In this document: piece after piece, positions 1 to 64,000 of the stretch | Numbering within the stretch: position 1 is the stretch's first letter | Layout: the number at the start of each line of letters is the position of its first letter | Source of the DNA: Thalassotalea sp. HSM 43 | Lineage (GTDB): Bacteria > Pseudomonadota > Gammaproteobacteria > Enterobacterales > Alteromonadaceae | Direction of reading: 5' to 3' | Length of the DNA: 64,000 nt | Assembly: GCF_004752005.1 (NCBI RefSeq) | Contig: NZ_CP038493.1 | Location: 434,001 to 498,000, forward strand | Notes under the pieces: model-generated | What the model was told of the DNA's origin: nothing | Database searches by the model: none | The model's input: the letters and a program-made list of their open reading frames with translations, nothing else | Program-made: the position numbers and the translations under genes

Positions 1-531
1 GCCCATAGCTAATGGCGAACTGTTTGCGACATACGAATAGCCCAATTGCACTAACTGACCAGAGAAGAATAAAGCATGCAAATTGGTTGCTCCGCGGCCT
101 TGTTCGCCCTGCTCTTTTTCAGCGAGAACGCCAGACTTTCGCAAATGCTGACGCAATGGCACAGACAATTTACGAGAAAATTTGCTTAATGCTTTGCCAT
201 CATTGGTATCTAAGGTTTCAATCCGCAAGTCTTCATAACGAAAGTCATCGCCAAGTTGCTCGGCAATCGCTTCAACACGGTTGTATTCAGGTAACTCTAA
301 TGGTTCACCTAACGCCGCGAACCATTGGCGAGCAAAAATCAGGCGGGTTAATGGTAGCTTCTGAATAAGCACGTCTACCTGACTTTTTTCATAAACATGA
401 AATTCCACCAAACCTTCATTTTTCTTCAGTTTGATAAACCCGTAGATATCATTCCAACCGGCTTTTTCTTGTATTTCTGCCGCACACTCGTTTTCAAAAC
501 CGGGACGACAATATAAATAAATGACATTCAT
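1..531 (-). CDS. rlmM: 23S rRNA 2'-O-ribose (C2498) methyltransferase RlmM, N-terminal part
   Basis: Methylates the 2'-O of C2498 in 23S rRNA using SAM; cytoplasmic. The 177 visible codons begin MNVIYLYCRPGFENECAAEI and continue through the THUMP-like N-terminal region (LPLTRLIFARQWFA near residue 60, LSVPLRQHLRKSGV near 130). The gene runs off the left edge before the Rossmann methyltransferase domain, so the C-terminal half is outside the window. The ATG overlaps the stop of the DUF423 gene (TAATG), implying translational coupling. The gcvA-ygdD-rlmM order is also found in Escherichia coli, which supports the assignment. Partial only because of the window boundary, with no sign of damage. 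Confidence 0.9.
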   Translation of the reverse strand, partial: MNVIYLYCRPGFENECAAEIQEKAGWNDIYGFIKLKKNEGLVEFHVYEKSQVDVLIQKLPLTRLIFARQWFAALGEPLELPEYNRVEAIAEQLGDDFRYEDLRIETLDTNDGKALSKFSRKLSVPLRQHLRKSGVLAEKEQGEQGRGATNLHALFFSGQLVQLGYSYVANSSPLAMG

Positions 532-896
532 TAATGTTTTTTTCCTATAGAAATAGCCAAGCATAACCAGCCTAAAACAAAAGCCATACCACCGACTGGA
601 GCGACATTAGCCAAAAAGCCGATATGTAAAAAGCTTTTTGTAATGATAGAGCCACAAAACAATATTATGCCAGTCACAAACCCATAACTGGCGACTTTTG
701 CCGATATATGTTGCTCAAATAAGCTGATTGACGACACTAACGCCAATATATGAACAAAACCAAAACTGACGGCAATGATCAGGTTTTTCAATGTTTGCGG
801 CGGCAAATCATTGGCCCCATGAGACAACCACGCGCTGAATAATACCAGACTTGCACCGCTGACGCCGACAAATGCGGCTAAGCTAGCTCGGATCAT
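531..896 (-). CDS. ygdD: DUF423 family inner-membrane protein (YgdD-like)
   Basis: A 121-residue hydrophobic protein with about four predicted membrane segments (roughly residues 5-25, 38-60, 68-90, 96-116). Family marks include LSHGANDLPP after the first segment and APVGGMAFVLGW near the C terminus. DUF423 proteins have no established biochemical role. It lies between an alpha/beta hydrolase (4-base ATGA overlap upstream) and rlmM (TAATG overlap downstream), so the three are very likely co-transcribed. The neighbourhood with gcvA and rlmM matches that of E. coli ygdD. Confidence 0.88.
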   Translation of the reverse strand: MIRASLAAFVGVSGASLVLFSAWLSHGANDLPPQTLKNLIIAVSFGFVHILALVSSISLFEQHISAKVASYGFVTGIILFCGSIITKSFLHIGFLANVAPVGGMAFVLGWLCLAISIGKKH

Positions 897-1528
897 GAGT
901 GTTGCTCCATAAATTGCACCATAGATGCAATCGCCTGTGCCAAATGTTGCTGATGACTATGACCTGAACGAACTCTTGGTTTCAAATCATGATCGCCATC
1001 GGCGAAAAATTGCAATTCAATTGTCTTGGGTAACTGATAGCCGTCAATATCCTGCTTATTACCCAACGCATCTCTCTCACCCTGCAGTATAAGTACTGGC
1101 TTAGTCGCCTGCAGTAACGGCTCCAATCTGGTTTTTTCAAGCTTCTTTGGCGGATGAAACGGGTAACCTAAGGCAACAACCCCAAGTACTTTTTCATGGT
1201 CGCTGACTAATGCCGCCACTCTAGAGCCCATCGACTTACCTGCGACAAACAAGGGTAAATCATCATTATATTTTGCCAACCGTTCAGCAAAACTTTGTTC
1301 GAGCGCAGGCATACGGTTTGGCGGTCGGCGTTTGCCATCGAGCGCCCGTTGCTGCATATAAGGAAAATTGAAGCGATATACATTAATGCCTTTGGCGACG
1401 AGGCCATCGGTCACAATCTGCATAAACTCGCTGTCAAAAGCAGCGCCAGCACCATGGGCGAAAATAATCGACGCTATGGCGTTGTCGGCTTTATCTAAAT
1501 GCCATGTTAAATCGTCAACAACACTCAT
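893..1528 (-). CDS. alpha/beta hydrolase fold protein, KANL3/Tex30-like
   Basis: A 211-residue cytoplasmic protein without a signal peptide. The order is typical of small dienelactone-hydrolase-like enzymes: IIFAHGAGAAFDS (oxyanion-hole region, residues 21-33), the nucleophile elbow GKSMGSR (residues 97-103, Ser99 presumed nucleophile), LILQGERDALG (acid region, near 147-157) and GDHDLK (catalytic His, near 178). The substrate is unknown. The start overlaps nothing upstream, and the stop overlaps the DUF423 start by four bases. gcvA ends five bases upstream, so it may belong to the gcvA transcript. Family and fold are secure; function is not. Confidence 0.8.
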   Translation of the reverse strand: MSVVDDLTWHLDKADNAIASIIFAHGAGAAFDSEFMQIVTDGLVAKGINVYRFNFPYMQQRALDGKRRPPNRMPALEQSFAERLAKYNDDLPLFVAGKSMGSRVAALVSDHEKVLGVVALGYPFHPPKKLEKTRLEPLLQATKPVLILQGERDALGNKQDIDGYQLPKTIELQFFADGDHDLKPRVRSGHSHQQHLAQAIASMVQFMEQHS

Positions 1529-1532
1529 TGGA

Positions 1533-2441
1533 CTAACCAGCCTCCGGGTTAAATTGTTCTTGCTCTGCGGCTTGTATCACCCATTCAATGAACTGTGCTA
1601 TCCGCGGCGTATCCAAATGCTCATCACGGCAGACCACATAATAAGCGTCTTTGTTTACTAATACCTGTTCAAACGGCATCACTAACCTGCCGGCATCAAG
1701 TTCTGGTTTGGCTAAGGTATTATTTACCAAAGCGACGCCTTGACCATGAATCGCCGCTTGCAGTACCAATGCCGAATGGCTAAAAATAGGGCCTTGTTCC
1801 ACTTTTTTTGAACTCAGTGCGCAGGACTTGTACCAGCGTTTCCAGTCTTTTCTTGAGCTATCATGCAGTAAAGTATGATGCTGTAAATCATCTACATTGA
1901 TGATCGGCTGCTCTGACGTTAATAACATCGGCGAGCATACTGGAATCAAATACTCGGTAAATATTTTTTGTGCATGAACATTAGGCCAAGGGCCCCGGCC
2001 GTAGTAAAAAGCAATATCGACACTGTCGACTAAGGTATCGTCTTCGTCATCATCGGCTTTGATACGCACATCAATATCAGGATAGAGTTTATGAAACTCA
2101 CTTAATTTTGGCACCAACCATAAAATCGCTAAGCTCGGCTGAATACTCACCGTGATGGCGCCCTTCTCGCCTTGCGCCAATAATTTTTGCGTCGCATCCT
2201 GCAACGCGATAAAAATATCTTTAATGTCGAGAAAATACGACTGCCCTTCTTCGGTTAGCAGCAAAGCTCTATTCTTGCGTTTGAACAGTTTAATACCCAA
2301 AAAGCTTTCCAACGCCTTGATTTGATGCGATACCGCTGCTTGAGTAACAAACAGCTCATTGGCAGCCTTGGTAAAGCTAAGGTGTCTTGCTGACGCTTCA
2401 AAAGATTTTAAGGCATTTAATGGGGGTAACCGAGTCGACAT
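1533..2441 (-). CDS. gcvA: LysR-family transcriptional regulator GcvA
   Basis: Regulator of the glycine cleavage system in enterobacteria. The start chosen is the ATG giving MSTRLPPLNALKSFEASARH, which matches the start of known GcvA proteins; an in-frame ATG 21 bases upstream would add seven poorly conserved residues. The N-terminal winged HTH covers about residues 8-65 (FVTQAAVSHQIKALE is the recognition helix region), followed by the LysR substrate-binding domain (90-295) with DVDIAFYYGRGPWPN typical of GcvA. Expected length is about 305 residues; this has 302. It is followed by the hydrolase, ygdD and rlmM genes. No glycine cleavage gene lies in the window, so the target is assumed from the family. 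Confidence 0.9.
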   Translation of the reverse strand: MSTRLPPLNALKSFEASARHLSFTKAANELFVTQAAVSHQIKALESFLGIKLFKRKNRALLLTEEGQSYFLDIKDIFIALQDATQKLLAQGEKGAITVSIQPSLAILWLVPKLSEFHKLYPDIDVRIKADDDEDDTLVDSVDIAFYYGRGPWPNVHAQKIFTEYLIPVCSPMLLTSEQPIINVDDLQHHTLLHDSSRKDWKRWYKSCALSSKKVEQGPIFSHSALVLQAAIHGQGVALVNNTLAKPELDAGRLVMPFEQVLVNKDAYYVVCRDEHLDTPRIAQFIEWVIQAAEQEQFNPEAG

Positions 2442-2659
2442 GTGTATGATGCATGGTTCCATTACTATTTCTAATGCGAATTATACGTGCGTTTGTGATC
2501 GACATCTACGCTTTGTTTACAAAATATGGTGGTTTCAGCCAGTTTGTAACCGGCTTTTGTGCACTATTACAAAGCATTACAAAGCGGATCAAACCGTTAC
2601 TTGTTAAATTAATGTTGCACTGGTTTAATAGCCGCAGTTAAGAAACGAGGGTTATTCAA

Positions 2660-2947
2660 ATGAGAAACATTAAAAAGACTTTAATTGCAATTGCAACGGT
2701 ACTACCATTCTTCGCATTTAATGCTGCTGCTGAAGATTCAGCTGTTACTCAGCAAGAAGCACAGCAAATTCGTGTTGCTGCTATCAGCGTAGAACAATCT
2801 CTTGAGCAAATGCGCACCGACATCAAAGCCGAAGAAGAAGCGGTTGAAGTGACTGCCATGACACAACTAAATGTTGAATACATGGATATGGAAGTTGAAG
2901 AAGATCTTGAGAACAACGAAGAGTATCAAGAACTTGTTGCTGACTAA
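2660..2947 (+). CDS. small acidic exported protein, unrecognised
   Basis: A 95-residue protein with a clear Sec signal peptide (MRNIKKTLIAIATVLPFFAFNAAA, cleavage expected after AAA near residue 24). The mature part is about 70 residues, rich in Glu and Gln (VTQQEAQQIRVAAISVEQSLE; EVEEDLENNEEYQEL) with no Cys, and is probably helical. I do not recognise a family. A good ribosome binding site (ACGAGGG) precedes the ATG, and a strong hairpin terminator follows 33 bases after the stop, so it is a monocistronic real gene. Periplasmic location is inferred from the signal peptide. Confidence 0.7.
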   Translation: MRNIKKTLIAIATVLPFFAFNAAAEDSAVTQQEAQQIRVAAISVEQSLEQMRTDIKAEEEAVEVTAMTQLNVEYMDMEVEEDLENNEEYQELVAD

Positions 2948-2980
2948 TCATCACAACACCATATAGCATATAGAATTCAT

Positions 2981-3008
2981 AAAAAAGGCGCCCTAAGGCG
3001 CCTTTTTT
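2981..3008 (+). terminator. rho-independent terminator after the small acidic exported protein
   Basis: Inverted repeat AAAAAAGGCGCC / GGCGCCTTTTTT around a CTAA loop, with a T-run on the plus strand. The A-run on the other side means it can also end the cysB transcript arriving on the minus strand, whose stop is 31 bases away. Confidence 0.85.
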
Positions 3009-3038
3009 AATGCGTAATTACCTATGTTTTTAAAGCCG

Positions 3039-4109
<1,071 letters not shown>

Positions 4110-4224
4110 TTATATAACTCTTACATCTAAATTTGCACACAGATCCAACAATATGCCGTGATTTCATCCGTAATCAGCCGCTATTCGCCGCGCACCATAG
4201 AATTCAGCACAGGCTAACGCCCAT

Positions 4225-4252
4225 AAAAAAACCGGCCATAAGGCCGGTTTTT
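4225..4252 (-). terminator. rho-independent terminator downstream of topA
   Basis: Inverted repeat ACCGGCC-ATA-AGGCCGGT flanked by an A-run on the plus strand, which reads as a T-run on the minus strand. It lies 17 bases beyond the topA stop. Confidence 0.85.
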
Positions 4253-4268
4253 GAGTCATTGATTACGT

Positions 4269-6932
4269 CTATTTTTTCTTGGCTTTGCTGGTTTTGCTCG
4301 CTTTTGACTTTTTCGTCTGCTCTTCAACCCACTTGCCATCAACAAATTTGGCAACCCAACCGGTGGCTTTACCATCGATTTCGGTCATAACGTATTGCTC
4401 TTTATTCTTTCTTGAATAACGAACAATATAATCGTTGCCATCACCATCTTGTTGCGGCGCATCAGCTAAGTAATAGAACTTAGGTGAAATTCTATCGCGA
4501 AAACGATGTAACTCAGCTACTTTTGGCGCTCTGGTTTCCCTTGATTTAGGGAATGTACTGGCGGCAAGGAAAATACCTGACGCTCCGTCGCGCAACTTAA
4601 AGAACGCATCTGACTTTTCACATTTCAACTCAGGTAAATCAACTGGATCTTCTTTTGGCGGCGCAGCTTCACCGTTCGCCAAAAGTTTACGGGTGTTTTT
4701 ACATTCTGAGTTAGTACAGTCAAAGTACTTACCAAATCGGCCGTTTTTAAGTTCCATATCGCTGCTACAGCGATCACACTCTAATACCGGACCATCATAG
4801 CCTTTGATCTTAAACTCGCCTTTCTCAAGCTTGTAACCATCACAAACCGGATTATTACCGCACACATGCAGCTTACGAGATTCGTCGATCAAATAGCTGT
4901 CCATCGCTGTGCCACACTTGTCACAACGCTTCATCGCCATAAGCGCTTCGGTTTCACGGTCTTCTGACAACACGCTCACCGCTTCTTCACCAGGCGTTAA
5001 GTTCATGGTTTTGGTACAACGTTCCTTAGGTGGTAAGTTGTAGCCAGTACAACCTAAGAAAACACCGGTAGATGCGGTACGTATACCCATTTCACGGCCA
5101 CACTCAGGACATTCGATATTGGTTAAAACTGGCAAGTTTTGCTGCATGCCACCTTCATCCATGTCTTTGTCTGCTTGCTCAAGCTGACCGGTAAAGTCGC
5201 TATAAAACAGGTTTAAAACATCTTTCCAATAGCTTTTGTCTTCGGCGATTTCATCAAGTTGACTTTCCATATTGGCGGTAAAGTCATAATTCATCAGGTG
5301 TTCAAAGCTGCCCGATAATGCATCGGTGACAATTTCACCCATTTTTTCGGCATAAAAACGTTTGCTTTCAAGGCGCACATAACCGCGATCTTGAATGGTC
5401 GAAATAATCGCCGCATAGGTTGATGGACGACCAATGCTACGTTTCTCTAGCTCTTTAACCAATGACGCTTCACCAAATCTTGATGGCGGCTTAGTAAAGT
5501 GCTGTTCAGGATCTAAGTCGACCAAGGTCAGCTTATCGCCAACTTGCAAGTCTGGTAGGTTTACGTCTTTATCGCTAGCACTCTTACCTGTTGAACGGCT
5601 GTGTACTTTCGTCCAACCGTCAAAACGCAAGACTTTACCTTTGGCACGCAACTGATAGTCTGCTGCGGTTATGGTTAAGGTGGTTAAATCATAGCGAGCG
5701 GCGGTCATTTGACAGGCCACAAACTGACGCCATATTAAGTCGTACAATTTACGCGCATCAACTTCCATTTCGCCAAGCAATGCCGCTTCTTTAGTCACAT
5801 TTGAAGGTCGAATCGCCTCATGCGCCTCTTGTGCATTAGCTTTAGCGCCATAGGTTTTAGCACTGTCAGGCAAATAATTTGCACCAAAATTGTCGTTGAT
5901 GTACTGACGACAATTTTCAACCGCTTCTTTTGATAAATTGGTTGAATCGGTACGCATATAAGTAATATGGCCTGCTTCGTATAAACGTTGCGCCAACATC
6001 ATGGTTTTCTTCACCCCAAAACCAAGTCGGGTACTTGCCGCTTGTTGCAGGGTTGATGTGATATATGGTGCAGACGGTGTGCTCTTAGATGGCTTATCTT
6101 CGCGTTTAGTGACCGCATAACTGGCGTCTTGCAACGTCGCTACCGCGTCCATCGCGTCTTTTTCATTATCAACTTTAAAGGTATTACCGGCGTGTTTACT
6201 TACCGCCAGTTTTAACGCGTCACCAGCTGCTGTCGTGGTATTGGCATCAATATCCCAATATTCTTGTGGTACAAACGCTTTGATGTCACGCTCACGCTCA
6301 ACAACCAGTTTTACGGCGACAGACTGTACGCGTCCCGCAGACAAGCCACGAGCAACTTTCTTCCATAATAGTGGGCTTACCATAAAGCCAACAATACGGT
6401 CTAGGAAACGGCGCGCCTGCTGTGCATTTACGCCGTTCATATTTAATTCACTTGGTTGTTCGAAGGCATCTTTAATGGCACTTTGCGTGATCTCATTAAA
6501 CACCACACGACGAAAACGTTCGTCATCACCACCAATAACTTCTTTTAAATGCCAGGCAATCGCTTCTCCCTCGCGATCCAAATCCGTCGCGAGATAAATG
6601 GTGTCGGCTTTCTCTGCCAGCTTTTTAAGGTCATCAACAACCTTTTCTTTGCCAGGCAATACCGCGTAAGTCGCTTGCCAATCTTTTTCCGGGTTGATAC
6701 CCATACGATTAAACAAAGCAACTTTTTCACGTTTCTTTTTATAGCGCTCCTTTTGCGCAGGCGTCATCTTGCGAACTTCCGCAGGAGATTTGGTTGCTGC
6801 TTTCTTGCCACCCGAAGTTGGAAGATCGCGAATATGACCAACGCTGGATTTCACCACGTAGTCTTTGCCCAAGTACTTGTTAATTGTTTTCGCTTTGGCT
6901 GGCGACTCCACAATTACCAGAGATTTAGCCAT
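4269..6932 (-). CDS. topA: DNA topoisomerase I (type IA)
   Basis: Relaxes negative supercoils through a 5'-phosphotyrosine intermediate. The 887-residue protein begins [20 protein letters not shown] (Toprim, with Glu9) and carries the Toprim acidic motif DLDREGE at residues 117-123. The active-site tyrosine is Tyr325 in [11 protein letters not shown]. Three C-terminal zinc ribbons follow, with Cys pairs in [15 protein letters not shown] and [10 protein letters not shown], then two topoisomerase C-terminal repeats and a Lys-rich tail. Size and layout match gammaproteobacterial TopA (865 residues in E. coli). It sits between cysB and a lipoprotein gene and has its own terminator. Confidence 0.97.
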
Positions 6933-7283
6933 AAATTTGTACTTTCCTTTATGCCGGTTTCAATTGCCGGTACATCTAATATGCAAGATATAAAATTAAC
7001 AGTGAGTCGTAAATTACTCTGCTTATATATAGATACATATACAAGCGATTGTTATTAGGTATATATGTAAAATTTCCCAGTGACAAGCACTAATTTTTTT
7101 AAAAAGTGGAAATTTGATTATTAGATAGGTTCAAAATTACATTTTTCAAGGCGCCATAATAATCAAAACTTTACGGCATAATAAAGAAAAAAATGTGAAA
7201 AATATCAATTTGATGGCTATTCGCTTAAATAAAAAGCAGTTTGCCAACAATTCGCCTTACTTATTAAAATTAATTCTCAGATA
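6933..7283. other. AT-rich intergenic stretch, no gene seen
   Basis: About 350 bases between the divergent side of topA and the terminator of the Ig-repeat lipoprotein. It is AT-rich with many short stops in all frames. It must contain the topA promoter (minus strand), but I cannot choose a convincing -35/-10 pair. No RNA gene or repeat was recognised. Confidence 0.5.
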
Positions 7284-7310
7284 TAAAAAAAGCCTCCGAA
7301 GAGGCTTTTT
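7284..7310 (-). terminator. rho-independent terminator of the Ig-repeat lipoprotein gene
   Basis: AAAAAGCCTC-CGAA-GAGGCTTTTT hairpin. Read on the minus strand it ends in a T-run, 17 bases after the stop codon of the lipoprotein gene. Confidence 0.85.
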
Positions 7311-7326
7311 AGTCTTTTAGTCTTTT

Positions 7327-10062
7327 TTATGGCACCGCTGATATCACAATTGGGTAAGCAGTAAAAACAGTTGAATGTCCCGAAGGCGTGGTCACTTCCA
7401 CCAACAATGATCCAGTTTTTGGCTCGTCTTCACCTTCAATAGTAACCTGAAAAGCACGGCCACCATTACGGTTTTCGTTTGGCCATACAAAGCTATCAGG
7501 ACCGACTATCGAACCAGCCGTTGCCGTAAATTCAACAACCGTACCTTGTGGCATTGGCTGATTATGTAAATCAGCAATTACCACACTTGCCCAAGCTGAG
7601 TTTTCACCTTGAATGTTAACCACACCGTCGTTATCAACACCATTGACAGGATCGGCATCAGCATCACCGTCACCATTTTGTGTCCATAATGCCTCGCTAC
7701 CGGACATAACTAATCTAATTTCACCACGTACGGTCAATGATGTTTGATCAGCACAGCCTTCTGCTTCGCCAAGACCTTCTGCACATAAACTACCATTGTA
7801 TATAGTATCGGCGGCTTCATAGGTGCCTGAGTTGTCGAAATCAATATAGGTTTCATTTTCAGCACCAGCAACCGCACGGTCGAAAACACCGTCTTCGTTG
7901 TGATCAACAAATGCTTCTGGTAAATCATATGGATTACCTGATATGTCATTGTTGTTTTGGAAAGCTTGTAACTCTGTTTGCGCATGACCGGCAAGAACCG
8001 TGCTGCCATCAAAGCGACCGTTACCGTTCAAATCAACAAAAGACTCTTCACCAATAGCATGCGCCAATATCGTCGCACGACCACCGACACGGTTACCTAA
8101 GGTTAAATCAATTGGGTTAATAACCGCTGGGGTTGCATCTTCCGGTCCTGTCGGGTGAGGAGCTTGACTGGTCCAAACCACTGTACATGCACCTGCCATT
8201 ATCACACACGACGGTTCAATAGAACCACCCTCAGTGGTAAATGAGACCGCCGTGCCATCTGGTGCCGGGTTGTTAAACGCATCGGCAAGACGTGCAGTAA
8301 TCGCCACTTCGGTGCCATCAACGTCCCAGCCTTCCGGGTTAAGTGTTTCAGCAGATAGAGTGAAGCTGTCTTGATCAGGAATACCCGTTGAAATAACCAA
8401 CAAGCTAGATTGCGATGAAATCGCCGGTACCAAACCATTGATGGTCGCGGTCACACGCACTGATGTCGAAACCGTTCCAGAATTAACCACGGTTTGCACC
8501 ACACCATTGCTGTCTGTTGTTGCCTGGATAGGGTCAAGAGCAACACCACCAAGGTCGGTATTTAAACCAAAATCTACCAATGTATTTGGCACCGGGTTAC
8601 CGTTAACATCTAATACGCGGAATTTAACCGTAGAGCTTTCCGTACCACCAACACCTCTTAGGGAAATGTTTTCAGGTGATGCACTAACAAACTCTATACT
8701 ACCCGCATCTGCGGCTAATACGTTTACATTAACCGTGGCTGTTAAGTTAACACCGCCGGCATTAGCAGAAACGTTGATTGGATCATCACCAATACAGCCT
8801 TGTGCTAAATAAGTACTGCTTGCACTACCATTTGACGTAGTAACCGGCGAGCCAAGAGCTGCGGTACCCGCAATGGCACAATTTGAGCTGAATTCAACGT
8901 CAACGGGTAAGTTGTAAACATTGCCCATATCGTCTTTGATATCAACCGTGACAACCGTTGTACCACCAGCAGACACCGTTGCTAGAGAAAGCTCAGCAAC
9001 CCCTTCAGTGAACGGGTCACCACTACCCATTTGCAGGTCGGTAGCACCAATAACAATCAATTTCTCGCCTGTTTCACCGTCTTTTAGGCTGGCCGATACA
9101 GTATCAGCACCTAAAGCGTTACCCGCGTAAATATCAACAATGGCTTGGTTATTTTCATCGGTAATGGCGGTCGGAATTGGAATTTCACCTAAATCACTTG
9201 AAAAAGTAACGATCACATCATCTGAAATGCCTATTACAGTCGCAATCAATTGACCAGGTGTAGTGGCGTTAATGACGGATATTTCATTCATTGTGCCAGG
9301 TTCAACCATGATCACATCGACAGTTACCGCCGAAACCTGATCGCCTTCAGTAGCAAAACCAATGGTATTGAATTGACCGCTGGAACTTGTTGCTGTCACT
9401 GTACCAGCGCCTTTGACATCACCGGCTGTTAGCATAATTGTGGCGACACCATTTGCATCAGTCAGTGCCGTACCACTGGCAGGATCGAGATTACCCAAGG
9501 TTGAGCTAAAGGTAACGACATCGCCAACAAGTGGTTCGCTGCCATCTAGTACCGTAGCGGTTAATGTTGCCGGATTAAGTTTATCAATGGAAACACGGTC
9601 AATGTCTAAAAGTACGGTGACAGCGTAATTATCACTGCCCTCATTAGATGGGTCAGTACTGGCACCATCACCGGCAGATTCAAAACCAACCGTGGCACTT
9701 TCACCAGTGTCAATACTGGCGGTGACACTACCTGCGCCTTGCACATCGCCGGCGATTAAGCCAATAATTGCAATACCGTTACTATTGGTTAATGCGGTTG
9801 CAGATTCAACGTCAAAAAGGGCAATATCAGAATCGAAACTGACTACCACGCCTTGTTGTGCTTCACCGTTAGATTTAACGGTTGCGGTAACAGTAGCTGG
9901 GGATGTTGCACTAAGACTTGTATTATCGATTTCGACTTCAATGGTTGTTGTCGGTTGAGTCGGGTCGGTACCTTCCTCGTCCTTACCAGTAAACGAATCA
10001 CCATCACAAGCTGTAAGAAACACTAGCGCGAACAGGTAAAAAAGATGCTTAAGCGGCTTCAT
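7327..10062 (-). CDS. large lipoprotein with bacterial Ig-like (Big_1/invasin-type) repeats and Ca-loop motifs
   Basis: Start set at MKPLKHLFYLFALVFLTACDG, because GGAGAG lies just upstream and the lipobox LTAC (Cys19) follows directly; an upstream in-frame start lacks both. The 911-residue product has a low-complexity linker (residues 25-45), then at least five Ig-like repeats of about 90-100 residues. The first two are clearest, each with a conserved block ALT(N/D)(S/A)NG(I/V)A and (I/L)(I/T)AGDV. The later part carries Asp-rich loops DLNGNGRFDG, DHNEDGVFDR and DFDNSGTYE, resembling EF-hand or dockerin-type Ca-binding loops. A final Ig-like domain ends in TAYPIVISAVP. It is probably anchored in the outer membrane. 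A structural or adhesive role is inferred; no enzyme domain is visible. Confidence 0.78.
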   Translation of the reverse strand: MKPLKHLFYLFALVFLTACDGDSFTGKDEEGTDPTQPTTTIEVEIDNTSLSATSPATVTATVKSNGEAQQGVVVSFDSDIALFDVESATALTNSNGIAIIGLIAGDVQGAGSVTASIDTGESATVGFESAGDGASTDPSNEGSDNYAVTVLLDIDRVSIDKLNPATLTATVLDGSEPLVGDVVTFSSTLGNLDPASGTALTDANGVATIMLTAGDVKGAGTVTATSSSGQFNTIGFATEGDQVSAVTVDVIMVEPGTMNEISVINATTPGQLIATVIGISDDVIVTFSSDLGEIPIPTAITDENNQAIVDIYAGNALGADTVSASLKDGETGEKLIVIGATDLQMGSGDPFTEGVAELSLATVSAGGTTVVTVDIKDDMGNVYNLPVDVEFSSNCAIAGTAALGSPVTTSNGSASSTYLAQGCIGDDPINVSANAGGVNLTATVNVNVLAADAGSIEFVSASPENISLRGVGGTESSTVKFRVLDVNGNPVPNTLVDFGLNTDLGGVALDPIQATTDSNGVVQTVVNSGTVSTSVRVTATINGLVPAISSQSSLLVISTGIPDQDSFTLSAETLNPEGWDVDGTEVAITARLADAFNNPAPDGTAVSFTTEGGSIEPSCVIMAGACTVVWTSQAPHPTGPEDATPAVINPIDLTLGNRVGGRATILAHAIGEESFVDLNGNGRFDGSTVLAGHAQTELQAFQNNNDISGNPYDLPEAFVDHNEDGVFDRAVAGAENETYIDFDNSGTYEAADTIYNGSLCAEGLGEAEGCADQTSLTVRGEIRLVMSGSEALWTQNGDGDADADPVNGVDNDGVVNIQGENSAWASVVIADLHNQPMPQGTVVEFTATAGSIVGPDSFVWPNENRNGGRAFQVTIEGEDEPKTGSLLVEVTTPSGHSTVFTAYPIVISAVP

Positions 10063-10293
10063 AAAAAGCTCTCTCCCTGAATTTATTGTTATTTTGTCAG
10101 CAATCATCTTAACCGATTAGAAACAAAATAGTTACCTTTAAATACAAAATTTTTATTGTCGTTAACGAGGCTGTTAGGCAACATGATGTGCGTAATAAAA
10201 AGTCAGGCAATAGAATTAACAAAGACTTAACAATTAAAACGAAAATGACGTAGAATTGTCTGAATACAATAGAAATTCAACAAGAGTTGTTAT

Positions 10294-11631
10294 ATGAACA
10301 AAGAAAGCGCAAATAGTTTAACGGCCCGCATTGTTATTGGCATGATCGCCGGTATTGGTCTGGGTTTGTTATTCAAGGCCATGCTGCCAAAAGATGGCGA
10401 TCTAATTATTCCTCTCGGCCTTTTTGATTTTTACGTCCGAGGATTTTTCGTTGATGGCATATTTGAAATTGGCGGGCAAATATTCGTCACCAGTTTAAAA
10501 ATGTTGGTGGTGCCACTGGTCTTTGTCTCATTAGTGTGCGGTACGTGCTCACTTACAGATACCTCAAAAATAGGTAGCATAGGTGGACGAGCTATTGGTT
10601 TATATTTAATCACCACTGCGATCGCCATCACCATCGCCATTTTCGCTGGCTTGCTGGTTGCACCAGGTGAAGGGGTCAACATGACCTCTGAGGTCACCTT
10701 CGCTGCCGCTGAGGCACCGACTTTAGCACAAGTGATTATTGGCATGTTCCCATCAAACCCATTTGATGCCTTTGCCAAAGGCAACATGCTGCAAGTCATC
10801 GTATTTGCATTGTTGTTTGGTATTGCGGTTGCTTTAGCCGGTGAAGCAGGTGAGCGCATTTCAAAGCAATTTGAAGACCTAAATGAAGTTATCATGCGTC
10901 TTGTTGTTATTTTGATGAACCTAGCACCTTACGGTGTGTTCTGTTTGATGACCACCTTATTCGTTAAGCTCGACCCAAGTGCATTTGCTAATCTGGCGGC
11001 GTACTTCTTTACCGTGTTGGGGGTATTAATTTTGCATGCCCTGCTAACCTACCCAACCTTATTGAAAGTACTTACCGGCCTAAATCCGATAATTTTCATT
11101 AAGAAAATGCGTACCACAGCAATGTTCGCGTTCTCAACCGCAAGCTCTAACGCAACCATACCGTCAACATTAAATACCACGACGAAGAAGCTCGGTGTTG
11201 GTAACTCTATTGCCTCGTTTACAGTACCTATGGGCGCCACCATCAACATGGATGGTACGGCGATTATGCAAGGTGTGGCAACGGTCTTTATTGCTCAAGT
11301 ATTTAACGTAGACCTTACTGTTACCGATTTCCTTATGGTAATTGTTACTGCAACCTTAGCGTCGATTGGTACAGCGGGTGTACCGGGTGTTGGTCTTATC
11401 ATGCTTGCCATGGTATTGGCACAAGTTGGCTTACCTGTTGAAGGCATTGGCTTGATTATTGGTGTTGACCGTCTGCTTGATATGGTACGTACCGCTGTTA
11501 ACGTGACCGGTGATTCTATGGTTACCGTTGTGGTTGGTAAAGCTGAAGGTCAATTTAACCAAGATGTATACAACAGTGTTGATGATACCCGTGGTGATCG
11601 CATCGACTTTCATCACTTAAAAGACAAATAG
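10294..11631 (+). CDS. dicarboxylate/amino acid:cation symporter (DAACS family)
   Basis: A 445-residue inner-membrane transporter of the GltP/DctA/GltT family, which moves glutamate, aspartate or C4-dicarboxylates with Na+ or H+. The family's signature regions are present: the Ser-rich hairpin FSTASSNATIPSTL (near 285), the cation-binding motif MGATINMDGTAIMQG (near 312), the second re-entrant loop TAGVPGVGLIML (near 360), and DRLLDMVRTAVNVTGD near the end. About eight transmembrane helices are predicted. The extra loop of about 20 residues near residues 125-145 is seen in marine homologues. Substrate cannot be fixed from sequence alone. It stands alone with its own terminator. Confidence 0.9.
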   Translation: MNKESANSLTARIVIGMIAGIGLGLLFKAMLPKDGDLIIPLGLFDFYVRGFFVDGIFEIGGQIFVTSLKMLVVPLVFVSLVCGTCSLTDTSKIGSIGGRAIGLYLITTAIAITIAIFAGLLVAPGEGVNMTSEVTFAAAEAPTLAQVIIGMFPSNPFDAFAKGNMLQVIVFALLFGIAVALAGEAGERISKQFEDLNEVIMRLVVILMNLAPYGVFCLMTTLFVKLDPSAFANLAAYFFTVLGVLILHALLTYPTLLKVLTGLNPIIFIKKMRTTAMFAFSTASSNATIPSTLNTTTKKLGVGNSIASFTVPMGATINMDGTAIMQGVATVFIAQVFNVDLTVTDFLMVIVTATLASIGTAGVPGVGLIMLAMVLAQVGLPVEGIGLIIGVDRLLDMVRTAVNVTGDSMVTVVVGKAEGQFNQDVYNSVDDTRGDRIDFHHLKDK

Positions 11632-11670
11632 TAAAGCAGCGTTATGTAAAAGCTCTACTTTTGAAAAACA

Positions 11671-11699
11671 AAAAAGGCTGGTTAATACCAGCCTTTTTT
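11671..11699 (+). terminator. rho-independent terminator of the DAACS symporter gene
   Basis: AAAAAGGCTGG-TTAATA-CCAGCCTTTTT hairpin with a T-run on the plus strand, 39 bases after the symporter stop. Confidence 0.88.
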
Positions 11700-11738
11700 A
11701 TGTATACATATTTTTGCTCTTAATGTTTCGCTCTTAGC

Positions 11739-11878
11739 CTTAGTACTTAGTTCTTAGCCCTTAGTTCTTAGCCCTTAGTTCTTAGCCCTTAGTTCTTAGC
11801 CAATAGCCCTTAGTCCTTAGTCCTTAGTCCTTAGCTCCTAGCTCCTAGCCCTTAGCCCTTAGCCCTTAGCCCTTAGAG
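11739..11878 (-). repeat. heptamer tandem array, 20 units, overlapping the 3' end of tpm
   Basis: Twenty contiguous 7-bp units. On the plus strand each is CTTAGNN or a one- or two-base variant. The left half alternates CTTAGTT and CTTAGCC, giving a 14-bp higher-order period; the right half is CTTAGTC, CCTAGCT/C and CTTAGCC. On the minus strand, the tpm sense, the right part reads CTARGGR. The array includes the tpm stop codon at 11866-11868 and its last codons, so tpm termination is supplied by a repeat unit. It lies between convergent genes, after the symporter terminator. Confidence 0.92.
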
Positions 11879-12516
11879 ATAATATACAAACACTCTTTTA
11901 GATGACTTAGCGGTAAATTGCGGCGCGCAAACTTTTGCCCTACCAGATCTCGCTCTGCCTTTTTGCTTACCTTAAAGCCATCAAACAACTGTCTCACATC
12001 TGACTCTGACACCGAGAACGGCGGACCGTCCATTTCGCTTTGGTCAAACTCCAATGTCAACAAAAAGACGCGAGTCTTATCTTTAATAAAGCTGCGCAAG
12101 TGGTAAGCATAATCCGCACGCATCGCCTCAGGTAAAGCAATTAAAGCCGCTCGGTCATACACCCAATCAAACGGTTGAAACAAGTTGGCATCAAGAGCGA
12201 AGAAATCGCCCTGATATATTTCCACGTTATTGGCTTTGTAGACATTAAAGCCAAGTGCTGGAGTGATTTGCGCATCGAGTTGGTTTTCTCGAAAGAAATC
12301 TTTGCAAGCGATAGCACTCAATTCACTGCCTATCACTTTAAAACGGTCTGCAAAGAACAATAAATCCGTGGATTTACCACAAAGAGGCACAAATATGCGG
12401 CTATCACCCGCACTAAGCAAAGACGGAAAGTACTCCACTAATAAGGGTTGTAGTTCGTCTTGGTGAAAGCCTATTTGTGTTTTATCCCAGCAGTTATGCC
12501 AAAATTCTTGCTTCAT
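11866..12516 (-). CDS. tpm: thiopurine S-methyltransferase family protein
   Basis: SAM-dependent methyltransferase that in other bacteria methylates thiopurines and selenium or tellurium oxyanions. The 216-residue protein starts MKQEFWHNCWDKTQIGFHQ, the TPMT family's N-terminal signature (W...W...IGFHQ). The SAM-binding segment FVPLCGKSTDLLFFA is near residues 43-57, followed by VIGSELSAIA and FDWVYDRAALIALP near 115-128. Its last three codons (Ser-Lys-Gly) and TAA stop lie within the heptamer array, so the C terminus may have been redefined by repeat growth. It follows sohB by five bases, probably in one operon. Confidence 0.93.
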   Translation of the reverse strand: MKQEFWHNCWDKTQIGFHQDELQPLLVEYFPSLLSAGDSRIFVPLCGKSTDLLFFADRFKVIGSELSAIACKDFFRENQLDAQITPALGFNVYKANNVEIYQGDFFALDANLFQPFDWVYDRAALIALPEAMRADYAYHLRSFIKDKTRVFLLTLEFDQSEMDGPPFSVSESDVRQLFDGFKVSKKAERDLVGQKFARRNLPLSHLKECLYIISKG

Positions 12517-12521
12517 ATAGC

Positions 12522-13553
12522 TTAACTCGGAAATATACGGTTATTCTGCCATAGCTTACCGACAACGCGCTCAACCGACATTGATGCGGCTTTTGATAGT
12601 TTTTCGGCGATACCTTTTTTGGTTTCAAATTTAATTTGAATGATTTTCTTATCTTTTGCCGCGCTTTGCAGATAATCATCGCTGGTTTGAATGTCATCAA
12701 CCAAACCTAATTCTTTTGCTCGCAAACCAAACCAATGTTCGCCAGTTGCGACCTGAGCCATATCTAATGATGGACGGTGTTCGCTCACAAACTGTTTAAA
12801 CAGTTGATGGGTATCTTCCAACTCTTCTAAGAACTTTTCACGGCCTTTTTCGGTATTTTCACCAAACATTGTCAAAGTGCGTTTGTACTCACCGGCGGTA
12901 AGTTGTTCAAAGTCGACGTCGTTCTTCTTCAACACTTTGTGGAAATTTGGGATCTGCGCTAGCACACCTATTGAACCAAGGATGGCAAATGGTGCAGAAA
13001 TGATTTTATCGGCAACACACGCCATCATATAACCGCCACTGGCAGCAACCTTATCAACGGCAATGGTTAACGGTATTTGCTGTTGACGAATACGATCAAG
13101 TTGCGACGATGCTAAGCCATAACCATGGACCATGCCACCACCACTTTCTACGCGCACTAACACTTCATCGCTTGGTTTGGCGACACTCAATACGGCGCTG
13201 ATTTCTTCACGTAAACTATCAACTTCTCGAGCATCAATGCTGCCTTTAAAGTCAATAACAAACAAACGGGCAGCGGATTCTTGTTCGCCGTCTTTTTGTT
13301 TTTTCTGTTGTTCTTTATGTTGCTTCTTAAGCTCTTTTTCTCGTTGTTTAAGCTCGTCTTTGCTCAATAAGCTTTCCAACATGTGATGCTCAATATCTTC
13401 ATAGCGTTCCGATAAATCCGATATTTCTAGCTCACCTTTCTTATGCTTTTGTTTTTGCGCTGCGCCAGCTATCGCGGCAATAATCGCGATGACAGCAATA
13501 ACAAAAGTTACGACTTTGGCGAAAAACAAGCCGTATTCATATAAAAATTCCAA
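12522..13553 (-). CDS. sohB: membrane-anchored S49 family protease SohB
   Basis: Inner-membrane serine protease of the SppA/SohB group. One N-terminal transmembrane helix (residues 10-33) is followed by a charged, Lys/Glu-rich coiled-coil linker (about 50-95) and the S49 protease domain. The expected Ser/Lys dyad is visible: Ser172 in KVAASGGYMMAC and Lys224 in TAGEYKRTL. The 343-residue length is close to E. coli SohB (349). In E. coli sohB lies between yciK and topA; here yciK and topA are also nearby, though rearranged around other genes. tpm follows five bases downstream. Confidence 0.95.
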   Translation of the reverse strand: MEFLYEYGLFFAKVVTFVIAVIAIIAAIAGAAQKQKHKKGELEISDLSERYEDIEHHMLESLLSKDELKQREKELKKQHKEQQKKQKDGEQESAARLFVIDFKGSIDAREVDSLREEISAVLSVAKPSDEVLVRVESGGGMVHGYGLASSQLDRIRQQQIPLTIAVDKVAASGGYMMACVADKIISAPFAILGSIGVLAQIPNFHKVLKKNDVDFEQLTAGEYKRTLTMFGENTEKGREKFLEELEDTHQLFKQFVSEHRPSLDMAQVATGEHWFGLRAKELGLVDDIQTSDDYLQSAAKDKKIIQIKFETKKGIAEKLSKAASMSVERVVGKLWQNNRIFPS

Positions 13554-13633
13554 GCCTCTCTCCTACTTGATGCTTTAGTTAATCAGTTTGATTGTACACC
13601 ATTGATTTTCTATGAAAAACCACTGGGCAAAAG

Positions 13634-13658
13634 AAAAGGAGGCCTAAGCCTCCTTTTT
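13634..13658 (-). terminator. rho-independent terminator of the VolA-type lipase gene
   Basis: AAAAGGAGGC-CTAA-GCCTCCTTTTT, 20 bases after the lipase stop when read on the minus strand. The flanking A- and T-runs make it usable in both directions. Confidence 0.82.
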
Positions 13659-13678
13659 ATTCGATATGTTGTAAATAA

Positions 13679-16027
13679 TTATTGCAACACGACGCTTTCG
13701 TCGGTTACCACAATCGCCGTTCCTTTGGTAAGGAAGTAAGCGGCTATTTGCTGTTGAATTTCAAATGTCGCTGCTGCACTTGCGGTTGGGTCAAGCAATG
13801 AACCATGATCACCGGCAACAAACTTAACCGCACCTGAGATTGGTGTTTCTGATAAGGTCGTTTGCGATACTTGAGGCACACCTAACAAACCGATAAGTGG
13901 CGTTGAACCCGACAATGGTGATGTAGCAACCTCTAGAGGAATAACGGTATCGGCTGGAACATCCATGCCATTACCAACCATCTCAACTAAGTGCAATGGT
14001 GTACCATTTGCACGAAGTGGACCGGCGTAGTTAATCATATCCGCTGAATCAACAATAGCTTGCGCTGCAAACGTCCATTGAGCAAAAGCACCAGCAACTT
14101 CAGGTGTTACCATGCCGTTTTGCTCGAATGCATTCCAAAACGCAACCATCGCATCTGGAGACGCACTTGCACCACCAACAGAGGCTGCAGCTTCTGCAAA
14201 ATCAGCCGATAAGCTGATAGCTAAGTTGTACTTGATCAAAGGACCAAATGTTGGTGACGCCATACCAAAGTTAGGTACACCGCCTGCCGCTGATGCTAAT
14301 GATGCAGCTTTTACATTGAACAAACCATCAACCATAGGATCCATTGGTGTGTTGGTCATTGCTAGGAAGTTTACGCCCGTTAATGCACCTAATGAGTGAC
14401 CCACATAGAACACTTCGCTGCTATCGATGTTCGCACCTTGCAAGAAGTTAATACCCATACGAAGTGCCATGGCATCTGCCGCACTTTGTCTGAAGTTATC
14501 ACGACCACTCACTAAGTTAGCGATATTGATGTAGTAGAATGGATTCGCAGCGGCTTCAACTTCAGCAACGCCGTCATCATCCAGGTCATAACCACGAGAG
14601 TTATGCAATGGGTGATCGATTGCAATCGTTGCAAAACCATTGGCAGCAAGAATACCAGTTAACGCCATCATGTCTTCTTTACGAGAAGTGATACCGTGTT
14701 GCAACATAACCACAGGCCAGCCACTTTCTGGCTCAGCGATTTGACCTGGCATACCAAGCGCCGCACGGACGATGTTGGCAACAACTGGGTCAGGCACAGT
14801 CATTTGTACATCAAGGGTTTCCAGTGATTGTAGCGCTGGAATTGGATTGAATTTTGTTAAGTTGCGCTCAGTATCAATACCTAAATCACGTAGACCAAAG
14901 CTCATACATGCTGCATCAGTTGGACTTTGTGGTTCTGCCGGTAAGTCAGTCGCAAACGCCAACATAGCGCCTGAATCACACAATGCGCTCCACGAAGTGG
15001 TTTCTGATAGCTCACCAGTCATAGGTGTTTTCAAATAATAAGGTACCGTTACCTGGCCACCGTAAACTTTCGCACTTTTGTAAAGTGGTACTAATTCCGG
15101 GTCAGCAGGGTCAAGACGACCGGCAGCAATTAACGCATCGGCAGCTGTAAAGCCTGCATCAGCAACCATAACCGCTGGGGTTGGGAACATTGCTGTTTGC
15201 GGGTTTAACGAGGCGGCAAGTAATTGCTTGGTAACACCTAAGCTGTCGGTCACAGACTGAGTAGTCATTGCCGCAGTATACGTGATGCTGTCACGTGGTA
15301 CACCTTGTTGCTCGGTTAGCGTTTCAAAACTGTTTAAAATCGCTTGTAAACCACTTAATGATGGGTCAGTAATCGGTGCTACGCTCGGATCTTGACCGAC
15401 TAGATCATAGGTTTCAGAACCTAAAACCGGGTTACCTTCAGAATCAAGTAACTTGTCAGTCAACGCCATGATGTAAGTAGTTTTTGGTTTTAGTGGTTTT
15501 AATGGAACAACCACTAAACTGCTGCCATCAGCCTGTACGACATAATCTTCACCTAACACAAGTTTGTCACCGCCTTTACAAGCGATACTGACTGGAACTT
15601 GCGCACACTCAGCGTGATTTAAGTCACCGCCCATTACCGCTTCAAAAATGGTAATGGCATTGGTGTTAAACACGGCAACGCTGTCAAGGCTAATACCGTC
15701 GGCCATATCAACATCAAGCACGAATGGCTGATGCGTTGACCAACCGTCAAGGGTATTGGCAGCAACTAATGGATCTGAGAAATCGTTTGCATCAGGTACA
15801 GGAAAGTTTAACGTGCCGTCCGTTGTTCCTTGGAACAATAAGTCGTTTGGAACTGACAGAACGCCGTTGGCTGGATCAAAGACAATGCGACTCGCAACTG
15901 GCGTACCAGTTTGGCCGTTACCGACCTGTTGCTCATTGTCTTTTTCAACATCGCTGATGGTTTCATCATCACAAGCAGTTAAGCCAAGAGCACTTGCAAT
16001 CGCAAGGCCTATCATCAGTTTTTTCAT
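13679..16027 (-). CDS. VolA/Pla-1/Cef-family extracellular lipase lipoprotein
   Basis: Probable surface (lyso)phospholipase. Start set at MKKLMIGLAIASALGLTACDD, with lipobox LTAC and Cys19; an upstream in-frame start adds seven residues before the signal peptide. The 782-residue mature frame has the bacterial virulence-factor lipase N-terminal domain (residues 45-330, with SVPNDLLF and PLKPLKPKTTYIMAL). A C-terminal alpha/beta hydrolase domain follows, with PVVMLQHGITSRKEDMMAL (oxyanion region, near 438) and the elbow YVGHSLGALTG (Ser545). GDHGSLLDP near the C terminus probably carries the catalytic His. In Vibrio cholerae the family member VolA releases fatty acids from lysophosphatidylcholine for uptake. 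No fadL homologue is adjacent here. Confidence 0.88.
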   Translation of the reverse strand: MKKLMIGLAIASALGLTACDDETISDVEKDNEQQVGNGQTGTPVASRIVFDPANGVLSVPNDLLFQGTTDGTLNFPVPDANDFSDPLVAANTLDGWSTHQPFVLDVDMADGISLDSVAVFNTNAITIFEAVMGGDLNHAECAQVPVSIACKGGDKLVLGEDYVVQADGSSLVVVPLKPLKPKTTYIMALTDKLLDSEGNPVLGSETYDLVGQDPSVAPITDPSLSGLQAILNSFETLTEQQGVPRDSITYTAAMTTQSVTDSLGVTKQLLAASLNPQTAMFPTPAVMVADAGFTAADALIAAGRLDPADPELVPLYKSAKVYGGQVTVPYYLKTPMTGELSETTSWSALCDSGAMLAFATDLPAEPQSPTDAACMSFGLRDLGIDTERNLTKFNPIPALQSLETLDVQMTVPDPVVANIVRAALGMPGQIAEPESGWPVVMLQHGITSRKEDMMALTGILAANGFATIAIDHPLHNSRGYDLDDDGVAEVEAAANPFYYINIANLVSGRDNFRQSAADAMALRMGINFLQGANIDSSEVFYVGHSLGALTGVNFLAMTNTPMDPMVDGLFNVKAASLASAAGGVPNFGMASPTFGPLIKYNLAISLSADFAEAAASVGGASASPDAMVAFWNAFEQNGMVTPEVAGAFAQWTFAAQAIVDSADMINYAGPLRANGTPLHLVEMVGNGMDVPADTVIPLEVATSPLSGSTPLIGLLGVPQVSQTTLSETPISGAVKFVAGDHGSLLDPTASAAATFEIQQQIAAYFLTKGTAIVVTDESVVLQ

Positions 16028-16274
16028 TTTTTCTCCCCAAAGGAACAACTATTTACCGCCAAATGTTATTGTTTTTATAGCGATTTGTTAGAAACTTGTT
16101 AACTAGTAAGACCAGTTCTTTATATAGATAGTTAAATTACCGCAACAAAGATCATTTTGCTACTTTTTTTTACACATTGTAACAACTGATAATCAGCTTA
16201 TTGTAAAATTAGTGTCGAATCCGTTAGCAACAGCAGGTAGAATACGGACAAGCACAAAATGGAAGCATACATTA

Positions 16275-17015
16275 ATGACTGAATTCATTGTGACAGATAA
16301 CTGTCTGGAAAATAAAACAATATTAGTAACCGGTGCCGGTGATGGCATTGGCAAAACGGCCGCTATGACCTACGCAAAATATGGTGCAACGGTGATTTTA
16401 TTAGGAAAAACCGTTGAAAAACTGGAAGCGGTTTACGATGACATTGTTGCCGCAGGTCTGCCAGAGCCCGCTATCGTGCCTTTGGATATGAAAGGTGCTA
16501 CCGCACAACATTATAAAGATATGGTTAATACCATCGTCGATCAGTTTAAACACCTTGATGGCGCGTTATTAAATGCCTCAATATTGGGTGAATTGACGCC
16601 ATTTACGCAAATTAACAGCCAAATTTGGGACGATGTGATGCAAGTAAACGTCACAGCGCAAATGTACCTAGCGCAGGCCTTAGTGCCGGCTCTTATACAG
16701 GCACCTAATGCGTCGTTATTGTTTACAACTTCTGGCGTTGGTAATAAAGGTCGAGCGTTCTGGGGACCATACAGTGTATCCAAATTTGCCACTGAAGGCA
16801 TGATGCAGGTTATTGCTGATGAATACGAAGGCTCAGGCTTACGTATCAATGCCATTAACCCTGGCGCAACAGATACCAGAATGCGTCAAACCGCATTTCC
16901 AGCCGAAGATAAATCAAAAATCGCCAGTGCCGACGACATCATGCCGGCCTATCTGTATTTGATGAGCGATGCTGCAAAAGCGGTTAATGGTCAGCGTATT
17001 AATGCGCAAGGCTAG
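16275..17015 (+). CDS. yciK: short-chain dehydrogenase/reductase YciK
   Basis: NAD(P)-dependent oxidoreductase of the classical SDR family; the physiological substrate of YciK is not known. Start set at MTEFIVTDNCLENKTILVTG; the longer in-frame start adds a non-conserved leader of 21 residues. The cofactor motif GAGDGIGK (residues 21-28), NASILGE (the NxAG-equivalent region, near 95) and the active-site YSVSK (near 161-165, with the preceding Ser) are all present. The 246-residue length fits E. coli YciK (252). The stop TAG is the second to fourth base of the first unit of a heptamer array. It is divergent from the lipase gene. Confidence 0.92.
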   Translation: MTEFIVTDNCLENKTILVTGAGDGIGKTAAMTYAKYGATVILLGKTVEKLEAVYDDIVAAGLPEPAIVPLDMKGATAQHYKDMVNTIVDQFKHLDGALLNASILGELTPFTQINSQIWDDVMQVNVTAQMYLAQALVPALIQAPNASLLFTTSGVGNKGRAFWGPYSVSKFATEGMMQVIADEYEGSGLRINAINPGATDTRMRQTAFPAEDKSKIASADDIMPAYLYLMSDAAKAVNGQRINAQG

Positions 17016-17063
17016 GGACTAGGGACTAGGGACTAGGGACTAGGGACTAGGGACTAGGGACTA
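17012..17063 (+). repeat. heptamer tandem array (CTAGGGA)7 at the yciK stop codon
   Basis: Seven perfect, contiguous copies of CTAGGGA (17012-17060) plus a partial CTA. The first unit contains the yciK stop (TAG at 17013-17015). Unit sequence and orientation relative to the upstream gene match the CTARGGR array at the tpm stop about 5 kb away. Confidence 0.95.
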
Positions 17064-17074
17064 TTATAATGTTG

Positions 17075-17110
17075 AGGGTGTTTGCTAAATAAGTAAACGC
17101 CCTTTTTATT
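17075..17110 (+). terminator. rho-independent terminator of yciK
   Basis: A 12-bp stem AGGGTGTTTGCT / AGTAAACGCCCT with two G-U wobbles and a five-base loop, then TTTTATTT. It lies 60 bases past the yciK stop, beyond the heptamer array. Confidence 0.75.
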
Positions 17111-17421
17111 TACCAGGATTTAAATCACTGTTTTAGCCACTGTTTTAGTAGATATTATTACGAATTCTTGTTGATATAGCATACACATTATCTACATGTC
17201 TTTTAAGTCAAATCCGCTGTATTTCAAACACCCAGTCTATTGTTAGCGAACTCTAAATATTCATCCCCAAAAAACGTTACGCCCCGCTCGCAACAGATGC
17301 AAAGTATTATATTTCAATACCAAAATCTTCATCTTGTACAACTTTCGCACAACCCGTAGCAACTTCAGTTTTGTATGTCTAACCTTGTTCTGGCTTAACG
17401 AATAATAAAATGGACAACATT
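17111..17421. other. AT-rich intergenic stretch, no gene seen
   Basis: About 310 bases between the yciK terminator and the next lipoprotein. No open frame, RNA or repeat is recognisable. It should hold the promoter of the lipoprotein gene, but no clear -35/-10 pair was chosen. Confidence 0.5.
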
Positions 17422-18240
17422 ATGAAAAAGCTACTGATTACAACACTAATGATTTTAGCACTGAGCGCTTGCGAATCCGGTGATACCACATCCGATAACG
17501 TAGATTTGCAAAACAGTGACATCGAATTAAAAGTAACTATGGATCTGCACCAACAGCAAGGTGCAAATGGCCAGCTCGAATACGCCATGGTGATGAAGGT
17601 TCAACCAATTGAAGATAATGGCTTGCAAAGCTTCTTTATCAAGATCAGCGACAGTGACTTATTTTTTATGGATATTAATGGTCACTCATTTGATTTAACC
17701 AGCCACTTTGACCAAACCAGTAGCCTAACTGGGTTCAGCCAATACAAACTCGAAATTGCGCCATTTAGCGAAACAATAGAAGAGATTGAATTTGAACTGT
17801 ATATTGGTAATCGCGCGTTTCGCGCAAAGTATTACCTTGATCAACCGTTACGCATCACTAGCAATAATGCAGAGTATGCCGGCTTTGATCCACGATATGA
17901 TGTACTGGATATATCCTGGGTCGGAGCTAACTTGCCATTACAGGTTGATATTGAGCAAAGCATAGCAACGCAACTGACACCAAGTGATGATGTGTTAAGC
18001 AATTTATGTGCATTAGACAAACGAACCGTAAATGCACAGCCTCATCAAACCATTAGTGTGACGGCAAGAGCGAGCTACTTGCCTTGCGCACATAACCCGC
18101 AAGACATAGTTTATATGGGTTCACAGTTTTTTGTAGAGCAAGAAACAGAAAAACTTCGCCCGTCATATTCATCATTTGCCAGCAGCAAATTTAAATTAAC
18201 GCAAAGTTATCTGTTGCAACACCGTTGGCAAAAGCAATAA
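17422..18240 (+). CDS. hypothetical lipoprotein
   Basis: A 272-residue predicted lipoprotein. The start at MKKLLITTLMILALSACESGD is preferred over an ATG 12 bases upstream, since it begins the signal peptide proper; the lipobox is LSAC with Cys17. The mature part is rich in beta-type sequence and acidic residues. Two further Cys (in NLCALDKR and LPCAHNP) could pair. I do not recognise a domain. It is convergent with prmC, with 27 bases between the stops and no strong terminator. Confidence 0.65.
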   Translation: MKKLLITTLMILALSACESGDTTSDNVDLQNSDIELKVTMDLHQQQGANGQLEYAMVMKVQPIEDNGLQSFFIKISDSDLFFMDINGHSFDLTSHFDQTSSLTGFSQYKLEIAPFSETIEEIEFELYIGNRAFRAKYYLDQPLRITSNNAEYAGFDPRYDVLDISWVGANLPLQVDIEQSIATQLTPSDDVLSNLCALDKRTVNAQPHQTISVTARASYLPCAHNPQDIVYMGSQFFVEQETEKLRPSYSSFASSKFKLTQSYLLQHRWQKQ

Positions 18241-18267
18241 ATCTTAGAGCGCTAACACATATGACGG

Positions 18268-19155
18268 TTATTGATATACACCCATGGTAATGCGTGGGTT
18301 TCCGCCATAATCATAATAGGTATGAATTTTTTGAAATCCATGCTCTTTAAGCAACGCTTGTACCCCCTGGTGTTGCTCAAATCCGTGTTCAAGATACAAG
18401 GCGCCGCCGCTATTTAGGTAATCGCGCGCGGTATTGATAATGTGTTGGATATCACGAAAGCCATTATCTTTTGCTACCAGAGCAGACAACGGCTCAAAAC
18501 GCACATCGCCTTGGCTTAAATGAGGGTCGTGCTCGTCTATATAAGGTGGGTTAGAGACGATAACATCAAACCTTTTTTCAACAGCAACCTGACTAAACCA
18601 ATCACTTTGATAAATAGCGACATGTTGCAGTGATAAGCGTTCACGGTTTTGTTTAGCAAGATTGACCGCATCGTGATGGTAATCTACCGCATCAACTCGC
18701 CAATGTGGCTTTTCATGTGCCAACGCCAAGGCGATGGCACCCGTACCTGTGCCTAAGTCGAGCAATGTCCCCTGTTGTTGCGGGTGATTATTTAACACCG
18801 CTTCGACTAAAGTTTCAGTATCGGCTCTTGGAATTAAGGTACAATCCGCGACCTTAAACGACAAAGACCAAAACTCTTGCGTACCGAGAATATAAGCGAC
18901 CGGTTCGCCCCGTTTGCGCCGTGCTACATAATCCAGAAAGGTTTGATATTGTTGTTCGCTGAGTACATTGTCAGGCCAGGTCAACAAATAACTTTTTGCT
19001 TTACCGAGCACATCACACAATAACACTTCACTATCGACTTTAGCGTCATGCTTATCAACAGTTGAATTTATATCTTTGGATGATGATAAAAAGCAGTCTC
19101 TGGCAAATGCCAGACACTGCTTTATACTCATTTTTTGCGAGGGATTCACGGCCAT
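18268..19155 (-). CDS. prmC: peptide chain release factor N5-glutamine methyltransferase PrmC
   Basis: Methylates the Gln of the GGQ motif of RF1 and RF2 with SAM. The N-terminal helical domain spans residues 9-90. The methyltransferase domain carries LLDLGTGTGAIALALA (motif I, near 127-142) and the catalytic NPPYIDEHDPHL (near 201) that binds the target Gln. The 295-residue length is slightly over the usual 277 because of an insertion near residues 25-40 (SKDINSTVDKHDAK). It lies directly downstream of prfA (20 bases), its substrate's gene, as in E. coli hemA-prfA-prmC. A second Met at residue 9 is possible, but neither start has a strong ribosome binding site. Confidence 0.95.
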   Translation of the reverse strand: MAVNPSQKMSIKQCLAFARDCFLSSSKDINSTVDKHDAKVDSEVLLCDVLGKAKSYLLTWPDNVLSEQQYQTFLDYVARRKRGEPVAYILGTQEFWSLSFKVADCTLIPRADTETLVEAVLNNHPQQQGTLLDLGTGTGAIALALAHEKPHWRVDAVDYHHDAVNLAKQNRERLSLQHVAIYQSDWFSQVAVEKRFDVIVSNPPYIDEHDPHLSQGDVRFEPLSALVAKDNGFRDIQHIINTARDYLNSGGALYLEHGFEQHQGVQALLKEHGFQKIHTYYDYGGNPRITMGVYQ

Positions 19156-19175
19156 ATCAGTCCGTTAATCTGAGC

Positions 19176-20264
19176 TTAATTTTGCTCAGCAAGAGCGGCG
19201 AGAAGATCAGCTTGGTTTTCTTGCATGATTGGTTCAAGCACCAATTGCAAGTTACCTTCCATCACTTCACCTAATCTATATAGAGTCAAGTTGATACGAT
19301 GATCTGTCATTCGGCTTTGTGGGTAGTTATATGTGCGAATACGTTCTGAACGATCACCACTGGCAACCAATGAACGACGCGATGACTCTTCTTCTGAACG
19401 TCGTTTGTCATCTTCAGCCTGCTGTAAACGCGCGGCAAGTACCGACATCGCTTGCGCACGGTTTTTATGCTGAGAACGTTGATCCTGACATTCAACCACA
19501 ATACCGGTTGGCATATGGGTAATACGTATCGCCGAGTCCGTTTTGTTAACGTGCTGACCACCAGCACCGGATGCTCTAAAGGTATCGACTTTCAAATCAG
19601 CTTTGTTAATTTCAATCGCTTGTGATTCTGGGATTTCCGGCATCACCACCACAGTACAGGCAGAGGTATGAACACGACCTTGTGATTCGGTTTCTGGTAC
19701 ACGTTGTACACGGTGTCCACCACTTTCGTATTTCATTTGACCGTATACGCCGTCACCATTGAATTTAACAATGATTTCTTTGTAACCGCCATGCTCGCCT
19801 TCGTTCATGTTAATGACTTCGCTGCTCCAACCTTGCTTTTCAGCGTAGCGGCTATACATGCGATATAAGTCACCGGCGAAGATTGCCGCTTCATCGCCAC
19901 CGGCACCGGCACGAATTTCAACAAAACAGTTGTTATCGTCGTTTGGATCTTTTGGTAGCAACAGAATCTGTAAGTCGTGGGTTAAGGTTTCAATCGACTC
20001 TTTAGCCTCTTTAAACTCTTCCTGTGCCATTTCGCGCATATCAGGGTCGTCGTCTTTTAACATTTCTTGAGCCATGGCAAAATTGTCTTCTGCCTGCTTA
20101 TAATCGTTAAAAACTGTTGTGACTTCTTCAAGCTGAGAAAACTCTTGCGACAAGGCTCGAAACTTATCTTGATCGCCAATCACATCTGGATCTGATAATA
20201 AGTGTTGAACTTCTTCAAAGCGCTCAACCAGAATTTCCAGTTTTTGGTATACCGATTCTTTCAT
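19176..20264 (-). CDS. prfA: peptide chain release factor 1
   Basis: Terminates translation at UAA and UAG. The 362-residue protein shows GGQ at residues 235-237 ([15 protein letters not shown]) for peptidyl-tRNA hydrolysis. The stop-codon recognition tripeptide is PET at 190-192 ([11 protein letters not shown]), the PxT form that defines RF1. The N-terminal domain (1-100) is helical. Gene order hemA-prfA-prmC is conserved. The Gln of GGQ is the target of the adjacent PrmC. Confidence 0.97.
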
Positions 20265-20319
20265 GTAGTTATTTTCACCAAAAGATTAAAATATTGTGAG
20301 ATGTCTGCGTGGTTTAAAT

Positions 20320-21591
20320 CTAGTTATCTTTCGAGTCTAAATCAAAAACGTCATGTAAATAGATAAGCTTGTCTAGCTCACCACCTTGTGCAGCCTGTTG
20401 AATAGCACGCGTTGGTGCGTGCATTAAATTATTGGTTAGTTTGGTCGCCAACTCCGCCATTACCGCCTGCGGATCTTTGTTATTGGCTAATTGTTGCTTG
20501 GCTTTTAATAACAGCTCGTCACGTCTGCCTAGGCACTGATTACGATAAGCAACCACCGAATTTTGCGTGTTTAAGCCACGCAACCACGCCATAAAGTCAT
20601 CAGTACCGCTACCGACAATTTTTTCGGCATCAATTGCAGCCTTACGACGGTTTTCCATATTCTGTGCAACAATACCCTGTAAATCATCAACGGTATATAG
20701 GAAAACATCTTCTAGCTCCCCTACTTGCTCCTCAATGTCTCGAGGCACCGCAATATCGACCATAAATATCGGTCTATGGCGACGTTTTTCGAGGGCTTGT
20801 TCAATCATACCTTTACCGAGTATTGGCAAGGTCGAACCGGTTGAAGATATAACGATATCAGCATCACAGATGTGCTCTGGGATTTGCGCTAAGGTAATAA
20901 CTTCGGCGCCAATTTCCCGTGCCAGGTTTTCAGCGCGAGCAACGGTACGGTTGGCAACGGTGATTTTACTGACTTGATTGTCATACAAGTGCTTAGCAAC
21001 CAATTCGATGGTTTCACCCGCACCAATCAGTAATACTTTTGATTTTTTCAGGTTGGCAAATATGTGCTTGGCTAAATTTACCGCGGCAAACGCTACAGAA
21101 ACCGCACTTGAGCCTATCTCGGTTTCTGTGCGCACTTCTTTTGCGACACCGAACGTGCGTTGAAATAAGCGTTCCATCACGACTTGCATAGAACCTGCGG
21201 CTTTAGCCTGTGAATAGGCTTGTTTCATCTGGCCCAGTATTTGTGGTTCACCTAAGATTAGGGAATCCAAACCACAAGCCACGCGCATCATATGATTAAC
21301 GGCTTGACTGTCATGGTGCCAATATAAAGAAGGCGCAATCAGGTTTGATGATACCTTGTGGTATTGTTGTAACCAGTCAATGATTTGCTGTTGCACAACA
21401 TCCATCGGTCGGTCTTGCACAAAATACAATTCCGTACGATTACAGGTCGATAAGATGGCAGCTTCTTTGCACTCTAAATCGTCTACCATCTGCTGCAAAG
21501 CATGAGTCAGATTGTCTGGGGTAAAGGCCACTTTTTCGCGCACCGATACCGGCGCGGTTTTATGGTTTATTCCGACAGCAAAAATGGACAT
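20320..21591 (-). CDS. hemA: glutamyl-tRNA reductase
   Basis: First committed step of C5-pathway tetrapyrrole synthesis: reduces glutamyl-tRNA(Glu) to glutamate-1-semialdehyde with NADPH. The 423-residue protein has the catalytic Cys50 in LSTCNRTELYF and the NADPH-binding segment VLLIGAGETIELVAKHL (near 186-202). A C-terminal helical dimerisation domain follows (310-415). It opens the hemA-prfA-prmC operon and is divergent from lolB, as in E. coli. The 180-bp divergent region is AT-rich and must hold both promoters; I did not pick boxes. Confidence 0.97.
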   Translation of the reverse strand: MSIFAVGINHKTAPVSVREKVAFTPDNLTHALQQMVDDLECKEAAILSTCNRTELYFVQDRPMDVVQQQIIDWLQQYHKVSSNLIAPSLYWHHDSQAVNHMMRVACGLDSLILGEPQILGQMKQAYSQAKAAGSMQVVMERLFQRTFGVAKEVRTETEIGSSAVSVAFAAVNLAKHIFANLKKSKVLLIGAGETIELVAKHLYDNQVSKITVANRTVARAENLAREIGAEVITLAQIPEHICDADIVISSTGSTLPILGKGMIEQALEKRRHRPIFMVDIAVPRDIEEQVGELEDVFLYTVDDLQGIVAQNMENRRKAAIDAEKIVGSGTDDFMAWLRGLNTQNSVVAYRNQCLGRRDELLLKAKQQLANNKDPQAVMAELATKLTNNLMHAPTRAIQQAAQGGELDKLIYLHDVFDLDSKDN

Positions 21592-21771
21592 ATAATAACA
21601 ACGAACCTGTATTGTTTTGTCTTTCTCAACATAAACGTTGAAAATTGCGACACTTGTATCAACAAACTAGTGAAAAAAATCTAATTAGCTGTTAATTTTA
21701 CGAGATTCGGGCAAAGATGAAAAGACACCAGCCCAGATAACAATAACTTTTTTGAGGTTTTTAGCTGATTT

Positions 21772-22437
21772 ATGACAGTTTCCCTGCTCCAGCACACACA
21801 TCAAAATAATAAAACACGCAAGGCGACGCTATCTTTTGCGTCATTGCTACGGTTATTTTCCCTATTTATGGTCATTGCCCTTAGTGGTTGCCAAACCTTA
21901 TATAGTGATAGCGAACTTTATCAAAACCAAAAGCTACGTGAACAAAGTCTTAGTGACGTTAATGACTGGCTTATTCGCGGAAAAATCGCATTTATTGCGC
22001 CGGATGAAAAACAAAGTGCTAATTTATATTGGCGCCGAATCGGTGAAAATCAGCAACTTAGATTGACCACCTTTTTAGGGGTTAACGTATTAAGTCTAGA
22101 ATCTAAAGACGGTATGCACACCATCACGGTTGATGGCAACACCTATCAAGACCAAGATCTTGATTACTTGATACAAAGTGTCTCTGGTATCGCCTTGCCC
22201 GTCGCAGCGCTTAGTCAATGGTTAAAAGGTTTGCCATACAGTGAGTCCGACCAATTCCAATACAGCGATAGCACACAATTACCAAGCCAACTCAGTGCCG
22301 AAGTTAATGGTAAGCAATATCAGCTCGAGTATCAGAGCTATACCCTAGTCAATAACTTGCGACTGACCAACAAGCTCAGCATTGATTATAAAGACATGCG
22401 CATCAAATTAGCCATTAGTGAATGGGAGTTGCTTTGA
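21772..22437 (+). CDS. lolB: outer-membrane lipoprotein receptor LolB
   Basis: Accepts lipoproteins from LolA and inserts them into the outer membrane; essential. The 221-residue precursor has an unusually long N-region (MTVSLLQHTHQNNKTRK) before the hydrophobic core, then lipobox LSGC with Cys40. The mature sequence holds the LolB features WLIRGKIAFIAPDEKQSANLYWRR and LRLTTFLGVNVLSLE. The stop overlaps the ispE start (TGATG). Order lolB-ispE-prs matches E. coli. A shorter start at an internal ATG (21866) would leave too short an n-region, so the longer one is kept. Confidence 0.92.
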   Translation: MTVSLLQHTHQNNKTRKATLSFASLLRLFSLFMVIALSGCQTLYSDSELYQNQKLREQSLSDVNDWLIRGKIAFIAPDEKQSANLYWRRIGENQQLRLTTFLGVNVLSLESKDGMHTITVDGNTYQDQDLDYLIQSVSGIALPVAALSQWLKGLPYSESDQFQYSDSTQLPSQLSAEVNGKQYQLEYQSYTLVNNLRLTNKLSIDYKDMRIKLAISEWELL

Positions 22438-23285
22438 TGTCTGATGATTTTATCCGCTTTAGCAGCGTCGCTAAAATTAATCGGTTTTTGCATATTACCG
22501 GCCGTCGTCAGGATGGCTATCATGAATTGCAATCGGTATTCCAATTCCTCAATTTTGGTGATTTTCTCGAGTATAAAGTTAGCCAAACTGGAAACATAAA
22601 TTTACTAACACCGATTGCTGGCGTCGATAATGACAGTAATTTAATTGTCAAAGCGGCTAACGCACTAAAGCCATTCGCCAGCGCCGACCTTGGTGTTGAT
22701 ATCAAACTAGAGAAAAACCTGCCGATGGGTGGCGGTTTGGGCGGTGGCTCGTCAAATGCGGCAACCACCTTGCTGGCATTAAATGCCTTGTGGAAACTTG
22801 GCCTTGACCAGCAAACCCTTATAAATATTGGTGTTAAACTCGGTGCTGATGTCCCAGTATTTATTAAAGGAGTGACTGCTTTTGCCGAAGGCATCGGTGA
22901 AAAGCTGCAACCATTTTACTGCGATCAACCTTGGTTTTTAGTCACCATACCTGGGGTTGAAATATCAACCGCAAGCGTGTTTACGCATAAAGATTTGCCA
23001 CGCTCGACTGCAAAACATACTATAGAAGAGATTGATATCGATCAGTGTGTTAATGATTGCGAAGCACTGGTAAGAAAACTGTATCCTGAGGTTGAAAAGT
23101 TGATGGCTTGGTTGCTAGAATACGCGCCGTCAAGACTAACAGGTACTGGTGCTTGTATTTTCTCGACTTTTTCTGATAAAAAGTCAGCGGAACAATTACA
23201 AGCGAAATTACCAAAAGGGGTGAAATCCTTTGTTGCTCAAGGTCTGACACAGTCTCCCACACTGCACGAGTTACAGCAGTTGTAG
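22437..23285 (+). CDS. ispE: 4-diphosphocytidyl-2-C-methyl-D-erythritol kinase
   Basis: GHMP-family kinase of the MEP isoprenoid pathway; phosphorylates CDP-methylerythritol at the 2-position. Start at MSDDFIRFSSVAKINRFLHI is chosen because GGGAG lies nine bases upstream and the ATG overlaps the lolB stop (TGATG); an in-frame ATG 15 bases earlier lies before that site. The ATP-binding motif PMGGGLGGGSSNAATTL is near residues 91-107 and the GHMP C-terminal motif LTGTGACIFSTF is near 234-245. The 282-residue length is normal. prs follows after about 150 bases. Confidence 0.96.
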   Translation: MSDDFIRFSSVAKINRFLHITGRRQDGYHELQSVFQFLNFGDFLEYKVSQTGNINLLTPIAGVDNDSNLIVKAANALKPFASADLGVDIKLEKNLPMGGGLGGGSSNAATTLLALNALWKLGLDQQTLINIGVKLGADVPVFIKGVTAFAEGIGEKLQPFYCDQPWFLVTIPGVEISTASVFTHKDLPRSTAKHTIEEIDIDQCVNDCEALVRKLYPEVEKLMAWLLEYAPSRLTGTGACIFSTFSDKKSAEQLQAKLPKGVKSFVAQGLTQSPTLHELQQL

Positions 23286-23434
23286 GGAATTACCGACCAC
23301 AAAGTTGGTACAGATGCTAACATTAAAGCTAGTTAGCAACGCAGCCTTGGTTTTGAAGACTGATAGACTGCAATAGCGGCTTCAAGGTTAAGTGTATTAT
23401 GTTTAATGATGTCAAAGTTTCTGAGGAACTGACA

Positions 23435-24382
23435 GTGCCTGACATGAAAATTTTTGCGGGTAACGCCACCCCTGAACTGGCTAAAAAGATCGCCGATCGT
23501 TTATACATCAGCATTGGTGATGCGAAAGTAGGCAGCTTCAGCGATGGTGAAATCAGCGTTGAAATTACTGAGAACGTTCGTGGTTCTGACGTTTTTATAA
23601 TCCAATCTACTTGTGCTCCAACTAACAATAACCTAATGGAATTGATCGTAATGGTCGATGCGTTACGTCGTGCATCTGCAGGCCGTATTACCGCTGTTAT
23701 TCCTTACTTCGGTTATGCTCGTCAAGACCGTCGTGTACGCAGTGCGCGTGTGCCAATTACAGCGAAAGTGGTTGCTGACTTCTTATCGAGTGTTGGTGTT
23801 GACCGTGTACTTACAGTTGATTTGCACGCAGAACAAATTCAAGGTTTCTTCGACGTACCAGTAGATAATGTATTCGGCTCGCCAATCTTGCTTGAAGACA
23901 TGTTAGGTAAAGAATTAGATAACCCAGTGATTGTCTCTCCAGACATTGGTGGTGTTGTACGTGCACGTGCCGTTGCCAAACTGTTAGACGATACTGACTT
24001 AGCCATCATCGACAAACGTCGTCCAAAAGCGAATGTATCGCAAGTTATGCATATCATTGGTGATGTTGAAGGTCGTGACTGTATTATCGTTGATGACATG
24101 ATTGATACTGGCGGTACGCTTTGTAAAGCGGCTGAAGCACTAAAAGAACATGGTGCTCGTCGTGTATTTGCTTATGCAACTCACCCAGTATTCAGTGGCA
24201 ATGCCGCAGAAAACATTCGCAATTCTGTTATTGATGAAATGGTGGTTACCGATTCAATTCCTTTATCAGATGAATTCAAGTCAATAGACAAGGTTCGTCA
24301 GCTGTCATTATCAGGCATGTTGTCAGAAGCCATTCGTCGCGTTAGCAACGAAGAGTCTATCTCGGCAATGTTTGAAGCGTAA
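23435..24382 (+). CDS. prs: ribose-phosphate pyrophosphokinase
   Basis: Makes PRPP from ribose 5-phosphate and ATP for nucleotide, His and Trp synthesis. The start is almost certainly the GTG at 23435: it yields [20 protein letters not shown], the canonical gammaproteobacterial N terminus, and exactly the 315 residues of E. coli Prs. TGAGGAA lies just upstream. An ATG 36 bases earlier would add 12 non-conserved residues. Motifs: [16 protein letters not shown] (flexible loop), [11 protein letters not shown], and the PRPP loop [13 protein letters not shown]. It ends in a strong terminator. Confidence 0.96.
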
Positions 24383-24400
24383 TAAGCTACAAATAATGAC

Positions 24401-24429
24401 AAAAAAGTGCGCCTTATGGCGCACTTTTT
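24401..24429 (+). terminator. rho-independent terminator of prs
   Basis: AAAAAGTGCGCC-TTAT-GGCGCACTTTTT, 19 bases after the prs stop. Confidence 0.9.
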
Positions 24430-24431
24430 GT

Positions 24432-24459
24432 TTGTTAATGGTGTGAAAAGTGTTATCAT
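24432..24459 (+). promoter_or_regulatory. putative sigma70 promoter of rplY
   Basis: TTGTTA (24432-24437), a 16-base spacer and TATCAT (24454-24459), directly after the prs terminator and about 145 bases before the rplY start. The match is fair and the position sensible, but it has not been tested. Confidence 0.4.
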
Positions 24460-24472
24460 GCCGCGCCTTTTT

Positions 24473-24505
24473 ATGGTAAGTGCCCGTTTTACTTGTACTT
24501 ACCAT
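24473..24505 (+). promoter_or_regulatory. inverted repeat in the rplY leader, candidate L25 autoregulatory hairpin
   Basis: A perfect 9-bp inverted repeat, ATGGTAAGT / ACTTACCAT, with a 15-base loop (GCCCGTTTTACTTGT). It lies in the predicted 5' leader of rplY and has no T-run, so it is not a plain terminator. In E. coli and relatives, L25 represses translation of its own mRNA through a structured leader; whether this hairpin is part of such a structure is inference. Confidence 0.4.
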
Positions 24506-24605
24506 AGCAGTTGAATCCATTTATATGTTTAAGGGGTTTAGCTACGGATTGTTTTTTGGTCGCGAAAAGCAATAAATTTTAATTTTTTATTTAAGAGATA
24601 ATATC

Positions 24606-25244
24606 ATGGATATTTTAAATCTAGATGCTGAAGTACGTACAGACTTGGGGAAAGGTGCGAGCCGCCGCCTACGTCATGCGAACAAAGTTCCAGCTATCGT
24701 TTACGGTACAGGTGCTGATGCAGTATCTATCACTCTAGCTCACAACAAAGTTTACCGTGCGCAAGAAGAAGAAGCTTTTTACTCACAAGTTCTTACTTTA
24801 AATGTTGACGGTAAGTCAGTTGATGTCGTACTAAAAGACATGCAACGTCACCCGTTCAAGCAGCAAATCATGCACTTGGACTTCTTGCGTGTTGACGCTA
24901 AGAAAGAACTTCACCAGCACGTTCCACTTCACTTCATCAACGAAGAAGAAGTAACTAAAGGTGGCGTTACTCTAGCTCACACTGCAAACGACATTGAAGT
25001 TGCTTGTTTGCCAGCAGACCTACCAGAGTTCATCGAAGTTGATTGTGCAGGCATGGAAGTTGGTCAAACTCTTCACTTGTCAGACATCACTCTTCCTAAA
25101 GGTGTGACTTCTGTAGAACTAGCTAAAGGCGAAGATCACGACCAAGCGGTTGTATCTGCGAACGCTCCTAAAGCCGCAAGCTCAGACAGCGAAGAAGCTG
25201 ACGAAGCTGCTGCTGAAGGTGGTGAAGAAGCAGCTGAAGAATAA
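24606..25244 (+). CDS. rplY: 50S ribosomal protein L25, long (TL5/CTC) form
   Basis: Binds 5S rRNA in the central protuberance of the 50S subunit. Residues 1-95 are the L25 domain ([25 protein letters not shown] and [20 protein letters not shown]). Residues 100-185 form the extra beta domain of TL5/CTC proteins. Then comes an acidic Ala/Glu tail (about 190-212). At 212 residues it is twice as long as E. coli L25 (94), but this form is normal in many marine gammaproteobacteria. Codon use is strongly biased as in highly expressed genes. pth follows 14 bases later. Confidence 0.95.
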
Positions 25245-25258
25245 TCGCGAGGGCAACC

Positions 25259-25849
25259 TTGACGACTAATATTCAGTTGGTTGTGGGCCTGGGTAATCCA
25301 GGCCCCGAATACTCTAGAACCCGCCATAATGCAGGTGTCTGGTTTGTTGAAGAACTTGCTAGACAATATAATATCTCCCTGTCTCCCGACAAAAAATATC
25401 ATGGCATGTACGGCAAAGGCCTAATAGGCGATAACGTCGTTCACTTATTGATCCCGACAACATTTATGAATCGAAGTGGTAAGGCAGTCGCGCCTTTAGC
25501 CAACTTTTTCCGCATTCCTGTTGACAACATTTTGGTCGCTCACGACGAACTGGATCTTGATCCTGGCGTGGTGAAAATCAAACAAGGTGGCGGTCATGGT
25601 GGTCATAACGGTTTAAGAGACATCATCGCTTGCATGGCGAATCAAAAAGATTTCTATCGTCTTAGGGTTGGCATTGGTCACCCTGGACACAAAGATAGAG
25701 TCAGTGGTTATGTGTTGGGCAAAGCCCCACAAAACGAGCAGACTCTATTCGATCAATGTATAGATGAAGCAGCACGCTGCTTTGCAATCTGGGAACAGGA
25801 CGGCTTGAAGAAAGCGCAAAACCGTCTACATTCCTTTAAAGCGCAATAA
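25259..25849 (+). CDS. pth: peptidyl-tRNA hydrolase
   Basis: Releases tRNA from prematurely dropped peptidyl-tRNA; essential in most bacteria. The start is a TTG (25259-25261) with GAGGG nine bases before, giving [19 protein letters not shown]; no ATG lies near. Catalytic His is in [12 protein letters not shown] (about residue 23). [12 protein letters not shown] and [11 protein letters not shown] supply the substrate-binding Asn and the conserved Asp. The 196-residue length is normal. rplY-pth-ychF order is conserved among gammaproteobacteria, and spacing of 14 and 19 bases suggests one operon. Confidence 0.95.
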
Positions 25850-25868
25850 CAGTACAGGATTATCAACC

Positions 25869-26960
25869 ATGGGTTTTAAGTGTGGTATTGTTGGTTTACC
25901 TAATGTCGGTAAATCTACCCTTTTCAATGCATTAACCAAAGCGGGTATCGAGGCGGCAAACTTTCCGTTCTGTACCATCGAACCAAATACCGGTGTTGTA
26001 CCTGTACCAGATCCACGTCTGGACAAAATTGCCAGTATTGTTAGCCCAGAACGTGTTATTGCCACGACCATGGAATTTGTTGATATCGCCGGTCTTGTTG
26101 CTGGTGCGTCGAAAGGTGAAGGCCTAGGTAACAAGTTTTTAGGTAACATTCGTGAAACAGATGCAATTGGTCATGTTGTTCGTTGTTTTGAAAACGAAAA
26201 CATCGTGCACGTATCAGGTAAAGTTAATCCTAAAGAAGATATTGACGTTATCAATACTGAGTTAGCATTAGCCGATATGGAAGCGGCAGAGCGAGCATTA
26301 ACGCGCCAAGCTAAAAAAGCCAAAGGCGGCGATAAAGACGCTAAATTTGAATTGCCTATTCTCGAAAAAATACTAGCTCACGTTGAAGAAGGCCACATGA
26401 TCCGTTCGTTAGAATTAACGAAAGAAGAGATCGCTGCGGTTAAATACTTAAACTTCTTAACCCTCAAGCCAACCATGTACATTGCTAACGTTAATGACGA
26501 TGGCTTTGAAGACAACCCTTACCTTGATCAAGTGCGTGAAATCGCCGAATCAGAAGGCGCTGTCGTGGTAGCTGTGTGTGCTGAAATTGAAGGCGAGCTG
26601 TCTGAAATGGACGAAGATGACCGTGAGATGTTTATGGAAGAGATGGGCTTAGAAGAGCCAGGTCTTAACCGTGTGATCAATTCAGGCTATGGTTTATTAA
26701 ACCTGCAAACGTATTTTACCGCTGGTGTAAAAGAAGTACGTGCATGGACGTTTAAGCACAACTCGACCGCACCACAAGCTGCGGGCGTTATTCACACTGA
26801 CTTTGAACGTGGCTTTATCCGTGCCGAAGTGGTTGGCTATGACGACTTTATTGACTGCAATGGTGAATCAGGCGCTAAAGAAGCCGGTAAATGGCGTTTA
26901 GAAGGTAAAGACTACCTTGTTAAAGATGGCGACGTTATTCACTTCCGCTTCAACGTTTAA
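25869..26960 (+). CDS. ychF: redox-regulated ATPase YchF (OLA1 family)
   Basis: Obg-family P-loop protein that hydrolyses ATP rather than GTP, associates with ribosomes and affects the oxidative stress response. The 363-residue protein has the P-loop [17 protein letters not shown] (residues 6-22), switch [18 protein letters not shown] (near 71-86), the NVND element replacing NKxD (near 199) and a C-terminal TGS domain (280-363, [15 protein letters not shown]). It is the last gene of the rplY-pth-ychF group and ends before a bidirectional terminator. Confidence 0.97.
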
Positions 26961-27022
26961 AACGCGTTTAACACTCGTTTAACAGCATGTAAGCAACGCA
27001 AAAGTCACTGCTTTACAAACAG

Positions 27023-27053
27023 CAAAAAGCCCGTTTAAAACGGGCTTTTTTTA
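27023..27053. terminator. bidirectional rho-independent terminator between ychF and adhE
   Basis: GCAAAAAGCCCGT-TTAA-ACGGGCTTTTTTT between two convergent genes. It lies 62 bases after the ychF stop and 47 bases past the adhE stop, with A- and T-runs on both sides, so it can serve both. Confidence 0.85.
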
Positions 27054-27099
27054 TGCCATGAATATAGCTAAAACGTGACGCGTAAATCGTAACTGTTAA

Positions 27100-29772
27100 C
27101 TACTTTTTCTTACCAGACGATTTTTTCGACTTCGCTTTTTTGTCATCATGGGGTTGTTCATCTTCTTCTACTTCGGTATACGGGTGACCATAGAATGAAG
27201 CAATTAACACATCTTTTAATTCACTGATCAACGGATAACGCGGGTTGGCCGAGGTACACTGATCATCAAATGCTTCAACCGACAACTCATCTATGCGGCC
27301 GATAAAGTCCGACTCTGAGACACCAGCGAGTTGAATCGATTTTGGAATATCTAGCTGCTCTTTCATCTCCTCCATCCAAGCTAATAAACGCTCGATTTTA
27401 TCTGCGGTTTTATCGCCATCTTTGCTCAAGCCTAAATGATCGGCAACTTCAGCATAGCGACGACGCGCTTGCGGTCGAGAATACTGTGAAAACGCCGCTT
27501 GCTTGGTGGGATTATCCGTGGCGTTATAGCGCACCACATTGGATATCAATAAGGCGTTCGCCAAGCCGTGTGCTAAATGAAATTCAGCGCCGACTTTGTG
27601 CGCCATCGAATGACACACACCCAAGAAGGCATTAGCAAATGCGATACCGGCAATCGTCGCAGCATTATGCACTTTTTCTCGTGCGGTCGGATCATTAGCG
27701 CCATTTTGATACGCTGACGGCAAGTAATCTTTCAATAACCGCAAGGCTTGCAGCGCCTGACCATCAGAATATTCATTGGCTAGCACCGAGACATACGCTT
27801 CTAATGCGTGCGTAATGGCGTCATAACCGCCAAATGCGGTGAGGGACTTTGGCATATTCATTACTAAATTGGCGTCTACAATCGCCATATTTGGTGTTAA
27901 CTCGTAATCAGCCAGAGGGTATTTGGCGCCGGTTTCATCATCGGTAACGACCGCAAACGGCGTCACTTCTGATCCCGTGCCTGATGTTGTGGTAATACAC
28001 ACTAATTCGGCTTTCGCGCCCATTTTAGGGAACTTGTAAATACGTTTGCGAATATCCATAAAGCGCATCGCCAATTCTTCAAAGGCGGTGTCTGGATGTT
28101 CGTACATGACCCACATGATTTTTGCTGCATCCATTGGTGAGCCACCACCAAGAGCGATGATCACATCAGGCTGGAAGCTTGTCATTGCGCGTGCGCCACG
28201 CTTGACAATGGATAATGTAGGATCGGCTTCTACGTCGGAGAATATATGAGATTCAATGCCAAGATCTTTCAATATCGCGGTAATATCGTCGGTGTAACCG
28301 TTATTAAACAGGAATTTATCGGTAACGATAAAGGCACGCTGCTTACCCGATAAGTCCGATAATGCTATCGGCAAACTGCCTCGACGAAAATAAATGGATT
28401 TAGGTAACTTATGCCACAACATATTTTCAGCCCTTTTGGCGACGGTCTTTTTGTTGATAAGGTGTTTAGGCCCTACGTTTTCAGAAATAGAATTACCACC
28501 CCAAGAACCACAGCCTAAGGTTAAACTCGGCGCGATGTTAAAGTTATAGAGATCGCCAATACCACCGTGTGAGGTAGGAATATTAACCAGAATACGCGCG
28601 GTTTTCATTTTATCGCCAAAATAATTAATGCGATCTTTATTTAAGTCTTGGTCAGTGTATATCGCCGATGTATGGCCAATACCGCCAAGCTCAACCATAA
28701 CGCAGGCTTGGTCTACCGCATCTTTAAAACTTGATGCTTTAAATAAGCCCAAGGTTGGTGATAATTTTTCATGGGCAAAAGGGTCATCGAGACTAACGCG
28801 CTTACCTTCGCCAATTAAAATTTTGGTTTTTGCAGGTACCTTAATGCCCGCTAATTCGGCGATTTTCACCGCCGGTTGGCCAACAATAGCGGCGTTCAAG
28901 TTACCATCAATTAAAATGATGTCTCGAACTTTATCTGCTTCGGACTTACTCAGCACATAACCATCATGGGTAGCAAAACGCTCTTTCACCTGATCGTAGA
29001 CGTCATCCATAACGATCACCGCTTGCTCTGAGGCGCATACCACGCCATTATCGAAGGTTTTCGACATCAGCACAGAGGCAACGGCCCGCTTGATATCTGC
29101 GGTTTCATCAATGACCACCGGCACATTACCCGCACCGACACCTATGGCGGGTTTGCCCGATGAATACGCTGCTTTAACCATGCCTGGACCACCGGTTGCC
29201 AAAATCAGGTTTATATCATCATGGGTCATAAGTGCGTTAGATAATTCAACCGACGGCACATCAATCCAACCAATGATATCTTTTGGCGCACCTGCGGCAA
29301 CCGCTGCATCAAGCACAATTTTTGCCGCGTCATTGGTCGAAAACTTCGCTCTAGGGTGCGGTGAAAATACAATACCATTACGGGTTTTAAGGGAGATTAA
29401 GGCTTTAAAAATCGCCGTTGATGTTGGGTTGGTTGTTGGTACAATGCCACAGATCAAACCAACCGGCTCGGCAATTTCTATGGTGCCAAACTCTTCATTT
29501 TCCTCGAGAATGCCACAGGTTTTCTCATCTTTATATTTATTGTAAATAAATTCTGAAGCAAAATGATTTTTGATCACCTTATCTTCAATAATGCCCATAC
29601 CAGATTCTTCAACGGCTTTTTGCGCTAGCGGGATACGAGCATTATTGGCTGCCAAAGATGCAGCACGAAATATTTCATCCACCTGCTCTTGACTGTAATT
29701 GGCAAACTTCTTTTGAGCTGCCTTTACACGGGCAACCATGGCATTGAGTTCATCGATATTGCTAACCGGCAT
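27100..29772 (-). CDS. adhE: bifunctional acetaldehyde-CoA/alcohol dehydrogenase AdhE
   Basis: Reduces acetyl-CoA to ethanol in two NADH-dependent steps during fermentation; forms spirosomes in E. coli. The N-terminal ALDH half (residues 1-440) has catalytic Cys246 in DNGVVCASEQAV, the same number as in E. coli. The C-terminal iron-dependent ADH half (450-870) has GGGSPMDAAK and the metal-binding His-containing segments HALEAYVSV, GVCHSMAHKVG and FHLAHGLANALL. It has 890 residues plus a basic, Lys/Ser-rich tail (EDEQPHDDKKAKSKKSSGKKK region) typical of marine homologues. It is monocistronic, with a terminator shared with ychF. Confidence 0.97.
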   Translation of the reverse strand: MPVSNIDELNAMVARVKAAQKKFANYSQEQVDEIFRAASLAANNARIPLAQKAVEESGMGIIEDKVIKNHFASEFIYNKYKDEKTCGILEENEEFGTIEIAEPVGLICGIVPTTNPTSTAIFKALISLKTRNGIVFSPHPRAKFSTNDAAKIVLDAAVAAGAPKDIIGWIDVPSVELSNALMTHDDINLILATGGPGMVKAAYSSGKPAIGVGAGNVPVVIDETADIKRAVASVLMSKTFDNGVVCASEQAVIVMDDVYDQVKERFATHDGYVLSKSEADKVRDIILIDGNLNAAIVGQPAVKIAELAGIKVPAKTKILIGEGKRVSLDDPFAHEKLSPTLGLFKASSFKDAVDQACVMVELGGIGHTSAIYTDQDLNKDRINYFGDKMKTARILVNIPTSHGGIGDLYNFNIAPSLTLGCGSWGGNSISENVGPKHLINKKTVAKRAENMLWHKLPKSIYFRRGSLPIALSDLSGKQRAFIVTDKFLFNNGYTDDITAILKDLGIESHIFSDVEADPTLSIVKRGARAMTSFQPDVIIALGGGSPMDAAKIMWVMYEHPDTAFEELAMRFMDIRKRIYKFPKMGAKAELVCITTTSGTGSEVTPFAVVTDDETGAKYPLADYELTPNMAIVDANLVMNMPKSLTAFGGYDAITHALEAYVSVLANEYSDGQALQALRLLKDYLPSAYQNGANDPTAREKVHNAATIAGIAFANAFLGVCHSMAHKVGAEFHLAHGLANALLISNVVRYNATDNPTKQAAFSQYSRPQARRRYAEVADHLGLSKDGDKTADKIERLLAWMEEMKEQLDIPKSIQLAGVSESDFIGRIDELSVEAFDDQCTSANPRYPLISELKDVLIASFYGHPYTEVEEDEQPHDDKKAKSKKSSGKKK

Positions 29773-29871
29773 GAGGCCTCCATGGGTTAATATTATTTGT
29801 CGACTTAAACAAAAGTGTTCTTTAAATATAATGAAAATTCATAAAACTGCCTGTTCATTTACCATGAAAAT

Positions 29872-29900
29872 AAAAAAACCGGCTAAATGCCGGTTTCTTT
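29872..29900 (-). terminator. rho-independent terminator of the DUF6174-like lipoprotein gene
   Basis: AAAAAAACCGGC-TAAAT-GCCGGTTTCTTT. Read on the minus strand it follows the lipoprotein stop by 29 bases. Confidence 0.75.
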
Positions 29901-29928
29901 AATTGATGATGTCATGCCCAAAGCCGCA

Positions 29929-30711
29929 CTATAACGGCTCACTCTCTAAGTAAAACGTACCTATGGCATCACGTAAACCGCACGCCATGGATTTCGCGTC
30001 GATATCTAATACTTTACTTACATAGCCTGGTGCGGTGATGCTTATCTCACCGGTTAATGGTGCGTTTTCGCTGCTTTGTATAGACGCGTTATAGGCGCAA
30101 CTGTCATCATTTAGTTGTGGTGAAACAAAGGTTTCAATCAAGGTGCCATAGTCTTTGTTGCGCAAACTGACCTCAGTCTCACAACTGAGAACTTTACCGC
30201 TATGTAAATCGATAACCCGCAGTCGATAGACAGGGCTTATTACCGGGTTGCATACATACACGCCATTATCCGGCATGGTCATATTGGTAATGGACAAACT
30301 GTATTCGTCATCAACTGCGTCTTCATAACGATCTACGTAGACATAGGTTGGGTAACCATAGGTCTCGTCGTACTCAATATCAATGGCATCGACGCTGCCA
30401 ATTTCTTGTTCAAGAAAATCAAACAACTGATTAATTGATGCCAGCCAAGCACGTTGTTGGTCTGCATCAACGAATTGCAGACTTTCGTTGTTGTAGCGAA
30501 TCACCTCACTACCGCGCTGCTCGACACTAAACGAGGTATTGCCAAAACAAAAGCAGCTTAAATCAATATCGAACGCGTATTGATCGATTTGTTGACTCTC
30601 CCACTTTTGTCGATTGTTTTTTAATTTAGATAGGTCTTGCGATTGGTCATCGCCGCCACAAGCCATAAGAGTCGTAGCTAAGATTGGTAGCATCCATTTT
30701 ACCAGGGTCAT
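29929..30711 (-). CDS. hypothetical lipoprotein, DUF6174-like
   Basis: A 260-residue predicted lipoprotein: signal peptide MTLVKWMLPILATTLMACGGD with lipobox LMAC and Cys18. Residues 38-120 show the pattern KWESQQIDQYAFDIDLSCFCFG, then later AIDIEYDETYGYPTYVYVDR, which resembles DUF6174 domains (a W..Q.I..Y......C.C start and a YG.P..I/V.D end). The second half (130-260) has several Cys and a carboxypeptidase-regulatory-like beta pattern (APLTGEISITAPGYVSKV). Function is unknown and the domain call is from memory of the pattern only. It stands alone between adhE and the cold-shock gene. Confidence 0.62.
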   Translation of the reverse strand: MTLVKWMLPILATTLMACGGDDQSQDLSKLKNNRQKWESQQIDQYAFDIDLSCFCFGNTSFSVEQRGSEVIRYNNESLQFVDADQQRAWLASINQLFDFLEQEIGSVDAIDIEYDETYGYPTYVYVDRYEDAVDDEYSLSITNMTMPDNGVYVCNPVISPVYRLRVIDLHSGKVLSCETEVSLRNKDYGTLIETFVSPQLNDDSCAYNASIQSSENAPLTGEISITAPGYVSKVLDIDAKSMACGLRDAIGTFYLESEPL

Positions 30712-30760
30712 TTTAATTCCTTTTAACTGTTGTTATTTTATTAGCCGCTAATAGCATGTT

Positions 30761-30799
30761 AAAAAAAACGGGTGATTAGCTGTGCTAATCACCCGTTTT
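30761..30799 (-). terminator. strong terminator of the cold-shock gene
   Basis: A 13-bp perfect stem ACGGGTGATTAGC / GCTAATCACCCGT with a three-base loop. An A-run on the plus strand gives the T-run on the minus strand. It lies 19 bases after the csp stop. Confidence 0.92.
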
Positions 30800-30817
30800 C
30801 ACAAATTAATCGAGTGA

Positions 30818-31027
30818 TTAAAGTGGTTTAACGTTTTCCGCTTGAGGACCTTTTTGGCCTTGAGTTACTTCAAACTCAACCTGCTGACCATCAGTAAGAG
30901 TACGACGACCAGTACCTTGGATAGCGCGGAAGTGAACGAATACGTCTGGACCGCTTTCTTGAACGATAAAACCAAAACCTTTTTCGTCATTGAACCATTT
31001 TACTGAACCAGTTTTTACATCTGACAT
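30818..31027 (-). CDS. cold-shock domain protein (CspA family)
   Basis: A 69-residue single-stranded nucleic-acid chaperone. The cold-shock domain fills the protein: [17 protein letters not shown] with RNP1 (KGFGFI, near residues 15-20), then [11 protein letters not shown] with RNP2 (VFVHF, near 29-33). It ends in AENVKPL. Which csp paralogue it is cannot be decided from sequence. A good ribosome binding site (TAGGAAAAA) precedes the ATG. The upstream 440 bases hold no other minus-strand gene, which fits the long leader usual for cold-inducible csp genes. Confidence 0.95.
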
Positions 31028-31392
31028 AATTTTTTCCTAAATATTTAAAAGTTTGTGGGTAAGCATTGTTGCCTGTCCCTATTGTAGCTTTGTAGATGTT
31101 ACAGTTTTATGTCGAGATGGTGGTACGCGTGTACTTACTTAAACGATACTTTCTGAGTTAAATCAATTATCTAGTTATAAACCAGATAAGCATTTTGCGG
31201 TTAACTCTGATCGCTTAAGGTATAAATTTCGAAATAAAGGCGAAGCATTTGCAAAACTCGAACTTTACTATACGTCATTGTGTTGTCAATTCAAGCAATT
31301 TATTGAAATTTCATGATAATTTCACAATCGATGATTGCTCGCAATGTATTGATTTAACAGGGAAACAGAACAACTGTACAAATTTCAACCAA
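31028..31392 (-). other. intergenic stretch, probable csp leader and promoter region
   Basis: About 365 bases with no open frame. It probably contains the csp promoter and a long 5' untranslated leader on the minus strand, as is common in the family. A TTGACA box on the minus strand (near 31288-31293) exists, but no well-spaced -10 follows, so I do not define a promoter. Nothing else recognised. Confidence 0.4.
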
Positions 31393-31424
31393 CAAAAAAG
31401 GCGACCAAAAATCGCCTTTTTTTA
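31393..31424 (-). terminator. rho-independent terminator of the acyl-CoA synthetase gene
   Basis: AAAAAAGGCGA-CCAAAAA-TCGCCTTTTTTT, 43 bases beyond the stop of the minus-strand synthetase gene. Confidence 0.85.
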
Positions 31425-31467
31425 AGCTAAAACAACGGAACATTTTATGTTCAATCAAAACAAGACA

Positions 31468-33114
31468 CTAGTCTTCAACAACCACCTTATCTTGGCCTTT
31501 GGCAGGCAGTTTTGGTGTATATATCTCTTCAATCTGGGTACGCTTTAATTTCAATGTTGGCGTTAACAACTCATTTTCCGTGGTCCAGCCGTCTTTACAT
31601 ATGTATAGGTAATCTAGACGCTGATGAGATTCCAGTTCTTCATTAACCTCATTTAAGGTATCAATTAATGATTGCTTCACGCTGCCGTGATTGATATCAA
31701 TGCCTTCCGATAAAACCACCAACGCAAGCGGTTGTGGACGACCGTAGCCAATGACGCAGACTTGCTCAATTTGCACATTTTTAGCCAGCATACGTTCGAT
31801 AGGAACGGGCACCACATATTTACCTTTTGCGGTCTTAAATTGCTCTTTTATGCGGCCGATAATTTGAAAAGCACCATCCTCGGTCATCTTGCCTTTATCG
31901 CCAGTTCGGAACCAACCATCAACAAAAGACTCTTGTGTCGCCTTGCTGTTTCGATAGTATTCTTTGGTCACGGCATCACCGCGAATCAACACTTCGCCAT
32001 CATCTGACAACGACATTTCAACGCATTGCGCCGGACGACCTATGGTGCCCAGTAATTTGCGCTCAAAAGGCAGGTTGCCACAGGAGAAACCTGATGTTTC
32101 GGTCATTCCCCAGCCTTCGCCAATAGGCATGCCAATTTTATAGAACCATTCCAGTACGGCGACCGATATCGGCGCCGAGCCGCTGGCAAACACGCGACAT
32201 TGGTCTAAGCCCAACTGGCTGCGGATTTTCTTCGCCACCATATTGCCAATAAATGGCATTGCCAACAGGAAATTAAGTTTTGTCGGTGGCAGTTTAGCCA
32301 ATATTTGTGATTGGAACTTAGTCCATAGACGAGGTACTGAGACAAAAAACGTTGGTCGACAATATTTTACGTTTTCAATAAAGGTATCCAACGACTCAAC
32401 AAAATAAACCGCAAAGCCTTTTTCTATTGCCGTCATCTCAATCACACAGCGTTCGGTGATATGCGCTAAAGGCAAATATGACACCACACGATCATCTTTA
32501 TTGGCATTAATAACTTTAATCGTTCCTTGCCCTGCAGAGGCTAGGTTTTTGTAACTTATTACCGCACCTTTTGGTGCACCGGTTGTGCCCGATGTGTAAA
32601 CTATCGACATGGTGTCTTCAATATCGGCTTGGTGCAATTCTGCCAATGGCTGATGCTCTTGTAAAATGGCATCGACGTCAAAATCACAATCGACACCATT
32701 GTTGTAGCACTCACCAAATGAAATGGTATGACACTCTTCCGCTTTGGCCGCTTTTACTGCTTTTGCATCATCTAAAGGACCAATAAACAAGGCTCGCATA
32801 TCAGAATGCTCAGCCACATAGGTAATGGTGCTCGCACCTGCCGTCGCGTAGATTGGCACGCTGATCATGCCAGCCATCATAATAGCCAAATCAGCAATAA
32901 ACCACTGAGCGCAGTTTTTCGACAAAATGCCGATGCGATCGCCCTTTTGGTACCCTTGAGCATGTAAAAAGGTGGCGATTATGCGGGCTTGTCGCTCGGT
33001 TTCGGCGAAGCTGAATTCACGATATTCGCCTTTGACAGGTTGATGCAAAAATATTTGCTGTGGACGCTCTTGAGCGTGGCCAAGAAAATGACTTAACGGC
33101 GTTTGATATTGCAT
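31468..33114 (-). CDS. long-chain acyl-CoA synthetase-like AMP-binding protein
   Basis: Adenylate-forming enzyme that probably activates a fatty acid to its CoA thioester. The 548-residue sequence has the P-loop-like AMP motif YTSGTTGAPKGAVIS (near residues 172-186), LPLAHITERCV, the core GEGWGMTETSGF (near 335-346), the hinge motif DGWFRTGDKGKMTEDG (near 404-419), and GRIKEQFKTAKGKYVVP with the catalytic-lysine region. The family is closer to the eukaryote-like FAA/ACSL group than to FadD. No transmembrane segment is visible. It stands alone downstream of truC (minus strand), 117 bases away. Confidence 0.88.
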   Translation of the reverse strand: MQYQTPLSHFLGHAQERPQQIFLHQPVKGEYREFSFAETERQARIIATFLHAQGYQKGDRIGILSKNCAQWFIADLAIMMAGMISVPIYATAGASTITYVAEHSDMRALFIGPLDDAKAVKAAKAEECHTISFGECYNNGVDCDFDVDAILQEHQPLAELHQADIEDTMSIVYTSGTTGAPKGAVISYKNLASAGQGTIKVINANKDDRVVSYLPLAHITERCVIEMTAIEKGFAVYFVESLDTFIENVKYCRPTFFVSVPRLWTKFQSQILAKLPPTKLNFLLAMPFIGNMVAKKIRSQLGLDQCRVFASGSAPISVAVLEWFYKIGMPIGEGWGMTETSGFSCGNLPFERKLLGTIGRPAQCVEMSLSDDGEVLIRGDAVTKEYYRNSKATQESFVDGWFRTGDKGKMTEDGAFQIIGRIKEQFKTAKGKYVVPVPIERMLAKNVQIEQVCVIGYGRPQPLALVVLSEGIDINHGSVKQSLIDTLNEVNEELESHQRLDYLYICKDGWTTENELLTPTLKLKRTQIEEIYTPKLPAKGQDKVVVED

Positions 33115-33231
33115 ATTAGGTTCGTTTATTGTGAGTTATGAATTTAGTATATGGAAAAATAACTCAATAACAAAGACTTAATTTGTTCTGCAAAAGACTA
33201 TCGAAGGCCGCAATGCGACACGTATATCGCC

Positions 33232-34062
33232 TTAAAAGAAAGACAGCCAGTCCAGTTCAACAAAAAGTTTTCGCCATTGCTCATCAAGTGGTGCTTCAAT
33301 CGTCACTAACTGCTTACTGTGTGGGTGCTCAAACGACAATACTTTGGCATGCAACATCAGGCGGTTAATGGCAAAATGCTCACGAAAAAATGGGTTTTGT
33401 TTGTTATCGCCATAGTTGATATCGCCAATGATGGGATGTCGAAGGTGAGCTAGGTGGCGACGAATTTGATGACGTCTGCCAGTATGCGGGCTTAATTCAA
33501 GCAAAGAATATCGCACACTAGGGTACTTGCCTACAGCAATATCTAAGGTTGCAGTGGCTAATCGACGAAAGTCTGTTTGTGCCTGTTTTTCCGCCGCCTC
33601 TGCATTGGCGTACTTATCGCCAATCTTATCCAGCTTCTCTTTCAACGGATAATCGATATGACCACTTTGCGGCGCATGACCTCGACTTACGGCGAGATAT
33701 TGCTTGTCCATTTTCTTGTCCATGAACGCCTGCCCCATTAAACGGGCGGTCTGTTGATCAAGTGCAAACAGCAACACCCCAGAAGTCGGCCGGTCTAAGC
33801 GATGCAATGGATATACGTATTGGCCAACCAAATCACGTACCAACTGTAAGGCAAAGTATTTTTGGTCACGGTCCAGGTAGGAGCGATGCACGAATAAGCC
33901 GCTCGGTTTATTAACGGCCACCAGATATTCATCCTGATAGAGGATATCGAGTTTTGGTGCATCTTCGTCTACCGCTTGGTTTTGCTCATCAAGCTGTTGT
34001 TTATCAAATAGGTCGGTCATTCGCTTATCAAGTGGTTCTTTGCTGTTATTTATACAGGGCAT
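33232..34062 (-). CDS. truC: tRNA pseudouridine(65) synthase TruC
   Basis: RluA-family enzyme that isomerises U65 in tRNA. Motif II with the catalytic Asp, PLHRLDRPTSGVLLFAL, is near residues 84-100. The N-terminal block LDILYQDEYLVAVNKPSGLFVHRS and the C-terminal block SPHTGRRHQIRRHLAHLRHPIIGD match TruC closely. The start is uncertain: the first ATG (34062) gives a non-conserved 37-residue leader, a second Met (MTDLFDK, 34020) is possible, and neither has a good ribosome binding site. Divergent from DUF3549 and DUF3301, its usual neighbours in related bacteria. Confidence 0.93.
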   Translation of the reverse strand: MPCINNSKEPLDKRMTDLFDKQQLDEQNQAVDEDAPKLDILYQDEYLVAVNKPSGLFVHRSYLDRDQKYFALQLVRDLVGQYVYPLHRLDRPTSGVLLFALDQQTARLMGQAFMDKKMDKQYLAVSRGHAPQSGHIDYPLKEKLDKIGDKYANAEAAEKQAQTDFRRLATATLDIAVGKYPSVRYSLLELSPHTGRRHQIRRHLAHLRHPIIGDINYGDNKQNPFFREHFAINRLMLHAKVLSFEHPHSKQLVTIEAPLDEQWRKLFVELDWLSFF

Positions 34063-34122
34063 TTATTATAATGCGCGGCATTGAAATTAAAAACGTAAAC
34101 TTTGATTATCCTGTAGGGCTGT

Positions 34123-35199
34123 ATGAGCGAACAATCATCCACCAAAAAAGACACCATTGATACCATTTCTGAATTATTGCAATTAAGTGGCTGCCAATAT
34201 CGAATCTATGATTTGGGTCGCAAAGTCAGCAAAATGAGTAAGCAAGACTTTGAAAAAGTGGAACAAGCGATGCAACCCTATCCGTTCCCAATACAGGGTC
34301 ATGCCATGTTTGCCTTGGTGTTTTGGCAAAAAGCGCAAACCACACCATACATTTGGTTTGTGAAATTACCGCTGGATGAACGTGGTTTATTAAATCAAGG
34401 TTCCCGAAATCATTATTTAGCCATCATTCTCGATGCCTTGGGCAAGGATCTAACGCAAGATCCAAGTGAAAAACAGGAAGAGTTGTTACAGGCTAACCCT
34501 TACAACTTTACCCCAACACAATACAAGCTTGCTTCGCTTAATGCGGTGGTGAAGCGCGACTTAAAACAGAGTGCCTCGCAATATTATGAACATTGTCAGT
34601 TGTACATGTCTGGCAAACTTGGTTTTGCAGAATGGCAAGGTGTTGCGGTACAAGGCATATGTGATTTTGCCGCTCGTATTAACGACAATAACAACAGCCA
34701 ATTGCTTATCAATGCGTTAAACAAATTGCCAAGCGAGGTGCTTACACCGTTATGCTCGGCATTAGAAAACCAGCAATTTGATATTCATTTATTACAGGCC
34801 TTTATCGAACAAGCCAATAACGAGCTAGACCGCAGTGACGTCAATGTACAACGTCTTGCCGATTTGCTCAGAGCAGTGAGTGATCATAACCAACACCCAC
34901 AAGTAATCGCTTTAGCGCAACGTATTTTAGCTGCCGATGTCAGTAATGATTTGAATTTATTGTTAACCTTTACCGGCAAAGCCTGGGGTCTACTCGCGGA
35001 CAACGAGCGTTTATTGCAGTATCTGGAAAACGTCAGCAGCCATCTCGAACAAGATGTATTTTCAGCTGTTTTTCAAGACCTTGTTGCAATCCCAACAATT
35101 CGCCCATATGTATTACAATGTCTGCGTTCGCCACAACGCAGTGACAATTTGGTTAACGCTATCGGTGCCATTTTTGCCGCCGTTCAAAATAAGAAATAA
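34123..35199 (+). CDS. DUF3549 family protein
   Basis: A 358-residue soluble protein with no signal peptide or catalytic motif. The sequence begins with SELLQLSGCQYRIYDLGRKV, then FPFPIQGHAMFALVFWQ-type blocks (here PYPFPIQGHAMFALVFWQ, residues 52-69) and IWFVKLPLDERGLL, which I recognise as DUF3549. The C-terminal two-thirds are helical and HEAT-like. Function is unknown. Proteins of this family are usually encoded next to DUF3301 and truC, as here; DUF3301 starts 35 bases downstream. Confidence 0.85.
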   Translation: MSEQSSTKKDTIDTISELLQLSGCQYRIYDLGRKVSKMSKQDFEKVEQAMQPYPFPIQGHAMFALVFWQKAQTTPYIWFVKLPLDERGLLNQGSRNHYLAIILDALGKDLTQDPSEKQEELLQANPYNFTPTQYKLASLNAVVKRDLKQSASQYYEHCQLYMSGKLGFAEWQGVAVQGICDFAARINDNNNSQLLINALNKLPSEVLTPLCSALENQQFDIHLLQAFIEQANNELDRSDVNVQRLADLLRAVSDHNQHPQVIALAQRILAADVSNDLNLLLTFTGKAWGLLADNERLLQYLENVSSHLEQDVFSAVFQDLVAIPTIRPYVLQCLRSPQRSDNLVNAIGAIFAAVQNKK

Positions 35200-35234
35200 C
35201 CCATTTTAATGGCAACAAAAGAGTAACGCATCAC

Positions 35235-35540
35235 ATGGTATTGTCTGACATTTATTTACTTCTAGGCCTGTTCTTACTGGTTTGGTACATTTGGTTTAGT
35301 CGAGAAATCGCCGAAATAGCGCGCAATAAATGTCAACAATACTGCGAGCAACATGGCTTGCAGTTTATCAGTATTGCTCGTACCAAAACCCGCATTCGTT
35401 TCTCAAAACGCCAAGGTTTGTACATTCACGCTGAATACTTATTTGAGTTCAGCGGTGACGGTGAAAGCGCTTATGCAGGTACGTTAATCATGCACAGCAA
35501 AAAAGTCGCCGCTTTTGACCTGCCACCATACAAAGTCTGA
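35235..35540 (+). CDS. DUF3301 family membrane protein
   Basis: A 101-residue protein with one N-terminal transmembrane helix (residues 5-22, LLGLFLLVWYIWF), then a cytoplasmic part. ARNKCQQYCEQHGLQF holds two Cys, and TKTRIRFSKRQGLYIHAEYLFEFSGDG is a family mark. Function is unknown. Likely co-transcribed with the DUF3549 gene 35 bases upstream. Confidence 0.85.
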   Translation: MVLSDIYLLLGLFLLVWYIWFSREIAEIARNKCQQYCEQHGLQFISIARTKTRIRFSKRQGLYIHAEYLFEFSGDGESAYAGTLIMHSKKVAAFDLPPYKV

Positions 35541-35678
35541 TCAGCCGCTGTTATCCCTCTAATTAGCACAACTAGCGCTGGTTTATTTGCAAGTAAACTG
35601 CTGTTAACTTGATGTTAATCAATATTTAGACGCATAATTATTGGCAAGCTAAAGTCTGTAAAACAGCGAGGGCTTGCT

Positions 35679-37166
35679 ATGGGACAAAATGTACCTAACA
35701 CCACTTTTCAACGCCAGGATTTTGAACAATTCAGGCTCGAGCTGTATCGTCAACTGGATCAATTAAAAGACATTCTGGCTACGCCAAACTTTGGCCAACA
35801 ACGTCATAAACTTGGCGCAGAGCTTGAGCTGTACTTAATTGATGAAAACGCTCAGGCGAGTCCAAGTAATCAAGCGGTATTGCAAAAACTGTCTGATCCG
35901 CAATGCCAATATGAATTGAATCAATATAATTTAGAGATCAATTTATCGGCATTCGATCTCGATAAAACCCCTCTGTTTCACCTAAAAGATGAGTTACAAC
36001 AAAAGCTCGCCAATCTTGCCGAGGTCAATAAGCAGCTCGGTATCAGCGCCTTGCCTATCGGTATATTACCAACCTTAAATGACAGCGACTTATGTGCTCA
36101 ATGGATGACACCTTTGGGTCGCTACCATTGCTTATCTCGACAATTGATGAGCCAACGCGGTAGCGACTTTCACATTAAAATTAATGGTGATGAGCCATTA
36201 GATATGCGCTTAGCCGATATAAGTGCAGAAGGTGCCAATACCTCATTACAAATTCATTTGATGACATCACCAGAGCGTTTTACCCGAGTGTTTAATGCGG
36301 CGCAATTAACCCTGCCGTTAGTTACCGCAATCAGTGCCAACTCGCCGACATTTTTAGGGCGACAATTGTGGGATGAAACCCGCATCGCCTTATTTAAGCA
36401 GTCCATTGATGTACGTCATAACAATGCCTTATTACCAAACGAGCCGGCTCGAGTCAGTTACGGTTACGGTTGGCTGCGCAACAATGTTTGGGATCTATTT
36501 GCTGAAGCGGTCGCCTTATACCCGCCGATTATTCCTCTGCGCGACGCCTCTGAACCGATAAATGGTTCACCACAGCATTTACCTAAATTAGCTGAGCTTG
36601 GTTTGCATATGGGCACGCTTTGGCCATGGCATAGACCGGTTTATGATCATCATAATAACGGTCATATGCGCATTGAATTTCGCGCCATCGCCTCCGGCCC
36701 TACGGTGGATGATATGCTCGCCAATGCCGCCTTAGCGATTGGTTTAGCAGAAGGCTTGGCTGATGATGTCGATGAGATTATTGCCCTAATGCCATTTAAA
36801 TACGCCGAACATAATTTCTATCGTGCCGCACAATTTGGGCTTGATGCGAAAATATTATGGCCGTTACATCACAAGTATCAATTGCAAACCGTGTCGATTG
36901 AACAGGTTATCGAGTCGATGTTAACCACGGCACGTAAAGGACTAAGACGTATTGGTATTAGCGCCGATGAAAGCAATTATTTTATGTCCATTATCGAGCA
37001 ACGTTTAGATAGCGGGTTAACCGGTGCTCGATGGCAACGACAAACGTTGCAGCACTATCGACAAACAATGAGTAACGATGCGGCATTAAAGGCGATGGTA
37101 TTGGCTTATCAACGCAACTATCAAAGTGGCAACAACTTGTGCCAGTGGGAGCGACCATGGCAATAG
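35679..37166 (+). CDS. glutamate-cysteine ligase family 2 (GCS2-type) carboxylate-amine ligase
   Basis: An ATP-dependent ligase of the GCS2 superfamily, which joins Glu through its gamma-carboxylate to an amine or Cys. The 495-residue protein shows KLGAELELYLIDENAQ (metal-binding Glu residues, near 44-59), NQYNLEINLSAFDL, GSDFHIKINGDEP, GANTSLQIHLM and MRIEFRAIASGPTVDD (near 328-343). It is longer than YbdK-type proteins (about 370). The true amine substrate is unknown. Its stop overlaps by ten bases the start of an aspartoacylase-family hydrolase, so the two products probably act on related gamma-glutamyl or N-acyl compounds. Confidence 0.82.
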   Translation: MGQNVPNTTFQRQDFEQFRLELYRQLDQLKDILATPNFGQQRHKLGAELELYLIDENAQASPSNQAVLQKLSDPQCQYELNQYNLEINLSAFDLDKTPLFHLKDELQQKLANLAEVNKQLGISALPIGILPTLNDSDLCAQWMTPLGRYHCLSRQLMSQRGSDFHIKINGDEPLDMRLADISAEGANTSLQIHLMTSPERFTRVFNAAQLTLPLVTAISANSPTFLGRQLWDETRIALFKQSIDVRHNNALLPNEPARVSYGYGWLRNNVWDLFAEAVALYPPIIPLRDASEPINGSPQHLPKLAELGLHMGTLWPWHRPVYDHHNNGHMRIEFRAIASGPTVDDMLANAALAIGLAEGLADDVDEIIALMPFKYAEHNFYRAAQFGLDAKILWPLHHKYQLQTVSIEQVIESMLTTARKGLRRIGISADESNYFMSIIEQRLDSGLTGARWQRQTLQHYRQTMSNDAALKAMVLAYQRNYQSGNNLCQWERPWQ

Positions 37167-38203
37167 ACTTTAATGAGCTTTGCTATCTAAAAGATCCTGA
37201 CATAGACGCGCTAAAATCCGACTATGAACAGTTTTTATTGAGCCTATATGCGCCAACGATAATTGATGTTTCAGGCAAAGACCAACAGCGCACTCGCGTC
37301 ATCACAACGCTTATTCATGGCAATGAACCGTCTGGCCTTATTGCCACACACCGTTACCTAACCAATTTAAAGGCCAGCGAACGACCAACAACCAATTTGC
37401 GATTTATTATCTGCAGTATTGAAGCAGCAAGCGCGACGCCAAATTTTAGCCATCGTTATTTGGCAGACGGCTTGGATCTAAATCGCTGTTTTGGCAATAG
37501 CACCGAGACTAGCGGTTATTATCATCGTGCCAACCTTATCGATAAGGCGATACGGCAAGTAAACCCTGAATTGGTGGTGGACTTACATAACACCTCAGGC
37601 TTTAGCCCAGCGTTTGCCGTGTCCATTATGAAAAACGAAATGGCATTATCACTTACCGCAGTATTTTGTCACTCATTGGTTTTATCACAAATTCGTTTAG
37701 GTGCATTAATGGAGCAAGACTTTGGTTGTGAAGCCATCACCATTGAATGCGGTGGCAGTAAAGACAGTCAATCCCATGAAGTGGCCTATCTGGGTTTGTT
37801 AAAACTCGCCAATATCGACGATTTAAGTCAACAGCACCTACAAAATAATGTCACCACCTACTTAAACCCTATGCGTTTACAGGTCAATGGCGATATCGAA
37901 TTAAATTATGCGCAACACGACCTTGGCTTACCTGGAGTGACCTTGTGTGAGCACATTGAGCAGCACAATTTTGGGCAAATATTTCCCGAACAAATGTTAG
38001 GTTGGCTCGACAATAACGGGCTGGAAAATTTACGACTGCTGGATGCCAACGGAGTCAACGTGGTTGATAAGTATTTTCAATTACGCGGCAACCAATTATT
38101 ACCCAAAACATCCATTCACTTGTTCATGGCAACCAGAAATGAACGTATCGCTCGCAACGATTGCTTGTTCTATTTGGTTACCCATGACAACCAATTAGCC
38201 TAA
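37157..38203 (+). CDS. succinylglutamate desuccinylase/aspartoacylase family hydrolase
   Basis: Zn-dependent M14-like amidohydrolase, 348 residues. Start at MAIDFNELCYLKDPDIDALK is set by GGGAG six bases upstream and lies inside the end of the preceding ligase gene; an earlier in-frame ATG precedes that site. Zinc ligands: LIHGNEPSGL (His and Glu, near residues 54-63) and VDLHNTSGFSP (His, near 145). IECGGSKDSQSH holds the presumed catalytic Glu (near 200). Family members remove acyl groups from amino acids. Overlap with the GCS2 ligase suggests a ligase/hydrolase pair; the substrate is not predictable. Confidence 0.83.
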   Translation: MAIDFNELCYLKDPDIDALKSDYEQFLLSLYAPTIIDVSGKDQQRTRVITTLIHGNEPSGLIATHRYLTNLKASERPTTNLRFIICSIEAASATPNFSHRYLADGLDLNRCFGNSTETSGYYHRANLIDKAIRQVNPELVVDLHNTSGFSPAFAVSIMKNEMALSLTAVFCHSLVLSQIRLGALMEQDFGCEAITIECGGSKDSQSHEVAYLGLLKLANIDDLSQQHLQNNVTTYLNPMRLQVNGDIELNYAQHDLGLPGVTLCEHIEQHNFGQIFPEQMLGWLDNNGLENLRLLDANGVNVVDKYFQLRGNQLLPKTSIHLFMATRNERIARNDCLFYLVTHDNQLA

Positions 38204-38283
38204 ACTTCAGAGATGTTAGAAGCCGCAATAAAATCAGCGAGTAATAACCAGCGATAAACAGGCAGATAGGCTGACAGAAATGC

Positions 38284-39204
38284 TCAAACAGACGGCTTGG
38301 CCAACAACAAGCAAATCGCCAACATTAACGGCGTGACATTGGCAACCACCACATTTAAGCCTAAGGCTTTATCTAATGCCTGAGTATTAGAGCGTTCAAT
38401 CACATAGCGGCGCAAATGACGCAGACATTCAACACCTGCTAGCAATGGTAACAAGGCAAGCAAGGTCATCCTTGGTAGCCACAGTTGGCGTGTTGCCCAG
38501 CAAATAAGGACGGCAACGAGAGCAATGAACAGCGCATAGATAATTACCGCGTTTTTAACCCCAAAAGCAATCACCGCATGATGACGACCAAAGCGTTTAT
38601 CAACACTGGCATCAGGAATTTGATTAACTAATAATAGATTTGAGACCAGTAACGCGGTGACTATTGCGACAACCATACTGGCCGCATTAAGTTGTTGCGT
38701 TAAAGCCCAAAAGGAGCCGCCCACCATCAGCAAACCAAAACCAATGCCCGGTGCCAGCAAGCACATTACCGGCAATTTATTAATGTATTTGGTATAGCTA
38801 ATGATAATAATGAGCCCAAATAGCCCAGGTATCAGTAATTGCCAGCCCAAGATGATAACGAAATACAAACCAATGGCGGCGCACAAAGTTAAACTAAACA
38901 TCGCTAATTTAAAAACAGCTGGTGCGGCGTCAGGACAGGCAGGTAAGGCACCACTACCACCGCTAAATGGCGTGCGCTCGGTATGTAAGTCGAGGCCGGA
39001 TTGAAAGTCTTGATATTCATTTAAGGTATTGACACTGATATGAGCAGCAAGAGCTGCAAGTAATACCAAGGCTAGGTGCACAAAGTGGACTTCGATTTGC
39101 AGCCAATAGCTAACAGCGTATGCCAGCAGCACACAAAACAAGGTGAGTGTTAAAAATGCAGGTCTGCAGGATTGCCATACGGCATAGATAATAGGTTGTC
39201 GCAT
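38284..39204 (-). CDS. UbiA-family prenyltransferase (MenA-like)
   Basis: Integral membrane prenyltransferase, 306 residues, about nine transmembrane helices. The first Asp-rich motif is NEYQDFQSGLD (near residues 62-72) and the second is NQIPDASVDKRFGR (near 193-206). Both bind the Mg-diphosphate of the prenyl donor. SYTKYINKLPVMCLL between them resembles MenA-type 1,4-dihydroxy-2-naphthoate prenyltransferases more than UbiA proper, but no other menaquinone gene is in the window. The 5' flank contains a 13-bp tandem array starting 37 bases upstream of the ATG. It is convergent with the aspartoacylase gene. Confidence 0.82.
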   Translation of the reverse strand: MRQPIIYAVWQSCRPAFLTLTLFCVLLAYAVSYWLQIEVHFVHLALVLLAALAAHISVNTLNEYQDFQSGLDLHTERTPFSGGSGALPACPDAAPAVFKLAMFSLTLCAAIGLYFVIILGWQLLIPGLFGLIIIISYTKYINKLPVMCLLAPGIGFGLLMVGGSFWALTQQLNAASMVVAIVTALLVSNLLLVNQIPDASVDKRFGRHHAVIAFGVKNAVIIYALFIALVAVLICWATRQLWLPRMTLLALLPLLAGVECLRHLRRYVIERSNTQALDKALGLNVVVANVTPLMLAICLLLAKPSV

Positions 39205-39240
39205 GTGCAGTAAATAACCTTAATTAAAATCCCTAATTTA

Positions 39241-39305
39241 AGAGCTAAATTTAAGAGCTAAATTTAAGACCTAAATTTAAGACCTAAATTTAAGACCTAA
39301 ATTTA
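39241..39305. repeat. 13-bp tandem array, 5 units, upstream of the UbiA-family gene
   Basis: Five contiguous 13-bp units: AGAGCTAAATTTA twice, then AGACCTAAATTTA three times, preceded by a partial CCCTAATTTA. The unit contains the palindrome AAATTT and a CTAA core. It lies between the start of the UbiA-family gene and the end of the channel gene, both on the minus strand, so it falls in the probable promoter or leader of the UbiA-family gene. Confidence 0.93.
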
Positions 39306-39370
39306 CAAACTTTTAGGTCAAGACTCAGCTATCAAGGCGCAGCTAAATTGGCGACGAACAATCATCGATA

Positions 39371-39805
39371 CTACTCTGACTCAGTTTGCCAATAACGCTG
39401 CATCTCCAAAAACAAAAAGGATGCTGTCCAAGTAATCAATAATAGACCGGTTAACGATTCTACACCGGTATAAAATCGAATCGCCCCATGAGGTTCGATA
39501 TCACCAAAACCGACGGTACTAAATGTGGTAAAAGAAAAGTAAGTGCAGTCGAGCAAACTGCCATTGAAGTTGCCTTTTAGCGTACCAAAGGCCTCATCTT
39601 GCATCATAAAATAATAACCCAAGGCAAAGATCCATACTTGTACGCAATGAGCGAGCAGCGCTCCAACGACGCCAACAACAATTTGATATTTATTTTTATA
39701 GTGCAAATAAGGCAATCGGCGAGATAACGACCTAAGTGCCTCGTAATGTAAGAGGACGCAAGTAGCAACAACCACAGTCGTCACCAGTGACAGTACGATC
39801 ATCAA
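39371..39805 (-). CDS. two-pore-domain-type potassium channel-like membrane protein
   Basis: A 144-residue protein with an N-terminal helix (residues 3-20), a second helix (about 42-66), a pore region and a last helix (about 112-135). The pore carries TYFSFTTFSTVGFGDIEPHG (residues 88-107) with the selectivity-filter motif TVGFGD, a standard K+ filter variant. No regulatory RCK/TrkA-N domain is present, so it is a minimal Ion_trans_2 protein. It lies downstream of a two-component system (40 bases after the kinase stop) and may be in the same transcript; a functional link is inference. Confidence 0.85.
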   Translation of the reverse strand: MMIVLSLVTTVVVATCVLLHYEALRSLSRRLPYLHYKNKYQIVVGVVGALLAHCVQVWIFALGYYFMMQDEAFGTLKGNFNGSLLDCTYFSFTTFSTVGFGDIEPHGAIRFYTGVESLTGLLLITWTASFLFLEMQRYWQTESE

Positions 39806-39845
39806 TTCTAACTCGTTGATTTAGGTACATATAAGGATGGCTTTT

Positions 39846-41321
39846 TTATAACGGTTTGGCAAGGGTTAAAACAAAACGGCTGCCCTTACCCAGCTCACTA
39901 TACACCTTGATATCTATGCTCAACAACTTCAATAATCGTTTACTAATTGCCAGCCCTAAGCCGTTATGTTTGTGCTCATTATCAATGGCATTACTGGCTC
40001 GATAACGAGGTTCAAAAATATAGGCGATTTCTTCTTTTTTGATGCCTGTCCCGGTATCGATAACCGATACTTGCACATCATTACCTAGATCTTCGACGTC
40101 AATACTGATGGTCCCTCCAGCAAAGCTGTGTCGTAATGAGTTTTCAAGCAAATTGGTGAGAATGCGGTCCAACTTACCTATGTCGCTATACACAGATAAC
40201 TGGCATCGTGGTGGCTCGATATGAATAGCAACGTTGTGCTTTTCCGCCTGCAAATGAAATTTAGCGGCAATGTCATACAACAACTCACCTATATTGAAGC
40301 TTTCCCAGTCCAGTGACACCTGACCGGTATCAAGATGAGCGAGTTCGAATATTTGGTCAATAAGCATATTGAGCTGCTTACTGTTGCGTAACACAATAGC
40401 CATGTATTCTTGGCGTTTGTCATCGGTTAATTGCTTATCTCGAATCGCCAATGTCTCAATATAGCCTTGCATCGCCGTTAGCGGCGTGCGCAAATCGTGG
40501 GATAAATGCGACAATAACTCACGCCGTTGTTGATCATTGGCGGTGAGTTCTCGCAATTGATGATCAATTTTTTGCACCAATAACCTAAACTGACAGCCCA
40601 ATTGTTGGATCTCGTTGTCGCTATCGCTTTGCCAATAACGCAGATCTATTTGCGAGCTGTCAAATGAAGCGGCAATGAGTTGGTCAATATCTCGATTCAA
40701 ACGACGTATTGGGCTGGTGACAAACCAAAACAAGCCGAGCATCAACAACAGCAAAAACAGTAACGCGCTAATGCTTAATACTAAATAGTCGGTAAACTTG
40801 CGCTGGCTTCGGTCTGAATTGAAAATATTGTCATAGCGCTGCCCAGCGACAATGACATACAAATAGCCCTGCAGTTCAGCACCATTAAATACCGGTGCCG
40901 CAGAAAAGATTTTTTTTCTTGATACGTGTCGAGGATCGTCACCAAGGATCGGTAAAGGTGCTTGATTTTTGGTGAGGTTAAGCAAGGGTTGTAAATCAAT
41001 TGTTTGTCGTTTTATCAACGAATCATCGGCGGAGTGGATAACAATATTGCCGCCTTTGTCGACAAAATAAAATTCAAACGCTGGCCCTAAAACCATTTGC
41101 GTATGAAACAGGTTAGTTAACGCTTGTTTGTCGTAGATACCTTGTTGCAATAACGGGTTGTCACGAGCAAGATTAGCGGCAAGTGAAACATGTAAACGCT
41201 GTTGAGCTTCAAGTCGAAATTGTTGACCGGCACGCTCTGACCAAAGATAAAAAACACTGGCTACGGCAATAAACACCAAGCAAAGCGCCAGGCTCAATCT
41301 TTGATACAGTGATAATGTCAT
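39846..41321 (-). CDS. sensor histidine kinase
   Basis: Membrane sensor kinase, 491 residues. TM1 spans residues 10-27, an extracytoplasmic sensor region 30-178 follows, then TM2 (179-202), HAMP (203-255), HisKA with phospho-acceptor His275 in LSHLSHDLRTPLTAM, and an HATPase domain with NLLENSLRHSF (N box), DTGTGI (G1) and GLGLAISKRLL (G2). The kinase start overlaps the regulator's stop by four bases (ATGA), so they form one translational unit. Signal unknown. Two exported spondin-domain proteins are encoded just upstream on the same strand and may be targets or partners. Confidence 0.93.
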   Translation of the reverse strand: MTLSLYQRLSLALCLVFIAVASVFYLWSERAGQQFRLEAQQRLHVSLAANLARDNPLLQQGIYDKQALTNLFHTQMVLGPAFEFYFVDKGGNIVIHSADDSLIKRQTIDLQPLLNLTKNQAPLPILGDDPRHVSRKKIFSAAPVFNGAELQGYLYVIVAGQRYDNIFNSDRSQRKFTDYLVLSISALLFLLLLMLGLFWFVTSPIRRLNRDIDQLIAASFDSSQIDLRYWQSDSDNEIQQLGCQFRLLVQKIDHQLRELTANDQQRRELLSHLSHDLRTPLTAMQGYIETLAIRDKQLTDDKRQEYMAIVLRNSKQLNMLIDQIFELAHLDTGQVSLDWESFNIGELLYDIAAKFHLQAEKHNVAIHIEPPRCQLSVYSDIGKLDRILTNLLENSLRHSFAGGTISIDVEDLGNDVQVSVIDTGTGIKKEEIAYIFEPRYRASNAIDNEHKHNGLGLAISKRLLKLLSIDIKVYSELGKGSRFVLTLAKPL

Positions 41322-42037
41322 GCACTAACGCCTTGTCGATTAAATTTATAACCAACCCCCCAAACAGTCTGCACGATTTGTGGGTTGTTGATATCTTTCT
41401 CTAATTTATTACGCAAACGATTAATGTGAGAATTTACCGTATGCTCATAACCGGAGTGGTGGTATCCCCAAACGGAGCTCAGTAACTGTGAACGTGAAAA
41501 CACTTGATCAGGGTGCGACGCTAGATACAGCAACAAATCAAATTCTGTCGATGTTAAATCCAAGCGTTGCCCTGCTAAGGTCGTTTTATGAGTTAGCTGA
41601 TTAATGTGTAAGTCGCCAAGTTGTAATTGCGACTCTACTGGCGCTTGCTGTTGACAAAATCCAGCAAGAAGATGCACACGACGCAGCTGAGTGCGGACCC
41701 TAGCTTGTAACTCTCGTACACTAAACGGCTTGGTCATAAAGTCATCGGCGCCAAGTTCTAACCCTAATACGCGGTCCGTTTCGCTGCTTTTCGAGGTTAA
41801 AATCATAATCGCCTGCTCAGGCTTTTTGTCTCGCAATTGCCGACAAATATCAAGCCCAGACAACTTGGGTAACATCACATCAAGGATCACCAACTGGTAA
41901 TCGTTAGCCAAAGCCCTGTCCAAGCCCTCTTGTCCACAACGTTGGTGTTCAACATCGATAGCGAGCTCGTGCAGTTGCATGGTCACCAGCTCAGCTAAAT
42001 CATCGTCATCTTCTACTACCAGTACAGTATCTGTCAT
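41318..42037 (-). CDS. OmpR-family response regulator
   Basis: DNA-binding response regulator, 239 residues. The receiver domain (1-120) has phospho-acceptor Asp53 in LVILDVMLPKLSG, acidic residues at 10-12, and conserved Lys in MTKPFSVREL. The winged-helix output domain (135-235) ends with the OmpR/PhoB marks LLSSVWGYHHSGYEHTVNSHI and VWGVGYKF. It is coupled to the histidine kinase downstream and preceded (43 bases) by a spondin-domain lipoprotein gene on the same strand, so a four-gene transcript is plausible. Confidence 0.94.
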   Translation of the reverse strand: MTDTVLVVEDDDDLAELVTMQLHELAIDVEHQRCGQEGLDRALANDYQLVILDVMLPKLSGLDICRQLRDKKPEQAIMILTSKSSETDRVLGLELGADDFMTKPFSVRELQARVRTQLRRVHLLAGFCQQQAPVESQLQLGDLHINQLTHKTTLAGQRLDLTSTEFDLLLYLASHPDQVFSRSQLLSSVWGYHHSGYEHTVNSHINRLRNKLEKDINNPQIVQTVWGVGYKFNRQGVSA

Positions 42038-42080
42038 ATGCGGCTCCTACCAAATGGCGAAGCCGCATAACAGCTGCTCG

Positions 42081-42791
42081 CTACTCAGTACGTGTGATGG
42101 TTACTCTCAACGTTGGGTTATCAAACCTGTGATCGAATGTTAATGCAGATGCCATCAAGCCATCATCCATGGTGACAACACCCGGGTGCATAGCAACGAA
42201 GTCGACGTCGTCACGAATCGCATTATAACCTTCTCCACCGCCAGCGGGTCCTGGAATGCTAGCGGCGGTTTCACTGTTTGCTTCTGTTCCTGCATCATAT
42301 GAACCGCTAACTAAGGAAATACTTTCACCAACTTCAAGATCAGCGATCATTAAGCCGTTAACACCGGCAAAGGCATCATTGGTATTCACCAGCATGGTAG
42401 CCAATGAAATCTTTTGCGGTAACAAGGCGCTGGTGGTGATAGTTATCTGTTGATTCATACCAGGCATTAACATGCCCTCCCCGGCAGCACTGACGCTCAC
42501 CACATCTAAATCCATGATCATGGCACCATCACCACTTTCGGCTAAGTTTTCCAATGCCATACTGGCACTCTCACCTAGCGTCCATAATTGACCTTCATCG
42601 TGCAACACTACGGCCACTGGCGACATAGGTTGCGCGTAAGTTAAGTTGACCACATCTACCTGGTAACTGAAATTCGGGATGTTGGTTGAGACAGCTGAGA
42701 CGCTGTCATCACCGCTATCACCACCACAAGCGGTGAGTAATAATCCTGAACTGATCGCCAGAGCGGCTAGTTTGTTTATTTTAAAATTCAT
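42081..42791 (-). CDS. spondin-domain lipoprotein
   Basis: A 236-residue predicted lipoprotein. The ATG at 42791 is preferred to the GTG just before it, as GGGAGG lies five bases upstream. Lipobox LTAC with Cys22 in SGLLLTACGGD. The mature part (YQVDVVNLTYAQPMSPVAVVLH, near 45-66) and the later SYDAGTEANSE and PGVVTMDDGL blocks match the bacterial Spondin_N domain. It is a paralogue of the next gene upstream, sharing the order (transition from NxTxxQxxSP to DAGTEANxE). Role unknown; the surface or periplasmic location is inferred from the lipobox. Confidence 0.82.
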   Translation of the reverse strand: MNFKINKLAALAISSGLLLTACGGDSGDDSVSAVSTNIPNFSYQVDVVNLTYAQPMSPVAVVLHDEGQLWTLGESASMALENLAESGDGAMIMDLDVVSVSAAGEGMLMPGMNQQITITTSALLPQKISLATMLVNTNDAFAGVNGLMIADLEVGESISLVSGSYDAGTEANSETAASIPGPAGGGEGYNAIRDDVDFVAMHPGVVTMDDGLMASALTFDHRFDNPTLRVTITRTE

Positions 42792-42803
42792 CACAACCTC
42801 CCA

Positions 42804-43511
42804 TTACTTAACAACAACGGTTACTTTCGCAACCGGGTTAAGCCAGCGATGCACCGTGTAATCAAGATCACTTTTACCACCTTCGGCGTCACCATCCCCC
42901 ATATTGCCGCGATGAATATGTACATAGGTGTTTTCTTCACTCATGGTGACACCCGTACCGCCAGTACCCGCAGCGCCACCTGGTGCGGCAGGAATACCCG
43001 GAGTACCAGGTGCACCACCACCGTTAACGATTTCATCGTTGGCTTCAGTGCCCGCATCATAAGCGTTTAAAGTAAATGTATAGGTTCCTGGTTCACTTGG
43101 AATCATCCAACTGTCTAAACCGACAAAACCATCGTTACTTGGTAAAATCATCGCCGCTAATGACAAGTAGTCATTACCTTCTGAGGTCGACATCATCGCC
43201 ATCGCCGACATGCCTGGAGCTAATAAACCGGCAGCAGGGTTTTCAGCCACATCAGCGCCGATATTTGCGAGGACACTGGAAAGGCCAGAAATATCACCAC
43301 CCTCAGCCATTGCTTGTAATTCAGCACTGGCCATGGTGCCCGTTTCAAAGACGTGTGCGTCACCACTATGAGCGGCTACGATAATTGGCGTGTAATAAAT
43401 GCCTTGCGTCGCATTGGTTATGGTCACTTCTATTTCAGCAGCTTGTGCCGTCATCGATAAAGTAGACATGGTGGCAATGGCAATTAGTTTATTTGGGCTT
43501 ACGAAATTCAT
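42804..43511 (-). CDS. secreted spondin-domain protein
   Basis: A 235-residue exported protein. Start at MNFVSPNKLIAIATMSTLSM, with GAGGAAG just upstream; a longer in-frame start adds 26 residues ahead of the signal peptide. Cleavage is expected after TAQA (near residue 23). The mature protein is a Spondin_N domain (EVTITNATQGIYYTPIIVAAH, DAGTEANDE). A Gly/Pro/Ala-rich insert (GGGAPGTPGIPAAPGGAAGTGG, here split at 19-residue parts, near 175-200) lies in a loop. It is 12 bases upstream of the lipoprotein paralogue, so the pair arose by duplication and is co-transcribed ahead of the two-component genes. Confidence 0.82.
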   Translation of the reverse strand: MNFVSPNKLIAIATMSTLSMTAQAAEIEVTITNATQGIYYTPIIVAAHSGDAHVFETGTMASAELQAMAEGGDISGLSSVLANIGADVAENPAAGLLAPGMSAMAMMSTSEGNDYLSLAAMILPSNDGFVGLDSWMIPSEPGTYTFTLNAYDAGTEANDEIVNGGGAPGTPGIPAAPGGAAGTGGTGVTMSEENTYVHIHRGNMGDGDAEGGKSDLDYTVHRWLNPVAKVTVVVK

Positions 43512-43795
43512 TTTGCTTCCTCTTTGATTTACTAAGTTTTTTGTAATTTTCAAAATCAGTATGCAAAGCAAAGCTGTCAAATCGCTCACGAAATTATCAC
43601 AAATTTATCACAAGAAACTGGCGAATTTTTGATGAAATTTTTTTCTAACTTGGCAGGTCTTGTGTTCCTTATCTGCCAGAATTTTTTGTTATTTATACTC
43701 AGCAAATTGCGCAAAAACACCTATCATCATTAAGGCATGCCTAGGCTTAATAGGTATCGTTTTTTGTAGCTATCGTTAGATATAAGGTAATCATT

Positions 43796-44791
43796 ATGAC
43801 GCAATCGTATCGAGCACTTTGGGTTGAGGAGCAAGCAGACGGCAGTTTTAGCCAACAAATAAAGCAACTCGACATGAGTAATCTTCCCGATGACGAGGTG
43901 CTAATCAAAGTGCATTATTCGTCACTAAACTACAAAGATGCAATGTCTGCGGCCGGTAATAAAGGGGTAACCAGACAATTCCCACACACCCCAGGTATCG
44001 ATGCGGCAGGTACCATTGTTAACGATAAAACCAATCAATTTGCCAAAGACAGCAAGGTGCTGGTGTTTGGCTATGATCTTGGTATGAATACACCTGGCGG
44101 ATTAGCACAATATATCTGCGTGCCGTCTAGTTGGGTTGTGCCTTGCCCTAACAATTTATCTTTATCTGATGCGATGATTTACGGTACCGGCGGCCTTACC
44201 GCAGCGTTATGCGTTGATAAGCTATTGCTTATGGGCGCTAAGCCTGATGATGGTCCGGTTGCTGTAACTGGCGCAACGGGAGGCGTTGGCAGCGTTGCCG
44301 TCGCGCTATTACATAAGCTCGGCTTTGACGTCGTCGCTTTTAGTGGCAAAACAGATAACAGCTACTTACAAAAATTAGGAGCCAATGACGTTGTTCATCG
44401 CGATCGACTCAATGATATAGGTGATAAACCGATGGGCCGCGCCCTGTATGCCCACGGTATAGATACGTTAGGCGGCGATTTTATGGCAAACCTAATTAAG
44501 CAAATTAAACCCAATGGCGGCGTCGCTGCCTGTGGTTTAGCAGCGTCTGCCACCTTTAGCTTAAACATGTTTCCGTTTATTACTCGTGGCGTATCCTTGT
44601 TAGGCGTTGACTCAGTAAATATTGCGCTTTCGAGAAAAGCGCATATGTGGCACAAAATATCCGAGCAATATTACCTACCGGTTTTAGCGACACTGTCCCA
44701 ACAAATCTCGTTGGATCAGGTGCCTGATATTTTACCTAAGTTTTTTAAAGGTGAAGTCACCGGGCGATACTTGGTGAACATTGGCGAGTAA
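43796..44791 (+). CDS. acuI: YhdH/AcuI-type NADPH:acryloyl-CoA (quinone) oxidoreductase
   Basis: Medium-chain dehydrogenase/reductase without zinc ligands, 331 residues. The family reduces acryloyl-CoA to propanoyl-CoA with NADPH and protects against acrylate, a product of DMSP breakdown in marine bacteria. Marks: YSSLNYKDAMSAAGNKGVTR (residues 42-61), FPHTPGIDAAGTIV, YGTGGLTAALCVDKL (near 125), the nucleotide-binding VTGATGGVGSVAVALL (near 155-170), and SFSLNMFPFI-like MFPFITRGVSLLGVDS. The symbol follows the family; E. coli calls it yhdH. It is monocistronic; no DMSP lyase is in the window. Confidence 0.88.
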   Translation: MTQSYRALWVEEQADGSFSQQIKQLDMSNLPDDEVLIKVHYSSLNYKDAMSAAGNKGVTRQFPHTPGIDAAGTIVNDKTNQFAKDSKVLVFGYDLGMNTPGGLAQYICVPSSWVVPCPNNLSLSDAMIYGTGGLTAALCVDKLLLMGAKPDDGPVAVTGATGGVGSVAVALLHKLGFDVVAFSGKTDNSYLQKLGANDVVHRDRLNDIGDKPMGRALYAHGIDTLGGDFMANLIKQIKPNGGVAACGLAASATFSLNMFPFITRGVSLLGVDSVNIALSRKAHMWHKISEQYYLPVLATLSQQISLDQVPDILPKFFKGEVTGRYLVNIGE

Positions 44792-44940
44792 TCGTTTTTA
44801 ACGGCATCTTTTGATGCCATTAAATAAAAAACCATTTGTCAAAATGGCAAGCATAACCGCTAATCATGAACTAAAATTTGTGACAACGCTTGGCCATATA
44901 ATAACAGTAATAGGCGTCGTAAGATTTCTATGGAGTTTTT

Positions 44941-47250
44941 ATGTGGCTAAGAACCATCCTGCTGATATTGTCAGGGTTTTCCCTAGTATTATGCAGCTTT
45001 GCTTTAAGCAAAAATAGCTATGCGACCCCAGCACAGTCTGCGCAGCAGTCAGCTACGCAGACATCCGAACGACCAACAACGCAGACGACCAATTTGTGGC
45101 AGCTTGCTGCTCGCAACAAACAACCTGACCATCAGCAAACCCACGTTCATGAGCTAATCAACGAGCAAGACATAATAGTCAACTTTAATACTCAAGCGCT
45201 TACTGAGCTGCTCGTCGGTCAACAAATACGATTGCAAGTTAATCATCAGCAACACATTACTCTCACTGTAGACAGCAAAAAACACAGTGAGAAACACGGC
45301 AAACAAACATTATTTATCAGCGCCAGTGATCACCATGAACATACACCAACCACCTTGTTTTTAAGCCATCGCGATACCGCCAGCCAAGGTTGGTTAAGAA
45401 CGCCAACGCAAAGCCTGCGACTGTTGGTGCAAAATGGTGAGGGTAAGTTGTTCGCCATCCATAGTATGCATAACGACGCGGACGATGTTAGACCGCACAA
45501 ATACTTGCATAGTGATGATCTGCATGATCATGACAAAGCCCGTCAAATACAAAACAGAATTGCCGCGAACATGTCGTTAACAACGCCCCCACCGGAGTCG
45601 GAGATAGCCATACTTATGGTCTACACAGACGAGGTCGAAAGTTACTTTTCCGGGCAGCAAGACTTACATTTTAGTCACCTCATCGAAGTCGCCAATCAAA
45701 CATTTAGCAACAGCAAGGTAGATATCAAATTGACATTGGCCGCTAGCCATAAACTGAGTTATCAATTTGATGGCGATTTACAAACCGCATTGCGCGATGT
45801 GACCTACAACGATTTACAACAACGAGAAAAAATCGAGCAAATCCGCTATGAAACGGCGGCGGATTTGGTGTTTTTTATCCTTGGGCGCAGAACATCAAAT
45901 GTTACCGGTTATGCGTGGGTAAATGGTGAGTATGGGGTGATAAGTGAGGATATTCGTTCCATGTATTCGGTTATGCATGTCAATGCCTCGGATTACGTGT
46001 TTGCCCATGAGATCGGCCATAATCTTGGCTTGCGACATTCCAGAATGCAATGGCCATATGAAGGCTCCACCTTCGACTTTGCCTTGGGCCATGGCGTTGA
46101 AAAACGCTTTATCACGGTCATGGCGTATAACAGTGATTTCAAAACATCAAACCGCTTAGCTGTATTCTCTAACCCCGAGTTATCTTGCTTAGGTTACCCT
46201 TGCGGTGTCGATCAATCTGATCAGCAACAGGGTGCAGATGCCAGCTTTGCCCTCAATGTTATTCGAGATGATGTTGCTCAGTTTTATAGTGAGCCGGTCA
46301 ACCTGACCCGCAGTGAAACCTTGCTGACCAGTTTTCAGCATGCGCAACTTAAAGGCTGCATTCAAGCCAATATCGCCAGCCATTATTATATTGGCATGTT
46401 TAACAGCCTCAGTTGTGAAGCAAAACAAATTTCAAATCTGGACGATTTAAGTAACTTGTTTGCTCTGCGCACCTTAAACTTAAGCTACAACCAGATAAAC
46501 AATATTGAGACGCTAGGCAAGCTTAAGCACTTAGTGTCTTTAAACCTAAACAATAATCAAGTAAGTGATGTCTCGCCGTTATTTAACCAACAAAAGCGCT
46601 GGCTAAAATTATCATTACAAAATAATCCGGTCTATTGTTGGCAAGTGGACTATCTACAAAACTTTGAAGATGTTTATGCCATAGATTTACCCGCGGATTG
46701 CGACGATGCCACCGAGTATGACGATTACGATATGGATGGCACAAGTAATCGAGACGAACTCAACAATAACACCAATCCAGCGTTAAACGCCCTCGGAGCC
46801 GGTGTTGCGCGCTTTGCAATTGCCAGTTACCAATTTAATGGTGGCGCTGGCGATGTCAGCGTTAAAGTTGAACGTCGCAATGGCAATGTCGGTATTCTCG
46901 AGGTATCTGTTGCCGTTAATGATGGTGATAATAATGTGGTCAGCGATGAGGTTATTACATTACAGCAACGAACATTAAGTTTTGCTCATGGACAGTTAGA
47001 AACCACACTGAATTTGCATATTGGTGAGCTGCAAAGCAGCAGTAAAACCTATCAATTAGTGTTAAATAGTGGTGACAACTCCAGCAGCGCCAACGTGATC
47101 ATCAGTAATGAACAAGTCACCAGTGCCGAGCAAAGCTCATCTTCTAGTGGCGGCAGTGGCGGTTCTCTATCTTGGTTTATCGCTAGCTTGGGGTTATTAA
47201 TGGTGATGATAACAAGATGGCGAAAAGCATCTAGACAGGCATTTAGATAG
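44941..47250 (+). CDS. secreted M12B-like metalloprotease with LRRs and GlyGly-CTERM anchor
   Basis: A 769-residue exported zinc protease. Signal peptide at residues 1-29. A poorly conserved His-rich propeptide-like region covers 30-215. The reprolysin-like catalytic domain (220-430) carries the zinc motif HEIGHNLGLRH at 356-366 and the Met-turn FITVMAYNS downstream. Leucine-rich repeats of internalin type follow (about 500-570: LRTLNLSYNQINNIETL and LVSLNLNNNQVSDVSPL). Then come a Ca-loop DDYDMDGTSNRDE, a Calx-beta-like domain (640-725), and a C-terminal SSSSSGGSGGSLSW plus hydrophobic helix plus basic tail. That tail is the GlyGly-CTERM signal cut by rhombosortase. A cell-surface or released protease is inferred. 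Confidence 0.88.
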   Translation: MWLRTILLILSGFSLVLCSFALSKNSYATPAQSAQQSATQTSERPTTQTTNLWQLAARNKQPDHQQTHVHELINEQDIIVNFNTQALTELLVGQQIRLQVNHQQHITLTVDSKKHSEKHGKQTLFISASDHHEHTPTTLFLSHRDTASQGWLRTPTQSLRLLVQNGEGKLFAIHSMHNDADDVRPHKYLHSDDLHDHDKARQIQNRIAANMSLTTPPPESEIAILMVYTDEVESYFSGQQDLHFSHLIEVANQTFSNSKVDIKLTLAASHKLSYQFDGDLQTALRDVTYNDLQQREKIEQIRYETAADLVFFILGRRTSNVTGYAWVNGEYGVISEDIRSMYSVMHVNASDYVFAHEIGHNLGLRHSRMQWPYEGSTFDFALGHGVEKRFITVMAYNSDFKTSNRLAVFSNPELSCLGYPCGVDQSDQQQGADASFALNVIRDDVAQFYSEPVNLTRSETLLTSFQHAQLKGCIQANIASHYYIGMFNSLSCEAKQISNLDDLSNLFALRTLNLSYNQINNIETLGKLKHLVSLNLNNNQVSDVSPLFNQQKRWLKLSLQNNPVYCWQVDYLQNFEDVYAIDLPADCDDATEYDDYDMDGTSNRDELNNNTNPALNALGAGVARFAIASYQFNGGAGDVSVKVERRNGNVGILEVSVAVNDGDNNVVSDEVITLQQRTLSFAHGQLETTLNLHIGELQSSSKTYQLVLNSGDNSSSANVIISNEQVTSAEQSSSSSGGSGGSLSWFIASLGLLMVMITRWRKASRQAFR

Positions 47251-47394
47251 GCATGAACGCCATTTCGTCGCTTTTGCAAAAGCTATTGCAAAAGCTACTG
47301 CTATAGCCATGTTAGAGCGGGTGTTAGGGCTGGTGTTAAAGTTGCTGCTAAAGCTGAAGTTGTCGATGAGTTTGTCATTGTAGATCACAAGCTA

Positions 47395-47622
47395 TCAGGA
47401 TTTGTACAAGCGATTAAATTGTTTAATTGAAAAACCATTGATAAATTGATCGCCTACTTTAACCACTGGCACGCCACGAAAACCAAGTTGATTAAACTCT
47501 TTTTTGCCATTAGGCGTCGAAACATTACAAAGCCGATATTTGATGCCTAAATTGTCCAGATATTGCTTCGCCGTTTGACAATGCGGGCATTTATTCATGG
47601 TGTATAAGGTCACTCGTTTCAC
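47395..47622 (-). CDS. glutaredoxin-family protein
   Basis: A 75-residue cytoplasmic thioredoxin-fold protein. Dithiol active site CPHC (residues 12-15) in LYTMNKCPHCQTAKQYL, the cis-Pro segment GVPVVKVGDQFINGF (near 50-64). It lacks the GSH-binding TVP/GG signature of classical glutaredoxins (here GVPVV then NGF), resembling NrdH/YruB-type small redoxins. A 14-bp tandem array begins 45 bases upstream of its start. It is convergent with the metalloprotease gene. Confidence 0.85.
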   Translation of the reverse strand: MKRVTLYTMNKCPHCQTAKQYLDNLGIKYRLCNVSTPNGKKEFNQLGFRGVPVVKVGDQFINGFSIKQFNRLYKS

Positions 47623-47666
47623 AATATTGTTACTCGTTTTCAGTATGTCTTCGCACAGCGTTCAAA

Positions 47667-47750
47667 ACTAAACACCTAAAATTAAACACCTAAAATTAAA
47701 CACCTAAAATTAAACACCTAAAATTAAACACCTAAAACTAAACACCTATA
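47667..47750. repeat. 14-bp tandem array, 6 units, upstream of the glutaredoxin gene
   Basis: Six contiguous 14-bp units with consensus ATTAAACACCTAAA (units 1 and 6 begin ACTA; unit 6 ends CTATA). It lies between the start of the glutaredoxin gene and the end of the Trp-rich protein gene, both on the minus strand. The flank continues with a short ATGGCA duplication. Confidence 0.94.
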
Positions 47751-47788
47751 ATGGCAATGGCAATGACAGTCCGCATATAGGCCAATAG

Positions 47789-47998
47789 TTAATGCCAGCC
47801 ACTGCGCCATATCGCGCTATCTTTTAGCTGACGCCAATCAATATCATATTGGTTATTATTGATAACCGCCTGAATGAGGCACTCTATTACCTTACCGTTA
47901 TCATCGTATGTGACTTTGGCAATAAAGAAATGGCGTTCCTTATTATTGACCTGCAGTTTTGTCCACTTGCTGTTTAGTAATTTTTTGGGAGAGATCAT
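47789..47998 (-). CDS. TIGR02450-type small tryptophan-rich protein
   Basis: A 69-residue cytoplasmic protein that matches the small Trp-rich family: NSKWTKLQ near the N terminus, HFFIAKVTYDDNGKVIECLIQAV in the middle, and WRQLKDSAIWRSGWH at the end. Function is unknown. A ribosome binding site (AAGGTGATACG) precedes the ATG. It stands alone upstream of the 14-bp array. Confidence 0.85.
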   Translation of the reverse strand: MISPKKLLNSKWTKLQVNNKERHFFIAKVTYDDNGKVIECLIQAVINNNQYDIDWRQLKDSAIWRSGWH

Positions 47999-48070
47999 CG
48001 TATCACCTTATTTTGCAGATGATACGATACAAAGCTCAGTTTAGATGCATTGTGGCTGCTTAACTCGACG

Positions 48071-48667
48071 TTAAAGCTCCATCTTAATGGCATCAATGAT
48101 GGCTTCAGGTTTGGTCAAATACAGGTTGTGATTCAATAACACTAAGTTATCATCCACAGCCAATAGTAACGCCGGAAATGCTTTGGTATTGATCACTTGT
48201 TGAATCTCATCAATTTCCGCTAATGCGTACTCGGCATCGCGCGTTAAGGTGTCTTTAAATACCTTACCTGGTGGTGACAATTTAAAGGTGTCACACAATG
48301 ATTGAAAATCTTCTTTATCCAATAACGGGTTATTGTCGACAAAGTGCTGCTGCTGTAGTGCACGTAAAATCGCAATTGCTTGGTGTGGCTGTTTATTTGC
48401 CGCCCAAGCCATAAAGTTAGCAGACATCAGCGAGTCTTTGCTGTCATCAGCGTATTGCAGATAATCCATACCAAAATGCGCCGCGCTCTGCTCAGCGACT
48501 TGTTGCGCCTGTTTTTTACCCGGACTGTCATTGCCATCAAAGTAAGCAATATGCCAAAGATGGATAGGCATATCAGCAAATGCCTTGTGAATTTGTTCAA
48601 CCAGTGCCGATGATGCATAGCTCCATGGGCTATGGCTATCATATATAAAAAATAATTCTGCGTTCAT
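48071..48667 (-). CDS. DsbA-fold (FrnE/DsbA-like) protein lacking the redox CXXC
   Basis: A 198-residue protein with no signal peptide. The start MNAELFFIYDSHSPWSYASS fits the 2-hydroxychromene isomerase/FrnE/DsbA-like fold. The position where CXXC is expected reads SPWS, so disulphide chemistry at that site is lost. The helical insert (60-140) and the cis-Pro loop TKAFPALLLAVDD (near 160-172) are present. Possible role as a GST-like or isomerase protein is speculation. It has its own short upstream gap of 328 bases before the ADP-ribosylglycohydrolase-like gene. Confidence 0.78.
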   Translation of the reverse strand: MNAELFFIYDSHSPWSYASSALVEQIHKAFADMPIHLWHIAYFDGNDSPGKKQAQQVAEQSAAHFGMDYLQYADDSKDSLMSANFMAWAANKQPHQAIAILRALQQQHFVDNNPLLDKEDFQSLCDTFKLSPPGKVFKDTLTRDAEYALAEIDEIQQVINTKAFPALLLAVDDNLVLLNHNLYLTKPEAIIDAIKMEL

Positions 48668-48994
48668 TAATATTCAGCTATTGTCTAAAATTGTGGGGAT
48701 TTTAAATAGTTTAGTCGAGAAATGCCAACAGGTATTGCAATATGCGATGACTATTTGCGGCAATCAAACTCGAACAACATCGCCAGTAGCTATAATAACT
48801 CGGCAATAAGCTCAGCTCAAAATTAACGCCTATCACAAATTAACAGCGGTAAAAATAAACAGAGGCCAAACCTATAAGGTTTCGCCTCTGTTTAGCTTTT
48901 AAGCTGACTCTCATGCATTAATCATGCACTAAGCTCGTAACTTTTCTTAGAATTAGGTGCCGAGTCATAAATCTAGGCGCGTGTGCTGTGCACT
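48668..48994. other. intergenic stretch holding only a terminator
   Basis: About 327 bases between the DsbA-like gene and the end of the glucan operon. Besides the hairpin at 48857-48893 I see nothing. The first 180 bases probably hold the promoter of the DsbA-like gene on the minus strand. Confidence 0.5.
48857..48893 (-). terminator. probable terminator of the minus-strand sugar operon
   Basis: AAACAGAGGC-CAAACC-TATAA-GGTTT-CGCCTCTGTTT: a 9- to 10-bp outer stem with an extra inner stem, A-run before and T-run after. It is about 100 bases past the last gene of the operon read on the minus strand, a rather long distance. Confidence 0.6.
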
Positions 48995-50425
48995 CTATTT
49001 GGTATTCAACGCCACAGGGATTTGCCATTTATTGGCATCGCTTCGGCCTTGCATTTTTTCAACGACAACCAAATCAATAATGCTTAACATGCGCTCTGCC
49101 ATCAGCGCGAAACTGTCTTCACCATCTTTTGTTGGGGTATGGTCAGGAAAATTACGGCGGGTCCTATGTATCCAATAGGTATCTGATATATTGTCGCTTG
49201 CAAACGCCGATTTAACGCCATCAATACCGTGCAAAAAACCCAATAAACCGCCCCAAGTTGCCGTTGGGTTGTCAGAATCCCAGCCACTTAAGCTGCCTAT
49301 TTGAATGGTTCTTTTTACGTCGCCTTGACCATAAAACCAACTCACCAAGCTTGCCGCATAATTAATGCCCGCTTCAAATGGGTCTTTGTATTGATAACCA
49401 TCAGCTTGCTCTAATTGATAGCGCTGATACACCGCATCTCGAGTTACTTCCCAATTTTGTTTATCGGGGTTATTGCGATAGTGGGCCAATACAAAGTCAA
49501 ACATTTTCGCCGGATAGTCATTATCGTTAAGATGTTTTCGCGCCTGAGTTGCTAACCAAATGCCTTGCTCAGCAATGGGTAAGTCTTTATCAACGCTGCT
49601 TGCCAGAGAATGCATTACCACATAAAAGTTGGCAATTTGCGCGGACTCATGATTGGCGGCGACGCGTATAGGTAAGTAGGCTATATCTTTGGCAACAGCG
49701 ACATTAACCGGTGCCAACAAACCGAAAAATTCGGTGGTTAACTGGGCATCAATCATCATGTATTTGGCATTATTTTTAGCTTCACTGGTTTCTGGTGGCA
49801 ACATGCCTTGTGCCATTAAAATACGGGCACGCTCATTTGATTCCCATAAAAAATTTTCTTTTACAGGCTCTGAATCAGCGAATTTTTTAAACAATGGTGC
49901 GTCATCTTCTGAATAGGTATGCTTGAGCCAACCTTGCTTGATTTGCTCAGCGGTTAACTTGGCTGTTTGTAACTGATGATGAAGGTGCAAATAAATGTAT
50001 TCAATATCGGTATCATCATCTGCGCCCCAAGGCACGCCCTCACGCTCTAAGTAAAAGTCGATAACATCGCTATGTGGAACACCTTCGCCCCACATCGCCG
50101 GTAAATCTTTGCTGCCCCAGTCTTGGTCAGTATAAAACGGCATGGTTTCTGGGGTACCGACTTTATCCATTTCCGTGATCAAACCGGTCCAGTTGGCAAT
50201 GCTTTGCCCTAACCAAAAGCCTTGCAATCGCTGCTGGTATGCTTGCTTATCGATTTCGACAAACGCAGCCGGTTGGCTACCTTGCTCATCCTCTGCTTGC
50301 GCTGCAACAACTTGCGTATCGTCAGCCTCAGCGTGCACAGACTGATCTTGTTTTGCTTGCTCAGAGCAACCAAGCAGAGCAAAACAGATCAGCATGGTGT
50401 TTAAACCTTGTGTAGATTTATTCAT
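48995..50425 (-). CDS. ADP-ribosylglycohydrolase-fold lipoprotein
   Basis: A 476-residue predicted lipoprotein. Start at MNKSTQGLNTMLICFALLGC (lipobox LLGC, Cys20), with AGGAG upstream; an earlier in-frame start runs back to the GH3 stop. The ADP_ribosyl_GH domain (about residues 65-460) shows the two metal-binding clusters: GADDDTDIEYIYLH (near 145-158) and GWDSDNPTATWGGLLGFLHG (near 380-400). Exported members occur in carbohydrate loci of Bacteroidetes and gammaproteobacteria and may act on glycosides rather than ADP-ribosyl proteins. It is the last gene of the symporter-GH94-CBM9-GH3 operon, 37 bases after the GH3 stop. Confidence 0.82.
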   Translation of the reverse strand: MNKSTQGLNTMLICFALLGCSEQAKQDQSVHAEADDTQVVAAQAEDEQGSQPAAFVEIDKQAYQQRLQGFWLGQSIANWTGLITEMDKVGTPETMPFYTDQDWGSKDLPAMWGEGVPHSDVIDFYLEREGVPWGADDDTDIEYIYLHLHHQLQTAKLTAEQIKQGWLKHTYSEDDAPLFKKFADSEPVKENFLWESNERARILMAQGMLPPETSEAKNNAKYMMIDAQLTTEFFGLLAPVNVAVAKDIAYLPIRVAANHESAQIANFYVVMHSLASSVDKDLPIAEQGIWLATQARKHLNDNDYPAKMFDFVLAHYRNNPDKQNWEVTRDAVYQRYQLEQADGYQYKDPFEAGINYAASLVSWFYGQGDVKRTIQIGSLSGWDSDNPTATWGGLLGFLHGIDGVKSAFASDNISDTYWIHRTRRNFPDHTPTKDGEDSFALMAERMLSIIDLVVVEKMQGRSDANKWQIPVALNTK

Positions 50426-50462
50426 CGTATTTGCTCCTAGTTTGGCGATACCCACTTGTTGA

Positions 50463-53114
50463 TTAGTTATTGCCAGGCTCATATTGAAATGCTTCGGTTA
50501 AGCGTATATCAGCTAACGAGGCACCTAAATGCACCTTAAACTGGCCAGCCTCGGCCTTCCAGTCATTAGCCTCGACACTCCAAAACGATAAATCGCGTTG
50601 ACTCAACACCATAGAGACTTGTTTGCTTTCGCCGGGCTGTAAAAATACTTTAGCAAAACCTTTAAGCTCTTTAATTGGTCGCTCAACACTGGCTTCGACA
50701 TCCTGCAAATATAATTGCACCACTTCAGCCCCAGCTCGTTTGCCGGTGTTTTTAACATCGACGGTGACTTGATATAGGCCGTTAGAATCATCATCGGAAG
50801 CGTACTCGCCTTTGCTTATATCGATGTTTTCAAAGGTAAAATCAGTGTAGGACAAACCATGGCCAAACACGAACTCAGGCTCAATGGCTTGTTGCTCAAA
50901 CCAGCGATAACCGATAAATACACCTTCTTTGTATAATGATTCGGTGGCATTGTAGTCATTCAGCGCGATTGCCGCGGTATCTTGCAATCGTTTTGGTAAG
51001 GTAATTGGCATTTTGCCACTTGGATTCACATCACCAAATATCACATCAGCAAAAGCATTACCGGCCTCAAGGCCTCCGTACCAGCCCCAAACAAGTGCGT
51101 TCGCTTGCTCAGCCCATGGCATTTCAACCGCAGAGCCAGCGACCATAAACAGCACGGTATTCGGGTTGGCTTGAAGCAGATTGTTGATCACTTCGTCTTG
51201 CGAGCCCGGTAGTTTCATATCTGTACGGTCAATAGCTTCTCTGTCATCGCCATGGCTTAAGCCACCAAAATAAATGACCGCATCGGCTTTCGCTGCAGCA
51301 GCGGTATATTCTGCCTTGTCGACAAAAAATGCACCGGGTGCATCCCAACCAAGCACAAATTCACCGTTACCTTGATAACTAATGGCAAATTTATGATTTT
51401 TATCGGCACTCAAATTAACGCTAATACTGGCTGTTTGCTTGCTGTCAGAGTCCAGCTCTAAAACCGTATCACCATCAATATTAACGCTTATTTTCCCTTG
51501 ATATTCGAGTTTTAACAGATGCTCGCCACTTTCAAATGGCTTTACCTCAGCGTCCATCTCAATAAACTCGCTGGCATTGTCAGAGCCACTTTTATAGCTG
51601 GCATTAATGATCCAAGACTCTTCTAATAACTCTGACTTAGATGCATCACTAAAACGTTTGTAGGTCCAAGCGGGCGTACCGGTCCAATGTTTCGAGGCGA
51701 TATAATCGGCCGCAATTGGCGCTAAAGAACTCGAACGAGCGCGCATCACCTCGATATTAACCTCGTCACCCAAATAGTTTTTCAGCCCTTGCAATGGCGT
51801 GATTTCATATAACGACTTCACCTCTGAAGAACCGCCGCCTAAGCCATGGATACGATCGGCGTTAGGACCGAGTACTAAGACGTTTTTAATGTCTTTACTC
51901 AATGGCAAAACGTTGCCGTTATTTTTTAGCAACACCACGCCTTGACTGGCAATATGTCGCGCTGCTTGTTGATGCGTTTTGGTATTGCGACTGCCCGGTA
52001 AACGTGACTCATCCCACATACCGACTCGATGCATCAAACGTAAGATGCGTCTGACTTTGTCATCAACAACCGACTCAGAAATTTTACCGTCTTTTAGCAT
52101 TTGCAAAAACGGCTGCGCCAAAAAGTAGTCGTCATAAGACTCAACATTGGTACCCATTTCTAAATCCAAACCATTAACCGCAGCATCATAGGTATTGATA
52201 TCGACGTTCCAATCGGTGAGCAATACGCCGTCAAAGCCCCAATCGCCTTTTAAGATGTCCATCACCAGATGTTTCGATTGGTTGGCATTGGTGCCATAGT
52301 ATTGGTTGTATGCGCCCATAACAGAATACACACCGCCTTGCTTAACCGCCGCTTCAAAGGCCGGCAAATACACTTCGCGTAAAGTACGTTCATCCGGTTT
52401 GGCATTAACACCAATACGGTTTAATTCTTGGGTATTGAGCGCATAGTGTTTTGCGTTGGCGGCAACGTCTTGCGATTGAATGCCTTTAACTTCAGGTACC
52501 ACAAGACTGGCGGCAAGAAACGGGTCTTCGCCCATGTATTCAAAATTACGACCGTATAACGGCAAGCGCGCCAAATTTACACCGGGACCTAAAATGATAT
52601 CTTTACCGCGATGCCGCGCTTCTGCCCCTAACACACTACCATGTAGGTGCGCCATTTCCGGATCAAAACTGGCTGCAACCGTGGTTAAATGCGGTAAATA
52701 AGTGGCATGATCATCGTCCCAACCTGCGGCATTCCAGGTGTCGCGTTCGTGTTGATAACGAACACCATGTGGGCCATCCGATAACCACAATTCTGGGATA
52801 CCCAAACGTTCAATGGCATTGACGTGGAACTTGCCACTGGCATGCACCAAAGATACCTTTTCTTCTAACGTCAATTTTGCCAGCAACTGTTCAACGTCTT
52901 GCTCTACCTTGGCTAACCGTGTTTGTTTGGCTTGCTGGTAATCCGCGCTATCAATGCTTTGTACTGTTGCTTGCACCGCTTGTTGAGTTTGCTCGGTTTG
53001 TTCATTTTGTTGTGTCGACTGCTTACACGCCGATAAACCAACAAGCACGAATATTGATGACGCGCCATATGTTATCGCTCGGCTTAATATCGAATGTTTG
53101 ATAGCGTTTTTCAT
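50463..53114 (-). CDS. glycoside hydrolase family 3 beta-glucosidase lipoprotein with PA14-like insert
   Basis: Exo-acting beta-glucosidase, 883 residues, predicted lipoprotein (signal peptide with lipobox LSAC, Cys30). After a Gln/Thr-rich linker (31-55) comes the GH3 N-terminal barrel: LWLSDGPHGVRY (109-120), AKHYALN (221-227), and nucleophile Asp301 in GVLLTDWNVD. The C-terminal domain is split by a PA14-like insert (about 440-590, ending LGWDAPGAFFVD). GDDREAIDRTDMKLPGSQ continues the GH3-C domain. A Fn3-like domain closes the protein (790-870). PA14-containing GH3 enzymes cleave beta-glucosides from oligosaccharides. It is located in the operon between the CBM9-like and ADP-ribosylglycohydrolase-like genes. 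Confidence 0.92.
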   Translation of the reverse strand: MKNAIKHSILSRAITYGASSIFVLVGLSACKQSTQQNEQTEQTQQAVQATVQSIDSADYQQAKQTRLAKVEQDVEQLLAKLTLEEKVSLVHASGKFHVNAIERLGIPELWLSDGPHGVRYQHERDTWNAAGWDDDHATYLPHLTTVAASFDPEMAHLHGSVLGAEARHRGKDIILGPGVNLARLPLYGRNFEYMGEDPFLAASLVVPEVKGIQSQDVAANAKHYALNTQELNRIGVNAKPDERTLREVYLPAFEAAVKQGGVYSVMGAYNQYYGTNANQSKHLVMDILKGDWGFDGVLLTDWNVDINTYDAAVNGLDLEMGTNVESYDDYFLAQPFLQMLKDGKISESVVDDKVRRILRLMHRVGMWDESRLPGSRNTKTHQQAARHIASQGVVLLKNNGNVLPLSKDIKNVLVLGPNADRIHGLGGGSSEVKSLYEITPLQGLKNYLGDEVNIEVMRARSSSLAPIAADYIASKHWTGTPAWTYKRFSDASKSELLEESWIINASYKSGSDNASEFIEMDAEVKPFESGEHLLKLEYQGKISVNIDGDTVLELDSDSKQTASISVNLSADKNHKFAISYQGNGEFVLGWDAPGAFFVDKAEYTAAAAKADAVIYFGGLSHGDDREAIDRTDMKLPGSQDEVINNLLQANPNTVLFMVAGSAVEMPWAEQANALVWGWYGGLEAGNAFADVIFGDVNPSGKMPITLPKRLQDTAAIALNDYNATESLYKEGVFIGYRWFEQQAIEPEFVFGHGLSYTDFTFENIDISKGEYASDDDSNGLYQVTVDVKNTGKRAGAEVVQLYLQDVEASVERPIKELKGFAKVFLQPGESKQVSMVLSQRDLSFWSVEANDWKAEAGQFKVHLGASLADIRLTEAFQYEPGNN

Positions 53115-53122
53115 GATCTGTT

Positions 53123-53908
53123 TTAGTTACCTTTAACCAACGTTAGCCGAGAAAATACATCGGCGGTTTTATAGCCTAAATTTTTATCGCCTGCGATTGG
53201 CGTAATCGTCGTAGAGCCGAGAAAGTGTTCTCTGACTTTACTGCCGTCATTGTCACAATAGGCGAGCATAAAGCCCAACACTTTACCTTCTTGCAAGGTG
53301 ACCCGCGACGTCTGCCACTTGTCGAGCGGTTTGTTATGATCAAATGAATCATTATGAATTTCTAACGCCACTTCCCAAATGATGCCATTAGGTCGTTTAT
53401 CATCACGACGCCACTGGCTTTTGACATGAGAATTTAGGGCTAAAAATTCCGGCTCACCGTTTTCCAGTTGACCACCGATATCAATCGCTTGATTATCCAA
53501 AGCAATATGATAGGCAAATGCATTATAGTCAAAGGTATGGGAACCACCGGACGCGTCTTCATCTATAAACACTTCTAACGCGTCATCATCCCAATAGAAA
53601 AACAGTGGGTCGGCGTATTGGTCAAACAGCACGTCGTCGCTCATCTCTACCAATAAGTACACATATTTTTCGTCCCAAGCGACCTTGAATCGCCCAGAAA
53701 AATCATCGCTTTTAGGGTAATTGCCAATCATGTCTTGATCCAATGGATACCATTGCCCCTGCTGCCATACGGGATCATCCGCGTCGGCATTTATGTTAAT
53801 CGCTTGCTCGCTATATGGGGCTGTAAATGATTGCTTTTCAGGTTTCTGCCAGCTTAAACTTTGCCAACTTATGGTCATTAATAAAACAAGTACAATGGCA
53901 CGCAACAC
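53123..53908 (-). CDS. secreted CBM9-like carbohydrate-binding protein
   Basis: A 261-residue exported protein (signal peptide MLRAIVLVLLMTISWQSLS). Residues 30-255 resemble the family 9 carbohydrate-binding fold: ADDPVWQQGQWYPL, FSGRFKVAWDEKYVYLLVEMSD, FFYWDDDALEVFIDEDASGG, FAYHIALDN and GIIWEVALEIHNDSF are the usual landmarks. There is no linked catalytic domain. It could present or bind the substrate in the periplasm, or have a catalytic role not yet known. It is eight bases ahead of the GH3 gene and 48 after GH94. Confidence 0.83.
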   Translation of the reverse strand: MLRAIVLVLLMTISWQSLSWQKPEKQSFTAPYSEQAININADADDPVWQQGQWYPLDQDMIGNYPKSDDFSGRFKVAWDEKYVYLLVEMSDDVLFDQYADPLFFYWDDDALEVFIDEDASGGSHTFDYNAFAYHIALDNQAIDIGGQLENGEPEFLALNSHVKSQWRRDDKRPNGIIWEVALEIHNDSFDHNKPLDKWQTSRVTLQEGKVLGFMLAYCDNDGSKVREHFLGSTTITPIAGDKNLGYKTADVFSRLTLVKGN

Positions 53909-53956
53909 GGCCTTTCTCCTTACATTGACAAAACATTGATAAATTATGTTTTGGCT

Positions 53957-56341
53957 TTATGGTCTCGGTATTTCGATATCCAACATATAATGTTTTCCTG
54001 CCTCTATCGCCCTGAAAACATTGCTATTTAATAATACATTATTAATATGAACTCGTGTTTTCTTTACCTCAGCGCGGCGAATATTAAAGGTGAAATAAGC
54101 CCCTCTAAAATTTCGAGAACCGCTGCACAGGTTCCAAGCTTGCGGTAGGTTAGGATTGATTCGCAAACCATCGCCCTCACCTTTTAAACCACAAATATGC
54201 TCGATAAAACATCGATACACCCATGCGATAGTGCCAGTGTTTATTAATTGGCTTGAACGCCCTGTGTATTCTGGGTGCAATAAATAGGCACCGCGGTAGT
54301 AGTTGGGAATAAAATTAGGTAACTGTCCACGGATAAGCGCATCGTTTTCATCGGGGAGCATTTTTCGCAATACATCATACGCCATACTCGACTCGCCTAT
54401 TTGCAATAAACTATAGGCGTAAAACGCACTGGCATGATTATAAATGGAACCATTCTCAGCACTCCCCGGGAATTTTTGTGTAATGCGTCCAACGTCGTCA
54501 CGCATACCGGTATAGGCTGGAGCCAGCATCATCACCCCATAAGGCGTGTGTAATCGTTGCATCACTTCATGCAGCAAGGTAAAGCGTTTTGCTGGTGTTG
54601 CCGCACCAGATAATATAGCAAAGCTTTGCGGGTTGAGATAAATACTACCTTCAACATCGTTTTTGCAACCAAAAATAACACCAGCATCGGTTTTGCCTCG
54701 AGCATACCAACCGCCATCCCAAAATACTTTATTAACCGCCTTATTTATCGCCTGACTGGCGTATTCAAACTCGGCCAACTTACTGCTTGGGTATTCAGGC
54801 AGGTAGGTTTTACAGATATAACACCATGTTTTAATCGCATAACTTGTTGCAAGTGACAACCATGCCGATACCCCTTTACCCTTATAGCCGACCATATTCA
54901 TCGGGTCGCACCAATCGCCTTGGGCAATATAACTCAATCCTTGCTCGTCAGTGGCATCAAGTAGGTATTGCATCGCCAGTTCAACATGCTCTGCGAAACT
55001 GACGTTTTCGGCCGAATCGCCAAACGCCAAGCGCTGCTGCAAAATATCGCTATCATTGGTTTCATCGAGGTATACCTGCAGCGTCAATGGCAACCAAACA
55101 CAATGGTCTGCATGTGGTACCTGATTAATGTATTTCAATGTCGCATTTTGCTCGATTAAAATACCATCGGGCATACGACCATCGCGGTGTTGTTGGCTCA
55201 CCGCATGCAATAACGCTTTGCGAGTTTGCTCTGCGTTAATAAAAGCAATACCGATACTGTCTTGCAAGTAATTACGGGTTTGTGGGTCGGTGGTTAATCG
55301 TTGGCATTGATCATGATAAAAAATCTGTCTTGGCAGCCAGTTATTAACAAACTGGTTTAAGGCGTCATCCGGGCTATCGATAACAAAATGTTGTTGTGCT
55401 TGCTGCTGATAGGCTTGATAGCGCTCGCTGGCTTTACTAAAACCATCGGGATCATCAATGTATTTGGCTTTGATAGCCTCGATTTCGTCGGCATCTTTGG
55501 CTGGCCCAAACACCATTTTTACCGAAAAAACCTGTTTTTCATCAAGAACTTGTCGATATTGCAAGCAAGCCAAAGGAGTTTCATATATGGCTTCATCATT
55601 GGCTAATCGGGCTTTTTTTAAGGCGTCCGGCATCGATAAATGGCCATCACCTTCAAATTTTTGTTGATTGGCACAATAGCCATACGGCTTTTTCGATGTT
55701 AACAGATAGGTTTTGTCTTTTAGTTCTTGATTAGCAAAGTAATCATCAACCTTTTGATAAGGGGTAATAGACGTAGCGACGATGCCTTCTAATTCGTCTG
55801 CGTATTGTGCTTGTTGATTCATCCAGCTCATATAGCCGATTGAAAAATAGGGGTAAATACTTATTCTACGGGTTTTCTTCCCTAAGTTTTTCACCTCTAA
55901 GGTATACAGTTCACAAATATCTTCGCTGTCGATTTGTAAGGTCAGTAATACTTCGATACCGGATAAACGGTAACACCACTGAATCGATGACATGCCTTGG
56001 CGAAATCGGTAAAACTTGGCCTTTTGTCGACACGGTTGGTGTGGTGCCGAAAAAATTTCGCCAGTGTCTTCGTCTTTGATATAGACAAAACGGCCAGGTG
56101 CGTGGGCAAAGTACGGCATTTCCGGTTGCATAAAGGTCGTCGCTTCAATACTTGGACCGCGAGAATATTTGCCAGGCTCAGGTTGCATAAACTGCGCCTG
56201 CAAATAACCTTGGCAATTTGCCTGAACACTCAACTTTGGGTTAAACAAATAGGCCGATGCTAACGGCATTACCGTGGCATCTCGCAAGTTAATCGACGCT
56301 TGCTTTTGCTGAGATTGGAAATCAAAGTTCACTTTAGCCAT
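53957..56341 (-). CDS. GH94 glycoside phosphorylase, cellobionate-phosphorylase-like
   Basis: Cytoplasmic inverting phosphorylase, 794 residues, no signal peptide. Glycosyltransferase-36/GH94 layout: N-terminal beta-sandwich (1-290), helical linker, (alpha/alpha)6 barrel (330-730) and a C-terminal jelly-roll. The catalytic region is GDWCDPMNMVGYKGKG (475-490); cellobiose and chitobiose phosphorylases usually read GDWND there. Arg619 and Lys623 (GRITQK) lie before SAENGSIYNHAS. From memory, GDWCD and an RxxxK pair mark cellobionic acid phosphorylases, where the basic pair holds the gluconate carboxylate. Predicted reaction: glucosyl-gluconate + Pi to glucose 1-phosphate + gluconate. Eight-base overlap with the symporter gene upstream shows coupling. 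Confidence 0.86.
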   Translation of the reverse strand: MAKVNFDFQSQQKQASINLRDATVMPLASAYLFNPKLSVQANCQGYLQAQFMQPEPGKYSRGPSIEATTFMQPEMPYFAHAPGRFVYIKDEDTGEIFSAPHQPCRQKAKFYRFRQGMSSIQWCYRLSGIEVLLTLQIDSEDICELYTLEVKNLGKKTRRISIYPYFSIGYMSWMNQQAQYADELEGIVATSITPYQKVDDYFANQELKDKTYLLTSKKPYGYCANQQKFEGDGHLSMPDALKKARLANDEAIYETPLACLQYRQVLDEKQVFSVKMVFGPAKDADEIEAIKAKYIDDPDGFSKASERYQAYQQQAQQHFVIDSPDDALNQFVNNWLPRQIFYHDQCQRLTTDPQTRNYLQDSIGIAFINAEQTRKALLHAVSQQHRDGRMPDGILIEQNATLKYINQVPHADHCVWLPLTLQVYLDETNDSDILQQRLAFGDSAENVSFAEHVELAMQYLLDATDEQGLSYIAQGDWCDPMNMVGYKGKGVSAWLSLATSYAIKTWCYICKTYLPEYPSSKLAEFEYASQAINKAVNKVFWDGGWYARGKTDAGVIFGCKNDVEGSIYLNPQSFAILSGAATPAKRFTLLHEVMQRLHTPYGVMMLAPAYTGMRDDVGRITQKFPGSAENGSIYNHASAFYAYSLLQIGESSMAYDVLRKMLPDENDALIRGQLPNFIPNYYRGAYLLHPEYTGRSSQLINTGTIAWVYRCFIEHICGLKGEGDGLRINPNLPQAWNLCSGSRNFRGAYFTFNIRRAEVKKTRVHINNVLLNSNVFRAIEAGKHYMLDIEIPRP

Positions 56342-57743
56342 GTTGATTGCCTTCTCCAGCTAGGGGAATTGGGGGGTTATTATTGTCCATCGGGTTATTG
56401 TCGTTCGCCTTTCTCGTTTTTAGTTGTTGCTGGATATCCGTTAGCCGCTTTTCTGTGAGTGGGTAAATTTTGATTAATAGCACCGACAATAAGGCAAATA
56501 CTCCGGGGATCACCGTCATCAGCAACACAATACCGGCTTGCGATTCACTGCTTTGCTGTTGATTGGCGACGTAGCCAAGGGATGCCAGTAGATAACCAAT
56601 TAGCGCCCCCGCCAAAGCGCCGCCGAGTTTTTGTGAAAATGCCGCAGCAGAAAATATCATCGCCGTTGCACGACGGCCGTTTTTCCATTCAGAATAATCT
56701 GCTGAATCGGCATACATTGAAAACACCAATGGCGATTTAGGCCCCAAACAAAAACCAATAATAATCTGGCACGCATACATCAGGCCGATGGCGTCTTTTG
56801 GAATAAAATAGAAAGCCATCGAAAATGCGCTGACTAAGGTCATTAAAATCAACAACAACACTTTTTTATCAAGATAGCGGCACATAAAGGGTGTCGCAGC
56901 CGCCCCGCAGGCCAATGCCAATAGGTAAACCATAGAAAAGCTACCGATCAGATCTTCTCGTTCGACAAAATACTTAAAGTAAAAGGTACCGGTGCTGGCT
57001 CGTAATGAAATGGTCATCATGATGATAAGCGCCAAAGCAAACAACACCAGCCAAGGCTTGTTTGAACCCAGATCGCGAATATCTTGCCAGACACTGCTTT
57101 GTTGGTTCTGCGGTGGTGCTATGCGCTCACGACAACTGCGAAATGTGAACCAAAATAATATTGCGGCGATGACACCGTATAACGCCATCGTTAATTGCCA
57201 GCCCAGGGCCTCATCACCAGCGCCTAACATAATCACCAACTCTGGGGTGATATAAGCAACTAAAGAACCACCAGAAAACGCACCGATAAAACGAAAACTT
57301 GTCAACGATGTTCTGTCTTTACTGTCATCGGTGATAACACCAAGTAACGCACCATAAGGAACGTTAATAAAGGTATAGGCTAACATCATGAATATATACG
57401 TTGCATACGCCCAAACCACTTTACCTGAATCTGAGACATCAGGAACGGTGAAGGTTAATACCCCGGCTGCAGCGATAGGTAAGATGCCCCACAGCAAATA
57501 CGGTTTAAATTTCCCCCAGCGTGTTTGCGTCCTATCGGCGATTGCGCCCATGATAGGGTCAGAAAAGGCATCAATTAAGCGGGTAACCAACATCATGGTG
57601 CCCACAGTTGCTGCCGGCAAACCAAACACATCGGTATAAAAAATAAAGAGGAATACATCGAATACGCGCCAATAGAAATTGGAAGCTACATCGCCTAACG
57701 CATATCCGGCTTTTTCATTGAAGGATAATTTTGTGGTACTCAA
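56334..57743 (-). CDS. GPH-family (MFS) glycoside:cation symporter
   Basis: Inner-membrane sugar transporter of the glycoside-pentoside-hexuronide family, 469 residues, about 12 transmembrane helices. Family marks: YALGDVASNFYWRV (residues 13-26), the MelB-type motif RLIDAFSDPIMGAIADRTQTRWGKFKPY (first half at 50-68, second at 69-78), and FINVPYGALLGVITDD (near 123-138). It is the first gene of the minus-strand operon and overlaps the GH94 start by eight bases. It probably imports the disaccharide phosphorolysed by GH94. A -10/-35 pair and a LacI-type operator lie 190-235 bases upstream. Confidence 0.9.
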   Translation of the reverse strand: MSTTKLSFNEKAGYALGDVASNFYWRVFDVFLFIFYTDVFGLPAATVGTMMLVTRLIDAFSDPIMGAIADRTQTRWGKFKPYLLWGILPIAAAGVLTFTVPDVSDSGKVVWAYATYIFMMLAYTFINVPYGALLGVITDDSKDRTSLTSFRFIGAFSGGSLVAYITPELVIMLGAGDEALGWQLTMALYGVIAAILFWFTFRSCRERIAPPQNQQSSVWQDIRDLGSNKPWLVLFALALIIMMTISLRASTGTFYFKYFVEREDLIGSFSMVYLLALACGAAATPFMCRYLDKKVLLLILMTLVSAFSMAFYFIPKDAIGLMYACQIIIGFCLGPKSPLVFSMYADSADYSEWKNGRRATAMIFSAAAFSQKLGGALAGALIGYLLASLGYVANQQQSSESQAGIVLLMTVIPGVFALLSVLLIKIYPLTEKRLTDIQQQLKTRKANDNNPMDNNNPPIPLAGEGNQHG

Positions 57744-57931
57744 GCTAGATCCTTTTTAATGTCATAGCTCTTAAAATATTGCTGTTTTGGCCATCGCCAA
57801 AGCAATAGAGCAAAGGAATTATTATTGTTATTTATGTGACTTCTAACCGGCTACTTGATCTTCAACTTTTATAGCGGGTACCACCAAAGTCTATTTTTAA
57901 AGCACTTTTTGCTGACATTTCAGCCACCTCA

Positions 57932-57945
57932 TGTAAGCGCTTTCA
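57932..57945. promoter_or_regulatory. LacI/GalR-type operator O1, symporter side
   Basis: TGTAAGCGCTTTCA, a near-perfect inverted repeat about the central CG typical of LacI-family sites. It begins four bases downstream of the -10 box of the minus-strand symporter promoter, so a bound repressor would cover the transcription start. Confidence 0.88.
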
Positions 57946-57949
57946 CAAA

Positions 57950-57978
57950 AATATACGTTCTCAAGTAAAATATTGCAA
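57950..57978 (-). promoter_or_regulatory. sigma70-type promoter of the symporter-GH94 operon
   Basis: On the minus strand: TTGCAA (57978-57973), exactly 17 bases, TATATT (57955-57950). Operator O1 follows immediately. This mirrors the arrangement on the receptor side. Confidence 0.6.
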
Positions 57979-58163
57979 GAGTAGCGATTACGTTTTAGTT
58001 ACAACTGTGCAATATTTGTCTGCCCCTCAAAAAAACACTGTAGACCTTTAAAAATAACAAAAAGTCATGTCTGGCGGCGCACTTAGTTAATATCCCACAA
58101 AATCAACGCACGCTAATAACCGTCTAGGTTTGCGCAAATTGTAACCAACTTGTAAAAAAATAG

Positions 58164-58192
58164 TTGATCTACTATCTTAATTATTCTAATTT
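58164..58192 (+). promoter_or_regulatory. sigma70-type promoter of the TonB-receptor gene
   Basis: TTGATC (58164-58169), exactly 17 bases, TAATTT (58187-58192). Operator O2 starts two bases after the -10 box, overlapping the expected +1. Confidence 0.58.
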
Positions 58193-58194
58193 AG

Positions 58195-58208
58195 TGTAAG
58201 CGCTTTCA
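58195..58208. promoter_or_regulatory. LacI/GalR-type operator O2, receptor side
   Basis: TGTAAGCGCTTTCA, identical over 14 bases to O1 in the same orientation, placed over the predicted start of the receptor transcript. Confidence 0.88.
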
Positions 58209-58249
58209 AATTTATTACACCATCCAAAAGCGAGATCGGAAACATTAAA

Positions 58250-58263
58250 TGTAAGCGCTTACA
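58250..58263. promoter_or_regulatory. LacI/GalR-type operator O3, receptor leader
   Basis: TGTAAGCGCTTACA, a perfect palindrome and the best match of the three, 46 bases upstream of the receptor ATG. Centre-to-centre distance from O2 is 55 bases, about five helical turns, compatible with cooperative binding or a roadblock. Confidence 0.9.
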
Positions 58264-58308
58264 AAAATAATCATTACAAATGATAATAAATTAACCGAGG
58301 GAAATTTA

Positions 58309-61300
58309 ATGAAGTCTTACAAGTTCAACAAAACAAAGTTGGCCTCTAGCCTTTCTTTGATTTTGGGTGCTTCTGTTGTACTTCCTGCACATGGGGAAGA
58401 AGAATCAGCCGTCGAGGAAGACGTAGAGGTTATTGAGGTCACGGGTATACGTGGCTCACTAACCAAAGCAATGGATATCAAGCGCTCTAGCTCTGGTATC
58501 GTTGACGCCATCAATGCCGAGGATATCGGTAAGTTCCCAGACTCTAACCTAGCAGAATCGTTACAACGTATCTCTGGTGTTGCTATTGACCGTGACAACG
58601 GTGAAGGTAGCCAAGTTACTGTTCGTGGTTTTGGTCCGGATCGTAACCTAGTGTTACTAAATGGTCGTCAAATGCCAACTACGACCGGTGGTCGTTCATT
58701 TGATTTTGATAACATCGCGTCTGAGCTTGTATCTGGTGCTGAAGTATACAAAACAAGTGAAGCATCTATTGCAACCGGTGGTATCGGTGCAACCATTAAC
58801 ATCCTAACTCACCGTCCATTAAACAAGCCTGGTATGACGGCGACGTTCGCGGTTAAAGGTATGGATGATTCGTCTGCAGATGATGGTGATATCACACCAG
58901 AAATGTCAGGTTTGTATTCAAACACCTTTATGGATGACAAGTTTGGTATTTCAATCTCTGGTAGCTATTCAGAGCGTGAAAGTGGTAACCAACAAGCAAT
59001 GGTTGGTACCGGCTGGCGTACATTCCCAGCACGTATTAACCAAGATTGGAGTGGCTCAAACGCTGGTTGGGGTGGTGTTCCATACGAGAACCAAGTAAAC
59101 CGTCCAGATCCAGCTGGTGATGCAAACTACTCTGTACCACAAACAACAATTTATCGTTTTGAAGAACAACAACGTGAGCGTATTAACGGTCAGTTGGTGT
59201 TGCAATACGCACCAAACGATAACATGACATTTACCCTTGATTACACTCATATGAGCAACGAAGTTGATCGTCAGTTCAATGAGGTATCAGCTTGGTTTAC
59301 ATTCGCTCCTTCTGAGAACGTTTGGACCGATGGCGACGTATCTTCACCGTTATTCTATGAAGAAGATTACGCAGCTAACGGTATCGGTAACCAAGATTTA
59401 TCAATGGCGACCGGTGACTCTGCAACCAAAGCTGAATCTGATTCAATCGGTTTTAACTTTGCATGGCAAGTTAACGACAGCTTATGGTTAGAAGTGGATC
59501 ACCACTCGTCTGACGCTGAAGAAACGCCAAACAGCCCATACGGTAGCTCAAATACCTTATCAACTGCGGCATTTATACGTGAACAAGCGGCAACTGACTT
59601 TACTCGCGACCTTCCTATCTTGGCGGTACGTGGTTCAAGTACAGTAACGAAAGCCGATTACCTTGTTACCGGTTCATTCTTCCGTAACGATGATAACCGC
59701 GCAGAAATCGATCAAACCCAATTTAACGGTAAGTTAGAGCTTGACGAGTTTGGTAGCATTGATTTTGGTGCGAGCTACATGAAAGCTGAAAAACACAACC
59801 GCGCCGTTCAAGTTCAACGTAACGACTGGGGTGGTGTAGGTGCTGCTGGTGACTTAGCGGATATCGCAGGTGCCACTGAAGGTGTACACAGCAAGTTTGA
59901 TGACGTAGACGGTGGTGACTTTAAAGATCATCCTGACGGTCCTGACGATTATGAAATCGTTGACTACTACTTTGCTTGGGATTTCGATGACCTACGTAGT
60001 TATGCTGAAGCAAACTACACGCCTGACAACCTAAGTGGCCTAGTTGGTGATTGTGGTACTCAATTCTGTGCCTCAACAGATTATGCGGCCGATACTGACC
60101 GTTTCGTTGAAGAAGAAGTAACCGCATTCTACCTACAATGGAACTACGAAGGTGAAATCGGCGATATGCCATACGATATTCACATCGGTGTTCGTTACGA
60201 AGAAACTGAAGTTGACTCGAAATCTGTAGTACCAGTATACGATGGTGCTAATTGGGAAGGTGATACCGAGATTGTACTACAACAATCTGGTCAAGAAGCA
60301 CTTAGCCGTTCTGGTGAGTACGATCACACCTTACCGAATATCAACTTTAACCTAGAAGTTACTGAAGAGATCATCTTCCGTGCAGCCTACAGTGAAACCA
60401 TTGGTCGACCTTGGTATGGCGACATTCAAGGTGGTACAACCGTTGGTACACAGTTTAACAAAGGTGGCGCAAGCGGTAGCTCGGGTAACCCTAGCTTAGA
60501 ACCACTTGAATCAGATAACTATGACCTTTCACTTGAATGGTACTACGATGAGTCAAGTTATGCGGCTATCGGTTACTTCAGAAAAGACGTAACCAACTGG
60601 ATCACCAATGGTCAAATAAGAGAAAACTTATTTAACATTGATAACCCAGTAGATGGTCCTAAATACAATGAAGCTGTAGCCGCTGTTGGTGGTGATGCAG
60701 GTCAGCAACGTCAATGGATTTACGACAACTACGGCGATCGCCCAGAAGTGTACATGCAAGACGGTAAACTTATCATTGAAGGTGTTGAAGAAGACAACGA
60801 AGTTGAATTCTTAATCAACGTTCCGGTAAATGATAGCGTTGAAAATGAATTTGACGGTTTCGAATTCGCTGTTCAACACGTTTTCTGGGATACCGGTTTC
60901 GGTATGTTTGCCAACTACACTATGGTTGATGCTGGTGACGATTACGACAACCGTATCATTACCGGTGGTGATTACGACAATACCGATGTATATGGTTCGA
61001 ATGACCAAGTACAAGAAGGTATTTCTGATACCGCCAACCTTGTACTTTTCTATGAAAACTACGGTATTTCAGCACGTTTAGCCTATAACTGGCGTGATGA
61101 TTACTTAGAAAGTAAAGGTAATGACACCGGTGCTAACCCAACATTCGTTGAAGAGTACGAGCAAATCGACTTTAACGTCAGCTATGAATTTGCCAACATT
61201 GAAGGTCTAGCGGTCTTCTTCGAAGGTATTAACATTACTGATGAATATCGTCGTAAGCACGGTCGTAGCAAGTACCAAGTAATGAACGTAGCCCAACAGG

Positions 61301-61338
61301 GTGCACGTTACAGCTTAGGTGCACGTTACACCTTCTAA
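58309..61338 (+). CDS. TonB-dependent receptor, proteobacterial carbohydrate type
   Basis: Outer-membrane active transporter, 1009 residues. Signal peptide at 1-29 (SLILGASVVLPAHG). The TonB box lies in EDVEVIEVTGIRGSL (near 37-51). The plug domain (55-180) includes FPDSNLAESLQRISGVAIDR and VTVRGFGPDRNLVLLNGRQMP. A 22-strand barrel follows, with aromatic-rich strands ending in YSLGARYTF, the C-terminal Phe needed for Bam assembly. The size and plug resemble receptors of sugar loci in Caulobacter, Xanthomonas and Alteromonadales rather than siderophore receptors. Under operators O2 and O3. Predicted substrate: the oligosaccharide processed by the divergent operon. A good ribosome binding site (GAGGG) precedes the ATG. 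Confidence 0.95.
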   Translation: MKSYKFNKTKLASSLSLILGASVVLPAHGEEESAVEEDVEVIEVTGIRGSLTKAMDIKRSSSGIVDAINAEDIGKFPDSNLAESLQRISGVAIDRDNGEGSQVTVRGFGPDRNLVLLNGRQMPTTTGGRSFDFDNIASELVSGAEVYKTSEASIATGGIGATINILTHRPLNKPGMTATFAVKGMDDSSADDGDITPEMSGLYSNTFMDDKFGISISGSYSERESGNQQAMVGTGWRTFPARINQDWSGSNAGWGGVPYENQVNRPDPAGDANYSVPQTTIYRFEEQQRERINGQLVLQYAPNDNMTFTLDYTHMSNEVDRQFNEVSAWFTFAPSENVWTDGDVSSPLFYEEDYAANGIGNQDLSMATGDSATKAESDSIGFNFAWQVNDSLWLEVDHHSSDAEETPNSPYGSSNTLSTAAFIREQAATDFTRDLPILAVRGSSTVTKADYLVTGSFFRNDDNRAEIDQTQFNGKLELDEFGSIDFGASYMKAEKHNRAVQVQRNDWGGVGAAGDLADIAGATEGVHSKFDDVDGGDFKDHPDGPDDYEIVDYYFAWDFDDLRSYAEANYTPDNLSGLVGDCGTQFCASTDYAADTDRFVEEEVTAFYLQWNYEGEIGDMPYDIHIGVRYEETEVDSKSVVPVYDGANWEGDTEIVLQQSGQEALSRSGEYDHTLPNINFNLEVTEEIIFRAAYSETIGRPWYGDIQGGTTVGTQFNKGGASGSSGNPSLEPLESDNYDLSLEWYYDESSYAAIGYFRKDVTNWITNGQIRENLFNIDNPVDGPKYNEAVAAVGGDAGQQRQWIYDNYGDRPEVYMQDGKLIIEGVEEDNEVEFLINVPVNDSVENEFDGFEFAVQHVFWDTGFGMFANYTMVDAGDDYDNRIITGGDYDNTDVYGSNDQVQEGISDTANLVLFYENYGISARLAYNWRDDYLESKGNDTGANPTFVEEYEQIDFNVSYEFANIEGLAVFFEGINITDEYRRKHGRSKYQVMNVAQQGARYSLGARYTF

Positions 61339-61360
61339 ACGAATCGTTTAGGTAATACAT

Positions 61361-61398
61361 GAAAGCCGCAGGAGACTCTCCCCTTCTCGCGGCTTTCA
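61361..61398 (+). terminator. hairpin after the TonB-receptor gene
   Basis: A 9-bp stem GAAAGCCGC / GCGGCTTTC with a 20-base loop, followed by ATTTCC rather than a clean T-run. It may be a leaky terminator that lowers expression of the halogenase-SapC genes relative to the receptor, or a 3'-end stabilising hairpin. Confidence 0.6.
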
Positions 61399-61570
61399 TT
61401 TCCTCTAAAGCAATATTTTTATAACAAAAATTTTACTAAAGTGTTCGATTTTAGTGCCCTAATAGAGACAATTTCCTGACTAGGTATATTGTCACTGGAT
61501 TGGCAACTTTAAAGTCGATATAGTGACAAAGACGTCGAGTGCTTTACTAAGGTTTTTAATAAAAGGCAGT

Positions 61571-63124
61571 ATGAACCAATCTATTAAACATATCGTCATT
61601 ATTGGCGGCGGCAGCGCCGGTTGGCTAAGTGCTGGGATTATCGCTAGTGAGCATAAAACCGCAGCTGACAATGGCGTGCAAATTACCCTAGTTGAATCAC
61701 CTGATGTGCAAACCATTGGTGTTGGCGAAGGCACTTGGCCGTCGATGCGTCAGACCTTAAAAAAAATGGGAATTAGCGAGACCGAATTTGTCCTCAATTG
61801 TGACGCCAGCTTTAAGCAAGCGTCGGAATTTCGAAATTGGACACATGGCAATGGTGATAGCTACTTTCATCCTTTTACCATGCCCGCGGGTTATCATGAA
61901 ACGAACATTGCCGATTTTTGGCAACAGCACCGACAGCAAGTCAGTTTTGCCGATGCCACCACCAGTCAAAGTCATATTTGTCGCAATGGCTTAGCGCCAA
62001 AACAAATTTCGACCCCTGAGTACTCGTTTAACGTCAATTACGGTTATCACCTTGATGCCGGTAAATTCTCAACCTTTTTACAAAAGCATTGTTGTAGCAA
62101 ACTTGGCGTAAGTCATGTACTTGATCATGTTGTTAAAATAAACAGCCATGAAAATGGTGACATTAAGTCGGTATCAACGCGACAACATGGCGATATCGAA
62201 GCAGATTTATTTATTGATTGTACTGGCTTTAAATCCTTGTTACTTGGTGAGCATTACGGCATTGATTTTATCAGTCAAAAGCATGTGTTGTTTAACGATA
62301 GAGCCCTTGCGGTACAAGTGCCTTATGCAAACGATAACGAACCGATTGCATCACATACGATATCAACCGCGCAAAGTTGTGGCTGGATTTGGGATATCGG
62401 CCTACCGTCAAGACGCGGTATTGGCCATGTTTATTCAAGTGCGCACATCAGTGACGATGCCGCGGCTGCGCAGCTGCGCGAGTATATTCGCCCAGCGCTT
62501 GGCAATAAAGCCGACGATGTTGCCTTACGCCACATTAAGATAAACCCAGGTTATCGACAAAAATTTTGGCATAAAAACTGTGTCGCTATAGGTATGTCTG
62601 CGGGGTTTATCGAGCCTTTAGAAGCCTCCGCTCTGGCGTTAATTGAACTGTCGGCGAAGATGATTGCTGAGCAACTGCCCGCCAATAGACAGGTCATGGA
62701 TATTACCGCGAAACGTTTTAATACCAAGTTCAATCATCGTTGGCAGCGCATTATTGAGTTTTTAAAACTGCACTATATCTTGTCACAACGAGACGACAGT
62801 CAATATTGGCGAGATAACCGCAGCGCAGAATCGATACCAGAGCACCTGCAAGAATTAATGCAACTGTGGCAATACCAGTCACCTTATGGTTATGATAGTG
62901 ATCACAGTGATGATTTGTTCCCTGCAGCCAGCTTTCAATTTGTGTTATATGGCATGGGCTTTGAGACACAATTACCAAATAGACAAAAACGCCATGACAA
63001 AAGTGACATGGCCAATACGTTTTTTAACGACAATATAAAACAAACACAGCAATTGATGCGTTCCTTAGGAAGCAATCGAGAGCTCATTAACAAAATTAAG
63101 AAGTACGGTTTCGCCAAACTCTAA
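61571..63124 (+). CDS. flavin-dependent tryptophan-halogenase-family protein
   Basis: A 517-residue FAD-binding protein of the tryptophan halogenase family. Start at MNQSIKHIVIIGGGSAGWLS is standard; a longer in-frame start adds 16 residues. GGGSAGW (residues 12-18) binds FAD. Lys82 in SFKQASEFRNW and Glu348 in SAGFIEPLEAS align with the catalytic Lys79 and Glu346 of PrnA. The WxWxIP motif reads GWIWDIGLPS (271-280), a variant with Gly where Pro is expected. The real substrate is unknown; related proteins are typically encoded beside TonB receptors with SapC and cupin genes. No flavin reductase is adjacent. SapC follows 37 bases later. Confidence 0.88.
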   Translation: MNQSIKHIVIIGGGSAGWLSAGIIASEHKTAADNGVQITLVESPDVQTIGVGEGTWPSMRQTLKKMGISETEFVLNCDASFKQASEFRNWTHGNGDSYFHPFTMPAGYHETNIADFWQQHRQQVSFADATTSQSHICRNGLAPKQISTPEYSFNVNYGYHLDAGKFSTFLQKHCCSKLGVSHVLDHVVKINSHENGDIKSVSTRQHGDIEADLFIDCTGFKSLLLGEHYGIDFISQKHVLFNDRALAVQVPYANDNEPIASHTISTAQSCGWIWDIGLPSRRGIGHVYSSAHISDDAAAAQLREYIRPALGNKADDVALRHIKINPGYRQKFWHKNCVAIGMSAGFIEPLEASALALIELSAKMIAEQLPANRQVMDITAKRFNTKFNHRWQRIIEFLKLHYILSQRDDSQYWRDNRSAESIPEHLQELMQLWQYQSPYGYDSDHSDDLFPAASFQFVLYGMGFETQLPNRQKRHDKSDMANTFFNDNIKQTQQLMRSLGSNRELINKIKKYGFAKL

Positions 63125-63161
63125 TTATTAAGAAAACCGTCAATTTTACTGGGAGAACACC

Positions 63162-63899
63162 ATGGCAAATCACGCCCTATTAAATAACGTTGAGCACAAA
63201 GACGTCAAAGTTATCACCAAACGCAGCGCTCAATATGGCGACAACATGTGGTATTCAATGACTTTCCCGCAAGAATTTCGCAGTGCCCAAGCATACTACC
63301 CTATTTTCTTTACCAAAGACCCAGGTACAGGCAAGTTCATTTGTGCCGCATTATTTGGTTTTGCCGAGCAAGAAAACTTATTCTTAAACGACGATGGCTG
63401 GCACGCGCGTTATATTCCTATTTCGGTATTACGTCATCCATTTTTGATTGCCCGCCAAACTGTTGAAGTGGATGGTCAAGAGCAAGAGAAACGCATGTTG
63501 ACCATTGATATGGATAACCCGCGAGTAAACAGCGACGAGGGTGAAGAGTTATTCCTCGAGTTTGGTGGTAACAGCGAATACCTAGACCGCATGGCAAGCA
63601 TTATGGAAGCCCTGCACTTTGGCGCGCTCGATGGCATGAAATTCTGTGAGCGCTTGGTTGAGCTAAACCTGATTGAACCATTCACTCTCGATGTAACGCT
63701 AAACGATCAAAGCAAGCATCAAATGCTTGGTTTTTATACCATTAGCGAAGAAAAGCTAAATGATTTGGACGTCAGCGTATTACAAGAATTAAAAGAAAAA
63801 GGTTACTTACAAGCCATCTATATGCAAATCGCTTCGCAAAGTAATATCAACAACTTGCTTGATAAGAAAAATGCGCAGGTCGCTGCGACAGCCGTGTAA
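63162..63899 (+). CDS. SapC family protein
   Basis: A 245-residue protein of the SapC family (named from an S-layer-linked gene of Campylobacter); biochemical role unknown. Marks: YYPIFFTKDPGTGKFICAALFGFAEQEN, split here as YYPIFFTKDPGTGKF (residues 46-60) and ICAALFGFAEQENLFL (61-76). Also ARYIPISVLRHPFLI (near 85-99), DMDNPRV, and FCERLVELNLIEPFTLDVTL (near 161-180). No signal peptide. Ribosome binding site GGGAGA is five to six bases upstream. It sits between the halogenase and the cupin gene, the usual cassette order in TonB-receptor loci. Confidence 0.88.
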   Translation: MANHALLNNVEHKDVKVITKRSAQYGDNMWYSMTFPQEFRSAQAYYPIFFTKDPGTGKFICAALFGFAEQENLFLNDDGWHARYIPISVLRHPFLIARQTVEVDGQEQEKRMLTIDMDNPRVNSDEGEELFLEFGGNSEYLDRMASIMEALHFGALDGMKFCERLVELNLIEPFTLDVTLNDQSKHQMLGFYTISEEKLNDLDVSVLQELKEKGYLQAIYMQIASQSNINNLLDKKNAQVAATAV

Positions 63900-63916
63900 A
63901 CCAAATAGGCGTTGTT

Positions 63917-64000
63917 ATGCTGGACATTAAAACCCAGGTAAAACAAATAGCAGGCGTTACTCCAGAGGCGATCCCTGAATCGGTCATTGCCTCTACGGAA
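63917..64000 (+). CDS. N-terminal fragment, probably a cupin-like (JmjC/cupin_8) protein
   Basis: Only 28 codons are inside the window: MLDIKTQVKQIAGVTPEAIP and eight more, open to the edge. It starts 17 bases after the SapC stop, so it belongs to the same transcript. The residues are too few to prove a family. The N-terminal pattern and the position after halogenase and SapC suggest the cupin_8/JmjC-like protein that commonly completes this cassette. Confidence 0.45.
   Translation, partial: MLDIKTQVKQIAGVTPEAIPESVIASTE

Follow-up and report, generated by a model that had tools for sequence, protein, structure and literature searches.

What a flavin-dependent halogenase, a SapC protein and a cupin do behind the TonB-dependent receptor (TBDR) of a glycan locus is the question raised by the right end of the window, the whole 64,000-nucleotide stretch analyzed here (bases 434001–498000 of a 4.01-Mb single-contig genome). 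An earlier note, made from the sequence alone, had described these genes as a tight operon behind the receptor. Family profiles confirm each of them, and the set is larger than described: reading the genome to the right of 64,000, as that note had advised, gave the full Cupin_8 gene, which ends at 64933, followed by a second halogenase (halogenase B) and a DUF6445 gene, each confirmed by Pfam. The features are as follows, where L-numbers are labels of the DNA stretches compared and L007 covers this locus.

58309..61338, plus strand: TBDR, 1009 aa; TIGR01782, 646 bits (cut-off 310), with Plug and barrel Pfam families
61359..61399, plus strand: strong hairpin just 3' of the TBDR stop, from sequence and fold
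61571..63124, plus strand: halogenase A, 517 aa; PF04820, 404 bits (cut-off 21)
63162..63899, plus strand: SapC, 245 aa; PF07277, 236 bits
63917..64933 (first 84 bp, to 64000, in the window), plus strand: Cupin_8 gene, predicted FIH-like oxygenase, 338 aa; Cupin_8, 230 bits (L007 7918-8934)
64930-66450, outside the window: halogenase B, 506 aa; PF04820, 630 bits (cut-off 21), WQWRIP (L007 8931-10451)
66491-67201, outside the window: DUF6445 gene, 236 aa; PF20043, 258 bits (L007 10492-11202)

The description as a tight operon holds within the cassette, where the intergenic gaps from halogenase A to DUF6445 are, in order, 37, 17, −4 and 40 bp, but not at its junction with the receptor. There, 232 bp separate the TBDR from halogenase A and contain the hairpin (fold of 61339-61420, −25.7 kcal/mol, z −4.55), a possible attenuator or RNA-processing site lowering cassette expression relative to the receptor. 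A terminator-like match with 12 pairs lies 3' of DUF6445 at L007 11319, in a scan whose total was not above that of shuffled sequence. For halogenase A, the start at GTG 61523, which gives a longer frame, was rejected; the alignment to structure 2PYX begins at residue 2 of the form starting at ATG 61571. Judged by eye, an apparent signal peptide opens the TBDR but none of the five remaining proteins of the locus, and the enzymes should therefore be cytoplasmic. Inspection of the cassette revealed no flavin reductase, and the sole gene of PF01613, the one family sought, lies ~1.6 Mb away.

The genome holds six PF04820 genes, paired at three TBDR loci. At the present locus, GH16, GH3 and GH94 neighbors point to beta-glucan. 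The second, paralogous locus carries GH97 and a pullulanase-type enzyme, pointing to alpha-glucan, and the third carries GH20, pointing to chitin or GlcNAc. TIGR01782 has ten matches in the genome, one of them below cut-off, and three are at the double-halogenase loci.

We consider the chances evenly balanced that the cassette works in the cytoplasm to modify its co-encoded TBDR post-translationally, halogenating or oxidizing it before export. The two flavin-dependent halogenase-family enzymes would target aromatic residues of the freshly synthesized receptor, with FADH2 for both supplied by a general flavin reductase. For halogenase B the reaction would probably be halogenation; for halogenase A, with its altered motifs, it may be either halogenation or hydroxylation. 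Hydroxylation of additional side chains would fall to the FIH-like Cupin_8 protein and the DUF6445 protein, while SapC may hold the unfolded receptor or present it to the enzymes. The receptor would then be exported and assembled, and its modified residues may alter glycan binding or stability, or shield exposed loops. What is observed is the gene content, the linkage, the conserved active sites, the co-divergence and a comparable enzyme set next to phage surface proteins; the receptor as substrate, the chemistry, the part played by SapC and the benefit are inferred.

Halogenase A retains the GxGxxG FAD motif, with lysine at residue 82 and glutamate at residue 348. The earlier note had recorded both residues as retained in halogenase A, and they are conserved among its relatives: of 103 full-length homologues taken from the compared stretches (104 halogenase frames, less the short L025 frame), 99 have the lysine K82 and 102 the glutamate E348. 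The four lysine exceptions (L090, L093, L095 and L105) are degenerate partners adjoining intact halogenases. In place of WxWxIP, halogenase A has WIWDIGLP from residue 272. This change had also been noted before, and the letters are as reported, but the trait is clade-wide (39/41), and the same operon encodes halogenase B with the motif intact. The altered form, W[IVT]WDI[GA], defines a clade of 41 with local support of 100%. The proline position is occupied by G in 31 members, A in 8 and P in two, and the residues from the catalytic glutamate onward are EASA (27), EATG (8), EATS (4) or EATA (2). IP with ESTS is the commonest combination (38) among the other 62 halogenases. As far as the alignments go, the changed motif is a signature of a supported halogenase clade and is not peculiar to halogenase A.

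These differences bear on whether halogenase A is in fact a flavin monooxygenase and no halogenase, a hydroxylase working in a mixed hydroxylation and halogenation cassette. We regard this as an appreciable possibility, though short of an even chance, and it is compatible with modification of the receptor. It is favored by the replacement of the proline by G or A in 39 of the 41 clade members, together with an EASA-type sequence versus ESTS after the catalytic glutamate; WxWxIP has been suggested to prevent monooxygenase action (PMC5945002). Weak similarity to QhpG, a named flavin-dependent monooxygenase, and the finding of relatives in soil and plant isolates point the same way. However, the lysine and glutamate of halogenation are kept, and IP is retained in two members of the clade. 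The QhpG and LodB profiles score 34.3 and 27 bits against halogenase A, far under the family cut-offs of 240 and 400, and membership in either family was rejected.

Halogenase B, with its intact motif, belongs near better described enzymes. Among solved structures its nearest relative is Xcc4156 (6Y1W; 665 bits), and BrvH (6FRL) is third (454 bits). Both enzymes accept indole and not free Trp and have no known native substrate, and a roomy or open active site accompanies the hypothesis of a peptide substrate (PMC5945002, PMC7336383). A second halogenase gene also adjoins the BrvH gene (PMC5945002). This kinship to enzymes that are inactive on free Trp and have an open site argues for a protein substrate such as the receptor.

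The partner proteins of the cassette differ in how much their relatives reveal. The Cupin_8 protein has an iron site of the form HxD...H (H157, D159 and H241), invariant in 7/7 sequences, and its nearest solved relatives are FIH (E 1.4e-21) and JMJD5. Both are protein hydroxylases, which supports modification of the receptor. DUF6445, a candidate for the 2OG-Fe(II) oxygenase fold, shows an invariant HxD...H...R pattern across the three sequences aligned, and had no PDB sequence match. The AlphaFold model of SapC is confident (pLDDT 93.4); the protein had no significant sequence relative among solved structures and no VIA-align match, and its role is perhaps substrate presentation.

The linkage of cassette to receptor was surveyed across genomes. 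Twenty halogenase stretches were hand-picked for variety from 57 places outside the present genome, in twelve genomes, and 20 arbitrary stretches from five genomes served as controls; scoring covered the 7 best candidates of each genome, which makes the halogenase counts lower bounds. A TBDR occurs within 2.2 kb of the halogenase in 17 of the 20 hand-picked stretches, compared to 1/20 arbitrary stretches (Fisher p 2e-7), and the sole positive control is itself a halogenase locus. Training on the compared stretches biases the TBDR profile toward halogenase-linked receptors; places matching TIGR01782 give the same 1/20 for the arbitrary set. The association thus exceeds chance, in keeping with the earlier claim that the cassette recurs beside TBDRs in glycan loci. 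Within the same 20 stretches, at least two halogenases are present in 10, SapC in 6, Cupin_8 in 6 and DUF6445 in 5. This variable make-up, along with the three stretches in which the trained profile found no TBDR, counts against modification of the receptor. Of sixteen named loci found with halogenase A, 15 have a TBDR and 12 have SapC; this receptor linkage, like that of the 17 stretches, supports modification of the receptor.

Approached from SapC, the picture is similar. Twenty stretches of close relatives, left from 22 non-own places after two were dropped as the same stretch as another, include 16 with a halogenase and 17 with a TBDR; a further 20 SapC places were hand-picked from genomes without a strong halogenase match. 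Among 200 Pseudomonadota genomes, halogenase (E 1e-40) was found in at least 16, SapC in 72 and DUF6445 in 7. The genome of Caulobacter vibrioides laboratory strains, which served as a control, gave matches to PF04820, PF07277 and TIGR01782. SapC occurs in 15/16 halogenase genomes versus 57/184 others (p 9e-7), and DUF6445 in 7/16 versus 0/184 (p 5e-9), both values being uncorrected for kinship. The confinement of DUF6445 to halogenase genomes is further support for modification of the receptor. Of the 30 SapC places in halogenase genomes, 16 have a listed halogenase no more than 6 kb away, as do 10 of the 13 DUF6445 places.

Plasmids carry the arrangement as well. Ninety-one plasmid records match the halogenase, and in each of the five annotated ones read, a TonB-dependent receptor is beside the halogenase, in one case with an intervening gene. 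By the halogenase, a Sphingomonas plasmid has SapC, cupin, GH115, GH43 and xylanase; a Sphingobium plasmid, SapC, cupin, GH9 and GH43; a second Sphingomonas plasmid, SapC and GH95; and a Catenovulum plasmid, SapC. A Pseudoalteromonas plasmid has a beta-glucosidase there, with SapC not annotated. A literature search, mostly outside subscription journals, found no work joining halogenase, SapC and TBDR.

Halogenase and TBDR distances are correlated (Mantel r 0.71 with n 39, against a null maximum of 0.25, and 0.60 with n 38, against 0.23). For the receptors themselves, 60 with a halogenase within 6 kb were compared to 42 without, after 3 of 105 TBDR frames (≤750 aa) were dropped, and the linkage label changes 13 times on the receptor tree versus 32.5 times when shuffled. 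The co-divergence, together with linkage that follows receptor subclades, argues for modification of the receptor, although much of the co-divergence would be expected from co-inheritance in an operon alone, and it is therefore support and not proof.

In 728 column and residue-class tests over 12 independent pairs, none of the aligned receptor positions clearly followed the cassette. The best column nets 5.3 pairs (Asp); among Trp/Tyr columns the top value is 4.6, at receptor residue 1001, equal to that of the best column in the opposite direction. In the beta-glucan receptor clade, Trp is found at positions 329, 649 and 928 in 18/18 and at 507 in 17/18, making these four residues candidate modification sites. 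However, L160, an unlinked receptor of the same genome, carries the equivalents of all four. Both the missing tracking residue and the Trp of L160 weigh against modification of the receptor. The lack of a tracking residue could be explained by modification in trans, by sites in unalignable loops, by clade-specific sites or by another substrate.

The last of these explanations leads to a different target within the locus, another envelope or secreted protein such as a glycoside hydrolase. Such enzymes are also encoded in these loci, and the outcome of the residue scan is consistent with a different target. Nevertheless, the TBDR is the recurrent partner (17/20) while hydrolase families vary by locus, and of 97 halogenase genes that share a stretch with a TBDR, 76 lie downstream of it on the same strand (15 are on the opposite strand). 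We consider this alternative improbable.

Halogenases classically act in secondary metabolism, and the enzymes might instead make or alter a small molecule, such as a halogenated indole or a glycan-attached aromatic, that is imported by the receptor or used in signaling. Several observations make this quite unlikely. Glucans and chitin, for which the three loci carry enzymes, have no aromatic ring; chemistry on the imported glycan, one of the options first proposed, is therefore the weaker one. Separate halogenase pairs at three receptors in a single genome would be unneeded for a shared small-molecule substrate, and one set per receptor is not expected for a common metabolite. The neighborhood of the halogenases, 103 of 107 proteins after 4 long ones were dropped, contains 134 families; the 25 commonest mainly concern transport, glycans and regulation, and none is typical of a biosynthetic cluster. 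Related enzymes do brominate free indole in vitro (PMC5945002, PMC7336383), but the activity of BrvH on indole is low and indole is perhaps not its native substrate (PMC5945002).

Plain co-regulation, in which the enzymes do a general task in glycan-fed cells and merely share the receptor promoter, fits the 232-bp gap with its strong hairpin and the three stretches without a TBDR, but is very unlikely, as the linkage holds over glycan types and over Alpha- and Gammaproteobacteria and follows receptor clades.

Of the targets suggested at the outset, modification of the receptor gains from co-divergence and from a parallel in phages, with the residue scan as its weak point. Halogenase homologues occur in 65 phage records, from which 13 loci of differently named phages were hand-picked (L206–L218). 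A 2OG-Fe(II) oxygenase lies within 5–6 kb of the halogenase homologue in 12 of these (one recognized by Pfam), and none in L211. As background, 27% of the P-TIM40 genome lies no more than 5 kb from an annotated 2OG gene, and the resulting binomial value of 1.6e-6 is overstated, the phages being related and picked non-randomly. The third P-TIM40 halogenase gene, 183746-184885, has no annotated 2OG gene within 5 kb. Tail-fiber, tail-fiber-assembly or structural genes are near the halogenase in nine loci (L206–L210, L212, L213, L216 and L218). The L214 halogenase sits among neck, terminase and tail-sheath genes, and L211, L215 and L217 do not show the pattern of tail-fiber or structural neighbors. 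In L218, the tail-fiber and structural genes are on the opposite strand from the halogenase. Scanning of twenty proteins from eight phage loci placed JmjC/Cupin_8 in L210, L212, L213 and L216, and a DUF6445 match in L207 stayed below threshold (19.5 bits versus 24). That phage halogenase and 2OG modules adjoin genes for tail fibers and structural proteins supports modification of the receptor in the bacterial loci.

On this parallel we tentatively propose, while judging it on balance unlikely, a broader class in which modules of flavin halogenase, JmjC/Cupin and 2OG oxygenase decorate surface binding proteins, the glycan receptors of Pseudomonadota as well as cyanophage tail fibers and structural proteins. 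If so, halogenated and hydroxylated residues would be routine on bacterial and phage surface proteins, and orphan halogenases of the BrvH/Xcc4156 type and DUF6445 would have a native role. For the receptor cassette by itself, modification of the TBDR would add a new level at which degraders of marine and plant polysaccharides control glycan uptake. It would also provide enzymes for site-selective halogenation or hydroxylation of proteins, and would assign a function to DUF6445 and to receptor-linked SapC.

Known systems resemble the cassette in parts. The cyanophage modules share halogenase homologues and 2OG oxygenases, with JmjC/Cupin_8 in four loci, beside tail-fiber or structural genes. 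They differ in that SapC matches a single, unannotated phage record. Among the 60 matches listed, the phage halogenases have 25–35% identity to halogenase A; in the 7 examined, the motif is of W[VW] type with IP, VP or TP at its end, alongside ESNG or ESTG. Such phage genes have been regarded as host-derived or metabolic (PMC3037559, PMC10452541), and there is speculation that a phage-linked halogenase may affect virus–host receptor interactions (PMC11337851).

Among single enzymes, the nearest structure to halogenase A is 2PYX (653 bits over residues 2–517), presumably from Shewanella frigidimarina, which also has WIWDIGLP. It is an unpublished structure of the Joint Center for Structural Genomics, termed an unnamed halogenase, with no function given, in PMC7336383. 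MibH (5UAO), likewise of PF04820 type, halogenates Trp only inside its cognate peptide (PMC7336383), but is distant (152 bits to halogenase A) and belongs to lanthipeptide biosynthesis, with no receptor locus. FIH and JMJD5 differ from the predicted Cupin_8 enzyme in that the latter sits in a bacterial operon with halogenases. QhpG and LodB are flavin enzymes acting on protein Trp and provide a precedent for modification of protein side chains by such enzymes. The papers on BrvH and Xcc4156 concern single enzymes, and term searches in them turned up no mention of a receptor or TonB (PMC5945002, PMC7336383); the linkage described here offers halogenases of this type a concrete candidate substrate in the receptor.

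The cassette is embedded in a beta-glucan (laminarin-type) utilisation locus, with GH3, CBM9, GH94 and MFS genes on one flank and two GH16 genes and one GH3 gene on the opposite flank. The locus occupies 50463-57743 of the window and 11417-18548 of L007, the source-genome stretch that runs past the window end.

In four of the fetched stretches, a halogenase has its catalytic Lys replaced:
L090 7780-9246, degenerate halogenase
L093 7753-9381, degenerate halogenase
L095 10641-12164, degenerate halogenase
L105 10535-12070, degenerate halogenase
Intact halogenases adjoin each degenerate copy, and the Lys-replaced proteins are perhaps non-catalytic partners.

The receptor adjoining the double halogenase–SapC locus of L054 is spread over two overlapping frames (13636-16286), reflecting either a broken gene or an assembly error. 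The receptors of L062 and L182 are nested near halogenase-linked receptors in the tree, with SapC and Cupin_8, respectively, as the only cassette gene nearby; the cassette has possibly been partly lost in both.

In L053 and L056, our own profiles found no TBDR or halogenase near SapC; going by their sizes, the genes next to it may encode an RND efflux pair and a TetR-type regulator. SapC is part of far longer open frames in L084, L085 and L086 (482-656 aa, extended C-terminally) and in L074 (521 aa, extended N-terminally); these frames gave no second Pfam match, and no TBDR or halogenase was found in the four stretches. MT835646.1, an unannotated human faecal record labelled as phage, matches both halogenase A and SapC and may be bacterial DNA.

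Among the cyanophage loci, tail-fibre or structural genes adjoin halogenase homologues and 2OG-Fe(II) oxygenases in L206-L210, L212, L213, L216 and L218, the oxygenase being of the JmjC/Cupin_8 type in four of them. In P-TIM40 (L222, 178996-184885), a gene for a 1458-aa DUF4114 protein is closely followed by the phage's third halogenase-like gene, with no annotated 2OG oxygenase within 5 kb of the latter. Virion adhesins are a possible decoration target of the cyanophage halogenase/2OG-Fe(II) oxygenase sets.
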